NCBI RefSeq assembly: GCF_026586625.1
Contig: NZ_JAODIW010000004.1
Coordinates: 62,001-126,000 of the forward strand
DNA from: Halobium salinum
Lineage (GTDB): Archaea > Halobacteriota > Halobacteria > Halobacteriales > Haloferacaceae
DNA length: 64,000 nucleotides
Reading direction: 5' to 3'
A model generated the notes under the pieces. It did not search any database, was not told the origin of the DNA, and saw nothing but the letters and a program-made list of their open reading frames with translations. Positions within the stretch are counted from its first letter, which is position 1, and every line of letters starts with the position of its first letter. Position numbers and translations under genes: made by a program. This document shows positions 1-64,000 of the stretch, in pieces.

Positions 1-974
1 CCGGCGCCGAGCCGGGACCGGCCTGCTACGGCCGCGGCGGCACCGACCCGACCGTGACGGACGCGAACGTCGTCCTCGGCTATATCGGCGAGAGCACGGC
101 GCTCGGCGGGGAACTCTCCCTCGACGCCGAGGCGGCCCGCGACGCCCTGTCGGGACTCGCCGACGAGGCCGACCTCGACGGGCCAGTCGAGGCCGCTCGC
201 GGCGTCTACCGCATCGCCAACGCGAACATGACGCGGGCGATTCGCGCCATCACGGTCGAGCGCGGCCACGACCCGCGACGGTTCGCCCTCGTCGCCTTTG
301 GCGGCGCGGGGCCGATGCACGCCGCCGCGCTCGCGGACGACCTCGACGTCGACACCGTGGTCGTCCCCCGCGCCTGTGGGGTGCTCTCCGCGTACGGCCT
401 GCTCTCGGCCGACGAGAAACACGACGCGGTGAAGACCCTGCGGACGCCCGTCGCCGACCTCGACGACGGCGTCGTCGCCGACGCCTTCGACAGCCTCGCC
501 GACGACGTGCTCGCGGACTGTTCGGACCCCGAGGCCGCCTCGGTCGAGCGCGCGATGGACCTCCGGTACGTCGGCCAGTCGTTCGAACTGACGGTCCCCG
601 TCTCGCTGCCGTTCGACCCCGAGGCCGTCACCGCGGCGTTCCACGACGCCCACGAGTCGGCGTACGGCTACCGGATGGACGACGCCGTCGAACTCGTCAA
701 CGTGCGCGCCACGGCGGTCGTCGAGCGCGACCCGGTCGACGTGCGCTACGAGGGTGGGACGGACCCCCAGAAGGACACCCGCGAGGCGAACTTCGGCGGC
801 GAGTACCACGACACGCCCGTGTACGTCCGCGAGCGGGTCCCTCTCGGGACCACACTGTCCGGGCCCGCGGTGTTCGAAGGTGACGAGTCCACCGTCGTGG
901 TGCCCCCGGCGTGGGACGCCGAGGTCGACGAGCGCGGGACGCTCGTGCTGACGCGGGGAGGTGACGGGAAGTGA
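1..974 (+). CDS. hyuA: Hydantoinase/oxoprolinase subunit A, C-terminal part (cut by window edge)
   Basis: This is the ATP-dependent hydantoinase/5-oxoprolinase A subunit, which opens cyclic amides such as hydantoins or 5-oxoproline together with HyuB. The frame is already open at base 3 and reads GAEPGPACYGRGGTDPTVTDAN, the conserved family block, so the start lies upstream of the window; the GTG at 54 is internal. About 323 residues are visible, roughly the last half of a ~660-residue protein, including the block FGGAGPMHA. The stop codon overlaps the hyuB start by four bases (971-974), so the two are translationally coupled. Substrate specificity cannot be read from the sequence. Confidence 0.93.
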   Translation, partial: GAEPGPACYGRGGTDPTVTDANVVLGYIGESTALGGELSLDAEAARDALSGLADEADLDGPVEAARGVYRIANANMTRAIRAITVERGHDPRRFALVAFGGAGPMHAAALADDLDVDTVVVPRACGVLSAYGLLSADEKHDAVKTLRTPVADLDDGVVADAFDSLADDVLADCSDPEAASVERAMDLRYVGQSFELTVPVSLPFDPEAVTAAFHDAHESAYGYRMDDAVELVNVRATAVVERDPVDVRYEGGTDPQKDTREANFGGEYHDTPVYVRERVPLGTTLSGPAVFEGDESTVVVPPAWDAEVDERGTLVLTRGGDGK

Positions 975-2572
975 GTGAAGAAATCGACGCCGTCACCCTC
1001 GAAATCATGCGCAACCAGTTCGAGAGCGTCGCCGAGGAGATGGGGCAGGTGCTCGTCACGAGCGCCTACTCGCCGAACATCAAGGAGCGACGGGACTGCT
1101 CGACCGCGCTGTTCGACGCCGACGGCCGACTCGTCGCGCAGGCCGAACACATCCCGGTCCACCTCGGCGCCATGCCGGAGGCGGTCGACGCCGTGCTCGA
1201 CCGGGACCCGGAGCCGGGCGACGTGTTCGTCCTCAACGACCCGTTCGAGGGCGGCACGCACCTCCCGGACGTGACGATGGTCTCCCCCGTCGCTCCCGAC
1301 GGAGAGGTACTGGGATACGCCGTCTCCCGTGCTCACCACGCCGACGTGGGCGGGATGGCCCCGGGGAGCATGCCGGCGGGGGCGCGCGAAATTTTCCAGG
1401 AGGGCCTCCGGCTTCCCCCGACCAGACTCGTCGCCGGCGGCGACCCCGTCGACGACGTGATGAACCTCCTGCTCGCGAACGTCCGCAACCCGAGCGAGCG
1501 CCGGGCGGACCTCCGAGCCCAGATAGCGGCCAACGACCGCGCCGAGGAACGCGTCGGCGACCTCGTCGCCGACCACGGGGAAGAGAGAGTGCTCGCGGCG
1601 TTCGACGCCGTGATGGACTACTCCCGCGAGCGCGTGACGAGCGAACTCCGGGAGTTGCCGGGCGGCGAGTTCGCCGCCCGCGACGTGCTGGAGGGCGACG
1701 GTGTGACCGACGACGACGTGCCCATCGAGGCCACCGTCACGGTCGACGGCGACACCCTGACCGTGGACTTCGCGGGCACCGCCGACCAGGTCGCCGGCAA
1801 CGTGAACGCCCCGCTCGCGGTCGCCAAGAGCGCGGTGTACTTCGTCGTGCGCTGTGTGACGGACCCCGAGATACCCCCGAACGCGGGCTGTTACGCCCCC
1901 ATCGACGTGCGGGTGCCGGAGGGCTCCCTGCTCAACCCGAACCCGCCGGCCGCCGTCGTCGGCGGCAACGTCGAGACCAGCCAGCGCGTCACCGACGTGA
2001 CCTTCGAGGCGCTGGCCGAAGCCGCCCCGGAGAGAGTACCGGCCCGCGGACAGGGGACGATGAACAACCTGATTATCGGCTCCAGCGGCGCCGACTCCTT
2101 CGCCTACTACGAGACCATCGGCGGCGGCGACGGCGGCCGGCCCTCCGGCGACGGGATGGACGGCGTCCACGTCGGCATGACGAACACGCTGAACACGCCC
2201 GTCGAGGCGCTCGAGGCGGAGTACCCGCTCTCGGTCGAGGAGTACGGCCTCCGGCCGGGGAGCGGCGGCGACGGCCGGTATCGGGGTGGACTCGGCATGG
2301 TTCGTTCGGTGACGGTCGAGACCGACGCCACCGTCTCCCTGCTCACGGAGCGCCGACGCCACGCCCCACCGGGTGCGGCCGGCGGCGAGGACGGCGCCGT
2401 GGGTCGGAACCTCGTCGACGGCGAAGCCGTGCCGGCGAAGACGACCCGGGAGGTGGCGGCGGGGACGACCGTCCGGGTAGAGACGCCCGGCGGCGGCGGG
2501 TGGGGTGACCCCGCCGAGCGCGACGAAGAGGTGCGGGCGGCCGACCGTGAGGACGGGAAGGTCGAGGAGTAG
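971..2572 (+). CDS. hyuB: Hydantoinase B/oxoprolinase family protein
   Basis: The 533-residue partner of HyuA, forming the hydantoinase/oxoprolinase hydrolase. Family landmarks are the N-terminal [45 protein letters not shown], the [17 protein letters not shown] metal/active-site block, and a C-terminal [11 protein letters not shown] signature. The start is GTG at 971, giving a GTGA overlap with hyuA. Length is normal for HyuB. Nothing in the following 300 bases looks like a third subunit or a dedicated transporter, so the substrate (hydantoin, oxoproline or another lactam) is open. Confidence 0.93.
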
Positions 2573-2586
2573 AGAGACCGGGCCGT

Positions 2587-2754
2587 TCAGCGGCTCTCGT
2601 TCCTCGGCGTCGCGGTCGTAGTCGGTGTCCCCTTCTCGACCTCCCGCGTTCGGTAGCCGTCGCCCTCGTAGCGGAAGGTCGCGTCGTCACCGAGTCCGAG
2701 ACAGTCGGCGACGCCGACGGTACCGAGCGCGGCGAGGAAGGCTCTGCGTTGCAC
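2587..2754 (-). CDS. Small putative Tat lipoprotein (55 aa)
   Basis: A 55-residue frame starting with GTG at 2754. The N-terminus reads MQRRAFLAALGTVGVADCLG: twin arginine, RRAFL, a short hydrophobic stretch and a Cys at residue 18, the layout of haloarchaeal Tat lipoproteins. The rest is short and polar, ending in a Thr/Pro-rich tail. A GGGAGGG purine run lies just upstream of the GTG and a TATA-like TTTATC about 30 bases upstream. The lipobox (VADC) is weaker than the usual LAGC. No function is recognised; it could be the remnant of a longer lipoprotein. The rest of 2573-2953 shows no other gene. Confidence 0.45.
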   Translation of the reverse strand: MQRRAFLAALGTVGVADCLGLGDDATFRYEGDGYRTREVEKGTPTTTATPRNESR

Positions 2755-2953
2755 GTGTCGACCCTCCCACGGATTGATAAATACTTCGTGGTGAATCGGA
2801 AGGGGAACCGGTACCGTCTAGATAGCCTCCTCAGCCGGCGTTCGTCCGAAGAGTCCAACGCCCTCTGTCGTAGCCGGAGGTCCAGCCCCGACACTCGTTA
2901 GTGAGATTGACCCGGTAGGGACCGGACCCCTGCTCAGTCCCGCCTCTCCCGAT

Positions 2954-4639
2954 TCACTCCTGTTCTTTGACCGGTGATACGTCGAACTGCTTTCTGAACT
3001 GCTGGACTGCTTCGTCCGAACCGACCAGGACGATGCGTTCGTCGCCGGTGAACCGCCGTTGTGGGTCGATCGTACTACTGAATCCGGACTCGTCTTCGAC
3101 GGCGATCACGCGGCACCCCGTCTTCTCGTAGATCCCCGACTCTGCGAGGGTCGACCCGGCCAGCGGCTCCGCCGGCACGCGAAGGAGCCGAACCTGACTC
3201 GCCGGAGTCAGGATGTCCTCACCGCGGAGCTCTCTCGCGACCATCCGAGCGCTCACTCGCGGGACCGAGAGGACGTAGTCGGCGCCGGCGCTCAATGCCT
3301 TCCGCGTCGCGTCGGTATCGCTCAGTCGGACCAGTATCTCGATATCGGGGTTTAGCGAGCGTGCCAACACCGTCGTGAGGAGCGATTCGGAGTCGTTCGG
3401 AAGCCCGACGATGATCGCTCCGGCAGTCTCGATTCCGGCTGCTTCGAGGGTTTCCTCCGACCCCGCGTCACCGACGACGTCGACACCGTCGCGGTCTCTG
3501 ACGTCGATCGTCGTGACGTCGAGCCCCTCCTCGACGACGACCTCTCGTGCGGCTTGCCCAACCTCGCCCTGTCCGGCAACGATGATACGGTCGTGGCGAC
3601 GGAGCGTTCGGGACGGCTGTGTGAACTCACTGAACGCCTCCAGCGCCTCGTGGGGTCCCGAGAGGAGTAACACCGTGTTCGAGCGGATAACCGCGTCCGG
3701 ATGGGGTGGAAGCTGCAGTTCACCGTCGATCCACGCACCGATGATGTTAGCACCCGTCTCCTCTCTGATTCGTGAGTTGCGTATCCGTGTTCCGACTAAT
3801 CTGTTCCCGTGCTGAATCGGAATCTCCGTGATCTCTAACTCTCCGCCGAGCTCGATAGTGTCCGTCAGGTCCGTGCTGAACGACGAGACCACCTTCTCGG
3901 CGAGTCGATGTCCGAGCACCCCGTGTGGGGACAACACGGTGTTTGCACCCGCATCCAACAGCGCACTTCGCATACTGCTGTCGTCGGTGAGTGCGATGAT
4001 GTCGAGATGGCGGTCTATCGACCGCACCGTCAGAATGGTGTTCACGTTCGCATCACCGGTATCGGTGATGACTGCCCGAGCGGTGTCGATACTCGCCCGC
4101 TCGAACGCTCCCCGGTCCTGCGGAGAGCCGTGAATGACCGAGTAGCCCGCGTCGGAGAGGTCCTTGGCGTTCTCTTCGTCCGAGGAAATCAGGACGTACT
4201 CGATCCCGAGTTCTTCGAGTTCGTCGAGAAGTACGGCCGAGTCACGTCGGTACTCACAGATGATGACGTGGTCCTGCTTCGGCGTGAGTCGGTCGTCCAA
4301 GTTGACCTCGGCCCCGGTGAACAAGGGGATGATGATGAGTCGGAGGGTGAAAAACCCGATTCCGATGCCGGAAATCTGCGCGAACGACACGAACAGGAAC
4401 ATCAGCGGATGGCTCCAGAGGCCGGAGTCCTGCCCGTAGCCGGTCGTCGTCATCGTTTGGACGATGAACTCGAACGAGGCGAAGATAGACTGGTCGACGC
4501 CTTCCAACCGCGCCAGCGCGACGTTGTAGATTACGGCATACAAGCTGACGAGAGCCGTCAGGCCGACGAGATAGTAGATGATGAGTCGGTTCCGGCGGGA
4601 GAACTCGATTGCGGAGAGCTGCCGTGAAAAGAATCCCAT
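2954..4639 (-). CDS. Potassium channel with two RCK (TrkA-N/TrkA-C) units
   Basis: A 561-residue K+ channel. Two membrane helices (about 19-41 and 78-106) flank a pore loop carrying the selectivity filter TTTGYG at 64-69. Two tandem cytoplasmic RCK modules follow: a first TrkA-N domain (about 118-240) with TrkA-C, and a second NAD-binding fold starting near IIVAGQGEVGQAA with a second TrkA-C to the end. Such MthK/Kch-like channels gate K+ flow in response to nucleotides or ions, which matters in a salt-in halophile. The second RCK keeps a GxGxxG-like GQGEVG, while the first reads CEYRRD and is degenerate. A TAGGT-AC-ACCTA palindrome lies directly in front of the start. Confidence 0.92.
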   Translation of the reverse strand: MGFFSRQLSAIEFSRRNRLIIYYLVGLTALVSLYAVIYNVALARLEGVDQSIFASFEFIVQTMTTTGYGQDSGLWSHPLMFLFVSFAQISGIGIGFFTLRLIIIPLFTGAEVNLDDRLTPKQDHVIICEYRRDSAVLLDELEELGIEYVLISSDEENAKDLSDAGYSVIHGSPQDRGAFERASIDTARAVITDTGDANVNTILTVRSIDRHLDIIALTDDSSMRSALLDAGANTVLSPHGVLGHRLAEKVVSSFSTDLTDTIELGGELEITEIPIQHGNRLVGTRIRNSRIREETGANIIGAWIDGELQLPPHPDAVIRSNTVLLLSGPHEALEAFSEFTQPSRTLRRHDRIIVAGQGEVGQAAREVVVEEGLDVTTIDVRDRDGVDVVGDAGSEETLEAAGIETAGAIIVGLPNDSESLLTTVLARSLNPDIEILVRLSDTDATRKALSAGADYVLSVPRVSARMVARELRGEDILTPASQVRLLRVPAEPLAGSTLAESGIYEKTGCRVIAVEDESGFSSTIDPQRRFTGDERIVLVGSDEAVQQFRKQFDVSPVKEQE

Positions 4640-4645
4640 ACTGAA

Positions 4646-4659
4646 TTAGGTACACCTAC
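4646..4659. promoter_or_regulatory. Palindromic operator candidate before the K+ channel
   Basis: The sequence TTAGGTACACCTAC contains inverted arms TAGGT/ACCTA separated by two bases. It lies 7-20 bases upstream of the channel start at 4639, where a leaderless transcript would begin. The same arms occur at 28116-28133 in front of a glycosyltransferase gene. Confidence 0.4.
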
Positions 4660-4763
4660 CCACCGGGTACAGTAAAAGTGGGCGATAATCGGCTCTCGAC
4701 TTCGGCTACAGCCGCGACCGCTACAAGTTGCGGGGTGTGATTCACCGCCGCGGTAGCCTCGGA

Positions 4764-5606
4764 TTACGTCTCCGGCGACTCCATCACCTGCGGGACGCCC
4801 CCGGCGGTGACCGTCTCGCCGACGACGTACGACGAGGCGGGGCTGGCGAGGAACTGCGCCACGTCGGCGATCTCCTGGCTCGTGCCGACCCGGCGGTCGA
4901 CGTCCGTCCGGTCGATGTCGCTCGCGGAGACGCCCATCTGGGACTCGACGCCGGGAGTGGCGACGAAGCCGGGCGCGATGCAGTTGACGCGGATGCCGTG
5001 GCGGGACCACTCGGCGGCGAGCGTCGTGGTGAGGTTGATGATGCCGGCCTTCGCCGCGCCGTAGTGACTCATGTACGGGGAACCCTGCTGGCCGGCGACG
5101 CTGGAGAGGTTGACGATACTCCCGCCGCCGTCGCCTCGCATCGCCTCGCCGGCGGCCTGCGAGCAGTGGTAGGTGCCGGTGAGGTTGCTGTCGACGATGG
5201 TGTGCCAACCGTTCTCGGAGATGTCCTCGAACTGGGCCATGAACGACGCGCCGGCGTTGTTGACCAGCGTGTCGACGCCGCCGAACTCCTCGACGGTGGC
5301 CTCGACGAGCGCGTCGACGGCGTCGCGCTCCCGCACGTCGCACTCGACGGCGATTGCGCTCCCCGGCACCGCGTCGACGTCGGTCGCGCCGTCGTTCGTG
5401 AGACCCTCGGGCGTCCCGCTGAACTCTCCGACGTTCCCCTCGTTGATGGCCTCGGCGACGGGGTCGACGTTCTCCTGCTCGCGCGAGCAGACGACGACGT
5501 TCGCGCCGTCGGCCGCGAAGCGCTCCGCGATGGCGCGGCCGATGCCGCTCGAGGAGCCGGTGACGACGACGGTCTGGTCCCTGACGCTGAACTGGTCTGT
5601 CGGCAT
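4764..5606 (-). CDS. SDR-family oxidoreductase
   Basis: A 280-residue short-chain dehydrogenase/reductase. The cofactor motif TGSSSGIG is at 16-23, NNAG at 116-119, and the catalytic Ser-Tyr-Lys set includes Ser168/169, Tyr182 and Lys186 (YGAAK). It is longer than a classical SDR because of an acidic insertion at about 52-82, between strand B and the conserved acidic cofactor strand. It most resembles 3-oxoacyl-ACP reductase/glucose dehydrogenase-type SDRs. It is transcribed in the same direction as the acyl-CoA dehydrogenase upstream (178-bp gap). By context it may handle hydroxy- or keto-acyl-CoA, but the substrate is inferred only. Confidence 0.9.
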   Translation of the reverse strand: MPTDQFSVRDQTVVVTGSSSGIGRAIAERFAADGANVVVCSREQENVDPVAEAINEGNVGEFSGTPEGLTNDGATDVDAVPGSAIAVECDVRERDAVDALVEATVEEFGGVDTLVNNAGASFMAQFEDISENGWHTIVDSNLTGTYHCSQAAGEAMRGDGGGSIVNLSSVAGQQGSPYMSHYGAAKAGIINLTTTLAAEWSRHGIRVNCIAPGFVATPGVESQMGVSASDIDRTDVDRRVGTSQEIADVAQFLASPASSYVVGETVTAGGVPQVMESPET

Positions 5607-5784
5607 ACGATGGTCGTGGGGTGGTATCGTGATAAGTGGGGGAGGCCCGCTGGTGGGAGAGGTACGGTGTCAGGAGGCCGGCGGGGGTTGTATACGGAAG
5701 GTGCCCGGCCCGTGCCAAACGGTCGGCCGTCGCGTCTCGCGCTCTACACGCCGAGGGTACGTGTCAGATGGACGTCGTTGTGAT

Positions 5785-7005
5785 TCACTCCCCGCCCCGA
5801 TACCGCGTGATGCCCTCGATGGCTCCTTCGTCCACGTCGGAGAAGGCGTCGCGGGCGACGACCCGCCGGTGGACCTCGTCGGCGCCGTCGACGATGCGGA
5901 ACTGTCGAACCGCCGCGTAGAAGTCGGCGAGCGGGAGGTCCTTGCCGATGCCGTTGGCGCCGCAGTACTGCAGGGCCGTGTCGATGGCGTCGTTGGTCAC
6001 CTCGGCGGCGAACAGCTTCGCCATCGACACCGGGACGCGGGCCTCCTCGTCGCGAGCGATTCTGTCGGCCGCGTCTCGAACTACGGTCCGAACCGCGTGG
6101 AGGCGCGTCTCCGCGTCGGCGATTTCGTGGCGGAGGCTCGACTTCTCCGAGAGCGACGAGCCGAACGCCTCGCGCTCGGAGGCGTACGCCTTCGCGACCT
6201 CGAGGGCGCGGTCGGCCATCCCGGAGAAGCGCATGCAGTGGGTGAGCCGCGCCGGACCGAGGCGCTGCTGGGCGTGCGCGAACCCGCGGTTCTCCTCGCC
6301 GAGCAGGGCGGTGTCGGGGACGCGCACCCGGTCGTAGACGATTTCGGCGTGGCCGATGCCGGTCACGCCGTCGGCGAGGTGTGGTACGTCGCGCTCGATT
6401 TCGACGCCGTCGGCGTCAGCGGGGACCAGAAAGAGCGAACAGCCCTCGTAGGGGTGGGCGTCCGGGTCGGTGCGGGCCATCACGACGAGCACGTCGGCCT
6501 CGCTCCCGCCGGTCGTCCACCACTTGTGGCCGTCTACGACCCACTCGTCGCCCTCCTGCCTCGCGCGCGTGCGCATCATCTTCGGGTCCGACCCGGCGCC
6601 CTGGAGCGGTTCGGTCATCGAGAACCCCGAACTGGTCTCGCCGGCGACGAGGTCCGGGAGCCAGCGCTCCTGCTGCTCGTCGGTGCCGACGAGTTCCAAC
6701 AGGTGCATGTTCCCCTCGTCCGGGGCGTCGACGCGGAGCGCGGCGGGGCCGAGCAGGCTCCGGCCCGCCGCCTCGAAGGCGGGGAGCACGTCGTCGAACG
6801 CCATCCCGAGGCCACCCCACGCCTCGCTCACCTGCGGGGCGTAGAGGTCGCGCTCCCTCGCCTCGGCGCGGAGGTCGGCCACCGTCCCGTCGTCGGCCGG
6901 GCCGTCGCCGAGGTGCTCGCGTTCGACGGGAATCACGACCTCGTCGACGAACGTCCGGACGCGGTCGGCGAACTCGCGGGCTTCCGCCGAGTCGTGGTAC
7001 TCCAT
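5785..7005 (-). CDS. Acyl-CoA dehydrogenase, ACAD10/11-like
   Basis: A 406-residue FAD-dependent acyl-CoA dehydrogenase. It shows the N-terminal helical domain, the FAD/substrate block SSGFSMTEPLQGAGSDPKMM and the C-terminal helical domain with QYCGANGI. At the usual catalytic YEGT position it reads RIVDGADEVHRR (about 370-381), with Asp where medium-chain enzymes have Glu; this D-G-x-D-E-V-H form is typical of the ACAD10/11 subgroup. In humans that subgroup is fused to an APH-type kinase, and a stand-alone APH-type kinase lies nearby at 8239-9381. The SDR at 4764-5606 follows on the same strand. The subgroup assignment rests on this motif and context. Confidence 0.9.
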   Translation of the reverse strand: MEYHDSAEAREFADRVRTFVDEVVIPVEREHLGDGPADDGTVADLRAEARERDLYAPQVSEAWGGLGMAFDDVLPAFEAAGRSLLGPAALRVDAPDEGNMHLLELVGTDEQQERWLPDLVAGETSSGFSMTEPLQGAGSDPKMMRTRARQEGDEWVVDGHKWWTTGGSEADVLVVMARTDPDAHPYEGCSLFLVPADADGVEIERDVPHLADGVTGIGHAEIVYDRVRVPDTALLGEENRGFAHAQQRLGPARLTHCMRFSGMADRALEVAKAYASEREAFGSSLSEKSSLRHEIADAETRLHAVRTVVRDAADRIARDEEARVPVSMAKLFAAEVTNDAIDTALQYCGANGIGKDLPLADFYAAVRQFRIVDGADEVHRRVVARDAFSDVDEGAIEGITRYRGGE

Positions 7006-7114
7006 GACGGGCCATGGGCCGTGGGGGTGAAAGGTGTACGGCAGGCGGAAGGGTTCCGAGACCGGACGGGTCAGACGAGACGCCTTCGCCGGGAGCGACT
7101 CGGACGGGCCTTCG

Positions 7115-8137
7115 TCACTGCACCGCTCTTCGCGCTCGTCTCTGCTCGGATTCCGTCTCGAGTTGGGCCTGCTCCCAGGCGAGGTACTCGCGTAGCCCGT
7201 CCTCCAGCGGCCGGTGTTCGAGACCGAGTTCCCGTTTCGCCTTCGCGTTGTCCACCTGGAACTGCTTACCGGCGAAGAACTCCAGCATCTCGGACTCGTA
7301 CCCCTCGGGCGGCGTCACGACCCGCTCGACGACTCGCATGGCGTTCGCGAGCGCCCCGAACACCGCGTCCGGAACGGGCCGGGGTGCCCGAATCCCGGTG
7401 ATTCGCTCGGCGCAGTCGAACACCTCGGGGAGCGTTCGCGGCTCGCTCGCGACGATGTACTCCTCGCCTGGGGTCCCCACCTCCATCGCGAGGACGTGCG
7501 CCCGTGCGATGTCTCCGACGAAGTCGAACGGAATCGTGAAACGCTTCGGTACCATCGGGAGGTCGCCGGTGAGGTAGCTCCGAAAGGCGCTGCGCGCCGA
7601 CCCGTACAGTTTGTCGCCCGGACCGTACACGGCGCCGGGCATGACGACGACCAGCGGTAGCCCCTCGTCCATCATCGGTCTCGCGACCTCGTAGTGCGCC
7701 TGCCACTTCGTTCGGAAGTAGACCGCGGCCGTCGGTTCGTCCGGAGTGACGGTCTCGTCGAGGCGGGCGCCGCTCGTCCCCGGAAAGACGCCGACGGTGC
7801 TCGTGTAGACGCCCTTCGGCACGTCCAGTTCGTCCATCAGCTCGAGGACGTTGCGCGTCCCCTCGACGTTGATTCGTTCGGCAGTGTCGACGTTCTTGGG
7901 GCCCGGACCGACGTAGAACCACGCCGCGATGTGGAACACGCCGTCGACCCCCCGCATCGCCTCGCGCATCTGTTCCTTCTCGGCGATGTCACCCTCGACG
8001 ACTCGTACTGCGTCCGGGAGATGGTCCGCGTTCGACCGGAAGCGCGTCAGGGCGACGACCTCGTGGCCCGCATCGAGCAGTTCTCCCACGACGTGGGTGC
8101 CGACGAGCCCCGTGGCGCCGGTGACGAAGTACTCCAT
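7115..8137 (-). CDS. NAD-dependent epimerase/dehydratase family protein
   Basis: A 340-residue extended SDR when started at the ATG at 8137 (MEYFVTGATGLVGTHVVGEL). An ATG nine codons upstream (8164) is in frame, but it would add residues lacking any fold feature and would absorb a palindrome that looks regulatory. The Rossmann motif TGATGLVG is at the extreme N-terminus. The usual Tyr-x3-Lys appears as YFRTK in the centre (AVYFRTKWQAHYE). It resembles dihydroflavonol-4-reductase/hopanoid-associated sugar epimerase-type proteins. It lies between the acyl-CoA dehydrogenase and the divergent APH-type kinase, so a hydroxyacyl or sugar substrate are both possible. Confidence 0.85.
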   Translation of the reverse strand: MEYFVTGATGLVGTHVVGELLDAGHEVVALTRFRSNADHLPDAVRVVEGDIAEKEQMREAMRGVDGVFHIAAWFYVGPGPKNVDTAERINVEGTRNVLELMDELDVPKGVYTSTVGVFPGTSGARLDETVTPDEPTAAVYFRTKWQAHYEVARPMMDEGLPLVVVMPGAVYGPGDKLYGSARSAFRSYLTGDLPMVPKRFTIPFDFVGDIARAHVLAMEVGTPGEEYIVASEPRTLPEVFDCAERITGIRAPRPVPDAVFGALANAMRVVERVVTPPEGYESEMLEFFAGKQFQVDNAKAKRELGLEHRPLEDGLREYLAWEQAQLETESEQRRARRAVQ

Positions 8138-8139
8138 AG

Positions 8140-8158
8140 TATGTTTATTGTTAACATA
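8140..8158. promoter_or_regulatory. Inverted repeat in the divergent promoter region
   Basis: TATGTT and AACATA form perfect 6-base arms separated by seven bases, ending two bases before the ATG at 8137. The segment is AT-rich in a GC-rich neighbourhood and sits between the divergent epimerase and APH-type kinase genes. It fits an operator or promoter overlap at a leaderless start. Confidence 0.4.
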
Positions 8159-8238
8159 GCACATTTACCTTCGGAGTAGGGCGGAAGTGAGCACGGTCGA
8201 CCCCGACCTATTCGTAACCGCCCCTCCACGGTACGACC

Positions 8239-9381
8239 ATGGCCCCCGAGGACACACCCCGCGACGACGGAACCGACCGGGAGGTCTCCGGCTACCTCGC
8301 GCGACTCGTCGACCCCGACCGCCTCCGTGCGTACCTCGCAACCCAACTCGATGCCGTCGACGACGAGGGCGGCGACGACGCCGGCACCGCGGCCGGCGCG
8401 AACCCTTTCTCCGTCGAACGCTTCGGCGAGGGACACTCGAACGAGACGCTGCTCGTCAGTTGGGGCGGGCGCGAACTGGTCGTCCGCCGTCCGCCGCCGG
8501 GCGAGACCGCCGAACGCGCCCACGACGTGCTCCGCGAGTACCGGGTGATGGACGCGCTTCAGGACACGCCGGTGCCGGTGCCGCGGACCCTGTTAGCCTG
8601 CGAGGACGACGCCGTCCTCGGCGCCGAGTTCTACGTGATGGAGCGTGTCGCCGGCGACGTACTCCGGTCCGAGGAGCCGGAACGGCTCACGACGCCGGAC
8701 CACCGCGAGCGACTCGGGGAGGGGCTGGTCGACGCGCTGGCGGCGATACACGCCGTCGACCCCGCCGCGGTCGGGCTGGAGGAGTTCGGCTACCCCGACG
8801 GGTTCACCGAGCGGCAGGTCCGGCGCTGGGGCGAACAGTTGACGTGGGCGTTCGACCGCACGGCCGAGGAGCGCGAGGTTCCCGCCCTGTACGACACCCT
8901 GTCGTGGCTCACCGACAACGTCCCGAGCGACCCGCCGTCGGGGCTGGTCCACGGCGACTTCAAGCTCGACAACGTAGTCGTCGCCCCCGGCACGCCGCCG
9001 GAGGTCGCCGCGGTGCTCGACTGGGAGCTGTCGACGCTCGGCGACCCGCTGACGGACCTCGGTTGGTTCCTCGCCCACTGGCGCGACCCCGGCGACCCGC
9101 CCGCGATTTCGGAGCTCGACCCGACGTTCACCGAGCGCGAGGGGTATTCGACCCGACGCCAGTTGGTCGAACGCTACGAGGCGGCGACGGGCATCGAGTA
9201 CGAACACGACCGCTTCTACCGGACGCTCGCCGTCTTCAAGCTCGCGGCGCTGGGTGAGATGTTCTTCCGGCGCCATCTGGAGGGGAACGCGGACGACGAC
9301 CTCTATCCGCAGATGCGCGAGGGGGTCCCGGCGCTCGGCGAGCGGGCGACGCGAATCATCGACGGCGACGAGCCGTTGTAA
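8239..9381 (+). CDS. APH-family phosphotransferase (ACAD10/11-type kinase)
   Basis: A 380-residue kinase-like protein of the aminoglycoside phosphotransferase fold. The catalytic loop HGDFKLDN is at 238-245 and the metal-binding DWELSTLGDPLTDLGW at 261-276; GEGHSNET (63-70) is the nucleotide loop. The DWELSTLGDPLTDLGW form is the version found in the kinase domains of ACAD10/11 and in bacterial LvaA-like proteins, which phosphorylate 4-hydroxyacyl-CoA before the acyl-CoA dehydrogenase partner removes phosphate (established for those families). An ACAD10/11-like dehydrogenase is encoded at 5785-7005. An antibiotic-modifying role is unlikely from this motif and context. Confidence 0.9.
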   Translation: MAPEDTPRDDGTDREVSGYLARLVDPDRLRAYLATQLDAVDDEGGDDAGTAAGANPFSVERFGEGHSNETLLVSWGGRELVVRRPPPGETAERAHDVLREYRVMDALQDTPVPVPRTLLACEDDAVLGAEFYVMERVAGDVLRSEEPERLTTPDHRERLGEGLVDALAAIHAVDPAAVGLEEFGYPDGFTERQVRRWGEQLTWAFDRTAEEREVPALYDTLSWLTDNVPSDPPSGLVHGDFKLDNVVVAPGTPPEVAAVLDWELSTLGDPLTDLGWFLAHWRDPGDPPAISELDPTFTEREGYSTRRQLVERYEAATGIEYEHDRFYRTLAVFKLAALGEMFFRRHLEGNADDDLYPQMREGVPALGERATRIIDGDEPL

Positions 9382-9427
9382 CGAGCGGGTCGTCGCAGCC
9401 GCGACGCGACCCTCGTGCGACCGCGAC

Positions 9428-9877
9428 TCACCGCCGTGCGACCTCGAACTCCACGTAGTCGACGGCGTCCTCGGGGGAGTCGACGGGTTCGACGCCGACG
9501 ACCTCGTGGCTCCCGAGCCCGGCGACCGGCCGGTCGAAGACGCCCGCGAAGCCGATTTCGGAGAGCGTCCCGCTCCCCCCGTCGACCGCGACGACGGCGT
9601 CGCCGTTCATCACGACGAGTCCGTTCCGGACGTGGCCGAGTCCGGTCGCGATTGCCACGTCGACGTACTCGTTCGCCTGCTGGCGGTACTCCCCCGGGAG
9701 GATGCCGACGGTCGCCCCACCCTTCGATTTGGCCCCGCGACAGGCCGCCTCCATCACGCCGCCGAGCCCACCACAGACGACTGTGTGGCTCCGCTCGCCG
9801 AGTAGTTCGCCGACCCGTTCTGCGGTCGTCGCCGTCGCCCGGTCGACGGTGCCGCCGCCGATGACGCTCACGCGCAT
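9428..9877 (-). CDS. TIGR00725-type LOG-like protein
   Basis: A 149-residue Rossmann-like protein starting MRVSVIGGGTV at 9877; the frame is open further upstream but that part lacks family features. Blocks CGGLGGVMEAACRGAKSKGG, GILPG and VAVDGGSGTLSEI match the lysine-decarboxylase-like/LOG nucleotide-binding fold, in which PGGxGTxxE is the phosphoribohydrolase signature. Here it reads DGGSGTLSE, so Pro is replaced. Haloarchaeal relatives are short (about 150-170 residues) and of unknown substrate. It is convergent with the kinase gene ending at 9381. Confidence 0.8.
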   Translation of the reverse strand: MRVSVIGGGTVDRATATTAERVGELLGERSHTVVCGGLGGVMEAACRGAKSKGGATVGILPGEYRQQANEYVDVAIATGLGHVRNGLVVMNGDAVVAVDGGSGTLSEIGFAGVFDRPVAGLGSHEVVGVEPVDSPEDAVDYVEFEVARR

Positions 9878-10179
9878 GGGAACTCTCCGACGGCCGTGGC
9901 CGTAACTCTGTGTGCGCATCTCGCGGTCGTGTTTAGTGAGGAGGTAATCGAGGGTTCGGGAATCGAGCCGGCGGACACGGAAGCTCCCGCCGACGGAGAA
10001 ACCGTCCCTCGGAGCCGACAACGGCGTGATTCCGACCGTCGCCGCGAGGACCACCCGGGTCGCCAGTCGGACGGTGAAGGGAGACCGACATCGTACGCGT
10101 TTCGGGTGCCCCGGGAGGGAGCCGTCCACACCTAGTGGTAGCCAGATGACAATCAGATTCTTACCAGAGAGCTGTAAAG
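9878..10179. other. Intergenic region without a recognisable gene
   Basis: About 300 bases between the divergent LOG-like gene and the receiver-PAS gene. Both strands have short open frames, but none shows haloarchaeal protein composition or a motif. It presumably holds the two divergent promoters; an AT-richer patch around 10145-10180 precedes the receiver-PAS gene. Confidence 0.5.
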
Positions 10180-11430
10180 ATGCGCCAGATGAAGGAACGC
10201 CGGGGAGTCGCGGACAGGGGGAACGGAGACGACCGAATATGCGTCCTGCTCGTCGACGACGACACCGCGCTGGTCGAACTCACCCGGAGTTACCTCGAGC
10301 GGGTCGAACCACGCATCGAGGCCGTGGAAGCCACGTCCGGTCCCGCGGGGTTGGCGGTGCTCGACGAGCGGGGGTCGGAGGCGACGCGACCGCCCGTCGA
10401 CTGCGTCGTCAGCGACTACGACATGGGTGAGATGAACGGGCTCGACTTCCTCCGGGCCGTCCGCGAGCGCGAACCCGACCTCCCGTTCGTGCTGTTCACC
10501 GGGAAGGGGAGCGAGGAGATAGCCAGCGAGGCCATCTCGGCCGGCGTCACCGACTACCTCCAGAAGGAGACGGGCCGGGACCAGTACACGGTGCTCGCGA
10601 ACCGCGTCGTCAACGCCGTCGAACACGCCCGGAGCGAGCGCGCCCATCGCGAGACCGAGGAACGCTACCGGACCGTCGTCGAAGGGAGCCACGACGCCAT
10701 CTACATCTACCAGGGGGAACGTTTCCGGTTCGTCAACGAGCGCGCGTGCGAGATAACCGGGTACGAGAGGGAGGAGCTGTACGAGATGGGGGTGTTCGAC
10801 CTGGTTCACCCGGACGACCGCGAGCGCGTCAGGAACATCGGCAGACGCCGTACCAGCGACGGGACGGCACCGTCGCAGTACTCCGCGCGTGTTCTCCGCA
10901 AGGACGGCGACGTGCGTCACTGCGAGTTCAGCGTCTCGACGGTGACGTATCGGGGCGAGCCGGCCGTCCTCGGCTCCGTCCGCGACGCGACCGCGGAACG
11001 ACGGGCGCGCGAGCGGTTCCGCGCGCTCATCGAACACTCGATGGACATCTTCACCGTCCTCGACGAGAGCGGAGAGATAACCTACGAGAGCCCGTCCGCC
11101 GAGCGCGTCCTCGGGTGGAGCGACGGCGCCCTCGTGGGCGACAACGTCTTCGAGTACATCCACGAAGACGACCGACAGGAGGCGTTCGAGACGTTCACCA
11201 GCGTCATCGACGAACCCGGGTTCGTCACCGACCGGATGACGCTCCGCTTCCGGCACGCGGACGGCTCGTGGCGCTGGCTCGAAGCCGTCGGGAGCAACCG
11301 GACCGACACGAGCATCGGCGGCTACGTCATCACCTCCCGGGACGTGACCGAGCGGGTCGAGAACGAGCGGGCCGGGAACGACCGAGTCGGGGACGAACGG
11401 GGCGAGGACGGACGCGGCGACGGGGGCTAA
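10180..11430 (+). CDS. Response regulator receiver with two PAS domains
   Basis: A 416-residue signalling protein. The receiver domain (about 19-135) has the acidic pair in VLLVDDD, the phospho-acceptor Asp79 (SDYDM) and the Lys of FTGKGSEE. Two PAS domains follow, at about 150-270 and 275-390. The second is PAS_3-like with its PAC segment (RHADGSWRWLEAVGSN). After the PAS repeats there is only a short Asp/Glu/Arg/Gly tail: no histidine kinase, GAF-HTH or other output domain. Haloarchaeal relatives usually continue into a kinase or HTH-10 domain, so this one may act as a sensor/adaptor or be naturally shortened. Its stop overlaps the convergent sirtuin stop. Confidence 0.88.
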   Translation: MRQMKERRGVADRGNGDDRICVLLVDDDTALVELTRSYLERVEPRIEAVEATSGPAGLAVLDERGSEATRPPVDCVVSDYDMGEMNGLDFLRAVREREPDLPFVLFTGKGSEEIASEAISAGVTDYLQKETGRDQYTVLANRVVNAVEHARSERAHRETEERYRTVVEGSHDAIYIYQGERFRFVNERACEITGYEREELYEMGVFDLVHPDDRERVRNIGRRRTSDGTAPSQYSARVLRKDGDVRHCEFSVSTVTYRGEPAVLGSVRDATAERRARERFRALIEHSMDIFTVLDESGEITYESPSAERVLGWSDGALVGDNVFEYIHEDDRQEAFETFTSVIDEPGFVTDRMTLRFRHADGSWRWLEAVGSNRTDTSIGGYVITSRDVTERVENERAGNDRVGDERGEDGRGDGG

Positions 11431-12173
11431 ACGACGGTGTCCGCGAGCGCCGGGAGGAGGTCGGTCACGTCCTCGCGGAACACGTAGTCGGCGTGGCGGT
11501 CGGCGGGCGTCTCCTCGCGGTTGAGTACGGCGAGCGTACCGTTCTGGGCCGCGGTCGTCGGCAACGACGCGGCCGGTTCGACCGTGAGCGACGAGCCGAT
11601 GGCGAGGAACACGTCGCTCTCGCGGGCGAGCCGCGAGGCCTCGGCCATCTCGTCTTCGGGGAGTGACTCGCCGAACAGCACCACGTCGGGTTTCAGGAGT
11701 CCGCCGCAGTCACAGTGCGGCGGGTTGTCGCCGTCGCGGACCCGCGCCCGCGCCGCGGCCGCGTCGGAGCGTTCGCCGCAGTCGAGACAGACCACGCGCG
11801 AGTTGTTGCCGTGGAGTTCGACGACGCGTCGGGAGCCGGCGGCGAGGTGGAGTCCGTCCGTATTCTGGGTGACGACCGCCGAGAGGCGGCCGGCCGACTC
11901 CATCGCCGTGAGCGCCTCGTGGGCCGGATTCGGCGCGGCGTCGTCGGGGTACATCGCCTCGTGGAGGGCGAGGCGGTCGGTCCAGAACCCGGCCGGCTTC
12001 GACAGCAGGCGGCCGTAGCTGAAGTCGTTCGGGTGGAACTGGGTCTTCCAGACGCCGTCCTCGCCGCGGAAGGAGGGGATTCCCGAGGCGGTGCTGACGC
12101 CCGCGCCGGTGAACGCGACGACCGTGTTGGCCGCGCGCACCTCGTCGGCGAGTGAGGCGAGTCGCTCGTCCAT
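11427..12173 (-). CDS. cobB: Sir2 family NAD-dependent protein deacylase
   Basis: A 248-residue sirtuin, starting MDERLASLADEVRAAN at 12173; nine codons further upstream are open but unlike the family. NAD-binding GAGVSTASGIPSFR is at 23-36, TQNTDGLH at 102-109, and the catalytic His121 lies in VELHG. The zinc ligands are Cys129, Cys132, Cys154 and Cys156 (CLDC and CDC); the second pair is spaced by one rather than two residues, as in some haloarchaeal members. GSSLTVEPA and the C-terminal LNRE complete the NAD site. Expected to remove acyl groups from lysines on cytosolic proteins. Confidence 0.93.
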   Translation of the reverse strand: MDERLASLADEVRAANTVVAFTGAGVSTASGIPSFRGEDGVWKTQFHPNDFSYGRLLSKPAGFWTDRLALHEAMYPDDAAPNPAHEALTAMESAGRLSAVVTQNTDGLHLAAGSRRVVELHGNNSRVVCLDCGERSDAAAARARVRDGDNPPHCDCGGLLKPDVVLFGESLPEDEMAEASRLARESDVFLAIGSSLTVEPAASLPTTAAQNGTLAVLNREETPADRHADYVFREDVTDLLPALADTVV

Positions 12174-12591
12174 ACCGCCTGTGGAGGGCGCTGTGAGCAA
12201 AAGTCGTGTGGCGCTCGCGTCACTCTCGGTGCTCGTCGGTGGGAGCCGTCGTCAGGCGGTCGTCCTTCGCCAGTGCCGGTCTCAGCTCCCGCGTCCACCC
12301 GGGGGGGACGTGAGTCGTGCTTTCGGCCGCGGCGTCGCGGAGCCCATCGTCCGGACCATCTCGGCGTAGTCGGCGCAGGGACTCTTTGTGCGGGGTCGGG
12401 CCATCGTGGAACATGTCACGTCGTACACCTACCTGTATGTTGCGGCCACTCTCACCGACGAAGTATTTCCTCACGCGTGTGAGCATATCGGTCACTGTTC
12501 TCACCGGAACGTCCCGACGCGTACGCGGAGCGTCCCGAGCGTCCCAGCCGCGTCCACAACGCTTAGCCCGCAGCGCACCGCAGGGGGAACC
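12174..12591. other. 418-base divergent intergenic region
   Basis: Lower in GC than its flanks. It contains an inverted repeat CTCAC-GCGT-GTGAG at 12470-12483 and presumably the divergent sirtuin and MBL-hydrolase promoters. A minus-strand frame from 12504 (GTG) or 12486 (ATG) to 12220 could encode an 88-94-residue basic protein, but its third-position GC (about 72%) is well below neighbouring genes and no motif is seen. I do not call it a gene. Confidence 0.4.
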
Positions 12592-13425
12592 ATGACCACG
12601 AGTGACTGGGGCGACTGGCTCCCGCGTGCGGTGGAAGCGGCCGACCCCGAGACCGTCGCCGTCTGGTATCTCGGCTGCAACGGGTTCGTCCTGAAGGGCG
12701 CCGAGGGGACGGTCCTCTACATCGACCCCTACCTCGGGACGGGCGACCCGCCGCGGACGGTCCGGATGATTCCGGTGCCGTTCGACCCACACGACGTCGG
12801 CGTCGCGGACGCGGTGCTCGCGACCCACGAGCACACCGACCACGTCCACGGCCCGAGTCAGGCGCCTATCCTCGCGAACACGGGAGCGTCGCTGTACGCG
12901 CCGGACGACAGCCTCGCCGTCGCCCGCGAGGAGGAGGACTGGACCGGCCGCTGGGACGTGCGCGAAGACCAGTTCGAGGAGGTCACGGAGGGTGACTCCT
13001 TCGAGGTCGGCGAGTTCGTCGTCCACGTCGAGGGCGCACACGACCCCGACTCCACGCACCCCGTGAGCTACGTCGTCGAACACGCTGCCGGGACGCTCTT
13101 TCACGCCGGCGACAGCAAGCCCGCGGAGCTGTTCGCCGACCTGGGCGAGCGCTACGACGTGGACCTCGGCATCTTCGCGTTCGGCGCCATCGGTAACGTC
13201 CCCGACAAGGAGACCGGCGAGCCCCAACGGACGAAGTGGTACTCCACGGAGAACGAGGTCGTCAAGGCTGCGAGCGACCTGCAGGCCGACCGACTCCTCC
13301 CCTCCCACTGGGACATGTGGAAGGGCCTGACCGCGGACCCGTCGGTGCTGCACCACCACGCGCGCAGCTACGAGTACCCGAAGCGCCTCGAAATCGTCGA
13401 AATCGGCGACCGTATCGAACTGTAG
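12592..13425 (+). CDS. MBL-fold metallo-hydrolase, UlaG-like
   Basis: A 277-residue metallo-beta-lactamase-fold protein starting at ATG 12592 (MTTSDWGDWLPRAV). The metal site THEHTDHVHG (HxHxDH) lies near residues 75-84. DGD-like LFHAGDSKPAELF and the C-terminal LLPSHWDMWKG supply the remaining ligands. The opening VWYLGCNGFVLKG and IDPYL match L-ascorbate-6-phosphate lactonase (UlaG)-like proteins, but many haloarchaeal relatives have no known substrate. The frame is open upstream to 12388, but that part has no fold or composition support. Confidence 0.88.
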   Translation: MTTSDWGDWLPRAVEAADPETVAVWYLGCNGFVLKGAEGTVLYIDPYLGTGDPPRTVRMIPVPFDPHDVGVADAVLATHEHTDHVHGPSQAPILANTGASLYAPDDSLAVAREEEDWTGRWDVREDQFEEVTEGDSFEVGEFVVHVEGAHDPDSTHPVSYVVEHAAGTLFHAGDSKPAELFADLGERYDVDLGIFAFGAIGNVPDKETGEPQRTKWYSTENEVVKAASDLQADRLLPSHWDMWKGLTADPSVLHHHARSYEYPKRLEIVEIGDRIEL

Positions 13426-13551
13426 TCCCGGTTCGGACCGCGAAACCACGCCGCAGCCGCGATGTGGGCTCGGCTGCCCCGCCGGGAGTCCTCGGCTGCG
13501 ACCCGTCTCCGTCGACGACGCTCTTTGTGTGCGATAATTTCGGCGGATGAT

Positions 13552-13559
13552 TTATATAT
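13552..13559 (+). promoter_or_regulatory. TATA box of the coiled-coil protein gene
   Basis: TTTATATA lies 22-29 bases before the ATG at 13581, the spacing expected of a leaderless haloarchaeal transcript. Confidence 0.65.
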
Positions 13560-13580
13560 CGTGTCTGGAATGTATGGCTC

Positions 13581-15500
13581 ATGAGTGGAGGGACCGAAGA
13601 CGGCGCCCCCGTGACGGTGGAGCGGGGCCGCGTGACGGTGGAGAAGACGTTCGAGGCTGAGGAGTTCCCGGTGCCCGCAGTGAAGTTCGTCGTCCGGTCG
13701 ACGGACGAGGACGCCGTGGACGTACGACTGACCGACCGGATTCCTGACGGGTTCCCGATGAAGCGCGTCGGGTTCCACCCGGAGTTCGACAGCGAGAACT
13801 GGACCGCCTACAAGGACCAGCGCGTCGAGTACGCGCGGACGCTCGACCCGGCGGAGTCCGTGACGACCGTCTACGGCGTCCGACTGGAGGGCGTCGACAC
13901 CGTCGGGGCCGACTTCGTCGAGGAGCCGTTCCTCGAAGTGCTCGACGAGGGTGAAGGCGGCGACGAGGACGCGGGCCCGGAGGCGGCCGTCGAGGCAATC
14001 GTCGGCGAGGACAACAACCAGGTCGTCCGCGACATCGTCTCCGGCGAACGCGACAGCGTGCCGGGGATGGACGGTGAGGCGGACGCGGAAGTCGTCGAGA
14101 GCGGAGAAGGCGACGCGCCCGCGCTCGACCTCGAAGACCCCGGTTCGGCCGAGGACACGGCCGACCCCCTGGCGGCGGAGTCAGTCGAGAGTGGGGCCGA
14201 GGCGGCGGCGACGACCGACGGCGCGGTCGACCCGCTCGCCGCCCCGAGCGGCGAGGAGTCGTCGGGCTCGGACCCGCTCGACCTCGACTTCGAGGACCCC
14301 GAACCCGGTGCCGAAGCCGAGGCTGAGGCCGACGCCTCGCCGGCCGCTCCGGACGCCGAGTTCGACGAGCCGTCGGCCGACGACCCGCTCGACCTCGACC
14401 TCGACGGGTCCGAGCCCGATGCGACGACCGAGGAGCCCTCGTCCGGCCCGCGGGAACACGCCGCCGACGCGACGGCCGTCGTGGTCGAGCGACCCGACGC
14501 CGTGGAGGCGGTCGACGCGTCGAGCGCGGACGAGTCGGCCGCGGGCGTCGACGCGGACGGGGCCGACGGTGACGAGGTCGGCGCCGTCACGACGGTCGAG
14601 ACGGATATCGCGGAAGTCGGTACCGAGGCCGAGACCGACGACGAAGGAACCGGCGGCGTCGAAACCGTCGACGGCGAGCCGGCGTCCGACGCTCCCGGGC
14701 CGACCTCCGCGCCGGCCGTCGGCACCGGCGGGGTCGCGGCGGCGCTGGCGACCGAGATTCGCGAGGGGTCGGTCGGCGACGACGACCTCGCTCTGTTGAA
14801 GGAGGAGCTCGACCTCGGCGGCGTCCCGTCGAGCGTCGACGTGCGCCTCGGCCGCCTGCAGTCGAACGTCGAGGACCTCGCGGCGTACACCGACGCCCTG
14901 GAGACCTTCCTCGACGAGGAGGGCACCGGCGAGGAGGTCATCTCCGACCTGCGCGCGGAGGTCGAGAACGTCTCGGGTACCGTCGAGGACCTCGCGGCGG
15001 ACCTCGACGTGGCCGCGGCGGAGCGTGAGGGGCTCCGTGGCGACCTCGACGGCGTGGAGGCCGACGTGAGCGCCGGTCGGCGCCGGCTCGACCGCGTGGA
15101 CGAGGAACTCGGCGAGATTCGTGAAGACCTCGCGACCCTCGACGGCGACGTGGTCGACGTTCACGAGCGGGTCGACGACGAGGTAGCCCGCGTCGACGGG
15201 GACGTGAGCGACCTCGGGGACGAGGTCGGCGGGCTAAGCGACGAGGTATCCGACCTGAACGAGGACGTGACCGGTCTCGACGACGAGGTGTCCGGTCTCG
15301 GCGACGACGTGGCCCGCGTCGACGAGGACGTGTCGGGCCTCGACGAAGGGATGGCGGACCTCGGAAGCGACGTGGACGACCTCCGAGGGGAGGTCTCCGA
15401 ACTCCGGGCCGAAATCGAGGCCCTCGAGGAGTTTCGGAACCGCCTCGGGAGCGCGTTCGGTGGCGGCGACGAGGGCGGCGAGGACGACGGCGACAACTGA
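13581..15500 (+). CDS. Acidic haloarchaeal protein with C-terminal coiled coil
   Basis: A 639-residue protein of unknown function in three parts. Residues 1-115 form a conserved-looking beta-rich domain (TVERGRVTVEKTFEAEEFPVPAVKF ... DSENWTAYKDQRVEYARTLDPAE). Residues 120-385 are a low-complexity Asp/Glu/Ala/Ser/Pro linker with repeats such as DPLDLDLDGSEPD. Residues 400-625 are a heptad-repeat coiled coil with many DxVxxLxDEV-like units, then a short Gly/Asp tail. There is no signal peptide or membrane helix, so it should be cytosolic. The coiled coil suggests a structural or tethering role; this is inference. A strong TATA box precedes it and a T-tract follows. Confidence 0.8.
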   Translation: MSGGTEDGAPVTVERGRVTVEKTFEAEEFPVPAVKFVVRSTDEDAVDVRLTDRIPDGFPMKRVGFHPEFDSENWTAYKDQRVEYARTLDPAESVTTVYGVRLEGVDTVGADFVEEPFLEVLDEGEGGDEDAGPEAAVEAIVGEDNNQVVRDIVSGERDSVPGMDGEADAEVVESGEGDAPALDLEDPGSAEDTADPLAAESVESGAEAAATTDGAVDPLAAPSGEESSGSDPLDLDFEDPEPGAEAEAEADASPAAPDAEFDEPSADDPLDLDLDGSEPDATTEEPSSGPREHAADATAVVVERPDAVEAVDASSADESAAGVDADGADGDEVGAVTTVETDIAEVGTEAETDDEGTGGVETVDGEPASDAPGPTSAPAVGTGGVAAALATEIREGSVGDDDLALLKEELDLGGVPSSVDVRLGRLQSNVEDLAAYTDALETFLDEEGTGEEVISDLRAEVENVSGTVEDLAADLDVAAAEREGLRGDLDGVEADVSAGRRRLDRVDEELGEIREDLATLDGDVVDVHERVDDEVARVDGDVSDLGDEVGGLSDEVSDLNEDVTGLDDEVSGLGDDVARVDEDVSGLDEGMADLGSDVDDLRGEVSELRAEIEALEEFRNRLGSAFGGGDEGGEDDGDN

Positions 15501-15535
15501 GCCCGCCTCGGCGGTCTATCGGTTCGCGGACGGAC

Positions 15536-15541
15536 TTTTTT
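15536..15541 (+). terminator. T-tract terminator after the coiled-coil gene
   Basis: Six consecutive T residues 36 bases after the stop at 15500. Archaeal RNA polymerase terminates at T-runs without a required hairpin. It lies before the convergent DUF502 gene. Confidence 0.5.
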
Positions 15542-15619
15542 GACCGGTACTGGACTCGTACAGCATCGGGCCGCGTTCGGTGACGGAGACGACCGGGTAC
15601 CGTCGGGAGCCGCGTTCAC

Positions 15620-16624
15620 TCACTCCCGGTCTTTGTCGAACCGTCCGGCGCTATCGTCGTTTCCGGCGTTTCCGGCGCCTCCGGCGTCTTCGGCGTCTTC
15701 GGCGTCCGGTCGGGTCGACCTGCTCTCGGTCGTTCGGGTGTCGTCCGACGACCCGTCGCCGCCGTCGTCGCCGTTGCCGTCGTCGCCGTCGCCGCTCTGC
15801 TCGAACCGGTTCGAGAGCGACGGGAGGTCCTCGGCGGTGACGCCGAGGTCCGCGATTCGTTCGCTCGGGTCGATGGAGTCGTCGGAGGCGGCCGACGCCT
15901 CCTCGCCCGTCGCCATTCCGCTCGTGATGATGCTTCGGACGCCCTCCTCGACGGTCATATCTACGTCGCTGATGCGATGTTGCGGGATGTGCGTGAGGAA
16001 GCCGCCCATCACCGGATTTGGGGCGAGCGGGAGGAACATGGTGACCATCTCGTCGTCCTCGCCGACCGCCTCGCCGACCGTCGGCGGCGACTGGGCGGTC
16101 TCGAAGCCGATGACGTAGATACCGTCGTGGGGGAACTCGACGAGTTTCACCGACCGAAAGTTCTCCACGTCGCTCTCGAGCATCGCGTCGCCCATCTGTC
16201 GGAAGCTGTTGTAGATGGCCCCGATGCCCGGGATGGCGCCGACGAAGTAGTCGAAGAAGTCGATGAGGTGGTCCCCGTAGCGCACGTTGGCGATGGTGCC
16301 AGCGACGAGTACGACGGCAATCAGCGCGACGACGGCGACGATCTGAGCCGTGAACGACGCCACGTCGGAGAAGATACCGACCTCGATGAGTAGCGCGATG
16401 AACCCGTTCTGTTCGACCCAGGCGACGACGCCCAACCGTTCGAGTAGAAACACGACCGGGCCGAGCGCATCGGCGACGATGCCGAACGCCGTCTTCAACA
16501 CCCAGATGGTGACGACGAACGGAAAGATGACGGTCAGCCCCTTCACCACGATGTCCACGACGAGGTCGTACAAGGACTCCGCCGGCCCCGTATCTCCCTC
16601 GGCCCCACCACCGGTGTCCGACAT
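15620..16624 (-). CDS. DUF502 family membrane protein
   Basis: A 334-residue membrane protein starting MSDTGGGAEGDTGPAE at 16624. Two or three membrane spans lie near residues 20-60 and 85-120 (IVVKGLTVIFPFVVTIWVL; IVAVVALIAVVLVAGTIANV). The DUF502 core follows: IPGIGAIYNSFRQMGDAML, VKLVEFPHDGIYVIGFET, TMFLPLAPNPVMGGFLTHIP. The C-terminal third (about 245-334) is a polar Asp/Gly/Ser-rich tail, longer than in most members. The family's function is unknown. The frame is open above 16624 but that segment is arginine-rich and unlike the family. Confidence 0.9.
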   Translation of the reverse strand: MSDTGGGAEGDTGPAESLYDLVVDIVVKGLTVIFPFVVTIWVLKTAFGIVADALGPVVFLLERLGVVAWVEQNGFIALLIEVGIFSDVASFTAQIVAVVALIAVVLVAGTIANVRYGDHLIDFFDYFVGAIPGIGAIYNSFRQMGDAMLESDVENFRSVKLVEFPHDGIYVIGFETAQSPPTVGEAVGEDDEMVTMFLPLAPNPVMGGFLTHIPQHRISDVDMTVEEGVRSIITSGMATGEEASAASDDSIDPSERIADLGVTAEDLPSLSNRFEQSGDGDDGNGDDGGDGSSDDTRTTESRSTRPDAEDAEDAGGAGNAGNDDSAGRFDKDRE

Positions 16625-16835
16625 GTATCCCGACGTGCGCCGGGAGCGCTCATAGGGGTTGTGGCACGTCACACCGCAGTGACAGGGACGGGCCGCGGCG
16701 AGTCCGGAGACCGCGGTCGGTACGAGTCCGGACATCGCGGCCGCGGACGGTGGGAGACGCCCGTTACCAGCCCACACAGCGTCGGAGACTGCCCGAAACA
16801 CAATCGGTTTAGGCCGCGACCTCGTGACACCGACA

Positions 16836-17732
16836 ATGACGGACCCCGTCCCCGTCGCCGTGCCCCGCAAGGGGCGACCGCTGGAAGCGGTGCTCGAACG
16901 TCTCGCGACGACGGCGGACCTCGACCATCTCGTCGACGACATCTCCTCGACGCTGCGCTACGAGAAGGCCGTGACGAAGGGAAAACAGACCACCGACCGG
17001 AACGTCTACGAACGCCTCGCCGACTACAGCGACCTCTCGGACCCGGCGGCCCCCGAGTACACCCTCCTCCGGGACGACCGGGAGGGGAAACCCCGACGCG
17101 TCGTCTTCGACAGCGCCGTCGTCGACTGCGGCGGCGTCTCGCTCCACCTCGTCGGCCGGGAGGAACCCTTCCGCGCACTGCGTACCCACGAGTTCGGCCT
17201 CGGCTTCGACAGCGCCGACCTCGTGCTGGAGGAGGTCGTCGGCCTGCAGGCCGAAGGGCTCGACGACCTCGGCGACGTGAACGCCCGAATCGACCCCCGC
17301 GACACCGACGTTCGGGTCGTCACCGGGCTCGGCGATACGGTGTACCACACGCTGATGGCGACCCCCGAGACGCTCCCGCCGGGCGCCGAGTTGGACCGCT
17401 CCTTCGTCGCCGGCTACGACGGCCCCATCTGTATCTCGCCGCGCTACGAGCGGCTCGTCGAGGCGGTGCTCGGCACGGACGCCGTCGGCGACGCGGAGTT
17501 CGTCTACCCCCGGAAGGGCGCCGAGGAGGAGGCCGCCATCGCCGAATCGGGCCTCGGCGTCTACCTCACCGTCACGGGGTCGACCGCCCGCGACCACGGA
17601 CTCGTCCTCGGCGACCGGCTGTTTCCGAGCGAGACGGTGCTGATGGAGAACGCCGCGGAGTCGTCGCCGGCGGTCGAGCGCGCGGTCGAGCGTCTCACCG
17701 CCGACGCGCTGGAGACGGCCATCGAGGTCTGA
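16836..17732 (+). CDS. HisG-like (periplasmic-binding-fold) protein, uncharacterised
   Basis: A 298-residue protein starting MTDPVPVAVPRKGRPLEAV; a GTG four codons upstream is possible. The opening PVAVPRKGRPLEAVLERL and the central RTHEFGLGFDSADLVLEEV resemble the N-terminal strand and the middle of ATP phosphoribosyltransferase (HisG). The Arg/Lys-rich active-site segment typical of HisG is not obvious, and a long insertion (about 35-95) has no match I recognise. The C-terminal part (VYLTVTGSTARDHGLVLGDRLFPSETVLM) fits a ligand-binding lobe closing strand. I read it as a HisG-like paralogue of unknown substrate rather than the histidine enzyme. There are no neighbouring his genes. Confidence 0.5.
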   Translation: MTDPVPVAVPRKGRPLEAVLERLATTADLDHLVDDISSTLRYEKAVTKGKQTTDRNVYERLADYSDLSDPAAPEYTLLRDDREGKPRRVVFDSAVVDCGGVSLHLVGREEPFRALRTHEFGLGFDSADLVLEEVVGLQAEGLDDLGDVNARIDPRDTDVRVVTGLGDTVYHTLMATPETLPPGAELDRSFVAGYDGPICISPRYERLVEAVLGTDAVGDAEFVYPRKGAEEEAAIAESGLGVYLTVTGSTARDHGLVLGDRLFPSETVLMENAAESSPAVERAVERLTADALETAIEV

Positions 17733-17810
17733 GACCGACTCTGGAGTGGATAAACGAGCCCTTACCGAGTAGATACGGTTTCGTACCGACGGGATAATAG
17801 CCGCATAGTT

Positions 17811-17818
17811 AGTATATA
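17811..17818 (+). promoter_or_regulatory. TATA box of the ParB-like gene
   Basis: AGTATATA ends 20 bases before the GTG at 17838, in an AT-rich patch (17795-17820). Its position supports GTG 17838 as the start of a leaderless message. Confidence 0.6.
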
Positions 17819-17837
17819 CCCCTCCGTAGCGTGGCGC

Positions 17838-18734
17838 GTGTCGACGACAGACCCGACCGCCTCCGTCACCGCGGACGCCGAGGAGCGGCGGCCCGTCGCC
17901 GGGACGGTCCCCCACCTGGCAGTGCTTGGCGCGGTGCGAAGCCGTCTCTCGCCGCACCTCCCTCGCGGCCCCTACTGGCGGCTCGCGAAGTGGTACGCCG
18001 AGCGTCATGCGGTCGTGGTCGGGGGGTTCGAGACGCCGGTTCGGCCCTACGCGATCCGGTGGGTCGACCCGGCCGACGTCGTCCGTCCGACCGGTCGGCC
18101 GTACCCGCCGTGGGAGGACCGATTCGACCAGTGTGGCACCGTCGTCACCGACGACTGGGACCGCCAGCCGGCGGCGGTCGACACCGAGGAGTACCCCTCG
18201 GCATGCATCTATCACGCCGACCGGCTGGACGAGACGGTCCTCTTTCGCTCCCTCGACGCCCACTTCACCGAGGGCGTCCCGTGGGTGGAGACGGATCTCG
18301 TCGCGGTCGCGAGCGACATCGTCGAGGACGGAACCGCGGTGTGGCACGACTGCACCTCCCGAGAGGACGTACTGGCCCGCTGCGAGCGGATGGACGCGCT
18401 CTGGTCGCGACTCTCGACCGAGTCATTCCGCTCGCAGCTCGACCTCGCGGCGGCGGGGGAGACCGATCACCGCGTGTTCGACGACGCTATCCGCAACGAG
18501 ATCGCCGTCGACGTCGGTCGCGACGGGGAGTTCTTCCTAGTCGACGGGAGACACCGCCACGCGATGGCGACGCTGCTCGGGGTCGAGGCGATCCCGGTCG
18601 TCGTCTACGCGCGCCACCCGGAGTGGATGACCCACCGGGACGCGGCCGCGGCGGGCGGCACCGGGACGGACAGTTCCGTCGGTGACGACCACCCCGACCT
18701 GCGGGGCCTGCGAAACCTGTCGTCGACGCGGTAG
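17838..18734 (+). CDS. ParB-like nuclease-domain protein of a surface-glycan locus
   Basis: A 298-residue protein with GTG start (MSTTDPTASV). The C-terminal half holds a ParB/sulfiredoxin-like segment: DDAIRNEIAVDVGRDGEFF, LVDGRHRHAMATLLG (GRHR near 236) and IPVVVYARHPEWM. The N-terminal half (RLAKWYAERHAVVVGGFETPVRPYAIRWVDPADVV) is shared by haloarchaeal proteins found among glycosyltransferase and sulfotransferase genes. This fits the ABC exporter and GT2 genes downstream. The ParB-like fold here is probably a small-molecule or nucleotide-binding unit rather than a chromosome-partition factor. The molecular role is unknown. Confidence 0.65.
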   Translation: MSTTDPTASVTADAEERRPVAGTVPHLAVLGAVRSRLSPHLPRGPYWRLAKWYAERHAVVVGGFETPVRPYAIRWVDPADVVRPTGRPYPPWEDRFDQCGTVVTDDWDRQPAAVDTEEYPSACIYHADRLDETVLFRSLDAHFTEGVPWVETDLVAVASDIVEDGTAVWHDCTSREDVLARCERMDALWSRLSTESFRSQLDLAAAGETDHRVFDDAIRNEIAVDVGRDGEFFLVDGRHRHAMATLLGVEAIPVVVYARHPEWMTHRDAAAAGGTGTDSSVGDDHPDLRGLRNLSSTR

Positions 18735-19078
18735 CAGGCCGACGGCGGCGTCCGGGGGGGTCGACGACGGCGTTCGGACGACCGTTACCGGAGCCGTCCG
18801 CCGGACGCGGTGTCCTCTACTCGGCCGAACAGATCCGATCGTGCGTCGACGCCCCAGCGTCGCGCTCGCGACTCGGAGCGATACTCCCCGACGGAGGATC
18901 GGCCTCGGCGGCTCGTTCCAAGCGCCGACGCGAGCGCCGGCGACCCGTTTCGCCTCGATCCCCCTTCGAGGTCGGGCACCGGGGGCGTCCGCTTCGCACC
19001 GTCGCCGTTCGGACAGCTACGCCCGCTCGCCGGTGGGACGCTGTCGGAACCGTTCGAACGGAGGAGACGCGACGCCGG
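18735..19078. other. Intergenic region without a recognisable gene
   Basis: About 340 bases between the ParB-like gene and the convergent ABC transporter stop. Short frames on both strands are arginine/serine-rich and carry no motif. No T-tract terminator or strong hairpin stands out. Confidence 0.5.
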
Positions 19079-20914
19079 TCAGTCGCTCGTGACGCCGTCG
19101 GCGACGGAGGGCCCTTCACCCTCCGGTCTGGCCTGTCGCCGGTAGAGGTTCGCGTAGGCGCCGTCGGCGTCGAGAAGCTCGGCGTGGGGACCGGTCTCGA
19201 CGAGGCGGCCGTCCTCGAGGTAGTGGATGCGGTCGGCGTTGCGCACCGTCGAGAGCCGGTGGGCGATGACGACGAGCGCGCGGTCGTCGCCGAGCTCCTC
19301 GATGCCCGCGTGGACCTTCGCTTCGAGCGCCGTGTCGAGTTCGCTGGTCGCCTCGTCGAGCACGAGCACGTCGGCGTCCTTCAGCAGGGCGCGGGCGATG
19401 GCGACGCGCTGGCGCTGGCCCCCGGAGAGGCGGACGCCGTCGTCGCCGAGTTCGGTGTCGTACCCGTCGGGGAGTTGTTCGGCGAACTCGTCGACCGAGG
19501 CGACCCGGCAGACGCGCTCGAACGCCTCCTCGGTGGCGTCGGGGTTGCCGACCATCACGTTGTAGCGGAGGGTGTCGCTGAACACGTGGGGGTCCTGGCG
19601 GACGACGGAGACCGACTCGCGCCACTCGTCCACGTCGATGCCGGAGACCGGCACGTCGTCCGCGAGAATCGCCCCGCCCGTCGGCTCGTAGAACCGGGAG
19701 AGGAGCGCCGCGACGGTGGACTTCCCGGCGCCCGAGGGGCCGACGAACGCGACGAACTCCCCGCGGGAGACGTCGAAGGAGAGCCCGTCGAGCACGGTGT
19801 CGTCGCCGTAGGAGAAGTCGACGTCGTCGAATCGGACCTCGTCGATGGGGTCGGGGGCGCTCGTCCCGTCGCCGTCGGGCTCCTCGCGCCCGCGCAGTTC
19901 CTCCGTGAACTCCTGGATGCCGACGAGGTGCGGGAGGTTGCCATCGACCTTGTAAACGAGATTGTTGAGCGAACTGGCGCGGGGAGCGAGTCGGAACATG
20001 GCGAACAGGAAGATGCCGAGGTTGGCGAAGTTGAGGTTCGCCACCGCGAGCGCGAGGTAGGCGAGCACGAACACGGTGAGCGCGGCGACGAGGTTGTAGG
20101 CGTTCTTGATGGCGACCTCGTTACGTCGGAGGCGAATGTTCGACGACGTGAAATTCGAGACGGCCTCGTCGAACGACGAGCGAACGTCCCCGCGCATGCC
20201 GAACAGTTTCACCTCGCGGATGCCCTGCGTGCCGGCCTGGACGACGCGCTGGAGTTCGCGGTTGGCGTCGGCGACGCGCTCGCCGACCGAGGAGCCGGAT
20301 TCGAACAGGTGTCGCATCCCGAAGACGCCGACGACGAGCACGCCCATCGTGACGAGCGTCAACTCCGGCGAGACGTACAGCGCGACGCCGAGGTAGACGA
20401 GCGTGATGAACGACTCGCGGACGACCGTGACCACGTCGCGGATGACGCGGCCGGCGTACTGGGACTCCGTGATGATGGTGTTGAGCACCTCGTCGGAGCC
20501 GCGCTCGTCGAAGTAGGCGACCCTGGCGTCCAGCGCACCGTCGAAGGCGGCCTCGCGCAGGGACTGGATGTACCACGTCCGCAGCGCGAACTTCAGCCAG
20601 TCGACGAGAAAGGAGAGCAGGTACCGGACGGAGATGGCCCCGGCGACCCCGAGGATCACCGTCTCAATGGTGAAGGGGACGCCGATCGTGGTGTACACCC
20701 GCTCGAACGCGCCGACGATACCGCCGGCGGAGCCGAGTTCGCCCCCGCTGGCGAGATCGATCATGGGGACGAGGAAGCCGATCCCGACCCCCTCGAAGAA
20801 CGCGGCGGCGATACTCAGGAGAACGATGCCCGCGGTGACCGCCGGTCGGTAGGCGGCCACGCGGCGCAGGGCCTCGAGTTTCCGTCGGCGTGAAATCGGT
20901 CTGGATTCGGACAT
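19079..20914 (-). CDS. ABC transporter, fused permease and ATPase (MsbA-like exporter)
   Basis: A 611-residue half-transporter exporter starting MSESRPISRRRKLEALRRV at 20914; the 15 upstream open codons are unlike the family. The membrane domain (about 20-320) has six predicted helices, the first at RPAVTAGIVLLSIAAAFFEGVGIGFLVPM. The ATPase domain (about 340-580) shows Walker A GPSGAGKST, signature LSGGQRQRVAIARALL, Walker B DVLVLDEATSELD and the H-loop His in VVIAHRLSTV. It likely works as a homodimer, exporting lipid-linked glycan or another amphipathic substrate. The flanking ParB-like and GT2 genes support a cell-surface glycan role. Confidence 0.9.
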   Translation of the reverse strand: MSESRPISRRRKLEALRRVAAYRPAVTAGIVLLSIAAAFFEGVGIGFLVPMIDLASGGELGSAGGIVGAFERVYTTIGVPFTIETVILGVAGAISVRYLLSFLVDWLKFALRTWYIQSLREAAFDGALDARVAYFDERGSDEVLNTIITESQYAGRVIRDVVTVVRESFITLVYLGVALYVSPELTLVTMGVLVVGVFGMRHLFESGSSVGERVADANRELQRVVQAGTQGIREVKLFGMRGDVRSSFDEAVSNFTSSNIRLRRNEVAIKNAYNLVAALTVFVLAYLALAVANLNFANLGIFLFAMFRLAPRASSLNNLVYKVDGNLPHLVGIQEFTEELRGREEPDGDGTSAPDPIDEVRFDDVDFSYGDDTVLDGLSFDVSRGEFVAFVGPSGAGKSTVAALLSRFYEPTGGAILADDVPVSGIDVDEWRESVSVVRQDPHVFSDTLRYNVMVGNPDATEEAFERVCRVASVDEFAEQLPDGYDTELGDDGVRLSGGQRQRVAIARALLKDADVLVLDEATSELDTALEAKVHAGIEELGDDRALVVIAHRLSTVRNADRIHYLEDGRLVETGPHAELLDADGAYANLYRRQARPEGEGPSVADGVTSD

Positions 20915-21299
20915 GGTGAGCGACCCGGAGAGGAGTCTTATCCGGGCCGACGCACGCACGGCGTATTAGTACTTACCACATACCGAACCGGGATCACAAC
21001 CGCGCACCGGGAATCAAGGACCGTCTCTCGGCTCGGGATCACGACTCGTTCCCGCATCTCGGGCAGTGACGGACGTTCCCCCGGCGAGCCGAGCCGGTGA
21101 GGACGCGGTGAGCCGGTAGCGACCCGGGACACGACGGAGTGGGGGACCGGCCCGTCGCGACGGGGTGCGACCACGGGCCGGCCGCCCCGTTCGGCGACCC
21201 GGAAGGCGGTCGGACGAGAGGTCGAAACGGGTGAATACCACGGTACTCCTGTCGGGTAACCCCCGATTAGCTAACCCACCGGGGGTCAAGTGTTGAACC
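20915..21299. other. 385-base divergent intergenic region
   Basis: Separates the divergent ABC exporter and GT2 genes. No gene is recognisable. The 3' end carries a palindrome-rich promoter for the GT2 gene (see 21256-21289); AT-richer sequence around 20960-20990 may hold the exporter promoter. Confidence 0.5.
21256..21289 (+). promoter_or_regulatory. Palindrome-rich promoter before the GT2 gene
   Basis: A perfect 8-base palindrome TTAGCTAA (21267-21274) is nested inside the larger inverted arms ACCCCCG and CGGGGGT. It lies about 26-33 bases upstream of the ATG at 21300, where TATA and initiator elements would sit in a leaderless promoter. It may be an operator. Confidence 0.35.
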
Positions 21300-22220
21300 A
21301 TGCCCGACCGTAACGCGGAGGGGCGACCGACGGTCTCGGTCGTGGTCCCGACGCACTTCCGGAACGACCGACTGCACGAGGCACTCGAGAGCGTGGAAGC
21401 CCAGACCCTGGCTCCGGAGGAGGTGGAGGTCGTCGTCGTCGACGACTCCGGCGAACGCCACGCCGAACCGGTTGCCGAGGAGTTCGACGTGCCGTACGTC
21501 GGCTTCGAGGAGAACCGCGGCGCCAACGTGGCCCGCACCGTCGGAACCGAGGAGACCACCGGGCGCTACATCCAGTTCCTCGACGACGACGACGTACTCA
21601 AACCCGAGAAGCTGGAGCGCCAGGTCGACCTGCTCGACCGGTCGCCGGACGTGGGGGTCGTCTACTGCGGGATGGAGTTCGAGGACGGGCGACTCGCCTC
21701 GCCGAATCCGGACGTACGTGGCAACGTGCTCGACCACGCGCTCGCGTTCACGCTCTACCCCTGTCAGACGACGACCATGCTGACGGAGCGTTCCCTCGTG
21801 GAAAGCATCTGTCCGATGCAGGACAGTCCCGGCGCGGACGACCTGCGGTGGATGGTGGAGTTCGCCCGGCGCACCGAGTTCGACTTCGTCGAGGAGCCGC
21901 TCGTCGACCGGGGGGTCATCGAGGATTCCCGCGGGAAGTCGATGGGCGTCTACCACGGGCGCCGGAAGATCATCGAGGAATACGACGACCTGTACGCCGA
22001 ACGCGCACCGACGGTTCGGGCAAAGGCGCTCGCGAGCACCCATCACTTCCGGGCGTGGAAGCTTCTCGAAGACAGTACGTGGTCGGCAGGCGCTATCGCC
22101 TCCTACGGCCGAGCGGCCGCCCACGACCCCTCCGCCTACAGCGCCGGACTACTGGTCGCCTCCGTACTCGGCCGACCCGGCGTCGAGTTCGGCTCACGGG
22201 CGTACGAACGAATCGCGTAA
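21300..22220 (+). CDS. Glycosyltransferase family 2
   Basis: A 306-residue GT-A glycosyltransferase. N-terminal PTVSVVVPTHFRNDRLHEALESV starts the nucleotide-sugar fold. VVVVDDSG and IQFLDDDDVL (DxD-type metal site, about 98-105) are the donor and metal motifs, with ENRGANVARTVG between. The C-terminus is helical, with no clear membrane span, so it acts at the cytosolic face. With the divergent ABC exporter and ParB-like gene it likely builds surface glycan. Donor and acceptor cannot be assigned. Confidence 0.92.
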   Translation: MPDRNAEGRPTVSVVVPTHFRNDRLHEALESVEAQTLAPEEVEVVVVDDSGERHAEPVAEEFDVPYVGFEENRGANVARTVGTEETTGRYIQFLDDDDVLKPEKLERQVDLLDRSPDVGVVYCGMEFEDGRLASPNPDVRGNVLDHALAFTLYPCQTTTMLTERSLVESICPMQDSPGADDLRWMVEFARRTEFDFVEEPLVDRGVIEDSRGKSMGVYHGRRKIIEEYDDLYAERAPTVRAKALASTHHFRAWKLLEDSTWSAGAIASYGRAAAHDPSAYSAGLLVASVLGRPGVEFGSRAYERIA

Positions 22221-24110
22221 TCGAACGAGTCGGACGAGTCGAACGAACCGGCCGAGCCGCCTGCCGTCGAGTTCGCCGCCGAGACGCGACGAAGCGGTCG
22301 GTTCGCGGACGTTCCTCTTTGCGGCTCTCCACTTCGGGCAACCGACGTTGTGTATAGCGACATTCGATTTACGAGGTCGCGTTCGGACACTATCCGTCGC
22401 CTCGACGGGGACAGAATCCGGTCGAACCGGAAGCGACGAGCGGGAGCGTGCCCTCGTCGGTCGGAGCGTCGATTCCTTCGTGGAACCGGCCGGAGACCAA
22501 CGACCAAGAACCGGTCGGTCTCTAATCGAGTGGACCCGCGGGGACTACCGACGAAAGCGACGTCGAATCAGTTCGACTGGGTCGTCGGAAGACGACACAG
22601 CGCGGCGACTATCGGGTCGTTGCCGAGCCGACCGGGCTCGGCGAGTTTCGCGTTCCACGGTACCAATAGTCGAACCATATTCCGACCTGGGGGCCACGAC
22701 GGAGCTGGGTCGGACACGGTAAGTGGCGGGTCACGGAGATGGGTTCTCACTACCGACACCCCAGGGGTTGCGTCCACAGGATGGTGTTGAATTCCACTGT
22801 CACTTCGTGCCGGGGATGCTGTCGTCGAGACGGCCTCGGAAAACTGTCGTCGGTCGGACGACGAAGTCCGAGCCACCCACTCGTGCGGTCCGCCTTGCGT
22901 CCGGGTTCGGTTCGGTCGAACAGGGAGATTGTCGACACTCGACCCGACGGACACGCACACGACCGCCCTGCTCTGTGGTCGTCGTGTCGAGGTCGTACGG
23001 AACGGTCGTACTCGGCCGACCGAGACTCGTTCTCAAGCGCCTCTACCGCCGCTCACAGCATCGGGAGAGAATTCGACCGCCAGTGTTCAGAGAGCCACGA
23101 AGACCGCCTCACGGCTCCCTCGGTGTACACACGTCGCTGTCGACGACTGCCGGCGTTGCCGCGGGCGCTCGACACACCTCAGCCGAGGACTCCCCGACTC
23201 TCCGGCCGACGGCGACGCTAACTCCATGGGCCTGTGAGAGCCGCTGTCCGCTCCGTTCGTAGAGCGCGACCCCGTCGTCGGACGACGAGCCGAACGGTGT
23301 GACGGCCCGATAGCAGGGTGCCAGTGGCGGCCGCGTGCCCTGCGACCTCGACGGAGCGCTCCCGGGTGAGGTCCGACGGGGCAGTCCGTGAGAGCGTCCT
23401 CCGTCTGGAGGGTCGTTGGCGTGGTCGAGGGGGTCTCGTCGGAGGGGGCGAACAGTCCTGTGCGAGCGAGGAGGCCTCGGAGCGAGAAGGGCAATCATAT
23501 CAGAACTATTCGTTTGGAATATTGTGTGGTTCGAATCGGAGGACGACAATAATTCCACACCGATATACCTGGATATAGATGAACGATTCCGGTAGAGTCG
23601 GGTCGAACTATTGTGTATTAGTATCGTAGTTTACTTTTTCAATTATATGCGAAGGTGTCGAAATATTCCCGTCGCTTTCGCCGTTCGTATCGGTCCGATT
23701 TGGGCGCACATCGTGACCGATCCCACACGTGATATCGTCGCCTGGACGACTCGGTCCGAAGCCTCCGTTCGAGGGGTCGGACACGGAGTTTGATGCCGCC
23801 GACTCGCCGGTGTCGTGAGGCTTCGATGGACGACCAACAGCGGAGCATTCCCTCTCCGCGAATCAGTGTCTGGTTTCTGGTACTTCGACCGATTCGGGTG
23901 CGACGGACACTGATTCTGACCCTGCGGGGCCAACGGAACCGTCTATTTCTATCTCGTATCGTGAAGGCAAATAGGGGATAAGGTAACCCTTCAATACGAG
24001 ATTAGTTTGCGTCTCCGCACCGAGTCGACTGTCATAGTGCGAGATAAGACCACTTATCGGCTTCTCTGGGGGTAGATTCAAGTCCTGTCGTCGAGAGGAC
24101 CGGACGAGAG
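22221..24110. other. 1.9-kb gene-poor, lower-GC segment
   Basis: No coding sequence is supported between the GT2 gene and the DUF5805-type gene. Open frames are short, arginine/serine-rich and lack the third-position GC and acidic composition of neighbouring genes. GC falls below that of the flanks, and a strongly AT-rich core lies at about 23490-23660. A short imperfect 9-base tandem repeat (CGAACGAGT-like) opens it at 22222-22251, and one arm of an inverted repeat is at 22344-22371. It looks like decayed accessory DNA or the non-coding part of an integrated element next to its recombinase. Confidence 0.6.
22344..22371 (+). repeat. Left arm of 28-bp imperfect inverted repeat
   Basis: The core TGTATAGCGACAT (22351-22363) is identical, on the opposite strand, to 25612-25624. 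Over 28 positions, including outer GAC and inner ATTTA, 23 match. The pair bounds the gene-poor segment, the DUF5805-type gene and the tyrosine recombinase. Confidence 0.6.
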
Positions 24111-24494
24111 ATGAGCGAGGGAACAGAGCGCACCGAAGTGTCCACTTACGTACCCAAAGCGCAGAAAGCCGAGTGGAAAGCACACGCCGAACGGCTGGAG
24201 ATGTCCCAGAGCGAGTTCGTTCGCAGCATGGTACAGGCCGGTCGCCGGGGGTTCGAACTCGGCGAGGCGGAGGGCCGTTCTCCCCCTACAGACCCCGGGG
24301 GTGACGGGCTCGAAGAGCGGGTGCTCACGACCCTCGAATCGACCCCCGAAGCGCTCTCCTGGGAGGCCCTCCTCGAGGCCGTCTCGGGGGACTTCGAGGA
24401 CCGCCTCGACGAGGCCCTCGATTCCCTCCAGAGAGAGGACCGAATCCGATACAGCGGACGGCACGGCGGGTACGTGGTGACCGATGGGCGCTAG
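24111..24494 (+). CDS. DUF5805-type small protein upstream of a recombinase
   Basis: A 127-residue protein starting MSEGTERTEVSTYVPKAQKAEW. The N-terminal half (about 8-55, VSTYVPKAQKAEWKAHAERLEMSQSEFVRSMVQAG) has the strand-helix-helix pattern of ribbon-helix-helix DNA-binding proteins. The C-terminal half (about 75-125) is a small winged-helix-like segment (LSWEALLEAVSGDFEDRLDEALDSLQREDRIRYSGRHGGYVV). It overlaps the recombinase by 11 bases, so the two are co-translated. A regulatory or accessory role in recombination is inferred. The DUF assignment is from memory of the family. Confidence 0.75.
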   Translation: MSEGTERTEVSTYVPKAQKAEWKAHAERLEMSQSEFVRSMVQAGRRGFELGEAEGRSPPTDPGGDGLEERVLTTLESTPEALSWEALLEAVSGDFEDRLDEALDSLQREDRIRYSGRHGGYVVTDGR

Positions 24495-25560
24495 TGCCCC
24501 CGTCGCGGACGACCCGGACGACCCGGTCGGCTACTTCCTCCAGGACCTCGTCTACCACGGGAAGACCGACCGCACTCGCGACGCTTACGAGCGGGTGCTC
24601 CGGCGGTTCGAATCGTTCCTCGTCGACCCGGAACGAAACCCCTCCGGCCGAGCGGTCGAACCCGCCGATGCGACCCACCGCCACTGCATGGCCTGGATTC
24701 ACAGCCTCCGGGGTGACGTGGCCGGGAGCACGGTCGCGACCTACGCCGCCTACCTCCACCGCTTCTACGCCTACATGACCCAGGTCGGCGTCTTCGACGC
24801 CAACCCGATGGCGCTCGTCGTAGAGGAACTCGACGAATCCGTCGACAAGGACCCGACCCGACGTGAGATTACCATCCCCGCCATGCGAGAGTTCGTCGCC
24901 GCCTTCTCGCACCCGCTCCACCGAGCGCTCGTCGTCACCCTCCTCAAGACGGGGATGCGTGTCGGCGAGCTCTGCAACCTCGACCTCCGGGACCTCGCGC
25001 TGTCGAATCCCGAGGTCTCGGCCGCCTACGACCTCGGCGGGCGTTCACAGCTCGACGGACGCCCCGACTCGCTGTACGTCGCCGCCGAACCGAGCGTCGG
25101 CGCGACGGTCAACGGCGAGGAGCGAACGGCGTCGAACAAACGCAAACGCGGCACCGTCATCCCGGTCGACGACGAACTCACACGAGTCCTCGTGCGCTGG
25201 CTCGCTATCCGCCCGGACGCGCTCTCGCCCGCCGAGCCCCTCTTCGTCGGCACGAGCGAGGGCTGGGGAGAGCGAATCACGCCGAAGACCGTCCGGGGGG
25301 TCGTCGAACGCAAGGCTCGAGAGTTCGGCTGGCACCGAACGGGCGGTGGCGCGAGCGAGAACGTCACCCCCCACTACTTCAGACACTTCTTCACCACCCA
25401 CCTCCGGGACCGGACCGGGGACCGCGGCGTCGTGAAGTACCTCCGCGGCGACGTGGCCGACGATATCATCGACACCTACACCCACAGCTGGGGTGACAGC
25501 GTCCGCGAGGCGTACGAAGCGAACGTCTACTCCCTGCTCCCGACCCAGTATACGGAGTAA
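24484..25560 (+). CDS. Tyrosine-type recombinase/integrase
   Basis: A 358-residue site-specific recombinase. The N-terminal SAM-like core-binding domain (about 10-115) has YHGKTDRTRDAYERVLRRFESF and TVATYAAYLHRFYAYM. In the catalytic domain are Arg in LLKTGMRVGELCNLDL, the beta-hairpin Lys region (NKRKRGTVIPVDD), HYFRH (HxxR-type box II) and the Tyr nucleophile in DTYTHSWG. Where Xer-type enzymes have LGH, this reads LRGD, so the second box-II His appears to be Asp. The last ~15 residues follow the Tyr closely. It is translationally coupled to the DUF5805-type gene and lies just inside a 28-bp inverted repeat. Confidence 0.9.
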   Translation: MGASAPVADDPDDPVGYFLQDLVYHGKTDRTRDAYERVLRRFESFLVDPERNPSGRAVEPADATHRHCMAWIHSLRGDVAGSTVATYAAYLHRFYAYMTQVGVFDANPMALVVEELDESVDKDPTRREITIPAMREFVAAFSHPLHRALVVTLLKTGMRVGELCNLDLRDLALSNPEVSAAYDLGGRSQLDGRPDSLYVAAEPSVGATVNGEERTASNKRKRGTVIPVDDELTRVLVRWLAIRPDALSPAEPLFVGTSEGWGERITPKTVRGVVERKAREFGWHRTGGGASENVTPHYFRHFFTTHLRDRTGDRGVVKYLRGDVADDIIDTYTHSWGDSVREAYEANVYSLLPTQYTE

Positions 25561-25603
25561 ATTCAAAACTCCGGTAGGGTTTCTACGGTCGTCCTCGGAC
25601 AGT

Positions 25604-25631
25604 TAAATTGTATGTCGCTATACAGAGTGTC
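25604..25631 (-). repeat. Right arm of 28-bp imperfect inverted repeat
   Basis: Read on the minus strand it carries the same 13-base core as 22351-22363, with 23 of 28 positions matching overall. It begins 43 bases after the recombinase stop. Confidence 0.6.
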
Positions 25632-25752
25632 GTCCCCGTCCACCCGCAGCTTATGATATTGCGATGATATTTGGTGGGGCGATTCTCCTCGGGGTGTCCG
25701 GCGTTCTCGGAGTCGGAAGCGTTACACATCGGGCCGGACACCGACACACTCC

Positions 25753-26466
25753 GTGACCTCCGACGGACGAACCGACGCCGAAACCGCGTACGACAGGCTC
25801 GCCGAGACGTATCGGACACGGGAGACCGACCCCTACTGCGCGGACCTCGAGTTTCCGGCGACGACCGAGCTGATTCCATCAGTCGGGGGGAAGCGAGTCC
25901 TCGACGCCGGGTGTGGCCACGGGCGCTATGCGGAGTGGTTGCTCGACGGTGGCGCCGACGTCGTCGCCGTCGACGCGAGCGAGGAAATGGTCGCCCGAGC
26001 GCGTGAACGAGTCGGTGACCGCGCCGAGGTTCGCCGGGCGGACCTCTCCCGGTCCCTCGACTTCGCGGCCGACTCCTTCGACGGCATCGTGAGCGGCCTC
26101 GCGCTTCACTACCTCGAGGACTGGCGTACGGTGTTCGGGGAGTTCGCTCGCGTCCTCCGACCCGCCGGCTTCCTCGTCGTCTCGGTACACCACCCGCTCG
26201 ACGACTATCTCGCCTTCGAGCCGGAGAACTACTTCGAGACGGCCGAGGAGCGAATGCAGTGGTCGGCCGACGGTGAAGCGGTCGAAGTCCCGTTCTATCG
26301 GCGCCCGTTCGCGGAGACGCTGAACCCGCTGCTCGAGAACGGTTTCGCACTGGAGGAGGTGGTCGAGCCGAGACCGAGACCGACGTTCGAGGAGAAGAAG
26401 CCCGAGTCCTACGAGAAGCGGCTTCGACAGCCGACGTTCCTCTGTGTTCGGGCGAGCCTGCGCTGA
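25753..26466 (+). CDS. Class I SAM-dependent methyltransferase
   Basis: A 237-residue methyltransferase with GTG start (MTSDGRTDAETAYDRLAETY). Motif I VLDAGCGHGRYAEWL is near residues 48-62; VVAVDASEEMVARARE holds the acidic ribose-binding residue; DSFDGIVSGLALHYLEDW is motif II and LRPAGFLVVSVHHP motif III. The extended C-terminal region (YFETAEERMQWSADGEAVEVPFYRRPFAE) resembles small-molecule methyltransferases of the UbiE/BioC-like group. Substrate unknown. It lies just outside the right arm of the inverted repeat and is convergent with the SRAP gene. Confidence 0.88.
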   Translation: MTSDGRTDAETAYDRLAETYRTRETDPYCADLEFPATTELIPSVGGKRVLDAGCGHGRYAEWLLDGGADVVAVDASEEMVARARERVGDRAEVRRADLSRSLDFAADSFDGIVSGLALHYLEDWRTVFGEFARVLRPAGFLVVSVHHPLDDYLAFEPENYFETAEERMQWSADGEAVEVPFYRRPFAETLNPLLENGFALEEVVEPRPRPTFEEKKPESYEKRLRQPTFLCVRASLR

Positions 26467-26475
26467 GGGTGGGAA

Positions 26476-27186
26476 TCAGGCCTCGACGGCCTCGACGAGA
26501 CTCGGGTCGTCGTTTCTCGGGCTGTTCACCCGCGTCGACACCGGGTAGGCGTGCATCGCGTCGTCGGGGTACGGGTCGAGCAGCGCCCCCGCCGCGTCGG
26601 GGTCGGCGTCGAGCCACGCGTCCTCCTCGTCGGGTGCGAGCACGACGGCCATCCGGTCGTGGAGGCCGGAGACGGTCGCGTTCGGCTCCGTCGTGAGGAC
26701 GGCGAACGTCTCGACGACGGTCGACTCGGGGTCTGGGTCGTCGGCGCCGCCCTGGCCGAACTCGGCCAGCCCCGACTGGCGCGCCTTCGGGTGCCAGCGC
26801 TCCCAGATGCCCGCCATCGCGAACGGCCGGTCGTCCTCGAAGGCGACCCGGTAAGGCTGTTTCCCGGAGTCGGTCTCGGTCCACTCGTAGAACCCGTCGG
26901 CGGGGACGAGACAGCGCCGGCGCTCGAACGCCTCGGCGAAACTGCGTTTCTCGCGGACGGTCTCGCTCCGGGCGTTGATGAACCCCGCGTCCGATTTGGT
27001 CTCGGCCCACGTCGGCACCAGCCCCCACTCGAATAACTGCATGGTGTCGGGGGCGTCGTCGGTGATGACCGGGAGCGCTTGCCCGGGGGCACAGTTGTAC
27101 CGCGGTTCGAGCGGGCGTTCGGGGGTCGCGCCGAAGCGCTCTTCGAGCTCCGCCTGCGGGGTGAACAGGGTGTAGCGGCCGCACAT
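26476..27186 (-). CDS. SOS response-associated peptidase (SRAP/HMCES, YedK-like)
   Basis: A 236-residue SRAP protein that crosslinks to abasic sites in single-stranded DNA and shields them. The N-terminus MCGRYTLF supplies Cys2, which becomes the catalytic residue after Met removal. PRYNCAPG carries the conserved Asn, PADGFYEWTETDSGK the Glu, and SGLHDRMAVVL the His. RSETVREKRSFAEAFERRRCLVP is the DNA-contact region. All catalytic residues are present and length is normal. It is convergent with the methyltransferase and divergent from the RNase H-like gene. Confidence 0.93.
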   Translation of the reverse strand: MCGRYTLFTPQAELEERFGATPERPLEPRYNCAPGQALPVITDDAPDTMQLFEWGLVPTWAETKSDAGFINARSETVREKRSFAEAFERRRCLVPADGFYEWTETDSGKQPYRVAFEDDRPFAMAGIWERWHPKARQSGLAEFGQGGADDPDPESTVVETFAVLTTEPNATVSGLHDRMAVVLAPDEEDAWLDADPDAAGALLDPYPDDAMHAYPVSTRVNSPRNDDPSLVEAVEA

Positions 27187-27338
27187 GTCTCAGAGGAGGG
27201 GACGGGCGAGCAAAACGGTGTCCACCGTGAGCACCGGACGACCGGGTTCGACCCGATTCGCTCCGCTGCTGCGAGTTGCGGTCCCTGGGGGAATCGACAG
27301 ACGAGGGACTTTTGTCTCCCCTTCACCGTGAGAAGAAC

Positions 27339-28088
27339 GTGCGAATCGAGAACAGCTTCATCCCCGTCCGAGGCGTCGGCGCGAAGACCGAGCGACGCCT
27401 CTGGGAGCAGGGGGTCACCCACTGGGACGAGTTCGAGCCCTCCCTCGTCGGGGAGAAAACCGGGGAGCGAATCGAGGCGTTCATCCACGAGGCACGTGGA
27501 CGCCTCGACGACGGCGACGCCCCGTACTTCGCGCAGGCCTTCCCGAGCGGCGAGCGCTGGCGCCTCTACGAGAACTTCCGCGACGACGCCTGTTTCTTCG
27601 ACATCGAGACGACGGGCCTGAACCACGACCGCAACCACGTGACGACCGTGAGCCTCCACCGCGGCGGCGAGACGGAGACGCTCGTCCGCGGCGACGACCT
27701 CACCGAGGAGAGCCTCCGCGAGGCGTTCGCGGACGCCCCGCTCCTCGTCTCGTTCAACGGCATCCAGTTCGACGTGCCGTTCCTCGAAGCCTGCTTCGAC
27801 GTGGACCTCGACCGACCCCACCTCGACCTGATGTACCCCTGTAAGAAACTCGGCCTCACCGGCGGCCTGAAGAACATCGAGCGGGAGGTCGGCATCGGTC
27901 GCGACGAACCCGGAGTCACCGGCCGCGACGCCGTCCGCCTCTGGCGGGAGTACGAGCGCCACGGCGACGACGACGCCCTCGACACCCTCGTCCGGTACAA
28001 CCGCGAGGACACGGTCAATCTGGAGACGCTCTCGGACCACGTCGCCGACGGCCTCCACCGGGACGCGTTCGACGGCATCGAAACCTGA
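27339..28088 (+). CDS. RNase H-like / DnaQ-type exonuclease-domain protein
   Basis: A 249-residue protein when started at GTG 27339 (MRIENSFIPVRGVGAKTER); the frame is open 21 codons further up but that part lacks support. The N-terminal segment (about 5-45) looks like a helix-hairpin-helix (GVGAKTERRLWEQGVTHWDEF). The nuclease domain has DIETTGL (DxE, near 88-94), SFNGIQFDVPFLEA and YNREDTVNLETL, giving a DEDD-type set (pfam RNase_H_2/YprB-like). It probably acts in nucleic-acid repair or turnover, which its position beside the SRAP gene would suit. The actual substrate is not known. Confidence 0.85.
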   Translation: MRIENSFIPVRGVGAKTERRLWEQGVTHWDEFEPSLVGEKTGERIEAFIHEARGRLDDGDAPYFAQAFPSGERWRLYENFRDDACFFDIETTGLNHDRNHVTTVSLHRGGETETLVRGDDLTEESLREAFADAPLLVSFNGIQFDVPFLEACFDVDLDRPHLDLMYPCKKLGLTGGLKNIEREVGIGRDEPGVTGRDAVRLWREYERHGDDDALDTLVRYNREDTVNLETLSDHVADGLHRDAFDGIET

Positions 28089-28115
28089 ACTCGGAGACCA
28101 GCCACCAGCCCCATC

Positions 28116-28133
28116 TTTTAGGTAAACCTAAAA
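28116..28133. promoter_or_regulatory. Perfect-arm palindrome upstream of a GT2 gene
   Basis: TTTTAGGT-AA-ACCTAAAA: 8-base perfect inverted arms with two central bases, 30 bases before the ATG at 28164. It overlaps the expected BRE/TATA position and resembles metal-dependent DtxR-family boxes (TTAGGnnnnCCTAA). The inner TAGGTnnACCTA matches the site at 4647-4658. Confidence 0.5.
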
Positions 28134-28163
28134 ACTCAAGTGCCGCACCTCGGAAGCGAGCGT

Positions 28164-28859
28164 ATGAGCTACGACTACACGTTCGACGACCTCGCGGTCG
28201 TCATGGGAACCTACAACGAGGAGGCGGCCATCGGTACCGTCCTCGACGACATCGAGCGCGTCACGGACGGTCGCGCCGAGGTCGTCTGCGTCGACGGGTC
28301 GAGCGACCGGACGCCGGACATCGCCCGCGAACGCGGCGCCCGCGTCGTCGAACAGGAGCCACAGGGGTACGGCGTCGCGGTGAAGGAGGCGGTCCTGACC
28401 CCGGACCGCCCCGTCGTCGTCACGACCGACTGCGACGACACCTACCCGATGGAGGCCCTCCCCGAGTTTCTGGAGTTCGTCAACGACGGGTACGACGTGG
28501 TCAGCGGCGACCGACTCTACCACGGCGCCGAGGCGATGCCCGCGTTCAACCGCGCCGGCAACGCCGCGTTCGCGCTACTGGCCTCCGCGCTCTGCGGTCG
28601 GCGCGTCCACGACACGACGACGGGGATGCGCGCCTACCGGCGCGACCTCCTCCACCGCATCACGTGGACCGAAAACACCGGGCTGTCCGCCGAACTGCTC
28701 ATCCGGCCGCTCATGCGCGGCTACCGGGTCAGGGAAGTACCCATCGAGTACCGCGAGCGCGCCGGCGAGACGAAGCTCGACCCGCTCGCCGGCGGCGCCG
28801 CTATCGCGAAGTCCATCGTGAAGGTCTGTCTCGAGGAGCGCCGCCGACAGCTCGGGTGA
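28164..28859 (+). CDS. Glycosyltransferase family 2 (dolichyl-phosphate sugar synthase-like)
   Basis: A 231-residue GT2 enzyme. ATG 28164 (MSYDYTFDDLAVVMGTYNEE) is preferred over an in-frame GTG at 28140 because family similarity begins at VVMGTYNEEAAIGTVLDDIE. VVCVDGSSDRTPDIA is the UDP/GDP-sugar strand, VVVTTDCDDTYPME the DxD metal site and VSGDRLYHG the acceptor-side motif; the C-terminus VREVPIEYRERAGETKLDP is typical of dolichol-phosphate mannose/glucose synthases. There is no C-terminal membrane helix, so it is a soluble or peripheral member. A strong palindrome in its promoter suggests specific regulation. Confidence 0.9.
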   Translation: MSYDYTFDDLAVVMGTYNEEAAIGTVLDDIERVTDGRAEVVCVDGSSDRTPDIARERGARVVEQEPQGYGVAVKEAVLTPDRPVVVTTDCDDTYPMEALPEFLEFVNDGYDVVSGDRLYHGAEAMPAFNRAGNAAFALLASALCGRRVHDTTTGMRAYRRDLLHRITWTENTGLSAELLIRPLMRGYRVREVPIEYRERAGETKLDPLAGGAAIAKSIVKVCLEERRRQLG

Positions 28860-28887
28860 GGGGTCGGAGCGAGCGCCTGTCGAACGG

Positions 28888-29535
28888 CTACCGACTTCGG
28901 ACGACGACCGCGGCGAGCGTGGCCGCGGCGACGGCGAGCAGGCCCGCGAACCAGAGCGGCACGCCGCGCTCGGCGGGCGGGCGCTCGGCGTTCGACTCCG
29001 GACCGGCGGCCGACGCGGAGGCCGTCCCGGCCGACGTGTTCGCCTGCGCGTTCGTGTTCGGCGCCGTCGCCGACCCCGGACTCGTCGTCGTCGACTCGAG
29101 GAGTCTGAGTTCGGCCGGCACGTCGGCCAGCACGCGCGAGTCGTGGAGCACCGAGACGGTCACGTTCGACGCCGGACGGCGGGCGCTCAGGTCGAATCGG
29201 ACGGCGAACGCCCCGTCGGAGCCGACGGTCGCCGGGCGACTGAGGACGAACGGACGCTCGCCACCGGCTTCGATGCGGACGACGACCCGTTCGCCCGTAG
29301 TGAGGTTCGCCGCCCCGGCGACGACCTGTCCGGGGCCGGTCCGGAGGACGAGGTCGTCGCCGTCGTGGGCGACGGTCGCGTCGTGTGGCGCGCCGGTAGC
29401 ACCCACGAGGGGGCCGTCGGCCGGGAGTGCGAGGGCGGGGGCGACGAACAGACACCCCAAGAGGACGAAAACGGCCGCGACTCGCGTCGCGACCGGGACC
29501 ACCTGCCCCGGTGGTGGTGAAGTGGAGGGCTTCAT
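28888..29535 (-). CDS. Secreted, C-terminally anchored surface protein
   Basis: A 215-residue extracytoplasmic protein. A signal-like hydrophobic stretch (about 15-36, VATRVAAVFVLLGCLFVAPALA) is followed by a beta-sandwich-like domain (about 40-145; DDLVLRTGPGQVVAGAANLTTGERVVVRI, AVRFDLSARRPASNVTVSVL). A Ser/Thr/Ala/Asn-rich stalk (about 150-185) and a C-terminal membrane helix ending in Arg (GVPLWFAGLLAVAAATLAAVVVRSR) complete it. The domain resembles the BGTF-type surface domain of haloarchaeal glycoproteins. The stalk would be a likely O-glycosylation region. Function unknown. Confidence 0.75.
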   Translation of the reverse strand: MKPSTSPPPGQVVPVATRVAAVFVLLGCLFVAPALALPADGPLVGATGAPHDATVAHDGDDLVLRTGPGQVVAGAANLTTGERVVVRIEAGGERPFVLSRPATVGSDGAFAVRFDLSARRPASNVTVSVLHDSRVLADVPAELRLLESTTTSPGSATAPNTNAQANTSAGTASASAAGPESNAERPPAERGVPLWFAGLLAVAAATLAAVVVRSR

Positions 29536-29601
29536 ACGGGGCCGATTGTGACACCACGGTGATATCTGTATCGGTGGCCGGACGGCCCTTCGGCGTGCGG
29601 T

Positions 29602-29868
29602 TCAGAGGAGGTAGAAGCCGACGACGGCGGCGGTGACGGCCACCGTCAACAGCGCCCAGTTCCGTGGCGTGTCGAACGGGGAGTCGCCGCTCCCGTGGTG
29701 GACGAACGTGTAGACGAAGTAGACCCCCAACGGGGCGAGTCTGACGAGCAGGCTCGACTCGGGGGCGACGAGCCGTGCGAGCAGGAGGTGGAGCGCGACG
29801 GTACAGACCGACGCGACGGCCGCGATCGTCACGTCGTCCGGGACCCCGCCCTCCGATATCGACGACAT
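29602..29868 (-). CDS. Small membrane protein, three predicted helices
   Basis: An 88-residue protein (MSSISEGGVPDDVTIAAVAS). Hydrophobic segments at about 13-33, 40-58 and 70-88 (ALLTVAVTAAVVGFYLL) make it an integral membrane protein with a very short cytosolic start. A conserved-looking SGDSPFDTPRNW loop precedes the last helix. No function is recognised. Confidence 0.7.
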   Translation of the reverse strand: MSSISEGGVPDDVTIAAVASVCTVALHLLLARLVAPESSLLVRLAPLGVYFVYTFVHHGSGDSPFDTPRNWALLTVAVTAAVVGFYLL

Positions 29869-29959
29869 ACTCGCGTCTGGGCAGGTGAGTCAAAAGAAAC
29901 GTGTGGATTCGTCCGCGACGCGGTCGGCGCCAGCCGCAGGCTGGCCGCTGTGGGCCGCG

Positions 29960-30967
29960 CTACTCCTCGTCGGCTTCGAGGTCGCTCTCCTCGAGTTCGT
30001 CGACGATCTCGTCGGCGTCGACGTCGACGTCCTCCAGGGCCTCCTCGACGTCGGCGCCGCCGGCGCCGCCGCCCATACCGCCCATCATGCCGCCCATACC
30101 GCCCATCATGCCGCCGGAGCCGTCGATGGTCTCCTGGACGATGACGCGGTCGAGGTCGAGCCGGTCCATCACGTCCTGGGCGATCTGCTGCTTCGAGAAC
30201 AGCCACTGCTGGTTCATCGTCATCTGCGGTGTGGCCTCGATGTACAGCGTCTCCTTCTCGACCGTGACGGTCTCGGTCTCGGGTTCTCCGTCCTCCTCGT
30301 CGTCCTCGGACTCGACGACCTGCTCCTCCTCGACCTCGTCGGTCTCGATCCAGACCTCGGGGGCCTGCTGGAGGTACATCCCGAGCAGACCCTGTGCCTG
30401 CTCCTCGCGGTCGTCGACGACGTCGACGATCTCGTACTCGTACTCGAGGGCCTCACCCGCGAGCGGGTGGTTGAAGTCGACGCGTGCGCGGCCGCCGATG
30501 ATGGTCTCGAGTCGGCCCTGCTGGCCGTCGATCTGAACCTGGGCGCCGGGGTAGCGGTCGTCCTCGTCGATCTTCTCGGCGCTGACGGTCTTCACGTCGT
30601 CGGGGTCGAACGCGCCGAACGCCTCCTCCGCGGAGATGTCGACGGTGCCCTCGTCGCCGACGTCCTTGCCGATGAGGTCCTCGTCGACGCCCGGGAACAC
30701 GTGGCCCGCGCCGACGACGATGGTTCGCGGCGAGAAGTCGTACTGGTCGTCGTCGATGCCGGCTTCCTCGGCGACCTCCTTGGAGGTCGTGTCTACGACG
30801 GTCCCGTCGTCGACCGTGCGCACGGTGTAGGCGAGCTTGACGAAGTCGCCGTCCTGGATGCCGCCCTCGGTCTCCTCGACCTCGCCGGCGTCCTCGGCTT
30901 CTTCGACCTCTTCCTCGACGTCATCGGCGTCTGGCGCCTCCGCCTCCGCCTGCTGTTCGTCACTCAT
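29960..30967 (-). CDS. FKBP-type peptidyl-prolyl isomerase, long archaeal SlyD-like
   Basis: A 335-residue prolyl isomerase starting MSDEQQAEAEAPDADD at 30967. After an acidic N-terminal 35 residues comes the FKBP domain (GDFVKLAYTVRTVDDGTVVDTT; GAGHVFPGVDEDLIGKDVGDEG) with the inserted IF chaperone domain (PGAQVQIDGQQGRLETIIGGRARVDFNHPLAGEALEYEYEIV). The C-terminal half is an extension seen in haloarchaeal members (TMNQQWLFSKQQIAQDVMDRLDLDRVIVQE), then a Met/Gly repeat (MMGGMGGMMGGMGGG) and an acidic tail. The Met/Gly repeat may be a flexible or metal-binding hinge; that is inference. A cytosolic folding factor. Confidence 0.92.
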   Translation of the reverse strand: MSDEQQAEAEAPDADDVEEEVEEAEDAGEVEETEGGIQDGDFVKLAYTVRTVDDGTVVDTTSKEVAEEAGIDDDQYDFSPRTIVVGAGHVFPGVDEDLIGKDVGDEGTVDISAEEAFGAFDPDDVKTVSAEKIDEDDRYPGAQVQIDGQQGRLETIIGGRARVDFNHPLAGEALEYEYEIVDVVDDREEQAQGLLGMYLQQAPEVWIETDEVEEEQVVESEDDEEDGEPETETVTVEKETLYIEATPQMTMNQQWLFSKQQIAQDVMDRLDLDRVIVQETIDGSGGMMGGMGGMMGGMGGGAGGADVEEALEDVDVDADEIVDELEESDLEADEE

Positions 30968-31127
30968 GCTTCCAACGTCTCTCGTGCTACCCTTAAGAAA
31001 CACGATTCCCGCCGCCGACGGTGACCGTCGCCGGAACCGGACCGTCGCCGCCGCCCACGCGCCGGACGCCGTCGTCGGTTCGCCTCGGAGGGGAGGGCTT
31101 ATCGGCGATACGGCCGTCCGTCGGCCC

Positions 31128-31703
31128 ATGTACGAGGTCGAGGTAAAGGTCCGCGCCGACCTGGACGGCGTCCGGAGACGGCTGGACGAACTCGACGCGA
31201 CCCGGACCGACGCGGTCGAACAGCGCGACACCTACTACGACGCCCCACACCGCGACTTCGCCGAGACCGACGAGGCCCTCCGGGTCAGGCGCGAGCGCCG
31301 GGTCGGGGCGGACGAGGCGTCCAAGCAGGGCGACGAGACGACCAAGGTCACCTACAAGGGACCGCTGGTCGACGACAGTTCGAAGACCCGCGAGGAACAC
31401 GAGACGGTCGTCGCCGACGACGAGGCGATGGCGGGTATCCTCGACGGACTGGGGTACGAGCCGGCGGCCGTCGTCGAGAAGGAGCGGACGTTCTACGCCC
31501 TCGGCGACGCCACCGTCACGCTCGACCGCGTTCGCGACCTCGGCGAGTTCGTCGAGGTGGAGCGCGAGGCGACCGAGGACGAGGTCGACGACGTGCGCGA
31601 GTCGGTGTTCGAGACCCTCCGGTCACTCGACCTCGACCCGGACGACGGCATCCGGACCTCCTACCTCGGGCTGTTGCTCGCCGGCGACGACCCGGACGAC
31701 TGA
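31128..31703 (+). CDS. CYTH domain protein (class IV adenylate cyclase-like)
   Basis: A 191-residue CYTH-fold protein starting MYEVEVKVRADL, with the ExExK motif as Glu3, Glu5 and Lys7. Further CYTH strands include TYYDAPHRDFAETDEALRVRRE, TKVTYKGPLVD, TREEHETVV and VTLDRVRDLGEFVEVERE. Archaeal CyaB-like members act on triphosphates; cyclase activity has been shown for some relatives, while others are thiamine-triphosphatase or tripolyphosphatase-like. The frame is open further upstream, but the ExExK motif requires the start at 31128. It is divergent from the FKBP gene. Confidence 0.9.
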   Translation: MYEVEVKVRADLDGVRRRLDELDATRTDAVEQRDTYYDAPHRDFAETDEALRVRRERRVGADEASKQGDETTKVTYKGPLVDDSSKTREEHETVVADDEAMAGILDGLGYEPAAVVEKERTFYALGDATVTLDRVRDLGEFVEVEREATEDEVDDVRESVFETLRSLDLDPDDGIRTSYLGLLLAGDDPDD

Positions 31704-31808
31704 CGGCTCGACGGAGCGGCAACACTCGCCAAAACATTCTCCGGAGTAATCCGCGCTCCGCGAGAAGTTTCCGCAAGTTATAGCATCCGCGACGGCGAAG
31801 CCGGGCCA

Positions 31809-33014
31809 ATGACCGAGCGAAACATCCAGGTCTCCGAACTCGACCGCCGGGCCGTCGAGGACCAGCGCGTCGAGATCGTCGAGCGGAAGGGGATCGGCCA
31901 CCCCGACTCCATCAGCGACGGTATCGCGGAGAGCGTCTCCCGGGCGCTCTCGCAGGCGTACATCGACCGGGTCGGGAAGGTGCTCCACTACAACACCGAC
32001 GAGACGCAGTTGGTCGCCGGCTCGGCCGCCCCGGCGTTCGGCGGCGGCGAGGTCGTCGAACCCATCTATCTCCTCATCGTCGGCCGCGCCACGAAGGAGT
32101 ACGAAGGGACCCACATCCCCGTCGACACCATCGCGCTCGAGGCCGCTCGCGACTACCTGAACGAGCACGTGCCGATGCTCGACTTCGGCACCGACATCGT
32201 CGTCGACGTGAAACTCGGGCAGGGGTCGGGCGACCTCGTCGAGGTGTTCGGCGAGGAGGGCGCGACGGTGCCGATGGCCAACGACACGAGCTTCGGCGTC
32301 GGCCACGCGCCCCTCACCGAGACGGAGCGCATCGTCCTCGACGCCGAGGAGCGCCTCAACGGCGAGTACGGCGACGACCACCCCGAGCTCGGGTCGGACA
32401 TCAAAATCATGGGCAAGCGCGAGGGCGACCGCATCGACGTCACCGTCGCCGCGGCGATGATCGACAGCCACGTCGACGACATCGACGCCTACGACGAGGC
32501 CGTCCGGTCCGTCAAGGAGTACGTCACCGACATCGCCCGCGAGCACACCGACCGCGAGGTCGGCGTCGAGGTGAACACCGCAGACGACTACGACGACGGC
32601 TCCATCTACCTCACCGTCACCGGCACCTCCGCGGAGATGGGCGACGACGGCTCCGTCGGCCGCGGCAACCGCGCCAACGGGCTCATCACGCCGAACCGGC
32701 CGATGAGCATGGAGGCCACGTCGGGGAAGAACCCCGTCAACCACATCGGGAAGATATACAACCTCCTCTCGACGCAGATCGCCGAGTCCGTCGTCGCCGA
32801 CGTCGACGGCATCCGCGACCTCCAGGTCCGACTGCTCTCACAAATCGGCCGTCCCATCGACGAACCCCACGTGGCCGACGCGCAGGTCGTCACGGAGGGC
32901 GACGTGGACGTGAGCGACATCGAAGCCGACGTGCGCGCCATCGTCGACGACGAACTCGCGAACGTCACGGACATCACACGGCAGGTCATCGACGGCGACA
33001 TGCGGACGTTCTGA
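31809..33014 (+). CDS. mat: Methionine adenosyltransferase (archaeal type)
   Basis: A 401-residue S-adenosylmethionine synthetase of the archaeal family, making SAM from methionine and ATP. Conserved blocks: [24 protein letters not shown] near the N-terminus, [72 protein letters not shown] and [17 protein letters not shown]. Length matches the archaeal enzyme, which is unrelated in overall sequence to bacterial MetK. The start [14 protein letters not shown] follows an AT-rich patch (TTATAGC about 25 bases upstream). A stand-alone gene. Confidence 0.97.
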
Positions 33015-33029
33015 GGGCTGTCACCTCGA

Positions 33030-33063
33030 TTCGATTCGTTTCACTTCGATTCGTTTCACTTCG
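33030..33063 (+). repeat. 15-bp tandem repeat between mat and thiI
   Basis: Two adjacent perfect copies of TTCGATTCGTTTCAC followed by TTCG (2.3 copies), 15 bases after the mat stop. It lies upstream of the thiI promoter. Confidence 0.8.
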
Positions 33064-33117
33064 GGTTCTCGCGGCGGTCGGGAAACGCTCTTATCTCCCG
33101 GTCGGGTTGCTCCGAGT

Positions 33118-34314
33118 ATGCACCGGCCGGACGCCGTCCTCGTCCGCTACGGGGAGGTCGGCGTCAAGAGCAGTAAGGTGCGGACCGACATGGAGCGGCG
33201 GCTCCGCGACAACCTCGAGGCCGCGCTGGCGACGCGCGACATCGACGGGACCGTCGAACGGAACTGGTCGCGGCTCCGAATCGACACCCCAGACCCCGAC
33301 GCCGCCGCGGACGCCGCCGCCGACACGTTCGGTGTCGTCTCCGCGAGCCCCGTCGTCGTGTGCGAGCCGACGCGCGAGGCCCTGTTGTCCACGTTGCGGG
33401 CCGCCGCCGCCGACCACCCCGGCGGGAGTTTCGCCGTCGACGCGAACCGCGCCGGACCGGACGGCGCCCACCCGTTCACGAGCCGGGAACTCGAAGCCGA
33501 AGGCGGAAGCGTCGTCGAGAATGTCACCGGGGCGCCGGTCGACCTCGACGACCCGGCGGTCACGTACGGGGTCGACTGTCGCGAGGACGAGGCGTTCGTC
33601 TTCACCGAGCGCCGGCCGGGCCCCGGCGGGCTTCCGCTCGGAACACAGGAGCCGGTGGTCGTCCTGCTCTCCGGCGGGCTCGACTCCCCCGTCGCCGCCT
33701 GGGAACTGATGAAGCGCGGCGCGCCCGTCTACCCGGTATACGTCGACCTCGGCGACTACGGGGGCCCCGACCACTGCGCTCGCGCCGTCGAAGTTACCGA
33801 GCGACTGGCGCGCTTCGCCGCCGGGTTCGACACCCGCCTCAGAGTCGTCGACGCCGGGGCCCTCGTCGACGACCTCGTGGCGTCGGTCCGGGACACACGG
33901 ATGCTGTCGCTCCGTCGGGCGATGCTCCGGATGGGGGAGGTCGTCGCTCGCGACCTCGGCGCCGTCGCGGTCGCGACCGGCGAGTCCCTCGGACAGAAGT
34001 CGAGCCAGACGGGGACGAACCTCGCGGTCACCGACGCGGCGGCGACGCTCCCGGTCTACCGGCCGCTGTTGACGCGGGATAAATCCGACATCACCGAGCA
34101 GGCGCGCCGCATCGGAACCTTCGCGGACTCGACGCTCCCCGTCGGCTGCGAGCGCGTCGCGCCGGCCCACCCCGAGACGGGCGCGTCGCTCGCGACGGTA
34201 GAGGCCGCCGAGCCGGACGACCTCCTCGAACGGGCGGTGCGGCTCGCCCGCAACCCCGAGACCGTTGACGCCGGAGCCGACGGCGGCCGTGGTGGCGACG
34301 AGTCCGACCGGTGA
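33118..34314 (+). CDS. thiI: tRNA 4-thiouridine sulfurtransferase ThiI
   Basis: A 398-residue ThiI. An N-terminal ferredoxin-like domain (LVRYGEVGVKSSKVRTDME) and a THUMP domain (about 60-165) bind tRNA. The PP-loop ATPase motif SGGLDS is at 185-190; GESLGQKSSQT and PVYRPLLTRDKSDITEQARRIGTF are the remaining family blocks. There is no C-terminal rhodanese domain, as usual in archaea, so sulfur relay must use Cys residues in the PP-loop domain or another carrier. It adenylates U8 of tRNA for thiolation. The ATG at 33118 closely follows an AT-rich box (CTCTTATCTC). Confidence 0.95.
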   Translation: MHRPDAVLVRYGEVGVKSSKVRTDMERRLRDNLEAALATRDIDGTVERNWSRLRIDTPDPDAAADAAADTFGVVSASPVVVCEPTREALLSTLRAAAADHPGGSFAVDANRAGPDGAHPFTSRELEAEGGSVVENVTGAPVDLDDPAVTYGVDCREDEAFVFTERRPGPGGLPLGTQEPVVVLLSGGLDSPVAAWELMKRGAPVYPVYVDLGDYGGPDHCARAVEVTERLARFAAGFDTRLRVVDAGALVDDLVASVRDTRMLSLRRAMLRMGEVVARDLGAVAVATGESLGQKSSQTGTNLAVTDAAATLPVYRPLLTRDKSDITEQARRIGTFADSTLPVGCERVAPAHPETGASLATVEAAEPDDLLERAVRLARNPETVDAGADGGRGGDESDR

Positions 34315-34497
34315 GGACGTTGCGAGGGCGAACAGCCGGCACGGTCGTTCGCGCGGAGCGGCGCGCCGGGCACCCGCCTCGACCGACTCCGCGGTCGTCG
34401 TCAGCGCACGCGGGTGGTGGGCCCGTCATCCGATTTGAAACTGTGGGCCGGGACGGCCCGAGCGGTTTTTGTCGTTCCGGGCGACGCTCCACACGAC

Positions 34498-34758
34498 ATG
34501 TCGAAGGCCAACCGTGGTACGTCGGTCCCCTCGCTCGGTCCGGAGTGGAACGTCCAACACGTCTCGCGTTCGGTCGACGCAGACGGCGGTCGCGTCGCGT
34601 GTGCGAACTGCAACGTCGGCGTCGACCTCGCGACCAGTCACCGGGAAGTCGAGGTCGCCCGCGAGGTGACACTCGGCCGTCGCCGACTGCGCTCCGACCA
34701 CGACCGGCACGTCCTCTGTAGCGACGGCTGCGTCGACGAGTGGCTCGACCGGGGCTGA
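34498..34758 (+). CDS. Small zinc-binding protein (86 aa)
   Basis: An 86-residue protein, MSKANRGTSVPSLGPEW. It has a CxxC pair (ACANCNVGVDL) and a later CSDGC pair, the arrangement of a treble-clef or FCS-type zinc finger. The rest is polar. A TATA-like GGTTTTTG lies about 30 bases before the ATG. Short zinc-finger proteins of this size are abundant and conserved in haloarchaea, mostly with unknown roles; some affect swarming or biofilm. A DNA- or protein-binding role is inferred. Confidence 0.7.
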   Translation: MSKANRGTSVPSLGPEWNVQHVSRSVDADGGRVACANCNVGVDLATSHREVEVAREVTLGRRRLRSDHDRHVLCSDGCVDEWLDRG

Positions 34759-34840
34759 ACTGGGAGCCGCCCGTCGCCGAGAGGCGCCGCCGACGACAGG
34801 TATCACAACCGATTTATCGTGCGGTCGCCACTCTCGGGGC

Positions 34841-35299
34841 GTGACGCGGGTCTGTCTCCTCGGCGCGCCGGACGTGAACCTGCGATACGAACTCCTCTCC
34901 CGCGAGACCGCGCGCGCCGCCCTCGCGACGTACGACCTCTCCGAACCCTTCGAGAACGCGCTCGCCCTCGACACGGTGAGCGTCGGCGCCGCCGTCTCCC
35001 TGATGAACGACCTCAACTGGTACCTCGTCCGCTACGTCGACGACGCGCTCGTGCTCGACCCCAGCGTCAGCGACGAGGAGTGGCTCTCTCGCGACCTCGC
35101 GGAGGAGGTTCGCGACGGCGACGTGGCTCCCGGTGAGACGGGCGGGCTCCTCAAGATGTACGGAGTCGAGGCGGGCCGCCTCGTCGAGCCGATGTTCGTC
35201 ACGCGCGTCGACGACGCGGTGCCCGAGTACGACCTCCGTGACGTGGACGAGACGGTGCTCGTCCGTGTGACCGAAGACGAGTTCGGCGCCGGCTACTGA
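34841..35299 (+). CDS. DUF5804-type haloarchaeal protein
   Basis: A 152-residue soluble acidic protein with GTG start (MTRVCLLGAPDVNLRYELLSRETARAAL). The opening strand and regular alpha/beta pattern suggest a compact cytosolic domain. Family-like blocks are YDLSEPFENALALDTVSVG, DLNWYLVRYVDDALVL and GLLKMYGVEAGRLVEPMFVTRV. No catalytic motif is recognisable. The family name is from recall of haloarchaeal annotations. TATA-like TTTATC lies about 28 bases upstream. Confidence 0.75.
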   Translation: MTRVCLLGAPDVNLRYELLSRETARAALATYDLSEPFENALALDTVSVGAAVSLMNDLNWYLVRYVDDALVLDPSVSDEEWLSRDLAEEVRDGDVAPGETGGLLKMYGVEAGRLVEPMFVTRVDDAVPEYDLRDVDETVLVRVTEDEFGAGY

Positions 35300-35359
35300 A
35301 CCGAGGACGTCGGCGTCTCCCGTACAAGGTTTTGCTCGCGGACGACGAACGAGCGCCCG

Positions 35360-36214
35360 ATGAGTCTCAACGAGGTCGCCGACGAGCGGACCGTGGAGGT
35401 CGGCGGTCTCCGCGTGCGCTACCTCGTCGCCGGCGACGGGTCGCCGGTCGTGCTCCTCCACGGCGGGGGAGTCGACTCCGCAACCTTGTCCTGGCGCAGG
35501 ACGATTCCGGCGCTCGCGGAGCGGTTCACCGTCTACGCCCCCGACTGGCCGGGGTACGGCGACAGCGAGTTCCCCGAGGCGGAGCCCTCGGTCGCGTGGT
35601 ACGCGGAGTTCCTCGAAGCGTTTCTCGACCGACTCGAACTGCAGGAGGCGTCGCTCGTCGGCATCTCGATGGGCGGCGGCGTCGCCCTCTCTGTCGCGCT
35701 CGACCGGCCCGAACGCGTCACGCGGCTCGTCCTGGTCGACAGCCTCGGCCTCGGCGGCGCGGTGCCGGGCGGGTACCTCGGCTACCTGTTCACCCGGCTG
35801 CCCTACGTCTCGGAGGTGACGTGGGCGCTGCTCCGGCGGAGCCGTCGGCTCTGGGCGCTCTCGCTCCGCGGAATCGTCGGCGACCCCGAGGCCGTTACGC
35901 CCGACCTCGTCGACGACGTGGTGCGAGCCGGGAGCCGCCCGGACGCGGGGCGGACCTTCCGAGCGTTCCAGCGCGCGGAGGTCGGTCCGGCGGGTCTCCG
36001 GACGAACGTCGTCGACCGGCTTCCGGAGCTTCGAGTCCCGACGCTCCTCGTCCACGGGGAGGCGGACCCGCTGGTCCCCGTCGAGTGGGCGGTGCGGGCG
36101 GGGGTCCTGGTTCCGGACGCCGAGGTGCGAATCCTCCCGAACTGCGGCCACTGGCCGCCACGTGAACGCCCGGAGCGGTTCGTGGGGCTGGTCGAGGCGT
36201 ATCTGGCGGAGTAG
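35360..36214 (+). CDS. Alpha/beta hydrolase
   Basis: A 284-residue alpha/beta-hydrolase. The oxyanion motif LLHGGGVDSA is near residues 33-42, YAPDWPGYGDSEFP follows, and the nucleophile elbow is GISMGG (Ser near 98). The acidic residue lies in LLVHGEADPLVP and the catalytic His in LPNCGHWPPRERP. A cap region (about 130-200) separates the core halves. It resembles esterases or carbon-carbon bond hydrolases (MhpC-like). It is transcribed alone; no pathway neighbours point to a substrate. Confidence 0.9.
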   Translation: MSLNEVADERTVEVGGLRVRYLVAGDGSPVVLLHGGGVDSATLSWRRTIPALAERFTVYAPDWPGYGDSEFPEAEPSVAWYAEFLEAFLDRLELQEASLVGISMGGGVALSVALDRPERVTRLVLVDSLGLGGAVPGGYLGYLFTRLPYVSEVTWALLRRSRRLWALSLRGIVGDPEAVTPDLVDDVVRAGSRPDAGRTFRAFQRAEVGPAGLRTNVVDRLPELRVPTLLVHGEADPLVPVEWAVRAGVLVPDAEVRILPNCGHWPPRERPERFVGLVEAYLAE

Positions 36215-36247
36215 GCGGTGGCGATAGAGCGGACGACGACGACCGAT

Positions 36248-37219
36248 TCAGTCCTCCCGGTCGAACATCCCCGTCGACATGTACCGCTCGCCGGAGTCCC
36301 AGAACACGGTGACGACGAGCGGGCCGTCCGCATCGTCGGCGCCGGCGTCAGCGTCGTCGGTACCGGCGGTGTCCACGTCGCTGTCGACGCTCGACTCGAC
36401 GAGTTCCGCGGCGACGCGCCGGGCCGCGAGCGCGGAGGCGCCGCTCGATTGACCCACCAGAATCCCCTCCTCGCGGGCGAGCCGACGACACTCCCGCTCG
36501 GCCTCGGGCAGGGAGACGGTCCGCACGTCGGTCAGCAGGTCGCGGTCGAGGTTCGGGCTGACGAATCCGGGGCCCATCCCCTGAAAGCTGTCCGCCTCCG
36601 GCTCTCTCCCCGAGAGGACCGCGCTGTCCTCGGGTTCGACGGCGACCACGTCCATCTCGGGGAACTCCTCGCGCAGGCGGCGACCCACGCCGGAGACGGT
36701 GCCGCCGGTGCCGACGCCGGCGACGAGCGCGTCGACGGTGCGGTCGCCGACCTGCTCCAGCACCTCCTCGCCGGTGGTGTGGTAGTGCGCGTCGGGGTTC
36801 GCGGGGTTCTCGAACTGTCTGAGTTGGACGGCCCCCGCCTCGGCTTCGATTTCGTCGGCCCGCTCCTTCGCGTCGGAGATGTCGCCCTCTACGAGTTCGA
36901 GGTCGGCGCCGTACGCGCGCATGATGTCCTGTCGCTCGGGGGACTTCGAAGCCGGCATGACGATGGTCACGTCGTACCCCTTCGCCGCGGCGACGACGGA
37001 GAGGCCGATGCCGGTGTTGCCGGAGGTCGGCTCGACGATTCGGTCGCCGGGGTCGAGTTCGCCCGCCTCCTCGGCCGCGCGGACCATGAACAGCGCCGCG
37101 CGGTCCTTCGCGGAGCCGCCCGGATTCTTCGACTCCACCTTCGCCGCGACGGTCGCCCCCTCGGGAGCGGAAATCTGCACGAGTGGGGAGCCGAGCGCGT
37201 CGAGGATGCTCTCGTCCAT
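36248..37219 (-). CDS. cysK: Cysteine synthase (PLP-dependent)
   Basis: A 323-residue O-acetylserine sulfhydrylase-family enzyme starting MDESILDALGSPLVQI at 37219. The PLP-binding Lys38 is in NPGGSAKDRAA, TSGNTGIGL (65-73) binds substrate, and GVGTGGTVSGVGR binds phosphate. VGQSSGASALAA and a VFWDSGERYMSTGMF C-terminus are family-typical. An acidic 18-residue insert (about 290-307, Asp/Ala-rich) near the C-terminus is unusual and probably a haloarchaeal surface adaptation. CysK versus CysM (O-phosphoserine or thiosulfate use) is not settled by sequence. Confidence 0.92.
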   Translation of the reverse strand: MDESILDALGSPLVQISAPEGATVAAKVESKNPGGSAKDRAALFMVRAAEEAGELDPGDRIVEPTSGNTGIGLSVVAAAKGYDVTIVMPASKSPERQDIMRAYGADLELVEGDISDAKERADEIEAEAGAVQLRQFENPANPDAHYHTTGEEVLEQVGDRTVDALVAGVGTGGTVSGVGRRLREEFPEMDVVAVEPEDSAVLSGREPEADSFQGMGPGFVSPNLDRDLLTDVRTVSLPEAERECRRLAREEGILVGQSSGASALAARRVAAELVESSVDSDVDTAGTDDADAGADDADGPLVVTVFWDSGERYMSTGMFDRED

Positions 37220-37346
37220 CGGCGAGTGGTTACGCACCTGCGCCTAAACAGGTGACGACATCCGGCCCAATATTGCCGCTGAGTTACGGATTCGACGCCT
37301 GCCGGACCCGCGGGGCTTAACCCGCCGCGTCGGCTACGGGCGAGCG

Positions 37347-37736
37347 ATGAGTGCCGACGGCCGACTGGAGACGATGGAACCGAACCCGACCTGGGACGCC
37401 GCGTCCTACGAAGGCGTCGTAGACGTCCTCGGGCGCGAGGACCTGACGTACAGGGTGTGGGGCGGCGACTGGTGTAAGGACTGCCGGTCGCAGCTCCCGG
37501 ACTTCGGCGCCGCCCTCGACGCCGCGGGCGTCCCCGACGAGCGAATCGAGCACTACCCCGTCGAGAAGGCCGAGGACGGCTCGAAGGTCGGCCCGAAGGT
37601 CGAGGAGTACGGGGTCGAGTTGATTCCGACGGTGGTAGTGGAACGGAACGGCGAAGAGGTCGCCCGTTTCGTCGAAGAGGCGACGTTCCCGATTCCCGTC
37701 TACCTCGCGGAGCGAATCGGCGAACTGGACGACTGA
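37347..37736 (+). CDS. Thioredoxin-family protein with WCKDC site
   Basis: A 129-residue thioredoxin-like protein. The active site is WCKDC (Cys43, Cys46), which differs from the standard WCGPC, and the cis-Pro lies in ELIPTVVV. The N-terminus (MSADGRLETMEPNPTWDAASYEGVVDVL) adds a helix before the fold. No signal peptide, so it is cytosolic. It is divergent from the cysteine synthase gene. Glu/Asp-rich, in the expected halophilic style. Confidence 0.88.
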   Translation: MSADGRLETMEPNPTWDAASYEGVVDVLGREDLTYRVWGGDWCKDCRSQLPDFGAALDAAGVPDERIEHYPVEKAEDGSKVGPKVEEYGVELIPTVVVERNGEEVARFVEEATFPIPVYLAERIGELDD

Positions 37737-37750
37737 AGCGGCTCTCTACC

Positions 37751-40700
37751 TCACTCCGCATCCGGCGGGAGCGCCGACGCCAACACCTGCACCGGATGTC
37801 TCGGGGACTCCTCGCCCGCCCGGTCGCCGAGTTGCGTCCGGCACGACGCACCCGGCGCGACGACCGCGTCGCCCGGACTCGCGTCGACCTGGTCGAAGAG
37901 AATCGAGCCGATGGCCTTCGAGAGTTCGAAGTGCTCGGTCTCGTAGCCGAACGACCCCGCCATCCCACAGCAGGTGGAGTCGAGTTCGTCGACCGCGAAG
38001 CCGACCGCTTCGAGCACCCGCGCCGCGTGGTGCTCCCGGCCGAGCGCCTGCTGGTTGCAGTGGCCGTGGTAGGTGAGCCGGCGATTTCCTGTGTCGAAAC
38101 CGACACCGTCGACGACGCCGTGCACACTAATGAACTCCATGGCGCTATAGCAATTCGCCGCGAGCGGGGCGACCCGGTCCGCCCCGAGCAGGTCGGCGTA
38201 CTCGTCCTGGAACATCGTCGCGTCTGCGGGTTCCGGACAGACGACGGACCAGCCGTCGGCGACGAGCGGGGCGAGGGTCTCCCGGTTGTGCTCGGCGCGT
38301 TCGCGGGCGAGGTCGAGGAAGCCGTTCGAGTAGGCCGCCCGTCCGCTCGGCGCCGCGTCGGGGGCCATCGCGACGTGGACGCCACACGCCTCCAGCACGC
38401 GGACGGTGGCTTTCCCGACCGCGGGCTCGACGTAGTTCGAGAAGGTGTCCGGAAAGAGGAGCACGCGGTGGTCCGCGTCGCCGGGGTCGACCCGGCTCCC
38501 CCGTCGGTCGAACCACGTCTCCAGGGACTCGTCGGCGAACGTCGGCAACGAACGGTCGGCCGCGATTCCGAGGAGCCGTTCGAGCAGGGGTCGGGCGCCC
38601 GGGAGCGTCGGCGCCGCGTTGGCGACGGGGGCGAGCCGGCTCCCCCACGCGGCGAGCCGGTCGATGTCGGCGAAGAGGCGGGAGCGGAGCGAGGTTCCCT
38701 CGCGTTCGTGGTACCGGTGTTTGGCCTCGGCTTTGAGCTTCGCGAGGTCGACGCCGGTCGGGCAGTCGCTCGCACACCCCTTGCAGCCGACACAGAGGTC
38801 CAACACCTGTCGCTGGAACCGGTCCGTGTACAGCTCGTCTTCGGGGAGGTCGCCGCTGATGGCGGCCCGGAGGAGGTTCGCGCGACCGCGGGTGGTGAGC
38901 AGTTCCTCGTCGGTGGCGCGGTAGGTCGGGCACATCACCTCGGAGCCGGTCTGCCGACAGGTGCCACAGCCGTTGCAGAGTTCGACCAGTTCGGAGAAGC
39001 CGCCCTCCTCGGAGAAGTCGAGCGTCGTCGACTCCTCCAGCGAGGCGTACTCGGGGCCGTACCGGAGGTGGTCGCGCATGTCCGGTCGGGTCCCCCGCGT
39101 GTCGCTGTCGGCACCCCCATCCCGAAAGACGACCTTCCCCGGGTTCATCAGCCAGTTCGGGTCGAAGGCGGTCTTCAGCTCCCGGAACGCCCCCCAGAGG
39201 TCGGGGCCGTACATCTTCGGGTTGAACTCGGTTCGGGCGAGGCCGTCGCCGTGTTCGCCGGAGAAGGCGCCGCCGTGGTCGAGCACGAGGTCGGTGACGG
39301 CGTCGGTGATGGAGCGCATCGTCTCGATTCCGTCGCCATCCTTGAGGTTCAGGATGGGCCGGATGTGGAGCGTCCCGGCGCCGGCGTGGGCGAAGTACGC
39401 GGCGGACGTGTCGTGGTCGTCGAGGACCTCCTCGAACTCGGTGACGTACGCGGCCAACTCCTCGGGCGGGACGCTCGCGTCCTCGATGAACGGGTACGGC
39501 TTCGGGTCGCCGGGGAGCGACATGAGGAGCGGAATCGCGGCCTTCCGGAGTTTCCACAGCCGGTCCTGTGATTCGGGCGTGAACGCCTCGACGACGTGGT
39601 ACGCGTCTCCGGCGTCGACGAACCGCTCGGTGGCACCGTCGACGGCGACCCGGAGGTCGTCGTGGACCTCGCCGTCGAACTCCAGCATCAGCGCGGCGGC
39701 GCAGTCCTCGGGGATGGGTTCTGCGTAGTCCGCGTACTGGCTCGACTCGCGGGCCAGCCGGAACACCTCGTCGTCCATCAGTTCGACCGCGCTGGCGTCG
39801 CAGTCGAGCGCGGGCGGGACGGCCTCCATCGCGCTCACGAGGTCCCGAAAGCAGTAGCAGGCGAGGGCGGTCTCTTCGGGCCGCGTGACGAGCGAGAGTT
39901 CGGCCTCGACGACGACGCCGAGCGTTCCCTCGGCGCCGACGAAGAGTTTCGAGAGGTTGATGACGCGCTCGCCGTCCTCCGTTCGGTAGACGACCTTGTG
40001 CAGGTTGTACCCCGACACCGACCGCTTCAGCGTCGGATACCGGCGTTCTATCTCCTCGGCGTGTCCCTCGACGAGTCCGCGAACCGTCCGGTAGAGGTCG
40101 GCCTCGCGGTCGTCCCTCCCCACGATGCGGTCCCACTCCTCGGAGTCGAGGACGACCTCGCGAGTGTGGAGCAGGGAGCCGTCGGCGAGGACGACCCGGA
40201 GTTCCTCCGTGTAGGCGTCGGTGATTCCGTACCTGACCGAGTGGGCGCCGGTGGAGTTGTTGCCGACTCCGCCGCCGACGGTCGCCCGGTTCGAGGAGGC
40301 GGGGTCCGGGGCGAACTTCAGGCCGTGGGGTTCGAGCGCGGCGTCGAGGTCGTCCTGAACGACCCCCGGCTGAATCCTGGCGCGACGGTCCTCGGGGTCG
40401 ATTTCGAGCACGGAGTCGAGGTGTTTCGAGCAGTCGAGGACGACACAGCCGGGGCCGACGGCCTGTCCCGCGAGCGACGAGCCGGCACCGCGGGGGAGTA
40501 CCGGGACGTCGTGTTCGGCGGCGACCCGGACCGCCGCCTGCACGTCCGCGACGGACTCTGGGAGCACGACGCCCGCGGGCCGGGCGCCGTAGACGCTCCC
40601 GTCGGTCGCGTACAGCACCTGACTGTACTCGTCGAAGCGCACGTCGCCTGCGACCTCGTCCCGGAGCTCCGCGGCGAGGTCCCGATACGCCTCGTCGTCG

Positions 40701-40795
40701 GGTCGGCCTCCCTTCCGCCCCGCCGTTCGTCTCCCCGTGCCTCGGGCGACGCTCCGAGTCACCCCCTCTCCTGTCGAGCGGCCGTCGGATGCCAT
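37751..40795 (-). CDS. FAD-binding and 4Fe-4S dehydrogenase (D-lactate/glycolate type, YdiJ-like)
   Basis: A 1014-residue fusion, starting MASDGRSTGEGVTRS at 40795. The FAD_binding_4 half (about 25-520) has LPRGAGSSLAGQAVGPGCVVLD and NSTGAHSVRYG; the FAD-oxidase C domain includes FAHAGAGTLHIRPIL and GAFSGEHGDGLAR. Two 4Fe-4S motifs follow, CNGCGTCRQTGSEVMCP and CVGCKGCASDCP, then CCG-type domains (HGHCNQQALG; DSTCCGMAGSFGYE). Enzymes of this type oxidise 2-hydroxyacids such as D-lactate and pass electrons to the respiratory chain. The exact substrate is unassigned. Confidence 0.92.
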   Translation of the reverse strand: MASDGRSTGEGVTRSVARGTGRRTAGRKGGRPDDEAYRDLAAELRDEVAGDVRFDEYSQVLYATDGSVYGARPAGVVLPESVADVQAAVRVAAEHDVPVLPRGAGSSLAGQAVGPGCVVLDCSKHLDSVLEIDPEDRRARIQPGVVQDDLDAALEPHGLKFAPDPASSNRATVGGGVGNNSTGAHSVRYGITDAYTEELRVVLADGSLLHTREVVLDSEEWDRIVGRDDREADLYRTVRGLVEGHAEEIERRYPTLKRSVSGYNLHKVVYRTEDGERVINLSKLFVGAEGTLGVVVEAELSLVTRPEETALACYCFRDLVSAMEAVPPALDCDASAVELMDDEVFRLARESSQYADYAEPIPEDCAAALMLEFDGEVHDDLRVAVDGATERFVDAGDAYHVVEAFTPESQDRLWKLRKAAIPLLMSLPGDPKPYPFIEDASVPPEELAAYVTEFEEVLDDHDTSAAYFAHAGAGTLHIRPILNLKDGDGIETMRSITDAVTDLVLDHGGAFSGEHGDGLARTEFNPKMYGPDLWGAFRELKTAFDPNWLMNPGKVVFRDGGADSDTRGTRPDMRDHLRYGPEYASLEESTTLDFSEEGGFSELVELCNGCGTCRQTGSEVMCPTYRATDEELLTTRGRANLLRAAISGDLPEDELYTDRFQRQVLDLCVGCKGCASDCPTGVDLAKLKAEAKHRYHEREGTSLRSRLFADIDRLAAWGSRLAPVANAAPTLPGARPLLERLLGIAADRSLPTFADESLETWFDRRGSRVDPGDADHRVLLFPDTFSNYVEPAVGKATVRVLEACGVHVAMAPDAAPSGRAAYSNGFLDLARERAEHNRETLAPLVADGWSVVCPEPADATMFQDEYADLLGADRVAPLAANCYSAMEFISVHGVVDGVGFDTGNRRLTYHGHCNQQALGREHHAARVLEAVGFAVDELDSTCCGMAGSFGYETEHFELSKAIGSILFDQVDASPGDAVVAPGASCRTQLGDRAGEESPRHPVQVLASALPPDAE

Positions 40796-40908
40796 CGACG
40801 GAGTCTCGGACCGGACCGACAAAGTTCTGTGGGGGACGGTACCGAGGAACACGTCGTGTCTCCGGCCGCAAGGGCAACCGCTTTCCGACCCATCGTCGGA
40901 GGGGGAGT

Positions 40909-42192
40909 GTGGACCGCTCTTCGCTCCGCTTTCCGGCGCTCTATCTCACCCGTTTCGCCGGCGGCTTCGGCTTCATCACGCTCGTCACCCTCCTGGGAAA
41001 GTACATCACCGAACTCGACCCGTCGGCGACCGTGGTTCCGCTGTTGGGAATCACCCTCTCCGCCGGATTCGTCATCGGGATGTTCACTACCGGGTTCACC
41101 CTCGCTCAGACCGTCGCGGTCGTCCCGCTCGCCTGGGCTGGTGACCGGTACGACAAACGGCTCGTGCTCCTGGGCGTGATGCTCCTGGGGGTCGTCGCCT
41201 ACGCCGTCTTCCCCTTCGTCGACACGAGTTGGGGGTTCGTCGGCGCTCGCGCCCTGCAGGGGGTCGCCGTCACCGGGATGGGGCTGATGTCGCTGTCCCT
41301 GGTGGGCGAACTCTCCGAACTGGGCACGCGCGCGAACCACATCGGGAAGGCGAACTCGGCGCGCTTCGCCGCCGCGATTCTGGGGAGCGTCGCCGCCGGC
41401 GGGCTGTACGAGGCGTTCGGCTTCTCGCCCGTGTTCTCGCTCATCGTCGTCGTCCTCCTCGTGGCGGTCGGCGGCGTCGTCGCCCTCGTCCCGCCCGACG
41501 ACAGCCGCGTCCACGGCTTCCCGTTCTCGGACCTCGCCCTGAATCGGCGCATCCTCGCCATTACCGGGTTCCGGGCGCAGTACGCCGTCGCGGTCACGCT
41601 CGTTCGCACCTGGGTGCCGCTGTACGCCACCGTCGCCGCCGCCTCCGGCGGCCTGGCCTACGGCGCGCTCGCCGGGAGCGCCACCGTCGTCGCCGAGAAG
41701 TTCACCAACATGCTACTCCAGCCGTACACCGGAAGCCTCTCCGACCGGGTCGGGCGGGCCCCCTTCGTCGCGTTCGGCGGGGCCGCCTACGGCCTCGTCG
41801 CGCTCGCGGTGCCGTTCTCACCGGCGGTCGGCGAGGCGCTCGGCGCGCCGACCGCCCTTCCGGTCTTCGAGAACCTCGGTCCCGCCTTCCTCCCCCTCGT
41901 GGCGTTCTCCGGCCTCCTCGGCGTGGCGGACAGCTTCCGCGAACCCGCCAGCATGGCGCTGTTCGCGGACGAGGGCACCGACGAGGGCGGCGTCGCCTCC
42001 AGCTTCGGGGTCCGCGAACTGGTGTGGCGCCCCGGGAGCGTCGTCGCCCCCCTTCTCGGCGGGTGGCTGATGACCGGCGTCGGGATGGCGTGGGTGTTCT
42101 GGGTCGGCGGCGCGGCGGCCATCTCGGGTGTCGTCACGTTCCTCGCCGCGCTCGTGTACCTGTACGGGCCGAGCGCGCTCACCGAGTGGTAG
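40909..42192 (+). CDS. MFS transporter
   Basis: A 427-residue major facilitator permease with GTG start (MDRSSLRFPALYLTRFAGGFG). About 11-12 membrane helices are visible. The motif after helix 2, LAWAGDRYDKRLVL, corresponds to GxLaDrxGrkxxl, with its repeat GSLSDRVGRAPFVA in the second half. The transported compound cannot be deduced. It is divergent from the FAD/Fe-S dehydrogenase (113-bp gap), so uptake or efflux of a hydroxyacid is conceivable but unproven. Confidence 0.9.
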   Translation: MDRSSLRFPALYLTRFAGGFGFITLVTLLGKYITELDPSATVVPLLGITLSAGFVIGMFTTGFTLAQTVAVVPLAWAGDRYDKRLVLLGVMLLGVVAYAVFPFVDTSWGFVGARALQGVAVTGMGLMSLSLVGELSELGTRANHIGKANSARFAAAILGSVAAGGLYEAFGFSPVFSLIVVVLLVAVGGVVALVPPDDSRVHGFPFSDLALNRRILAITGFRAQYAVAVTLVRTWVPLYATVAAASGGLAYGALAGSATVVAEKFTNMLLQPYTGSLSDRVGRAPFVAFGGAAYGLVALAVPFSPAVGEALGAPTALPVFENLGPAFLPLVAFSGLLGVADSFREPASMALFADEGTDEGGVASSFGVRELVWRPGSVVAPLLGGWLMTGVGMAWVFWVGGAAAISGVVTFLAALVYLYGPSALTEW

Positions 42193-42199
42193 TGGGGCC

Positions 42200-44881
42200 T
42201 CAGTCTTCTGAACTAGCCGGGCGGGAGAGCCGCCGCGTCGCCAACGCCGTCAGCGCGAACAGCGGCGCCGCCGCCACGAACGCCCCGGCGAGCAGGAGCC
42301 AGTCGGTCACGGCGAGGGGGACGACCCCGAAGTACGCTCTGGCGGGGGTGTAGAGCACCGCGAGGTGGAGCGCGAACGCGACGCCGACGGCGGCGAACAG
42401 CCAGCGGTTCGACAGGCTCCGCGCCCGGCGCGTCCAACGCACGACGAACAGCTTCCCGAACTCGAAGACGACGAAGCCCGTGAACACCATCGTCACCGCG
42501 TACGGCGTCGCGGCCGGGGCGCCGTCGAGCGAGAGCCACATCACGCCGAGCATCGCCACCGTCGTCGTCAGCCCCGCCCCGGCGACGAACGTCAGCGCGT
42601 CGCGGCCGACCACGGGGTCGTCGCGCGAACGGGGTGGGCGCTCCATGACGTCGCCGCTCTCGGGGTCGACGCCGAGGGCGAGCGCCGGCAGGCCGTCCGT
42701 GAGGAGGTTTATCCACAGAAGCTGGACCGCCGGGAGGATGAGGTAGCCGAACAGGGAGGCGACGAGCACGAGCAACACCTCGGCGACGTTCGCCGAGAGC
42801 AGGTAGACGACGAACTTCCAGACGTTGTCGAAGATGGCCCGACCCCGCCGGATGGCGCTCGCGATGGTCGCGTAGTCGTCGTCGAGAAGGACCACGTCGC
42901 TCGCCCCCTTCGCCACGTCGGTGCCGCGGACGCCCATCGCGACCCCAACGTCGGCGGCTTTCAGCGCCGGCGCGTCGTTGACGCCGTCGCCCGTCATCGC
43001 GACGGTGTGGCCGGCCCCCTGGAGCGCTTCGAGGATGCGGACCTTGTGACTCGGCGTCGTCCGGGCGAACACGGTCGCCTCCTCGACGAGGGCACGGCGT
43101 TCCGCTTCCCCCGCGGCGTCGAGGTCGGCGCCGGAGACGACCCGGCCGTCCAGACCGAGCGTGCTCGCGATGGCCGCCGCGGTCCGCGCGTTGTCGCCGG
43201 TGACGACCTTCACGTCGATGCCGGCGCGCCGGGTCTCGGCAATCGCGTCCCGCGCCTCGGCCCGCGGCGGGTCGCGCATCGCCTGGAGGCCGACGAAGAC
43301 GAGGTCCGATTCGAGTCCGTCCGGTCCGTCGGGGGCGTCGGCCTCGACCGCACGGTACGCGAACCCGAGCACCCGGAGCGCCTCGTCGGCGAAGGCGTCG
43401 ACCTGCGCTTCGACCTGCGCTCGCGTCCCGTCGTCGAGCGGGGCGACGCCCTCGGCGCCGAGCACGCGGTCGGCCCGGTCGAGCACCGTCCTGGGGGCGC
43501 CCTTGACGGCGACGAACTCGTCGTGGACGGTCGTCATCAGCCCCCGGTCGGCGGAGAACGGGACCTCGTCGCGGCGGGGGTGGCGCCCTCTGACCGCGGC
43601 CGGGTCGAGACCGGCGCGCTCGGCGGCCTCGACGAGCGCCCGCTCGGTCGGGTCGCCGTCGTCGACGGTCGCGTCGTTGCAGAGGACGCCGACGGTGAGG
43701 AGACGGGCGAGACGGTCGTCTGCCGCGTTCGGGTCGGAGTCCGGGCCGGGTTCGACACCGTCCGGGTCGACGACGCGGTCGGGCACCCACAGGCGGTCGA
43801 CGCGCATCCGGCCCTCGGTCAGGGTGCCCGTCTTGTCGGTGCAGACCACGTCGACCGCGCCGAACGACTCGACGACGGGGAGCGACCGAACGAGGGCGTC
43901 CTCGCGGGCCATCGCCCGGACGCCGACCGCGAGGGTGAGCGTGACGACCGCCGGGAGCCCCTCCGGCACGGCCGCGACGGCGAGCGAGACGGCGGTGAGG
44001 AGGGCGGTCACCGGTTCGGTGCCGCGCAGGAGGAGAACCGGCAGCAACGCCGCACAGACGACGAGTACGCCGAGTCCGAGCCGGCGACCGAGCGCGTCCA
44101 CGTCGCGCTCGAACGGCGTCTCCCGCTCGGTGACGGCCCCGAGCTCCACCGCGATGGCGCCGACCTCGGTGTCCATCCCGGTCGCGACGACGACGGCGAC
44201 CCCCGACCCGCGGGTCACGTCGGTCCCGCGGAAGACGACGTTGGTGCGCTCGGCGAGGTGGGTGTCCGTCGGGAGCGTCCCCGTCGCCTTCTCGACCGGG
44301 ACGCTCTCGCCGGTGAGCGCCGACTCGTCGGCGCCGAGGCCGGCCGACTCGAGCAGTCGCGCGTCGGCGGTGACGCGGTCCCCCTCCGAGAGCAGGAGCA
44401 CGTCGCCGGGGACGAGGTCGGCGGCGGGCACCTCGCGCTCCTCGCCGTCGCGTCGCACCTTCGCCGTCGGCGCCGCCATCGCCGCGAGCGCCCCGACGGC
44501 TCGCTCGGCGCGGTAATCCTGGACGAAGCCGAAGAGGCCGTCGGCGACGACGATGCCGAGGATGAGTCCGGCGTCGACCGCGTTGCCGACCCAGACCGAG
44601 AGCAGCGCGGCGCCGACGAGCACCCACGTCAGCGCGTCGGAGAACTGCGCGAGGAGGATGGACAGCCGGGAGCGACCGCGGTCGGCGACGAGTTCGTTCG
44701 GGCCGAACCGCTCCCGGCGGCGGGCCGCCTCGGCGTCGCTCAGACCGCCGGCGTCGGTGTCGAGGGTGGCGAGGAGCGTGTCGGCGTCGACCGCGTGCGG
44801 GGCGTCGACCGCGCCGCCGAAGTCCGGGTCCGGGCCGGTGTCGGCTCCGGGACCGGCCTCGCCCGTGGGAGCGGGTTCCAC
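42200..44881 (-). CDS. Cation-translocating P-type ATPase (type II, Ca2+-ATPase-like)
   Basis: An 893-residue P2-type ATPase. The N-terminal cation_ATPase_N domain (ATLDTDAGGLSDAEAARRRERFGPNEL) is followed by the actuator with TGESVPVEK, helix 4 VPEGLPAVVT, and the phosphorylation site CTDKTGTLTEGRM. Further motifs are KGAP (FVAVKGAPRTVL), the hinge MTGDGVNDAPALKAADVGVAMG, and helices 5-10 including SANVAEVLLVLVASL. PEGLP and the NVAEV-type helix 5 favour Ca2+ (PMCA/SERCA/PacL-like) over Na+/K+, but ion choice is tentative. Membrane-bound and near full family length. Confidence 0.9.
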   Translation of the reverse strand: MEPAPTGEAGPGADTGPDPDFGGAVDAPHAVDADTLLATLDTDAGGLSDAEAARRRERFGPNELVADRGRSRLSILLAQFSDALTWVLVGAALLSVWVGNAVDAGLILGIVVADGLFGFVQDYRAERAVGALAAMAAPTAKVRRDGEEREVPAADLVPGDVLLLSEGDRVTADARLLESAGLGADESALTGESVPVEKATGTLPTDTHLAERTNVVFRGTDVTRGSGVAVVVATGMDTEVGAIAVELGAVTERETPFERDVDALGRRLGLGVLVVCAALLPVLLLRGTEPVTALLTAVSLAVAAVPEGLPAVVTLTLAVGVRAMAREDALVRSLPVVESFGAVDVVCTDKTGTLTEGRMRVDRLWVPDRVVDPDGVEPGPDSDPNAADDRLARLLTVGVLCNDATVDDGDPTERALVEAAERAGLDPAAVRGRHPRRDEVPFSADRGLMTTVHDEFVAVKGAPRTVLDRADRVLGAEGVAPLDDGTRAQVEAQVDAFADEALRVLGFAYRAVEADAPDGPDGLESDLVFVGLQAMRDPPRAEARDAIAETRRAGIDVKVVTGDNARTAAAIASTLGLDGRVVSGADLDAAGEAERRALVEEATVFARTTPSHKVRILEALQGAGHTVAMTGDGVNDAPALKAADVGVAMGVRGTDVAKGASDVVLLDDDYATIASAIRRGRAIFDNVWKFVVYLLSANVAEVLLVLVASLFGYLILPAVQLLWINLLTDGLPALALGVDPESGDVMERPPRSRDDPVVGRDALTFVAGAGLTTTVAMLGVMWLSLDGAPAATPYAVTMVFTGFVVFEFGKLFVVRWTRRARSLSNRWLFAAVGVAFALHLAVLYTPARAYFGVVPLAVTDWLLLAGAFVAAAPLFALTALATRRLSRPASSED

Positions 44882-44966
44882 ACGGACACCTGTCGGTCGA
44901 AGCTAAAGAAGGTAGTAGCCGCGGGGGCGGCACGGACGGGGAACGGACCGGCCGAAGGCGACCCGA

Positions 44967-46895
44967 CTACGCCTCGTCGACGAAGTCCGGCTCCGTCCGC
45001 TTCTCGGCGCGCTCGGCTTCGAGGTGGCGGCGGAACGCCTCGAGTTCCACGTCGTTCGACTCGCGCTCCTTGCGGTCGCGGACCGACACCGTGCCGGCCG
45101 ACTCCTCGTTACCGCCGACGATTAGCATGTACGGGACGCGGTCGTCGTGGGCGGCGCGAATCTTCCGGCCGACGGTCATGTCGCGGTCTTCGACCTCGAC
45201 GCGGAAGTCGCCGAGTTCGGCGGCGACCGACTCCGCGTACTCGACGTTGTCGTCGCTGACGGGGAGGATGCGCACCTGCTCCGGCGCGAGCCACAGCGGG
45301 AACTTCCCCTTGAAGTGTTCGACGAGCACCATGAAGAAGCGCTCGTAGCTCCCGTACAGCGCGCGGTGAATCATCACCGGACGGTGTTCCTCGTTGTCCT
45401 CGCCCGTGTACGTGAGGTCGAAGCGCTCGGGCATGTTGAAGTCGAGTTGGACCGTCGGCCCGTCCCACTTGCGCCCCAGCGCGTCCTCGAAGCCGAAGTC
45501 TATCTTCGGCCCGTAGAAGGCGCCGTCACCCTCCTCCACGTCGTAGTCGATGTCACCGTCGTCGAGGACGGCGCGGAGTTGTGACTCCGCCTGCTCCCAG
45601 ATTTCGTCGCTCCCGACCGACTTCTCCGGGCGCGTCGCGAGCGCCACGTCGGCGTCGAGGTCGAACGTCTCGAACACCGTCAGGATGTTGTCGATGATGA
45701 GGTTGATTTCGGCCTCTATCTGGTCCGGGCGGACGAACAGGTGGCCGTCGTCGATGGTGAACGACCACACCCGCGAGAGCCCCGAGAGCTCCCCGCGCTG
45801 TTCCTTCCGGTACACCTTCCCGTCCTCGAAGTACCGGACCGGGAGGTCGCGGTACGACCAGGCGTGCTGGTCGAAGATGGTCGCGTGGCCCGGACAGTTC
45901 ATCGGCTTCAATCCGTACTCCTCGTCGTTCACGTCGAGGAGGAACATGTCGTCGACGTAGTTGTCGTAGTGGCCCGACTTCTTCCAGAGCTCCGTGCGGA
46001 AGAGGTGGGGCGTCTCGACGGGGTCGTAGCCGGCGTCGAGGTTGAGGTCCTTCGCGTAGTCCGCGAGTTCGTCGAGGATGCGCTTCCCGTTCGGGTGGTA
46101 GAGGGGGAGGCCCGGACCCGTGTCCTTCGCGATGGAGAACAGGTCCATCTCCTTGCCGATCTTCCGGTGGTCGCGCTCTGCGGCCTCCTCGCGCATCTCG
46201 AGGAAGTCGGCGAGGTCGCCCTCCTCCTCGAACGCCGTGCCGTAGACGCGCGTGAGTTGGTCGTTCTCCTCGTCGCCGCGCCAGTACGCCGACGAGATGT
46301 TGAGCAGTTTGAACGCGCCGATTTCGCCCGTCGACTCGACGTGCGGGCCCTGACAGAGGTCTTCGAACTCCGCCTGCCTGTAGAAGGAGACGGGGTCCTC
46401 GTCGGCGGCCTCGGTCTCGAGGATGTCCTGCTTGTAGGGGTTGTCCTCGTACACGTCGAAGGCCTCCTCGCGGGAGCGCTCGAAGCGCTCGATGTCGTAA
46501 TCCTCGGCGACGATGTCGGCCATCTCCTCCTCGATGTCGTCGAGGTCCTCACGGTCGAGGTCGACGTTCGTCACGTCGTAGTAGAACCCATCGTCCGTCG
46601 ACGGGCCGATGGTCAACTTGGCGTCGGGGTGGAGACGGAGCAGCGCCTGGGCGAACACGTGGGCGGCGGAGTGTCGCAGGACGCGGAGATACTCCTCGGA
46701 ACCGTCGGTGACGATGACGAGGTCGGCGCCGTCGTGGACCGGCGTCGCCTTGTCGACGAGGTCGCCGTCGACGACCCCCGCGACGGTGTCGCTCCCGAGA
46801 CCCGGACCGATCTCGTAGGCGACGTCCTCGACCGTCGACCCCTCCGGGACGGAGAGCACCGACCCGTCGGGAAGGGTGACTTCGATTTCGCTCAT
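44967..46895 (-). CDS. thrS: Threonyl-tRNA synthetase
   Basis: A 642-residue class II synthetase. N-terminal TGS domain ([28 protein letters not shown]), then the alanyl/threonyl editing domain ([33 protein letters not shown]), catalytic domain with [12 protein letters not shown], motif 2 [32 protein letters not shown] and motif 3 [19 protein letters not shown]. The C-terminal anticodon domain ([18 protein letters not shown]) is complete. It has the bacterial-type N-terminal architecture, as is common in haloarchaea, rather than the archaeal D-amino-acid-deacylase-like editing domain. Confidence 0.97.
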
Positions 46896-46992
46896 AGGAA
46901 AGCGGAATCGAGGGACCGGGATAAGTGTTGTTGAGACGGGTTAGCGCGAGGAGCGTTGCGAGTTACGCGGTCGTGAACGCTACTGGAGAAGG

Positions 46993-48342
46993 TCAGAACA
47001 TCCCGATGGCGAACACAACCATGACCAGCATCATCAGCGCCGTACTCGCCACGAGCGGCTTGTTCTCCATCAGCTTCAGATGCGCCGGTCGCTCCTCGTA
47101 CTCTTCTCGAAAGGTTTCGAGGTTGTCTCGGTCGTAGAAGTAGCGTTTTCTGAGCGCGAATCGGTCCGTGACCGCACAACCGGTGCAAACCGGCTCATCC
47201 TCGACCCGTTCGGTCTTGATATGGCGACGGCAGTTTATGCTCCCACAGTTGTCGCAGTACGTGTGTTTCAGCAGGGTCCCGTCACAGTGAACACAGCGGC
47301 CGATTCCGTTCTCGACGGTCTGACGGGACGGCCCTGCCGCGTAGTACTCAAGAGAGTATTCGTAGTCTTTTAGCTTCGTCTGCGAACGAATCCGCGGTAC
47401 GTAGAGAGGCGAAATCGAAGAGACCGAGATGTCCGACAGATTCGGAACACACTCTTTCTCGTAGTCGACGTTGTTGTCCCCGGTGTACTCGACGGTGGTC
47501 GTGTGTTTTCTCTGTAGATGGTCGACGACCCACTCTTTGTAATCCGTCTCAGTCTGGCCGAAGTGGTTCGTATGCGTGCTAGCGAAGACATCCACGATTC
47601 GGCGGTCGTCTACGCCGACTGTATGTTGCCCGCCATCGGCAACCAACTGTTGAATCGTCTCGTCGGCAGCCTGTGGCGTAGTTCCGTCCGCTCGAAGCAG
47701 TAACTGCGTCCGCTCGTTCACCTGGTGGATGACGCCGACGGATGTTTCGAAGCGGGCGTTCGTCTCGGCATCGATAAAGACGACGGGCTCGAATTCGACC
47801 GTGGAATCCACCTCGGATAGCTTCCGGGCGTCAAAGTTAGCCACCTTCTGGAACGCCTCCCGGACCGGCGACTCGATTCCGCCGGCGGGGTCTATCGGTC
47901 TGAGTGTCTGGTCGCACAGAATCTCGATACGTCCGTTGTAAAGATTCAGCCCGACGTCTTCAGCTAAACCCCGGAGGTCGTTGCCGTCGATAAGTTCGAT
48001 GTCTGTTCCGTCTCCCTGATTCCGAAGCCTCTGTGTGTATTCCTTCGCTTGGTCGGTGAAGCTCCCCGTGGTGACAATCATTCCCCGCTTCGGTCCATCG
48101 AAGTCGTAGGTCGTAATCGCGGAGTGAAGCTTCTGAACGACCGGACGACCGACCCGGTCTTGGTGCTTGCACTCGACCACGATGCCTCGTTGTCGGCCGT
48201 CAACCCGCTCTTCCATCAGGATATCGCGGCCCTCGTCTCCGGTTTTCTCCGACTGTCGGACGTTCTGATAGCCCAATTTGCGAAAGACGTCCTCCATAAC
48301 GTCCTCGAATTCGAAGCCGGACAAGTCATCTAAAATGGTCAT
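46993..48342 (-). CDS. Mrr-like restriction endonuclease with zinc ribbon and C-terminal TM
   Basis: A 449-residue protein. The N-terminal Mrr_cat nuclease domain (about 1-125) carries the PD-(D/E)xK residues Asp40 (GRDILME) and Glu57-Cys-Lys59 (VVECKHQ), plus GMIVTTGSFTDQAKEYTQ. A central region (150-340) has no match I recognise. A Cys-rich zinc domain follows (about 350-395; CVHC, CDNC, CTGC), then a C-terminal membrane helix (LVASTALMMLVMVVFAIGMF). Codon use is clearly lower in GC than flanking genes, and AT-rich spacers bracket it, suggesting transfer. Mrr enzymes cut modified DNA; membrane anchoring is unusual. There is no adjacent methylase. Confidence 0.85.
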   Translation of the reverse strand: MTILDDLSGFEFEDVMEDVFRKLGYQNVRQSEKTGDEGRDILMEERVDGRQRGIVVECKHQDRVGRPVVQKLHSAITTYDFDGPKRGMIVTTGSFTDQAKEYTQRLRNQGDGTDIELIDGNDLRGLAEDVGLNLYNGRIEILCDQTLRPIDPAGGIESPVREAFQKVANFDARKLSEVDSTVEFEPVVFIDAETNARFETSVGVIHQVNERTQLLLRADGTTPQAADETIQQLVADGGQHTVGVDDRRIVDVFASTHTNHFGQTETDYKEWVVDHLQRKHTTTVEYTGDNNVDYEKECVPNLSDISVSSISPLYVPRIRSQTKLKDYEYSLEYYAAGPSRQTVENGIGRCVHCDGTLLKHTYCDNCGSINCRRHIKTERVEDEPVCTGCAVTDRFALRKRYFYDRDNLETFREEYEERPAHLKLMENKPLVASTALMMLVMVVFAIGMF

Positions 48343-48485
48343 GAAGTGAACAGAATGTCACCACATATAATTTCTTCCAAATATCACTCGAACCGAGCCT
48401 TACAATCGGAGCGCGTCGGAAAGCTGACCGAAGCTCTCGGCACGTCTAACTCAGCTGAGACCGAGAAAAGTAAACTCAGAGCGAA

Positions 48486-49883
48486 CTATACGGCCGGCTT
48501 CACGTTCTGGTTCGCGCGGAACACGTTCTCCGGGTCGTACTTCGCCTTGACCTCGGCGAGACGCTCGTAGTTCCCGCCGTAGGCGCGGGCCTCCTCGCCG
48601 GTCCCCTCGCTGATGAAGTTCACGTAGGCGCCGCCCGTGGCGAACCCCGCCATGTGGTCGAAGAACTCCCGCGCCCACGCGACGCACGCGTCGTCCATCG
48701 TCGGGTCCTCCCAGCGGGTGTGGACGTTCATCACGAACTCGGCGTCCCTGTGGGGGTAGGCGGTCGCGTCAGCCGGGACGCGGTTCGCCGCCCCGCCCAT
48801 CCGAGCGACGAATATCTCGGACTGCGGGGTCGGCAGTCGTTCGGCGTACTCGACGATAGCGTCGATGCAGTCGTCGGTCACTTCGGTGAAGTTGTGGGAC
48901 TTCCAGTAGTTGCGGGCGCCCTCGAGCAGTAGCGGGTCGAACGCCTGCTGCCACTGGGCGTAGCTGTGGGGCCCCACCACGTCGGCGATGGGGTCGCCGA
49001 ACGAACGCAGCGGTTCGAGCAGCCGCTCGCCCTCGGCGAGGTCGCCGACGTAGCACGGCATGACGGCGAGCACCTTCTCGCCGTGGTACGCGTCGGGGAT
49101 GAAGGGAAGCGGCGGCGCCGTCATGCTGTTCACCCACACCGTGCACTCGTCGGGGAGGTCGGCCACGAAGTCACGCCAGTGCCGCAACACGGCGGGCGCC
49201 TGCTCGTAGGGGTAGATGACCAGCCCGGAGAGAACCTCGGGGCCGACCTCGTGGAGGTCGAACTCGAAGGCGGTGACGACGCCGAAGTTGCCGCCCCCGC
49301 CGCGGACGGCCCAGAACAGGTCCGGGTTCTCCGCCTCGCTGGCGTGGCGGAGTTCGCCGTCGGCCGTGACGATGTCGACCGACCGGAGGTTGTCGACGGT
49401 GAGGCCGTACTTCCGGCTGAGCCAGCCGAAGCCGCCGCCGAGGGTGAGCCCGGCGATACCGGTCGTGGAGTTGATGCCCGTGGGGGTCGCGAGCCCGAAC
49501 GCCTGTGTCTCGTGGTCGACGTCCCCGAGCGTCGCACCGGGACCGACACGGGCCGTCATCGCGGTCGGGTCGACGCGAACCGAGTTCATGAGCGCGCAGT
49601 CGACGACGAGGCCGTCGTCACAGACGGCGCTCCCGGCGATGTTGTGTCCGGCGCCCTTCACCGCGAGGTCGAGACCGTTGTCGCGAGCGAAGTTGACGGC
49701 CGCGATAACGTCCGCCGCGCCGGTCGGGCGGGCGATAATCGCCGGCCGTCTGTCTACCATCGCGTTCCACACTGATCGGGCCTCGTCGTACCCGTCGTCG
49801 CCGGGGCGCAAAAGCGCCCCCCGGAACGTCTCGCTGAACCCGCGCAGTACCTCGTCCCCCACTCGTCGCTGTCCGACTGCCAT
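48486..49883 (-). CDS. FAD-binding oxidoreductase (BBE/PCMH family)
   Basis: A 465-residue flavoenzyme. The PCMH FAD domain (RPAIIARPTGAADVIAAVNFARDNGLDLAVKGAGHNIAG) contains His80, expected to bind FAD covalently. GGGFGWLSRKYGLTVDNL and FWAVRGGGGNFGVVTAFEF are the other FAD blocks, and GGNYERLAEVKAKYDPENVFRANQNV is the berberine-bridge C-terminal motif. The Cys needed for a second covalent link appears replaced (INSTTGIAG), so FAD is probably singly linked. Likely oxidises an alcohol or sugar. No pathway partners are obvious. Confidence 0.9.
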   Translation of the reverse strand: MAVGQRRVGDEVLRGFSETFRGALLRPGDDGYDEARSVWNAMVDRRPAIIARPTGAADVIAAVNFARDNGLDLAVKGAGHNIAGSAVCDDGLVVDCALMNSVRVDPTAMTARVGPGATLGDVDHETQAFGLATPTGINSTTGIAGLTLGGGFGWLSRKYGLTVDNLRSVDIVTADGELRHASEAENPDLFWAVRGGGGNFGVVTAFEFDLHEVGPEVLSGLVIYPYEQAPAVLRHWRDFVADLPDECTVWVNSMTAPPLPFIPDAYHGEKVLAVMPCYVGDLAEGERLLEPLRSFGDPIADVVGPHSYAQWQQAFDPLLLEGARNYWKSHNFTEVTDDCIDAIVEYAERLPTPQSEIFVARMGGAANRVPADATAYPHRDAEFVMNVHTRWEDPTMDDACVAWAREFFDHMAGFATGGAYVNFISEGTGEEARAYGGNYERLAEVKAKYDPENVFRANQNVKPAV

Positions 49884-49973
49884 GGAGTTCCTCCGATGGT
49901 AGAACGCGACGCAGCCGCATAACCGCCAGTCACGGCGAATCGGACCGTCCCCGGAGATGGCAGGTCGCGGGGT

Positions 49974-50855
49974 CTACAGCCCCAGGAACGCCTCGGCGTT
50001 CTCCCACAGCAGTTTCCGCTGAATCTCCTCCGAGAAGTTCGTGTGCTCTTCGAACGACGACAGCCACGTCTCGGGGCGAATCATCGGGTAGTCGGTGCCG
50101 AACATCACCTTGTCCTTCAGCACCGTCGCGGCGTAGTGGAGTACCTGCTCGTCGATGTACTTGGGGAGCCAGCCCGAGAGGTCCATGTAGACGTTCCCCT
50201 TCTGCTGGCAGATGGCCAGTTGCTCGCGCTCCCACGGGAACGCCGGGTGGGCGATGAGAATCTGCAGGTCGGGGTGTTCGGCGGCCACGTCGTCGATGAG
50301 CATCGGGTTGCCGTACTTGATTTTCAGGCCGCGTCCGCCGGGGCTACAGGCGCCGAGCGTGGAGTTGCCGCCGTGGAAGACGACGGGAACGCCGAGGTCC
50401 TCGATGGTCGAGAACAGTTCCGCGTGTGCCTCGTCGCTCGGGTCGAACCCCTGGGCTATCTGCTGGAACTTGAACCCCGAGAGGCCGAGGTCCTCGACAC
50501 AGCGGCGGGCCTCCTCGACACAGTCGTCTTTGAGGGGGTCGACGCTGCCGAAGCCGACGAAGAAGTCGGGGTAGTCGTCGCGTACCTCGGCGACGTACTC
50601 GTTCGGGACGGGCGGGTTGCCGGTGTTGGTCTCCGCGTCCCACCCGAGGAGGACCGCCTTCCCGATGCCGTGCTCGTGGTACTCCTCGACCATCTCGTCG
50701 TAGTCCCACGTGTGGAGGTCGGTGCCGAATCGCTCCGCCGCGTCCTGCATCATCTCCCCGCCGGCGTCGTGGAGGAACTCGCTGGTGGGTTGGTGGGCGT
50801 GGGTGTCGATCGCCCGCGGTTCGTCCTCGTCTGCGAGGACCGGAATCTTCGACAT
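49974..50855 (-). CDS. Amidohydrolase family protein (decarboxylase-like TIM barrel)
   Basis: A 293-residue metal-dependent hydrolase of amidohydrolase_2. The N-terminus has IDTHAHQPTSEF (HxH metal site). VVFHGGNSTLG and LIAHPAFPWEREQLAI supply His ligands and VMFGTDYPM the catalytic Asp. Members include gamma-resorcylate/ACMSD-type decarboxylases and lactone hydrolases. A MaoC-like hydratase gene lies about 480 bases upstream on the same strand. Substrate unknown. Confidence 0.88.
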   Translation of the reverse strand: MSKIPVLADEDEPRAIDTHAHQPTSEFLHDAGGEMMQDAAERFGTDLHTWDYDEMVEEYHEHGIGKAVLLGWDAETNTGNPPVPNEYVAEVRDDYPDFFVGFGSVDPLKDDCVEEARRCVEDLGLSGFKFQQIAQGFDPSDEAHAELFSTIEDLGVPVVFHGGNSTLGACSPGGRGLKIKYGNPMLIDDVAAEHPDLQILIAHPAFPWEREQLAICQQKGNVYMDLSGWLPKYIDEQVLHYAATVLKDKVMFGTDYPMIRPETWLSSFEEHTNFSEEIQRKLLWENAEAFLGL

Positions 50856-51335
50856 ACGATTGTGAACGTCCGGCCCCCTGAAAAACGTGGCTGGAACGCG
50901 CCCGCTCGGGTCGCGACGGCGTCGCCGACACCGACGGTACTACGGTGGCGACGACGACCGGGGCTGGCGAGTCGCGACGCTGTCGCGGGTACCGAAAAAG
51001 GACCGCGAAAGGACGGTCGGGGACCGCGCGTTCACGTGCCAGCGTGAGTGAGACGGCCGACGGGAACGCCGCCGACCGCCACCGCGATGCGGGGGCCCGC
51101 CGTCGCCGGCGAGCCTATCAGGACTGTATCAATTATCGCTGATAAATTCACCGCTAGTAAACACGACGAGATTCGTGAAATCGAGTCGAGTCGGGTCGAG
51201 TCGGGTCGGTTGGCGAAGTCCAGCGCCGGGGGACCGACGAGTGCCGGGCCGGCGGGGGAGGAGTACCGGAGCGAGTCCGAGCGGACCGGAGTCGTGAGGC
51301 GCTTCACTCGGGGCGTCCCGCGGTGAGTGACCCGG
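50856..51335. other. 480-base intergenic region with pentamer repeats
   Basis: No gene is recognisable. It contains an AT-rich patch (51110-51170) with TATCA/TGATA inverted arms around 51117-51143, and an imperfect TCGAG/TCGGG pentamer run at 51181-51212. It lies between the amidohydrolase start and the MaoC stop and probably holds the amidohydrolase promoter. Confidence 0.5.
51181..51212 (+). repeat. Imperfect pentamer repeat (TCGAG/TCGGG)
   Basis: Six adjacent five-base units, alternating TCGAG and TCGGG, in non-coding DNA. A simple-sequence expansion. Confidence 0.6.
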
Positions 51336-51797
51336 TCAGTCGCGGGTCTTCACCATGAACTTCATGTCGCCCTCGAACACCACTTCGTCGTCCTGGTTGG
51401 TCATCGTGGTGTCGATGACGACGAGTCCGGCGTCGTCCCGGGAGGAGAACTCCTTCTTCTCGATGACCTCCATCGCGAGCGAGATGGTGTCTTCCATCTT
51501 CACCGGGCCGGGGATGTTCATGTAGTTCATCCCGAGGAAGGCGACGACGGTGCGCTCTAAGAAGCCACAGCGGTAGACGAACCCGGTCGCGAGGATGAAC
51601 GTCATCGGGCCGTGGGCGACGCGGCCCTCGAACATGCTGTCCTCGGCGTAGTGCCGGTTCGTGTGCAGTTCCGTCCAGTCGCCCGAGAACGCCGAGTGCA
51701 TCACGAAGTCCGACTCGGTGACGGTGCGGCCGACGCTCTGGAACTCCTGGCCGATGTCGAAGTCCTCGAAGTGGTGCGGCCGGTAGCTGTAGGGCAT
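51336..51797 (-). CDS. MaoC-like hot-dog hydratase
   Basis: A 153-residue (R)-specific enoyl-CoA hydratase-like protein starting MPYSYRPHHFEDFDIGQEF at 51797. The hydratase motif FSGDWTELHTNRHYAEDSMFEGRVAHGPM (about 36-64) carries the catalytic Asp and His, and LATGFVYRCGF continues the hot-dog helix. A TATA box at 51822-51828 (minus strand) lies 25-31 bases upstream of this ATG and supports it over one six codons earlier. It should hydrate trans-2-enoyl-CoA to (R)-3-hydroxyacyl-CoA. Confidence 0.9.
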   Translation of the reverse strand: MPYSYRPHHFEDFDIGQEFQSVGRTVTESDFVMHSAFSGDWTELHTNRHYAEDSMFEGRVAHGPMTFILATGFVYRCGFLERTVVAFLGMNYMNIPGPVKMEDTISLAMEVIEKKEFSSRDDAGLVVIDTTMTNQDDEVVFEGDMKFMVKTRD

Positions 51798-51821
51798 ACC
51801 GAACCCTCCCCCCAACGATGA

Positions 51822-51828
51822 TTAAAAT
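51822..51828 (-). promoter_or_regulatory. TATA box of the MaoC-like gene
   Basis: TTTTAAT on the minus strand, 25-31 bases before the ATG at 51797. It fixes the preferred start and implies a leaderless transcript. Confidence 0.6.
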
Positions 51829-51862
51829 TTGTGACTGTCGCCGAGGACCGGGGCGTGCTAAG

Positions 51863-51868
51863 TTTTAA
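51863..51868 (+). promoter_or_regulatory. TATA box of the 40-aa zinc-ribbon gene
   Basis: TTTTAA lies 27-32 bases before the ATG at 51895, at leaderless spacing. With the MaoC TATA box at 51822-51828 it forms a compact divergent promoter. Confidence 0.55.
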
Positions 51869-51894
51869 CATCACTCGCCGCGCAGATGGGGTCG

Positions 51895-52017
51895 ATGTCG
51901 CAACGGCTGCCGTACGTCTGCCGGGAGTGCGAACGACGAGTGAGCTCCGCGGCGTACCGTTCGTCCTGTCCGGCCTGTGGCGGGTCGCTCCGGGGGTCCT
52001 CGGCCAGTGGGACCTGA
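51895..52017 (+). CDS. Very small zinc-ribbon protein (40 aa)
   Basis: A 40-residue frame, MSQRLPYVCRECERRVSSAA through to SGT. Two knuckles CREC (residues 9-12) and CPAC (25-28) are spaced as in rubredoxin/rubrerythrin-like zinc ribbons, and a properly placed TATA box precedes it. Haloarchaeal genomes encode many such 40-60-residue zinc-ribbon proteins. Function unknown; it may bind zinc or iron in the cytosol. It is too short for most gene finders. Confidence 0.6.
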   Translation: MSQRLPYVCRECERRVSSAAYRSSCPACGGSLRGSSASGT

Positions 52018-52198
52018 ATCCGCGGGCGTCCGCAAGTGAGTTTTCGACACCCCACGACCGGCCGGCGGGAGCGACTCCCGAGCCACGGCTACTTCCGGCG
52101 ACGAGGGCGAACGCCGGGCCTACGAGGAACTATCGCGGAGGTGTCCCGGAACGCCGAACCGCCGCCGCTATGTTACTCCGACCACCGCTGACAAGCAG

Positions 52199-52672
52199 AT
52201 GCCCGCCGACGCACCACTGAGCGACGACCCCGAGCGCATCCGGTCGGTCGCCGTCACCGTCGACGACCTCGTCACCGCGTTGGAGGCGGCCACGCGAGGC
52301 GGCCGGGACGCCGTGCTCCGAATCACACCGCCGTTCCCGGCCAGAGCGCGGGCCCGCCTCCACGTCGCCGGCGGGGAGGGGCCGGCCGGCTACGACGGGT
52401 CCGTCGACCCCATCCACCTCGACCCCCGACGGCTCGTCGACGGCGAGACGCCGGCGTACCCCGAGGTCGACGAGACCGCGGACCGGTTGGAGGCCGACGG
52501 CGACGCCGTCACCGAGGGGGCGCTGTACGAGGCCCACGCGGAGGCGGTCGCCGAGTGGCGTCGAGCGGTCCGCGACCACGTCGTCGACCGGGTCGCCCTC
52601 CCGCTCGCCGGCGGAGACGACGCGGACCCACCGGACGAGGGGCACGTCGTCGACGTGAAGCGTCTCGGCTGA
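52199..52672 (+). CDS. Haloarchaeal conserved hypothetical protein
   Basis: A 157-residue soluble acidic protein (MPADAPLSDDPERIRSVAVTVDDLVTALEAATRG). The pattern is alpha/beta with GGRDAVLRITPPFPARARARLHV and DPIHLDPRRLVDG in the middle and a helical C-terminal half (YEAHAEAVAEWRRAVRDHVVDRVALPLAG). I do not recognise a function. Codon use matches neighbouring core genes. It is convergent with the cold-shock gene. Confidence 0.7.
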   Translation: MPADAPLSDDPERIRSVAVTVDDLVTALEAATRGGRDAVLRITPPFPARARARLHVAGGEGPAGYDGSVDPIHLDPRRLVDGETPAYPEVDETADRLEADGDAVTEGALYEAHAEAVAEWRRAVRDHVVDRVALPLAGGDDADPPDEGHVVDVKRLG

Positions 52673-52760
52673 CCGGCCTGGTGTAGCGTGCGCCGTCGCT
52701 CGGGGGTCGAAAACAGGAGAAGCCGCGTTCGTGTGCCGATACCGCCGTCGACGCCGGGGG

Positions 52761-52955
52761 TTAGAGTCGCTGGAGGTTCTTCGCGCGTGGGCCCTTGTCG
52801 GCCTGTTCGATGTCGAACTCGACCTCCTGACCCTCTTCGAGGTCGGGGCCGCCGACGTCCTCCATGTGGAAGAAGACGTCCTCGTCCGCGTCGTCGGTCT
52901 CGATGAATCCGTACCCGCCAGTGTCGTTGAAGAACGCGACCTTACCTTTCGCCAT
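52761..52955 (-). CDS. cspA: Cold-shock domain protein
   Basis: A 64-residue CSD protein, MAKGKVAFFNDTGGYGFIET. RNP-1 appears as GGYGFIET and RNP-2 as VFFHMEDV, both nucleic-acid-binding motifs. The C-terminus EFDIEQADKGPRAKNLQRL is typical of haloarchaeal Csp. It is cytosolic, binding single-stranded RNA/DNA. A CAAGTG-GG-CACTTG palindrome and a TTTAT box lie in its upstream region. Confidence 0.95.
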   Translation of the reverse strand: MAKGKVAFFNDTGGYGFIETDDADEDVFFHMEDVGGPDLEEGQEVEFDIEQADKGPRAKNLQRL

Positions 52956-52972
52956 TCGCAAGTCTCCACCCA

Positions 52973-52986
52973 CAAGTGGGCACTTG
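52973..52986. promoter_or_regulatory. Palindrome upstream of the cold-shock gene
   Basis: CAAGTG-GG-CACTTG has perfect six-base arms. It lies 18-31 bases before the Csp start, between a TATA-like TTTAT (about 52991-52997, minus strand) and the ATG. It could be an operator or an RNA hairpin in a short leader. Confidence 0.4.
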
Positions 52987-53096
52987 AAGGATAAATAGTT
53001 GTCTCGTCCCGGGGCCGAACTCGGCTTCCGAGCGACACGCCTCCCGGTTCTCCCGACGACAGTACGCTTTTGCCGGCGGCGGCTGTCGGTTCGGGT

Positions 53097-53543
53097 ATGG
53101 AATCGGATGGGTACCTGCGCGGGGAGAACGCCGGAGCCGAGAACGACGCCGTCGCGCGCTCGCCCATCGTGGCCCCGTACCGAAGCCTCGTCGGGCTCAT
53201 CTGGGCCGTCGGCGTCCCTCTCCTGTTGCTCGCTCCCTTCGCCGGCGCGCAGGGAGTGGTCGCCGTCTACGTCGTCACCCACGTCTTCCTCGCCGGGTTC
53301 GTCCGCTGGGACCTCCTCGCACTCCGTCGGCAGGGCCTCGACTTCGGCTTCGCCCGCCACTTCTGGTTCGCCGCGACGCTGGTGCTCCCGCTCGTCGCGC
53401 CGGCGTACTACCTCTACGCGGGCCGCCGAATCGACCGCGAGAACGAGCGTCGCGAGCGCCGGAACGAGCGCCTCGACGTCGGCCAGCCAGGGGCTGACGA
53501 CGAGTCTGCGTCCCCGCCGCCGTCCGCTCCCGACGCCGAGTGA
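53097..53543 (+). CDS. Haloarchaeal membrane protein (three helices)
   Basis: A 148-residue protein from ATG 53097 (MESDGYLRGENAGAEN). Three hydrophobic segments, at about 30-50, 52-70 and 85-107 (SLVGLIWAVGVPLLLL; GVVAVYVVTHVFLAG; FWFAATLVLPLVAPAYYLY), are followed by a highly charged Arg/Glu helix and an acidic Ser/Pro tail. Function unknown. Confidence 0.75.
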   Translation: MESDGYLRGENAGAENDAVARSPIVAPYRSLVGLIWAVGVPLLLLAPFAGAQGVVAVYVVTHVFLAGFVRWDLLALRRQGLDFGFARHFWFAATLVLPLVAPAYYLYAGRRIDRENERRERRNERLDVGQPGADDESASPPPSAPDAE

Positions 53544-53705
53544 TGGACCTCCGCGGCGACAGGTGACGGCCACCGGCCTCGAAACGGGGCTCGAACCCCC
53601 GAGACGGGAGCCGGCGTCCGAAGTACGGCTCGCGTCTGGGAACCCGGCCTGGACCCGGAAGCCCAATCCCGCACACCTATCACGAACGACCGGGAAGAAC
53701 CGGCC

Positions 53706-54914
53706 ATGAGAGACACGTACCTCGTGGGCGCCGGTCAGTCCGACTACGGCGCGTTCCCCGAGGAGAGCTACCGGTCCCTCTTTCGCACGGCGTACGAGGC
53801 GACCGTCGAGAGTGCGGGCGGCGTCGACGCCGACGACGTGGACGAGGCCTACGTCGGCACGCTCGGCGTCGGTGGCCGCCAACTCGGCCTATCGGGTCCA
53901 GCCGTCACCGAGCACGTCGGCCTGCGCGGCGTCCCCTGCACGCGAGTCGAGAACGCGTGTGCGGCGTCGGGGTACGCCATCCGACAGGCCGTGATGGCCG
54001 TCCGGTCGGGGATGGCCGACCTCGTCCTCGCCGGCGGGTTCGAGGTGATGACCGACAGCTCCTCGGAGGCGACGAAGTACTGGCTCGGCGTCAGCGGCGA
54101 GACGGCGTGGGAGCGCATGTCCGGGACGACGTTCGCCGGCGTGTACGCCCAGATGGCCGACGCCTACATGCGCGAGTACGGCGTCGAGCGCGAGTCCCTC
54201 TCGCGGGTGGCCGTCAAGAACCACGCGAACGGCGCGAAGAACCCTCAGGCGCAGTTGGGGTTCACCTGCACCGTCGAAGACGCCGAGTCGGCGCCCGCCG
54301 TCTCGGACCCGCTCACCCTATATCACTGCTGTCCGACCAGCGACGGCGCCGCCGCGGTGCTCGTCGCCAGCGAGGACGCCGCTCGGTCGTTCGACGAGCG
54401 AATCAGAGTCGCCGGCGTCGGCGCCGCCAGCGACCGGGTCGGCCTCTTCCAGCGGGACACCTACACCGGGGTTCCGGCCTCCACCGACGCGGCCGACGCG
54501 GCCTACGGCGCCGCCGGCGTCGGGCCCGCCGACCTCGACTTCGCGGAGGTCCACGACTGCTTCGCCATCGCCGAACTGCTCGCCTACGAGGACCTCGGGT
54601 TCGCCGAGCGCGGCGACGGCGCCCGGCTCGTCGACGAGGGCGTCACCGACCTCGACGGCGCGCTCCCGGTCAACACCTCCGGCGGCCTGAAGTCGAAGGG
54701 CCACCCCATCGGCGCGACCGGCGCCGGGCAGGCCGTCGAGGCGTGGAAACAGCTCACCGGCGACGCGGGCGAGCGCCAACTCGACGACCCGAAACGCGGG
54801 CTCACGCACAACGTCGGCGGGAGCGGCGGCGCCGCGGTCGTCCACGTCTTCGAACGGGAGGACGCCCCCGAGCCACGGGGTGCCGGCGCCGGTCGCGGGG
54901 AGGTGGGCCGATGA
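53706..54914 (+). CDS. Thiolase (archaeal/SCP2-like acetyl-CoA acyltransferase)
   Basis: A 402-residue thiolase. The nucleophilic Cys85 is in VENACAASG; EVHDCFAIAEL and SKGHPIGATGAGQAVE carry the other catalytic residues. At the position of the second catalytic Cys of bacterial thiolases it reads HNVGGSGG, the archaeal/SCP2-type form. A short acidic extension ends the protein. It overlaps the HMGS-like/DUF35 gene by four bases (ATGA), recalling archaeal thiolase-HMGS-DUF35 complexes that pass acetoacetyl-CoA between subunits. Confidence 0.92.
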   Translation: MRDTYLVGAGQSDYGAFPEESYRSLFRTAYEATVESAGGVDADDVDEAYVGTLGVGGRQLGLSGPAVTEHVGLRGVPCTRVENACAASGYAIRQAVMAVRSGMADLVLAGGFEVMTDSSSEATKYWLGVSGETAWERMSGTTFAGVYAQMADAYMREYGVERESLSRVAVKNHANGAKNPQAQLGFTCTVEDAESAPAVSDPLTLYHCCPTSDGAAAVLVASEDAARSFDERIRVAGVGAASDRVGLFQRDTYTGVPASTDAADAAYGAAGVGPADLDFAEVHDCFAIAELLAYEDLGFAERGDGARLVDEGVTDLDGALPVNTSGGLKSKGHPIGATGAGQAVEAWKQLTGDAGERQLDDPKRGLTHNVGGSGGAAVVHVFEREDAPEPRGAGAGRGEVGR

Positions 54915-56419
54915 GCGACGGGTCGCCGACGGACGGGAGCGGGGCGCCGAGGGTCGGCATCGCCGGTGCGGCCGCCTCCGTCCCCCGTGCCCGCATCGGC
55001 GCCGACGCGGTTCGGGAGGCCTGGGGTCGGTTCCAAGCGTCGGGCGTGCAGTCGAAGGCGGTCGCCGGCGCCGACGAGGACAGCCTCACGATGGCCGCCG
55101 AGGCCGCCCGCCGCGCCCTCGACGCCGCCGGCGTCGACGCGGAGCGCGTCTCCTGCCTGACGTTCGGCACGTCGACACCGCCGCTCGAAGAGGAGGACCC
55201 GACGCCCAGACTGGGTGCGTTCCTGGGCGTCCCGTCCGGGGCGTCCCGTCGCTACCTCTCGGGGTCGACGCGGGCCGGGACGAGCGCGCTCGCCGCGGCG
55301 CTCGACCGCGCGAACGGCGTGGGGAACGAACGCGTTCCCGACACCCTCCCGGCGCTCGTCGTCGCCGCCGACCGCCCGCGAGGGGAGCCGTCGAGCCCCG
55401 AGGACCACGCCGCCGGTGCCGGCGCGGCCGCGCTCGTCCTGACCGCCGACGGCCCAGCGACGGTCGGGGACCGCGCCGAGTACGCCGTCGACTACCCCGG
55501 AACCCGCTTCCGGGAGGCCGGGAGCGAGCGCGTCGAGGGGCTCGGCGTCTCGGCGTACGACCGACGGGCGTTCGTCGAGACGGTTCGGGGGGCCGTTTCG
55601 AACCTCGGCACCGACCTCGCCCACGCCGACGCGCTCGCGCTACAGGCGCCGGACGGGAAGCTCCCCTACCGCGCCGCGGCGGCACTCGGAGCCGACGCGG
55701 ACCTGGTGAGCGAAGTCACGCCCGTCCACGACCTCGGCGACCTCGGGGCGGCGAGCCCGCTGTTCGCGCTCGTCCGAGCCCTCGACGCGGGTCGCGAGCG
55801 CGTCGTCGTCGTCGGGTACGGGTCGGGCGCCGGCGCCGACGCCTTCGAGGTCGTCGTCGACCCCGACGGGGGAGCGCCGCCGACGGACCGCGCAGGCGAC
55901 TCCGGCGAAGACGTGAGCTACGCAGAGTACCTCCGGCTTCGCGGCGAGATTACGGACGGTCCGCCCGCCGGCGGCGGCGCGGCCGTCTCGGTCCCCTCGT
56001 GGCGCCGCAGCCGCGAAGCGCGCTACCGGCTCGTCGCCGGCGCCTGCCCGGACTGTAGTGCGCTCGCGTTCCCGCCGGAGGGGGCGTGTCCCGACTGCGG
56101 CTCGCTCGCCGAGTTCGAGCCGGTCGAACTCCCGAAGCAGGGGGTGGTCGAGGCCGTGACGACCGTCTCGCCCGGCGGCGCTCCGCCGGAGTTCGTCCCC
56201 CAGGCCGAGCGCGGCGGCGCGTTCGGCGTCGCCATCGTCGCCTTCGAGCGCGAGGCGGACGGCGAGGGTGGTGCCGGTTCGGCGAGCGTCCCGCTACAGG
56301 CGACCGACTGCGACCCGGCGGAGCTCGACGCGGGCGACGAGGTGGAGGCCGTAGTTCGACGAATCTACACACAGGAGGGCGTCACGCGCTACGGGCGGAA
56401 GGTGCGGCCGGTCGAGTAG
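54911..56419 (+). CDS. HMG-CoA synthase-like domain fused to DUF35 zinc ribbon/OB fold
   Basis: A 502-residue fusion. Residues 12-315 are a thiolase-fold HMG-CoA synthase-like domain and about 360-500 a DUF35 unit with zinc ribbon Cys379, Cys382, Cys393 and Cys396, then an OB fold. Compared with archaeal HMGS all three catalytic residues appear replaced. The Cys of ACKAGT is Thr120 (GSTRAGT), the His of HQPNxKxP is Gln245 (LQAPDGKLP), and the Glu region reads FGTSTPP. This predicts loss of condensing activity. It is coupled to the thiolase, so it may be a structural DUF35-bearing partner bridging CoA transfer. The frame is open far upstream, but only from 54911 does it match the family. Confidence 0.85.
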   Translation: MSDGSPTDGSGAPRVGIAGAAASVPRARIGADAVREAWGRFQASGVQSKAVAGADEDSLTMAAEAARRALDAAGVDAERVSCLTFGTSTPPLEEEDPTPRLGAFLGVPSGASRRYLSGSTRAGTSALAAALDRANGVGNERVPDTLPALVVAADRPRGEPSSPEDHAAGAGAAALVLTADGPATVGDRAEYAVDYPGTRFREAGSERVEGLGVSAYDRRAFVETVRGAVSNLGTDLAHADALALQAPDGKLPYRAAAALGADADLVSEVTPVHDLGDLGAASPLFALVRALDAGRERVVVVGYGSGAGADAFEVVVDPDGGAPPTDRAGDSGEDVSYAEYLRLRGEITDGPPAGGGAAVSVPSWRRSREARYRLVAGACPDCSALAFPPEGACPDCGSLAEFEPVELPKQGVVEAVTTVSPGGAPPEFVPQAERGGAFGVAIVAFEREADGEGGAGSASVPLQATDCDPAELDAGDEVEAVVRRIYTQEGVTRYGRKVRPVE

Positions 56420-56446
56420 ACGAGCGAGCGTGCGTTCCGTGCCGAG

Positions 56447-56797
56447 TCACTGCGTCTCCTCCGTTCGCTCCCCCCGCTCCATATCCTCCGCGAGAGTCAC
56501 CAGCGCCTCGAACTCCGGGGGGGTGCCGAGCAGTCGCACGACCCCGGCGTCCGGGTCGTACTCGACGAACTCCGCCTCGGCGGCCCTCGGCAGCTGGACG
56601 TGCTGAAGGTTTATCGTGACGTTCGCGACCGACTCCTCGCCGACCGTCTCGTCCTCGTCCGCCTCTATCTCCGCGACCCGTTCGGCCAAATTCTCGACAC
56701 GAATCCGATTCGGCGTGTCCCCGTCCGTGAGGAGATACAGAACGTATCGCCGCCGCTCGTCGCTCAGCAGTTCCAACACGTCGTCGACGGAGGCCAT
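56447..56797 (-). CDS. DUF7344-like winged-helix protein
   Basis: A 116-residue protein starting MASVDDVLELLSDERRRYVLYLL at 56797. This opening and the ENLAERVAEIEADEDETVGEESVANVTINLQHVQLPRAAEAEFVEYDPDAGVVRLLG continuation match the small haloarchaeal winged-helix regulators in which a conserved SDERRRYVLYLL helix begins the domain. It probably binds DNA. Targets unknown. Confidence 0.75.
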   Translation of the reverse strand: MASVDDVLELLSDERRRYVLYLLTDGDTPNRIRVENLAERVAEIEADEDETVGEESVANVTINLQHVQLPRAAEAEFVEYDPDAGVVRLLGTPPEFEALVTLAEDMERGERTEETQ

Positions 56798-56883
56798 ATC
56801 AGTCAATAGTGTCTTCCTGATACTTAGTTGCACTCGCCTACGTGTTGGCGATAAGTCACCTTCCGCTCGCGACGGGCCGCGAG

Positions 56884-57285
56884 TCAGAACGCGTCGAGCG
56901 ACTCCCCGCGCTCGAAGGCGAGCAGGCGGCGCTTCGCGTCGACCCCGGCCGCGGCGGAGAAGCCGCCGAGGCCGTCGGCGGCGACGACGCGGTGACAGGG
57001 GACGACGACCGGGAGCGGGTTGCGTCCGCAGGCGCCGCCGACCGGCTGTGCGGCGGTGTCGAGTTCGGCGGCTATCTCGCCGTAGGTTCGCGTCTCGCCG
57101 TAGGGAATCTCGACCATCGCGCGCATCACCTCGCCGGTCAGCCCCGCCGGGAACGAGACCGGGAGGTCGAACGCGCGGCGCTCGCCCCGCTCGTACTCGG
57201 CGACCTGCGTCCGGACCGCCTCGGGGGACGCATCGAGCAGGTCGCAGTCGAGGTCGTACTCGTCGCCGCGGACGGAGAGGCGCAT
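56884..57285 (-). CDS. ogt: Methylated-DNA-protein cysteine methyltransferase
   Basis: A 133-residue O6-alkylguanine repair protein. The acceptor Cys is in VVVPCHRVVAADGLGGF; RAMVEIPYGETRTYGEIA is the helix-turn-helix with the arginine finger. The N-terminal domain is short. It transfers the alkyl group irreversibly to itself. Full set of family motifs. Confidence 0.93.
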   Translation of the reverse strand: MRLSVRGDEYDLDCDLLDASPEAVRTQVAEYERGERRAFDLPVSFPAGLTGEVMRAMVEIPYGETRTYGEIAAELDTAAQPVGGACGRNPLPVVVPCHRVVAADGLGGFSAAAGVDAKRRLLAFERGESLDAF

Positions 57286-57355
57286 CTCGTCCGGAAGGAC
57301 GGCGTCGGGACGACAAGAAGGGTTCGGACCGCCGGCGGCGGTCCGTCGACGGCCG

Positions 57356-57592
57356 CTACGGCTTCCAGTCGAGTTTGATGGTGACCGACTCGCGGCTCCC
57401 GCGCAGCACCGAGGAGCGCTCGCGGACGTTGATTTCGTACCCCACGCTCGACTTGGGGTGGAGTCGCACCCGCTTGTTGCCGGCCTGTACGTCCACGTCG
57501 CCCTCTTTCAGCAGTTCGTCGGCGAGCGCCTGGAGTCGGGCCGCCGCCTCCTCGCGCGTGAGCTTCTCCTCGTGGTACGTCTTGTCAGCCAT
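57356..57592 (-). CDS. Amphi-Trp domain protein
   Basis: A 78-residue protein starting MADKTYHEEKLTREEAAARL at 57592. The amphi-Trp domain pattern shows an N-terminal helix (LTREEAAARLQALADELLKEGDV) and strands ending KLDWKP. Function of this domain is unknown; it is common as a small stand-alone protein in haloarchaea. The frame is open far upstream without support. Confidence 0.8.
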   Translation of the reverse strand: MADKTYHEEKLTREEAAARLQALADELLKEGDVDVQAGNKRVRLHPKSSVGYEINVRERSSVLRGSRESVTIKLDWKP

Positions 57593-57787
57593 AACGACGC
57601 GTACGGTCGGTCGCGCCGTAATCGTGTGGGTAGCGGTGACAGCTCCCGTCTCGGGCGACGACGGTCCGGCCGAACGACGGCGGGCCGGCGGGGTCGGTGG
57701 GTCGACGGGTCGGCGTAGGTGGGTGCGGTCGGCGTAGGGCCGCCGGGAAGGGAACCGCTTAACCGCCCGGCGGGCGGCGCGTCGTTC

Positions 57788-58702
57788 ATGAACGTCTGTG
57801 TACTTGGCGCGGGGACGATGGGTCACGGCATCGCGCAGGTGAGCGCGATGGCGGGCCACGAGGTGCGCCTGCGGGACGTGGAGGAGGACCTCGTCGAGGA
57901 CGGACTGGCGGGAATCCGCGAGAACCTCGACGGCGGCGTCGAGCGGGGGAAGGTCACCGAGGCGGAGCGAGAGGCGACCCTCTCGCGAATCGCGGGGACG
58001 ACCGACCTCGAGCGAGCCGCGGCCGACGCGGACCTCGTCGTCGAGGCGGTGCCGGAGGACGCAGAGCTCAAGCGGCGGGTGCTCTCGGAGGTCGCCGCCG
58101 TCGCCCCCGCGGACGCCGTGCTCGCCTCGAACACCTCCTCGCTGTCGGTGACGGGCATCGCGAGCGCCCTCGACGACCCCGCCCGGTTCGTCGGTCTCCA
58201 CTTCTTCAACCCGGTCCACATCATGGGGCTGGTCGAGGTGGTCGTCGCCGAGCAGACGAGCGCGGAGACCGAAGCGTTCGCGGAGTCGTTCGTCGAGGAC
58301 GTCGGCAAGACCGCCGTCGTCGTGCAGGACTCGCCCGGCTTCGCCTCCTCGCGACTGGGCGTCTCGCTGGGCGTCGAGGCGATGCGGATGGTGCAGGAGG
58401 GCGTCGCGGACCCCCGCGACGTCGACGCCGCGATGGAACTCGGCTACAACCACCCGATGGGCCCCATCGAACTCGGCGACGTGGTCGGTCTCGACGTGCG
58501 CCTCGATATCCTCGAGCACCTCCGCGAGGAGCTGGGCGAACGGTTCCGACCCCCACAGAACCTCCGGCGGAAGGTTCGAGCGGGGAAGCTCGGGAAGAAG
58601 ACCGGCGAGGGGTTCTACGTCTGGGAGGACGGCGAGATAGTGGGCGTCTCGGGCGAGGTGGAGGCGGAAGGCGAGGAACGCCAGGAGGAGAGCCATGACT
58701 GA
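57788..58702 (+). CDS. 3-hydroxyacyl-CoA dehydrogenase
   Basis: A 304-residue NAD-dependent (S)-3-hydroxyacyl-CoA dehydrogenase starting MNVCVLGAGTMGHGIAQV. GAGTMG binds NAD, ASNTSSLSVTGIA follows, and FVGLHFFNPVHIMGLVEVV contains the catalytic His-Glu pair. The C-terminal domain has DSPGFASSRLG and YNHPMGPIELGDVVG. It overlaps the enoyl-CoA hydratase gene by eight bases, so consecutive beta-oxidation steps are co-translated. Confidence 0.95.
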   Translation: MNVCVLGAGTMGHGIAQVSAMAGHEVRLRDVEEDLVEDGLAGIRENLDGGVERGKVTEAEREATLSRIAGTTDLERAAADADLVVEAVPEDAELKRRVLSEVAAVAPADAVLASNTSSLSVTGIASALDDPARFVGLHFFNPVHIMGLVEVVVAEQTSAETEAFAESFVEDVGKTAVVVQDSPGFASSRLGVSLGVEAMRMVQEGVADPRDVDAAMELGYNHPMGPIELGDVVGLDVRLDILEHLREELGERFRPPQNLRRKVRAGKLGKKTGEGFYVWEDGEIVGVSGEVEAEGEERQEESHD

Positions 58703-59525
58703 CGGCGAGACGGCATCGACGGTCGACGCCGGCGCCGACTGCGGACTCCTCGACGTCGAGGTGGGCACCCGCGGCGATGGGGTCGCCACCGTCACCATCG
58801 ACCGCCCCGACGCGCGCAACGCGCTGAACGGGCAGGTTCGCTCGGAGCTGAAGGCCGTGTTCGACGCCGTCGCCGACGACGACGCCGTTCGGGTCGTGGT
58901 GCTCACCGGCTCCGACGACGCGAAGGCGTTCGTCGCCGGCGCCGACGTGACCGAACTCCGCGAGCGCGGCGTCGTCGAACAGCGCGAGGCGAGCGAGCGC
59001 CCCCGGGTGTACGAGACGGTCGCCGACTGTCCGAAACCCGTCATCGGCCGCATCAACGGCCACGCCCTCGGCGGCGGCTGCGAGTTGGCACAGGCCTGTG
59101 ACGTGCGCGTCGCCAGCACGCGGGCGAAGCTCGGCCAGCCGGAGACGAATCTGGGACTCATCCCCGGCGGCGGCGGCACCCAGCGGCTCCCCCGACTCGT
59201 CGGGCTGGGGCAGGCGATGAAACTCGTGCTGTCGGGTGAACTCGTCGACGCCGAAGAGGCGGCCGAGCTCGGACTGGTGGAGGAGGCGCTCGACCCCGAA
59301 GAGTTGGACGACCGTGTCGACGACCTCGCCGCGAAGATGGCGTCGAAGAGCCCGCTCGTCCTGCAGCGCGCGAAGGAGGCGCTCCGGGCCTCCCAGCGGT
59401 TGGACCTCGACGCCGGCCTCGACTACGAGTCGGAGCTGTTCGTCGGGCTGTTCGCCAGTCACGACAAGGACGAAGGAATCGACGCGTTCCTCGAGGACCG
59501 CGAGCCGGAGTGGCGCGGCGAGTGA
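58695..59525 (+). CDS. Enoyl-CoA hydratase/isomerase
   Basis: A 276-residue crotonase. Both catalytic glutamates of true hydratases are present: Glu130 in GGGCEL and Glu150 in GQPE. The oxyanion motifs are FVAGADVTEL and GHALGGGCELA. Its 8-base overlap with the 3-hydroxyacyl-CoA dehydrogenase shows operonic coupling. An N-terminal extension of about 20 acidic residues precedes the fold. Confidence 0.95.
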   Translation: MTDGETASTVDAGADCGLLDVEVGTRGDGVATVTIDRPDARNALNGQVRSELKAVFDAVADDDAVRVVVLTGSDDAKAFVAGADVTELRERGVVEQREASERPRVYETVADCPKPVIGRINGHALGGGCELAQACDVRVASTRAKLGQPETNLGLIPGGGGTQRLPRLVGLGQAMKLVLSGELVDAEEAAELGLVEEALDPEELDDRVDDLAAKMASKSPLVLQRAKEALRASQRLDLDAGLDYESELFVGLFASHDKDEGIDAFLEDREPEWRGE

Positions 59526-59630
59526 CCCACACGGGGGGACTTCATCGTCGTCTGACGCCCGTCAGACTTCGTTTCCCGTAGCGACGTATCGGTAGGAAAG
59601 TTCTTGTCGACGGGGTTGAAACGCCGGGTC

Positions 59631-60251
59631 ATGGTGCGGAGACGACGCCTGCTCGCGGGTGCCCCGGCGGCGCTCGCGCTCGGGTTCGGAAGCGGGTGCC
59701 TCGGTGTCATCAACGGCGACGGCCTCAGCTTCGAGGCGTCCGGTGCCAGGACGGAGCCGACCGGCGGGTACGAGTTTGCGAACTCGCGACCCTCGACGTT
59801 AGAACGCCAGGTCGCCGGACGGACCGTGACCGTCACGAATCACGTCGCGACCTACGAGAAGACGCTCGAAGTCCCCGGCGTCGGCGAGTCGAAACTCGGC
59901 GCGTTCGCGCTGGTCGCCTCCCCGGACGTGGAGGTCGCGGGCGAGTCGCTGAACCCCATCGGGACGTTCGACAACGCCCGGCTCGTCGAGGAGTTCGCGG
60001 CCAACTACGGCGGCATCGAGTCGCCGAAGCCGGCCGGTTCGACGACGGTACGGATGCTCGGCTCGGACGTCGAGGTGTCGAAGTACACGGCGACGACGAC
60101 GTACGAGGGCGTCGAGGTCGACGTCGCGGTGCACGTCGGGAAGGTCCGCCACGAGGGCGACTACGTGGTCGCGCTCGGCGTGTACCCGACGCGGTTCGAC
60201 GAGGCCGAGACGGTTCACGCGATGGTCGAGTCCGTCTCACACCCGGCCTAA
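59631..60251 (+). CDS. DUF6517-type Tat lipoprotein
   Basis: A 206-residue protein starting MVRRRRLLAGAPAALALGFG with an arginine-rich Tat-like start and a Cys at residue 23 (GSGCLG), so a lipoprotein. The mature domain is beta-rich (GGYEFANSRPSTLERQVAGRTVTVTNHVATYEK; YTATTTYEGVEVDVAVHVGKVRHEGDYVVALGVYP). The family name is from recall; function unknown. Upstream it is preceded by TTCTTGT, not a clear TATA box. Confidence 0.75.
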   Translation: MVRRRRLLAGAPAALALGFGSGCLGVINGDGLSFEASGARTEPTGGYEFANSRPSTLERQVAGRTVTVTNHVATYEKTLEVPGVGESKLGAFALVASPDVEVAGESLNPIGTFDNARLVEEFAANYGGIESPKPAGSTTVRMLGSDVEVSKYTATTTYEGVEVDVAVHVGKVRHEGDYVVALGVYPTRFDEAETVHAMVESVSHPA

Positions 60252-60359
60252 CCTCCGGTTCGGACGGCTCGCTCTCCCGGAGTCGGCTACGGACGACCAC
60301 ACAGGCACCACACGCCGGCCAACGCTTTTCACGTCGCGCCGCGTCCGCCGGCGGTAGCA

Positions 60360-60536
60360 ATGGCTACGAGTCCAACGGCCGTCGCGGGCGCGGTGCTCAC
60401 GGGGCTCTCGGTGCTCGGCTACCTCGTCGGGGTCGCCACAGCCTACCCGGGACGGGCGTTCTCTCTGACCGGGCTGATGGTCGGACTCACGCTACTCGCC
60501 GTCGGCGCCGGTCGCCAGCGAGGTGAGCGCGGATGA
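60360..60536 (+). CDS. Tiny two-helix membrane protein upstream of corA
   Basis: A 58-residue frame (MATSPTAVAGAVLTGLSVLG...) with two hydrophobic segments at about 8-28 and 36-50 and an Arg-rich C-terminus. Its stop overlaps the corA start (ATGA, 60533-60536), a translational coupling typical of real operons. It may assist or be cotranslated with the Mg2+ channel; no function is known. Confidence 0.6.
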   Translation: MATSPTAVAGAVLTGLSVLGYLVGVATAYPGRAFSLTGLMVGLTLLAVGAGRQRGERG

Positions 60537-61513
60537 TCGAGGCCGCCGTCTTCGCCCCGTCGGGGACGGAGCGCCACTCGGCGGACACGAGGTCCGCCCT
60601 CGCCGACGCGAAGGCGGCACCCGGCACGACCTGGGTCCGGGTCACCGGCGACGACCCGACCGAGTTGAGCCTCGTCACCGACGTCTTCGACGTGCACGCC
60701 CTGTCGGTCGAGGACGTCCGTAGCGGGGTGCGCCCGAAGACGGAGGACTACCCGAACCACGTGTTCGTGCTGGCGAAGACCGCGAGCCTCCGCCGCGGGG
60801 AGACGACGTTCGAAGACGAGGTGCGCACCGAGCCGGTCGGGCTGTTCGTCGGCCCCGACTGGCTGGTGACGATGACGACCGACGAGGTCGACGCCGTCTC
60901 GCGGGTGTGGGAGGGGACCCTCGGCGAGGACGCCCGCATCCTCAGAGCCGGTCCGGACTTCGCTGCCTACCGGGTGCTCGACCGGCTCGTCGACGACTAC
61001 TTTCTCCTGCTCGACGACGTGGAGACGACCATCGAGACCATCGAGGAGGGCGTCCTCGACGGGCCCGACCCCGAGGTGCTGGAGGCGCTGAACGCCGTCC
61101 GCCGCGACCTGCTCTCCTTCCGGAAGGTGCTGTGGCCGACCCGCGAGGCCGTCGGGACGCTCGCCCGCGGCGACGTGGACGAGGTGCGGACGGCGACCGA
61201 GAAGTACTACCGCGACGTGTACGACCACCTCGTCGAACTGGTCGACCTCACCGAGACCTACCGCGACCTCGCCCGCGGCGCCCGCGACATCTACCAGAAC
61301 ACGGTCGCCCAGTCGACGAACGAGGTGATGAAGACGCTCACCGTCGTCGCGACCGTGCTCCTGCCGCTGACGTTCGTCGTCGGCGTCTACGGCATGAACT
61401 TCTCCTCGATGCCCGAACTGGAGTGGGCGTACGGCTACCACGCGGTGATGCTCGGCATGGCGCTCGTCTCGCTCGTGCTCGTCGCGTACTTCCGCCGACA
61501 CGGGTGGTTGTAG
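60533..61513 (+). CDS. corA: Magnesium/cobalt transporter CorA
   Basis: A 326-residue CorA/MIT-family channel. The N-terminal cytosolic domain (LVTDVFDVHALSVEDVRSGVRPKTEDYPNHVFVLAKTA) leads to long helices and two C-terminal membrane helices; YGMNFSSMPELEW carries the signature GMN at the end of helix 1. The short C-terminus YFRRHGWL is basic. Homopentameric Mg2+ uptake is expected. It is coupled by ATGA overlap to the tiny membrane protein upstream. Confidence 0.95.
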   Translation: MIEAAVFAPSGTERHSADTRSALADAKAAPGTTWVRVTGDDPTELSLVTDVFDVHALSVEDVRSGVRPKTEDYPNHVFVLAKTASLRRGETTFEDEVRTEPVGLFVGPDWLVTMTTDEVDAVSRVWEGTLGEDARILRAGPDFAAYRVLDRLVDDYFLLLDDVETTIETIEEGVLDGPDPEVLEALNAVRRDLLSFRKVLWPTREAVGTLARGDVDEVRTATEKYYRDVYDHLVELVDLTETYRDLARGARDIYQNTVAQSTNEVMKTLTVVATVLLPLTFVVGVYGMNFSSMPELEWAYGYHAVMLGMALVSLVLVAYFRRHGWL

Positions 61514-61527
61514 GGGAGGACACGGGG

Positions 61528-62508
61528 CTACTCGGCCGTCTCGAACCCGGCGCGCAAGTCCGCCGCGAGGTCCTCGACCATCCGCCTCGCCTGCGTCACG
61601 CCCGGTTCGCCGAGCATCGTGATGGCGCCGTGAATCATGTCGTCGTAGTGGAGACGGCTCACGTCGACGCCGGCCGATTCCAAGACGTCGGCGTAGGCCA
61701 GTCCCTCGTCCCGGAGCGGGTCGAACCCGCAGGTCAGCACCGTCGTCGGGGGCAAGTCCTCGTACGAGCAGGCCGCCATCGGAAACGCGTACGGGTTGGC
61801 CCGCTCCAGTGCGTGCCGGAAGTAGTGGCCGTAGAAGTACCGAACCGTCGAGCGTTCGAGCAGATACCCCGTCTCGTTCTCGTCGTAGGAGTCCCAGTCC
61901 TCGCTCCCGCTCGTCCCCGGGTAGATCAACGACTGGTAGTCGATGCCGGGGCCGTCTCGGTCGCGCGCGAGAAGGGTGACGACGGCAGCGAGAGTGCCGC
62001 CGGCGCTGTCGCCCGAGACGGCCAGCCGACCGTCCCCGCCGACAGCGTCGGGGTTGTCCGCGACCCACTCGGTCGCCGCGTAGGCGTCGGCGACGGCCGC
62101 GGGAAACGGATGCTCGGGTGCGAGGCGGTACGCGACGGAGACGACGACGCAGTCGGCGTCGTTCGCGAGCGCGCGACAGGTCGCGTCGCGCGTCTCCAGG
62201 TCGCCGATGACGAACCCGCCCCCGTGAAAGAAGACGACGACCGGCGCGCCGGCCCCGTCGTCGGAAGCCGACGCAACCGACTCCGGCGTGTACACCCGTA
62301 CCGGTATCTCGTCGGCCCGGTCGTCGGGGCCGGGAACCGTTCGCTCCTCGACGCTGTCGACGGGTTCGCGGTGCTCCTCGGGGACGACGGCGAGTTCGTC
62401 CCAGAGCGCCCGGGCCTCCGCCGGGGTCATGTCGACGATATCCGGGAGGTCCGCCTCCTCGCGCAGCCTGAGCATCTCCGCCGCGTCGCGGTCTAACTGG
62501 TCCGGCAT
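61528..62508 (-). CDS. Alpha/beta hydrolase fold-3 esterase (HSL family)
   Basis: A 326-residue hormone-sensitive-lipase family esterase starting MPDQLDRDAAEMLRLREEAD at 62508. The oxyanion motif HGGGF is near residue 100, the nucleophile Ser lies in VSGDSAGG, the Asp in CGFDPLRDEG and the His in MIHGAITML. All triad residues are present. No signal peptide, so cytosolic, acting on short-chain esters. Confidence 0.93.
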   Translation of the reverse strand: MPDQLDRDAAEMLRLREEADLPDIVDMTPAEARALWDELAVVPEEHREPVDSVEERTVPGPDDRADEIPVRVYTPESVASASDDGAGAPVVVFFHGGGFVIGDLETRDATCRALANDADCVVVSVAYRLAPEHPFPAAVADAYAATEWVADNPDAVGGDGRLAVSGDSAGGTLAAVVTLLARDRDGPGIDYQSLIYPGTSGSEDWDSYDENETGYLLERSTVRYFYGHYFRHALERANPYAFPMAACSYEDLPPTTVLTCGFDPLRDEGLAYADVLESAGVDVSRLHYDDMIHGAITMLGEPGVTQARRMVEDLAADLRAGFETAE

Positions 62509-62574
62509 CACCGCGTGAGACGGTGGCAGCCGACAAAGGGTTCCGGGTGGTGACACCGGTCGGTCGACGACGGC

Positions 62575-63882
62575 TCAGCCGTCCGACGGGCCGAGGCAGG
62601 TGACCCCCCGCTCGCTCGCCACGAACAGGTGGTCGCCCGCGACGACGGGCGGGGCGAACAGGTCCCCGAGGTCGACCGACCAGTCGGCGCGGGTCCGCCC
62701 CGCGACGGAAGCAGGGGACTGCGAGACGGCGTACAGGCGGTTCCCGGCGCCCGTGTAGAAGACGTGGTCGCCCGCGACGGTCGGGGAGTTGTCGGCGTAC
62801 ACGTCGCCGTCGGAGTCGTCGCCGAACGGGTTCGACGGGGAGAACGACCACCGTTCGGCGCCGGTGTCGGGGTCGAGCGCGAGCAGGTCGCCCGCGAACG
62901 TCGCCGCGTACAGGTTCTCCGGCCCCAGCGCGAGCGAGGAGTCGACGCCGACCTCGGTGAGGCGACGGCGCCACTCGCGCTGGCCCGTCACGATGTTCAC
63001 CGCCGTAATCGCGCCCGCGTCGAACTCCGGGTCGCTGGCGCCGACGTACACGGTCGTGTCGTCCACCAGCGGCGCCGATTTCGTCCACGCCGCGCCGACC
63101 GGCGCCTCCCAGTGCTCCGCACCGCTCTCGCGGTCGACACCGACGAGTTGGCCGTCCATGTCGCCGGCGACGACGAGGCCGCCGGTGACGGCGGGCGGCG
63201 CCTCCAGCAGGCCGGTCTCCTGTCGCCAGCGGGTCCGGCCGTCCGCGAGGTCGACCGCGTACAGAGCGGGCCGACCGTCGGCCGTAGCGACGAACGCGGT
63301 GTCGCCGGCGACCGTGACGCCGCGGACCGCACCGGAGAGCCGGTCGCCCGTCGTCCACTGCTGGGTTCCTCGGCGGTCGTAGGCGTACAGCGTCCCGTGA
63401 CGACCGACGAGGACGAGGTCGCGGTCGGGACCCGAAACGACCGTCGGGCCGGTCGTCTCCCAGTCGTCGTCCGAGAGGCCGACGTGCCACGTCGGGGTTC
63501 CGTCCGCGAGGTCGAGCGCGACGAGGTGGCCGTCGTTGTACTCGGTGGCGTAGACGGTGTCGCCGACGACGGCCGGTTCGTGGCGCAGCCACGCGGCGCC
63601 GTTCGGCCACTCGTACTGCCAGACGACTCCCGGCTTCGAACCCGGACCGGGTCCCGGCGCTCGACCGCGGTTCCGTGCGTCGTGACGACGGGCCGGCCAC
63701 CCGTCGCCGACGGAGTCGGTGGTCGGTGCCGGCGCCGAGCGTGACCGAATCTTCCGGTCCTTAAACCCCTGGACGGTACAGCCGGAGAGGGCGACGAGGC
63801 CGACCGCACCGGCCGTGCCGAGGAACGCGCGGCGAGAGGACGGTCTCGAGTCGGTGCGAGAACCGCGTGGAGGGGACGACAC
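62575..63882 (-). CDS. PQQ-like beta-propeller lipoprotein
   Basis: A 435-residue protein from GTG 63882 (MSSPPRGSRTDSRPSSRRAFLGTAG). A Tat motif SRRAFLG and lipobox LSGC (Cys near residue 36) target it to the cell surface. The mature part is a seven- to eight-bladed propeller with repeated units such as VYATEYNDGHLVALDLADGTPTW, LYAYDRRGTQQW and LLALDPDTGAERW. These BamB/PQQ-like repeats bind proteins or act as scaffold; the Trp-containing blades lack evident PQQ-coordinating residues. A TTG six codons upstream is less likely as the start. Confidence 0.88.
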   Translation of the reverse strand: MSSPPRGSRTDSRPSSRRAFLGTAGAVGLVALSGCTVQGFKDRKIRSRSAPAPTTDSVGDGWPARRHDARNRGRAPGPGPGSKPGVVWQYEWPNGAAWLRHEPAVVGDTVYATEYNDGHLVALDLADGTPTWHVGLSDDDWETTGPTVVSGPDRDLVLVGRHGTLYAYDRRGTQQWTTGDRLSGAVRGVTVAGDTAFVATADGRPALYAVDLADGRTRWRQETGLLEAPPAVTGGLVVAGDMDGQLVGVDRESGAEHWEAPVGAAWTKSAPLVDDTTVYVGASDPEFDAGAITAVNIVTGQREWRRRLTEVGVDSSLALGPENLYAATFAGDLLALDPDTGAERWSFSPSNPFGDDSDGDVYADNSPTVAGDHVFYTGAGNRLYAVSQSPASVAGRTRADWSVDLGDLFAPPVVAGDHLFVASERGVTCLGPSDG

Positions 63883-64000
63883 ACCCGGAGGTGCCGTCAA
63901 TCTATCAAGTGTCTTCTGCTCCGTCGACGGAGTACGCCCCGACAGACGACGACCGGCCGAACGACCGGCAGGGTGGGGCTCCGGACGGAGCCGGGTCGCC

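Follow-up and report, generated by a model that had tools for sequence, protein, structure and literature searches.

The window, by which we mean the whole 64-kb stretch of Halobium salinum DNA that was analyzed, encodes an acyl-CoA dehydrogenase (ACAD) and an APH-type kinase as separate, divergent genes whose starts lie 1,233 bp apart. The ACAD, of the LvaC/ACAD10-11 type (5785..7005, minus strand; 406 amino acids), carries the Pfam Acyl-CoA_dh N/M/1 domains, and the kinase (8239..9381, plus strand; 380 amino acids) matches Pfam APH at 1.6e-50. Two further genes lie on the minus strand: SDR1 (4764..5606), a short-chain dehydrogenase with intact TGSSSGIG, NNAG and YxxxK motifs, and SDR2 (7115..8164, probable start 8137), an extended SDR of the NAD-dependent epimerase or HpnA-like kind situated between the ACAD and the kinase. 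The divergent intergenic region (8138..8238), in which an AT-rich stretch can be read from the sequence at 8140-8170, is likely to function as a bidirectional promoter. The original prediction had placed four genes here, with the kinase and ACAD about 1.2 kb apart, and had quoted the motifs HGDFKLDN, DWELSTLGDP and VDGADEVH; the coordinates match, and all three motifs are found in the translated genes.

Relationships of the dehydrogenase and the kinase

The strongest evidence for the assignment of the ACAD is the phosphate-binding HCMR motif RLGPARLTHCMR (6229..6264, minus strand), in which alignment to mouse ACAD11 equates R248, R253, H256, C257 and R259 with R626, R631, H634, C635 and R637. 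The same alignment matches the catalytic Asp D373 (codon 5887..5889, minus strand), which lies within VDGADEVH, to ACAD11 D753, a position occupied by Glu in most ordinary ACADs compared; the roles of the phosphate-binding and catalytic Asp residues of ACAD11 have been described (PMC12440821). The ACAD10/11-LvaC fingerprint residues are complete in the window ACAD and in each of the 51 aligned clade members; none of 21 ordinary ACADs has the full set. In the tree, the haloarchaeal ACADs form a clade sister to LvaC-type enzymes (99/93), and together with LvaC and ACAD11, which bracket the window enzyme, they are split from ordinary ACADs with 100/100 support. Grouping with ordinary short-chain ACADs had been named in the original prediction as grounds for giving it up; since the phylogeny places the enzyme with LvaC and ACAD10/11, away from that family, those grounds do not arise. 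The closest PDB structures are 4hr3 and mouse and human ACAD11, and we regard the fold as settled on the basis of sequence, residues and solved relatives. Identity to LvaC (40%) and to ACAD11 (37%) is modest and counts against our main reading, in which the ACAD is predicted to be a redox-neutral enzyme eliminating phosphate from 4-phosphoacyl-CoA.

The kinase is best matched in the PDB by 9o56, 3dxp and the mouse ACAD11 kinase domain (8v3u/8v3v), with D240, N245 and D261 as well as R99 and R192 aligning to catalytic and CoA-binding residues of ACAD11; of these, the ACAD11-type D240, N245, R99 and R192 positions are kept in 29 of 29 haloarchaeal kinases. It joins the ACAD11-type kinases in the tree at 87/82, and an AU test leaves the alternative placement beside LvaA standing (p-AU 0.298), such that a closer affinity to the ACAD11 kinase than to LvaA is suggested but statistically not decisive. 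Identity to LvaA is likewise modest at 28% and is also counted against the main reading. An antibiotic-resistance APH was rejected, the APH(3') family model scoring 37.6 bits versus a cut-off of 205. We predict from these features that the enzyme is a 4-hydroxyacyl-CoA kinase.

Distribution and genomic neighborhood in haloarchaea

Among 145 haloarchaeal genomes sampled, the kinase and the ACAD are present in the identical 70 (Fisher p = 3.7e-43), and some genera contain genomes both with and without the pair. The pairing is far above chance, given that just one of the 11 ACADs in the Halobium salinum genome, that of the window, bears the fingerprint and that, in all 70 genomes with either gene, the other is present too. 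They lie within 12 kb of each other in 46 genomes, most commonly in a divergent arrangement with a gap of less than 400 bp (25 genomes), and are unlinked in about one-third, which weighs against the main reading.

Both SDRs had been put forward as possible suppliers of redox steps, a proposal that holds for SDR1 and fails for SDR2. SDR1 is conserved within the cluster: it is found in 61 of the 70 pair-bearing genomes, adjoins the kinase or the ACAD in 44, and accompanies the kinase in 24 of the 30 genomes that have the ACAD elsewhere. It belongs to the system, and with 34% identity to LvaD, to which it has no specific relationship, it is predicted to act as a 4-oxoacyl-CoA reductase/4-hydroxyacyl-CoA dehydrogenase in an LvaD-like role. 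SDR2 is ruled out as a pathway member by the rarity of its relatives, found in 10 of 145 haloarchaeal genomes and mostly in those without the pair, and by the absence of any homologue from the other clusters examined.

In relatives, the genes near the pair encode acyl-CoA ligases, a 3HCDH-ECH fusion, MaoC hydratases, ECH, ordinary ACADs and SDRs. No acyl-CoA ligase adjoins the pair in this window, a further point against the main reading; one is encoded elsewhere in the Halobium salinum genome, and several relatives have ligases near the pair (e.g., loci L192 and L101). LvaB (DUF6285) was found in none of the 145 haloarchaeal genomes, that of Halobium salinum included, and this too is counted against it.

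A putative 4-hydroxyacyl-CoA dehydroxylation pathway

Phosphorylation followed by elimination is proven chemistry for LvaA/LvaC and for ACAD10/11 (PMC12440821, PMC11342911). We propose, with a probability of roughly 0.85, that in haloarchaea the pair dehydroxylates 4-hydroxyacyl-CoA and so feeds beta-oxidation, a reading supported by gene content, residues, phylogeny, co-inheritance and neighborhood. The original proposal of a split kinase and ACAD serving 4-hydroxy acid degradation agrees with the tree, the residues, co-occurrence, synteny and the beta-oxidation neighbors. In such a pathway, a 4-hydroxy (or 4-oxo) acid would be converted to its CoA ester by an acyl-CoA ligase encoded elsewhere in the genome, and SDR1 would interconvert 4-oxoacyl-CoA and 4-hydroxyacyl-CoA. 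The kinase, with D240 as catalytic Asp as judged from the ACAD11 residues, would then phosphorylate the 4-hydroxyl, and the ACAD, using FAD, D373 as base and R248/H256/R259 to hold the phosphate, would eliminate phosphate from 4-phosphoacyl-CoA to yield 2-enoyl-CoA without net oxidation. A hydratase, a 3-hydroxyacyl-CoA dehydrogenase and a thiolase could complete breakdown of the 2-enoyl-CoA.

The alternative that survives best, to which we would give somewhat less than even odds, keeps the same phosphorylate-eliminate chemistry and assigns it a natural substrate other than a short, levulinate-type 4-hydroxy acid: a 4-hydroxyacyl-CoA with a longer or branched chain, an acid derived from a lactone or from a terpenoid/sterol side chain, or a compound with its hydroxyl elsewhere. 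We know of no obvious fatty-acid-peroxidation source of 4-hydroxy acids in haloarchaea, which favors such a substrate, as do alpha/beta hydrolases adjoining the ACAD in two genomes and paralogous pairs bearing a GGGRL-THCMR variant, whose distinct neighbors (ABC transporter, luciferase-like monooxygenase and ECH genes) suggest substrate diversification. However, ACAD10, whose active-site residues are identical, acts in cells on 4-hydroxyhexanoate and is inactive on 5- or 6-hydroxyhexanoate (PMC11342911), and Haloferax mediterranei, a carrier of the cluster, is reported to grow on levulinic acid as a carbon source (PMC12455835). This growth also counts in favor of the main reading, as an association between carriage of the cluster and phenotype; the Haloferax mediterranei cluster was located by a search of plasmid pHME132.

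That this levulinate-grown species carries the cluster also speaks against an improbable second alternative, in which the pair detoxifies or salvages 4-hydroxyacyl-CoAs to relieve CoA trapping instead of supporting growth. Such a role would suit the patchy distribution, the roughly one-third of genomes without a single cluster and the action of mammalian ACAD10/11 on minor lipids (PMC12440821), but a neighborhood of acyl-CoA ligase, SDR and 3HCDH-ECH genes speaks for a dedicated catabolic function. Finally, an ordinary short-chain ACAD and an unrelated antibiotic or metabolite kinase could have become neighbors by accident, both families being large and the genes lying 1.2 kb apart and divergent with the unrelated SDR2 between them, yet this is contradicted by the co-occurrence, a clade exclusive of ordinary ACADs, the fingerprint residues and a match to aminoglycoside phosphotransferase models far under cut-off, leaving it barely credible.

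Comparison with known systems

No archaeal case of a 4-hydroxy-acid phosphorylation/elimination system was found in the literature searched, and the chemistry, already assigned in a single bacterial operon, was recognized in mammalian ACAD10/11 only recently (2024-2025). An LvaC-type ACAD combined with a kinase that may be closer to ACAD11 than to LvaA most likely represents an archaeal variant of this known chemistry. More tentatively, and with more doubt than confidence on our part, the system may be an LvaB-independent haloarchaeal hybrid of an LvaC-type ACAD and an ACAD10/11-kind kinase that acts on a halophile-specific 4-hydroxyacyl-CoA, not on levulinate-derived 4-hydroxyvaleryl-CoA; if true, archaea would thereby gain their first dedicated 4-hydroxy-acid pathway. 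Roughly half of the haloarchaeal genomes sampled carry the genes, always as an intact pair, offering a candidate gene-level explanation for the levulinic acid growth of the bioplastic producer Haloferax mediterranei, a natural LvaB-free gene set for engineering levulinate and gamma-lactone use, and a system amenable to gene deletion in a tractable archaeon.

The Pseudomonas lva operon encodes the LvaA kinase, LvaB, the LvaC ACAD, the LvaD SDR and the LvaE ligase; our reference was L191 on P. aeruginosa plasmid p12939-PER, P. putida GM4FR (L143) having been discarded as LvaC reference because no kinase turned up in the retrieved locus. Like the operon, the window has separate kinase, ACAD and SDR genes, with ACAD key residues identical to those of LvaC. 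Unlike it, the 145 haloarchaeal genomes lack LvaB, the kinase subunit or partner in the bacterial operon, the window kinase carries ACAD11-type Arg residues absent from LvaA, and the gene order in the window is divergent with no ligase beside the pair. Mammalian ACAD10 and ACAD11 (8v3u, 8v3v, 2wbi) share the ACAD R626/H634/R637/D753 equivalents, and the window kinase has the equivalents of ACAD11 D220/N225/R176; in contrast to the mammalian proteins, the kinase and ACAD are unfused, and the window ACAD falls outside the ACAD10/11-like clade. Adjacent SDR, ACAD and phosphotransferase genes are also found in Georgenia (L102), Rhodococcus (L188) and on Thermus pTT27 (L103), where, unlike in the window, they form co-directional operons. 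The Thermus locus has LvaB and an LvaA-type kinase, and the two actinobacterial loci, Georgenia and Rhodococcus, have an ACAD11-type kinase without LvaB.

Organization and inheritance of the gene pair

The four genes of the original prediction were all confirmed in the window at the positions it gave. The acyl-CoA dehydrogenase (ACAD; 5785-7005, -) is co-directional with two short-chain dehydrogenase genes, SDR2 (7115-8164, -; probable ATG at 8137) and SDR1 (4764-5606, -), separated from it by 109 bp and 178 bp, respectively, and the APH-type kinase (8239-9381, +) runs in the opposite direction. SDR2 and the kinase are separated by a spacer of ~100 bp that includes an AT-rich stretch and probably contains a bidirectional promoter. 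Not far from the pair is a gene for a Sir2-family deacylase (11427-12200, -); such a gene directly adjoins the ACAD in two further haloarchaeal clusters (L097 5242-6051; L088 5278-6090), which may reflect a regulatory link or chance. The window also holds a hydantoinase/oxoprolinase pair (54-2572, +; B subunit, Pfam 2.7e-209; upstream A-like fragment by sequence reading), adjoined by a TrkA-type potassium channel ORF (2954-4639).

Close relatives of the ACAD (full-length matches of at least 59% identity) occur in 70 of 145 haloarchaeal genomes, and the kinase is found in exactly the same 70, with no genome carrying one alone (Fisher p = 3.7e-43, for species that are not independent). Within genera showing both states (e.g., g2, g22, g26, and g30), the two always move together. 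They lie at most 12 kb apart in 46 genomes, most commonly divergent with a gap of <400 bp (25 genomes). When 295 genomes sampled from the phylum were examined, none outside the haloarchaea yielded a kinase match at E <= 1e-60.

Both SDRs had been suggested as possible sources of redox steps, and only SDR1 keeps a place in the system. At E <= 1e-90 it occurs in 61 of the 70 genomes with the pair, 44 of which place it no more than 8 kb from the kinase, and where ACAD and kinase are >8 kb apart it stays with the kinase in 24 of 30 genomes. Since eight genomes carry SDR1 without the pair, it may have additional uses. SDR1 is not closer to LvaD, the SDR of the Pseudomonas lva operon (34% identity), than it is to other SDRs, so the role of 4-oxoacyl-CoA reductase that we infer for it rests on gene position. 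SDR2, with relatives in 10 of 145 genomes, mostly without the pair, and none in the other clusters examined, was rejected as a member and is a bystander.

Phylogeny and active-site residues of the ACAD

In the 2025 structure of mouse ACAD11, one of the mammalian kinase-ACAD fusions (ACAD10/11), R626 and, within the HCMR motif, H634 and R637 bind phosphate and are essential, and D753 replaces the usual Glu as base (PMC12440821). The window ACAD aligns with the full set (R248, H256, C257, R259, and D373), alone among the 11 ACADs of its genome. Across 72 aligned ACADs, the R626/H634/M636/R637/D753 set was invariant in 51/51 clade members and complete in 0/21 ordinary ACADs. A maximum-likelihood tree of the 72 proteins resolved the haloarchaeal ACADs as a single clade (100/99), sister (99/93) to a bacterial clade that includes the LvaC of an annotated lva operon; the two together grouped with the ACAD10/11-like clade, apart from ordinary ACADs (100/100). 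The window ACAD is thus bracketed by two groups with measured chemistry, and the placement among ordinary short-chain ACADs that had been named as refuting was not seen.

The window ACAD shows 40% identity with LvaC and 37% with mouse ACAD11; in the same comparison, LvaC and ACAD11 share 34%, the LvaC reference being that of a P. aeruginosa plasmid (L191) rather than KT2440 itself. This differs from the 56-62% reported between P. putida LvaC and human ACAD10/11 (PMC11342911).

A second haloarchaeal ACAD paralogue group, in which RLGGGRLTHCMR replaces RLGPARLTHCMR, probably acts on a different substrate (L094 10464-18957; L096 2965-11656; L099 6875-9735); in L094 and L096 it adjoins an ABC transporter, a luciferase-like monooxygenase, an enoyl-CoA hydratase, and its own kinase. 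Among 80 loci of bacterial ACAD10/11-like ACADs, 44 include a kinase and none LvaB. No kinase was found in the fetched locus of a Pseudomonas representative (L143 5974-7203), and likewise for other bacteria; partner kinases of such loci, if any, would be encoded elsewhere.

Affinities of the kinase

Among proteins of solved structure, the kinase is closest to 9o56, 3dxp, and the kinase domain of ACAD11, and it retains the catalytic D240, N245, and D261. R192, equivalent to ACAD11 R176, is also retained, as is R99, next to the alpha-C Glu; we take R99 to be R86 of the ACAD11 paper despite a numbering mismatch with the printed chain. Both arginines are conserved in 29/29 haloarchaeal kinases and in 13/13 kinases beside ACAD10/11-like ACADs, whereas LvaA, the lva kinase, has Gln and Leu at these positions. 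Haloarchaeal kinases grouped with ACAD11-type kinases (87/82), but a tree uniting them with LvaA-type kinases was not rejected (p-AU 0.298), so a hybrid of an LvaC-type ACAD with an ACAD11-type kinase is suggested rather than shown. The hybrid fits the distribution of LvaB (DUF6285), which adjoins kinases of the LvaA type in Pseudomonas, Thermus, and Azospirillum and is missing from each of the 145 haloarchaeal genomes.

Proposed pathway and comparison with known systems

We propose that the kinase would phosphorylate the 4-hydroxyl of 4-hydroxyacyl-CoA, and that the ACAD would then eliminate phosphate in an FAD-dependent yet net redox-neutral step, yielding 2-enoyl-CoA for beta-oxidation. Genes that recur around the pair in 22 further haloarchaeal clusters encode a 3-hydroxyacyl-CoA dehydrogenase fused to an enoyl-CoA hydratase, acyl-CoA ligases of two kinds, MaoC hydratases, a separate enoyl-CoA hydratase, and an ACAD of the ordinary type, with overlapping sets of such genes in Haloferax mediterranei pHME132, Haladaptatus salinisoli, and archaeon DL31. 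The genome of H. salinum itself has ten AMP-ligase matches and three strong 3HCDH genes, one of them in the window (57719-58702, +; confirmed by profile). This gene belongs to a block separate from the pair (53706-59525, +), whose other members, known from reading the ORFs, are a nearby thiolase-like ORF (53706-54914, +), a DUF35/HMG-CoA-synthase-like ORF, and an adjoining enoyl-CoA hydratase-like ORF (58695-59525, +). In two genomes an alpha/beta hydrolase adjoins the ACAD (L086 6600-7439; L087 8999-10045) and might generate the 4-hydroxy acid by opening a lactone ring.

P. putida breaks down levulinate via 4-hydroxyvaleryl-CoA using LvaA and LvaC (PMC12440821, PMC11342911), and H. mediterranei DSM 1411 grows on levulinic acid (reported rate at 0.6 g/L, 0.097 per hour; PMC12455835). 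In the record of H. mediterranei ATCC 33500, which we treat as the same strain as DSM 1411, SDR1, the ACAD, the kinase, and beta-oxidation genes are located on a plasmid; growth of this archaeon on levulinate is what our reading of the pair predicts. The observation is real and, SDR2 excepted, the original reading is correct. No archaeal case appeared in the literature searched, and the system, an archaeal form of an already known type, is of interest because it is found widely among haloarchaea, seems not to have been described in archaea before, and can be tested directly.
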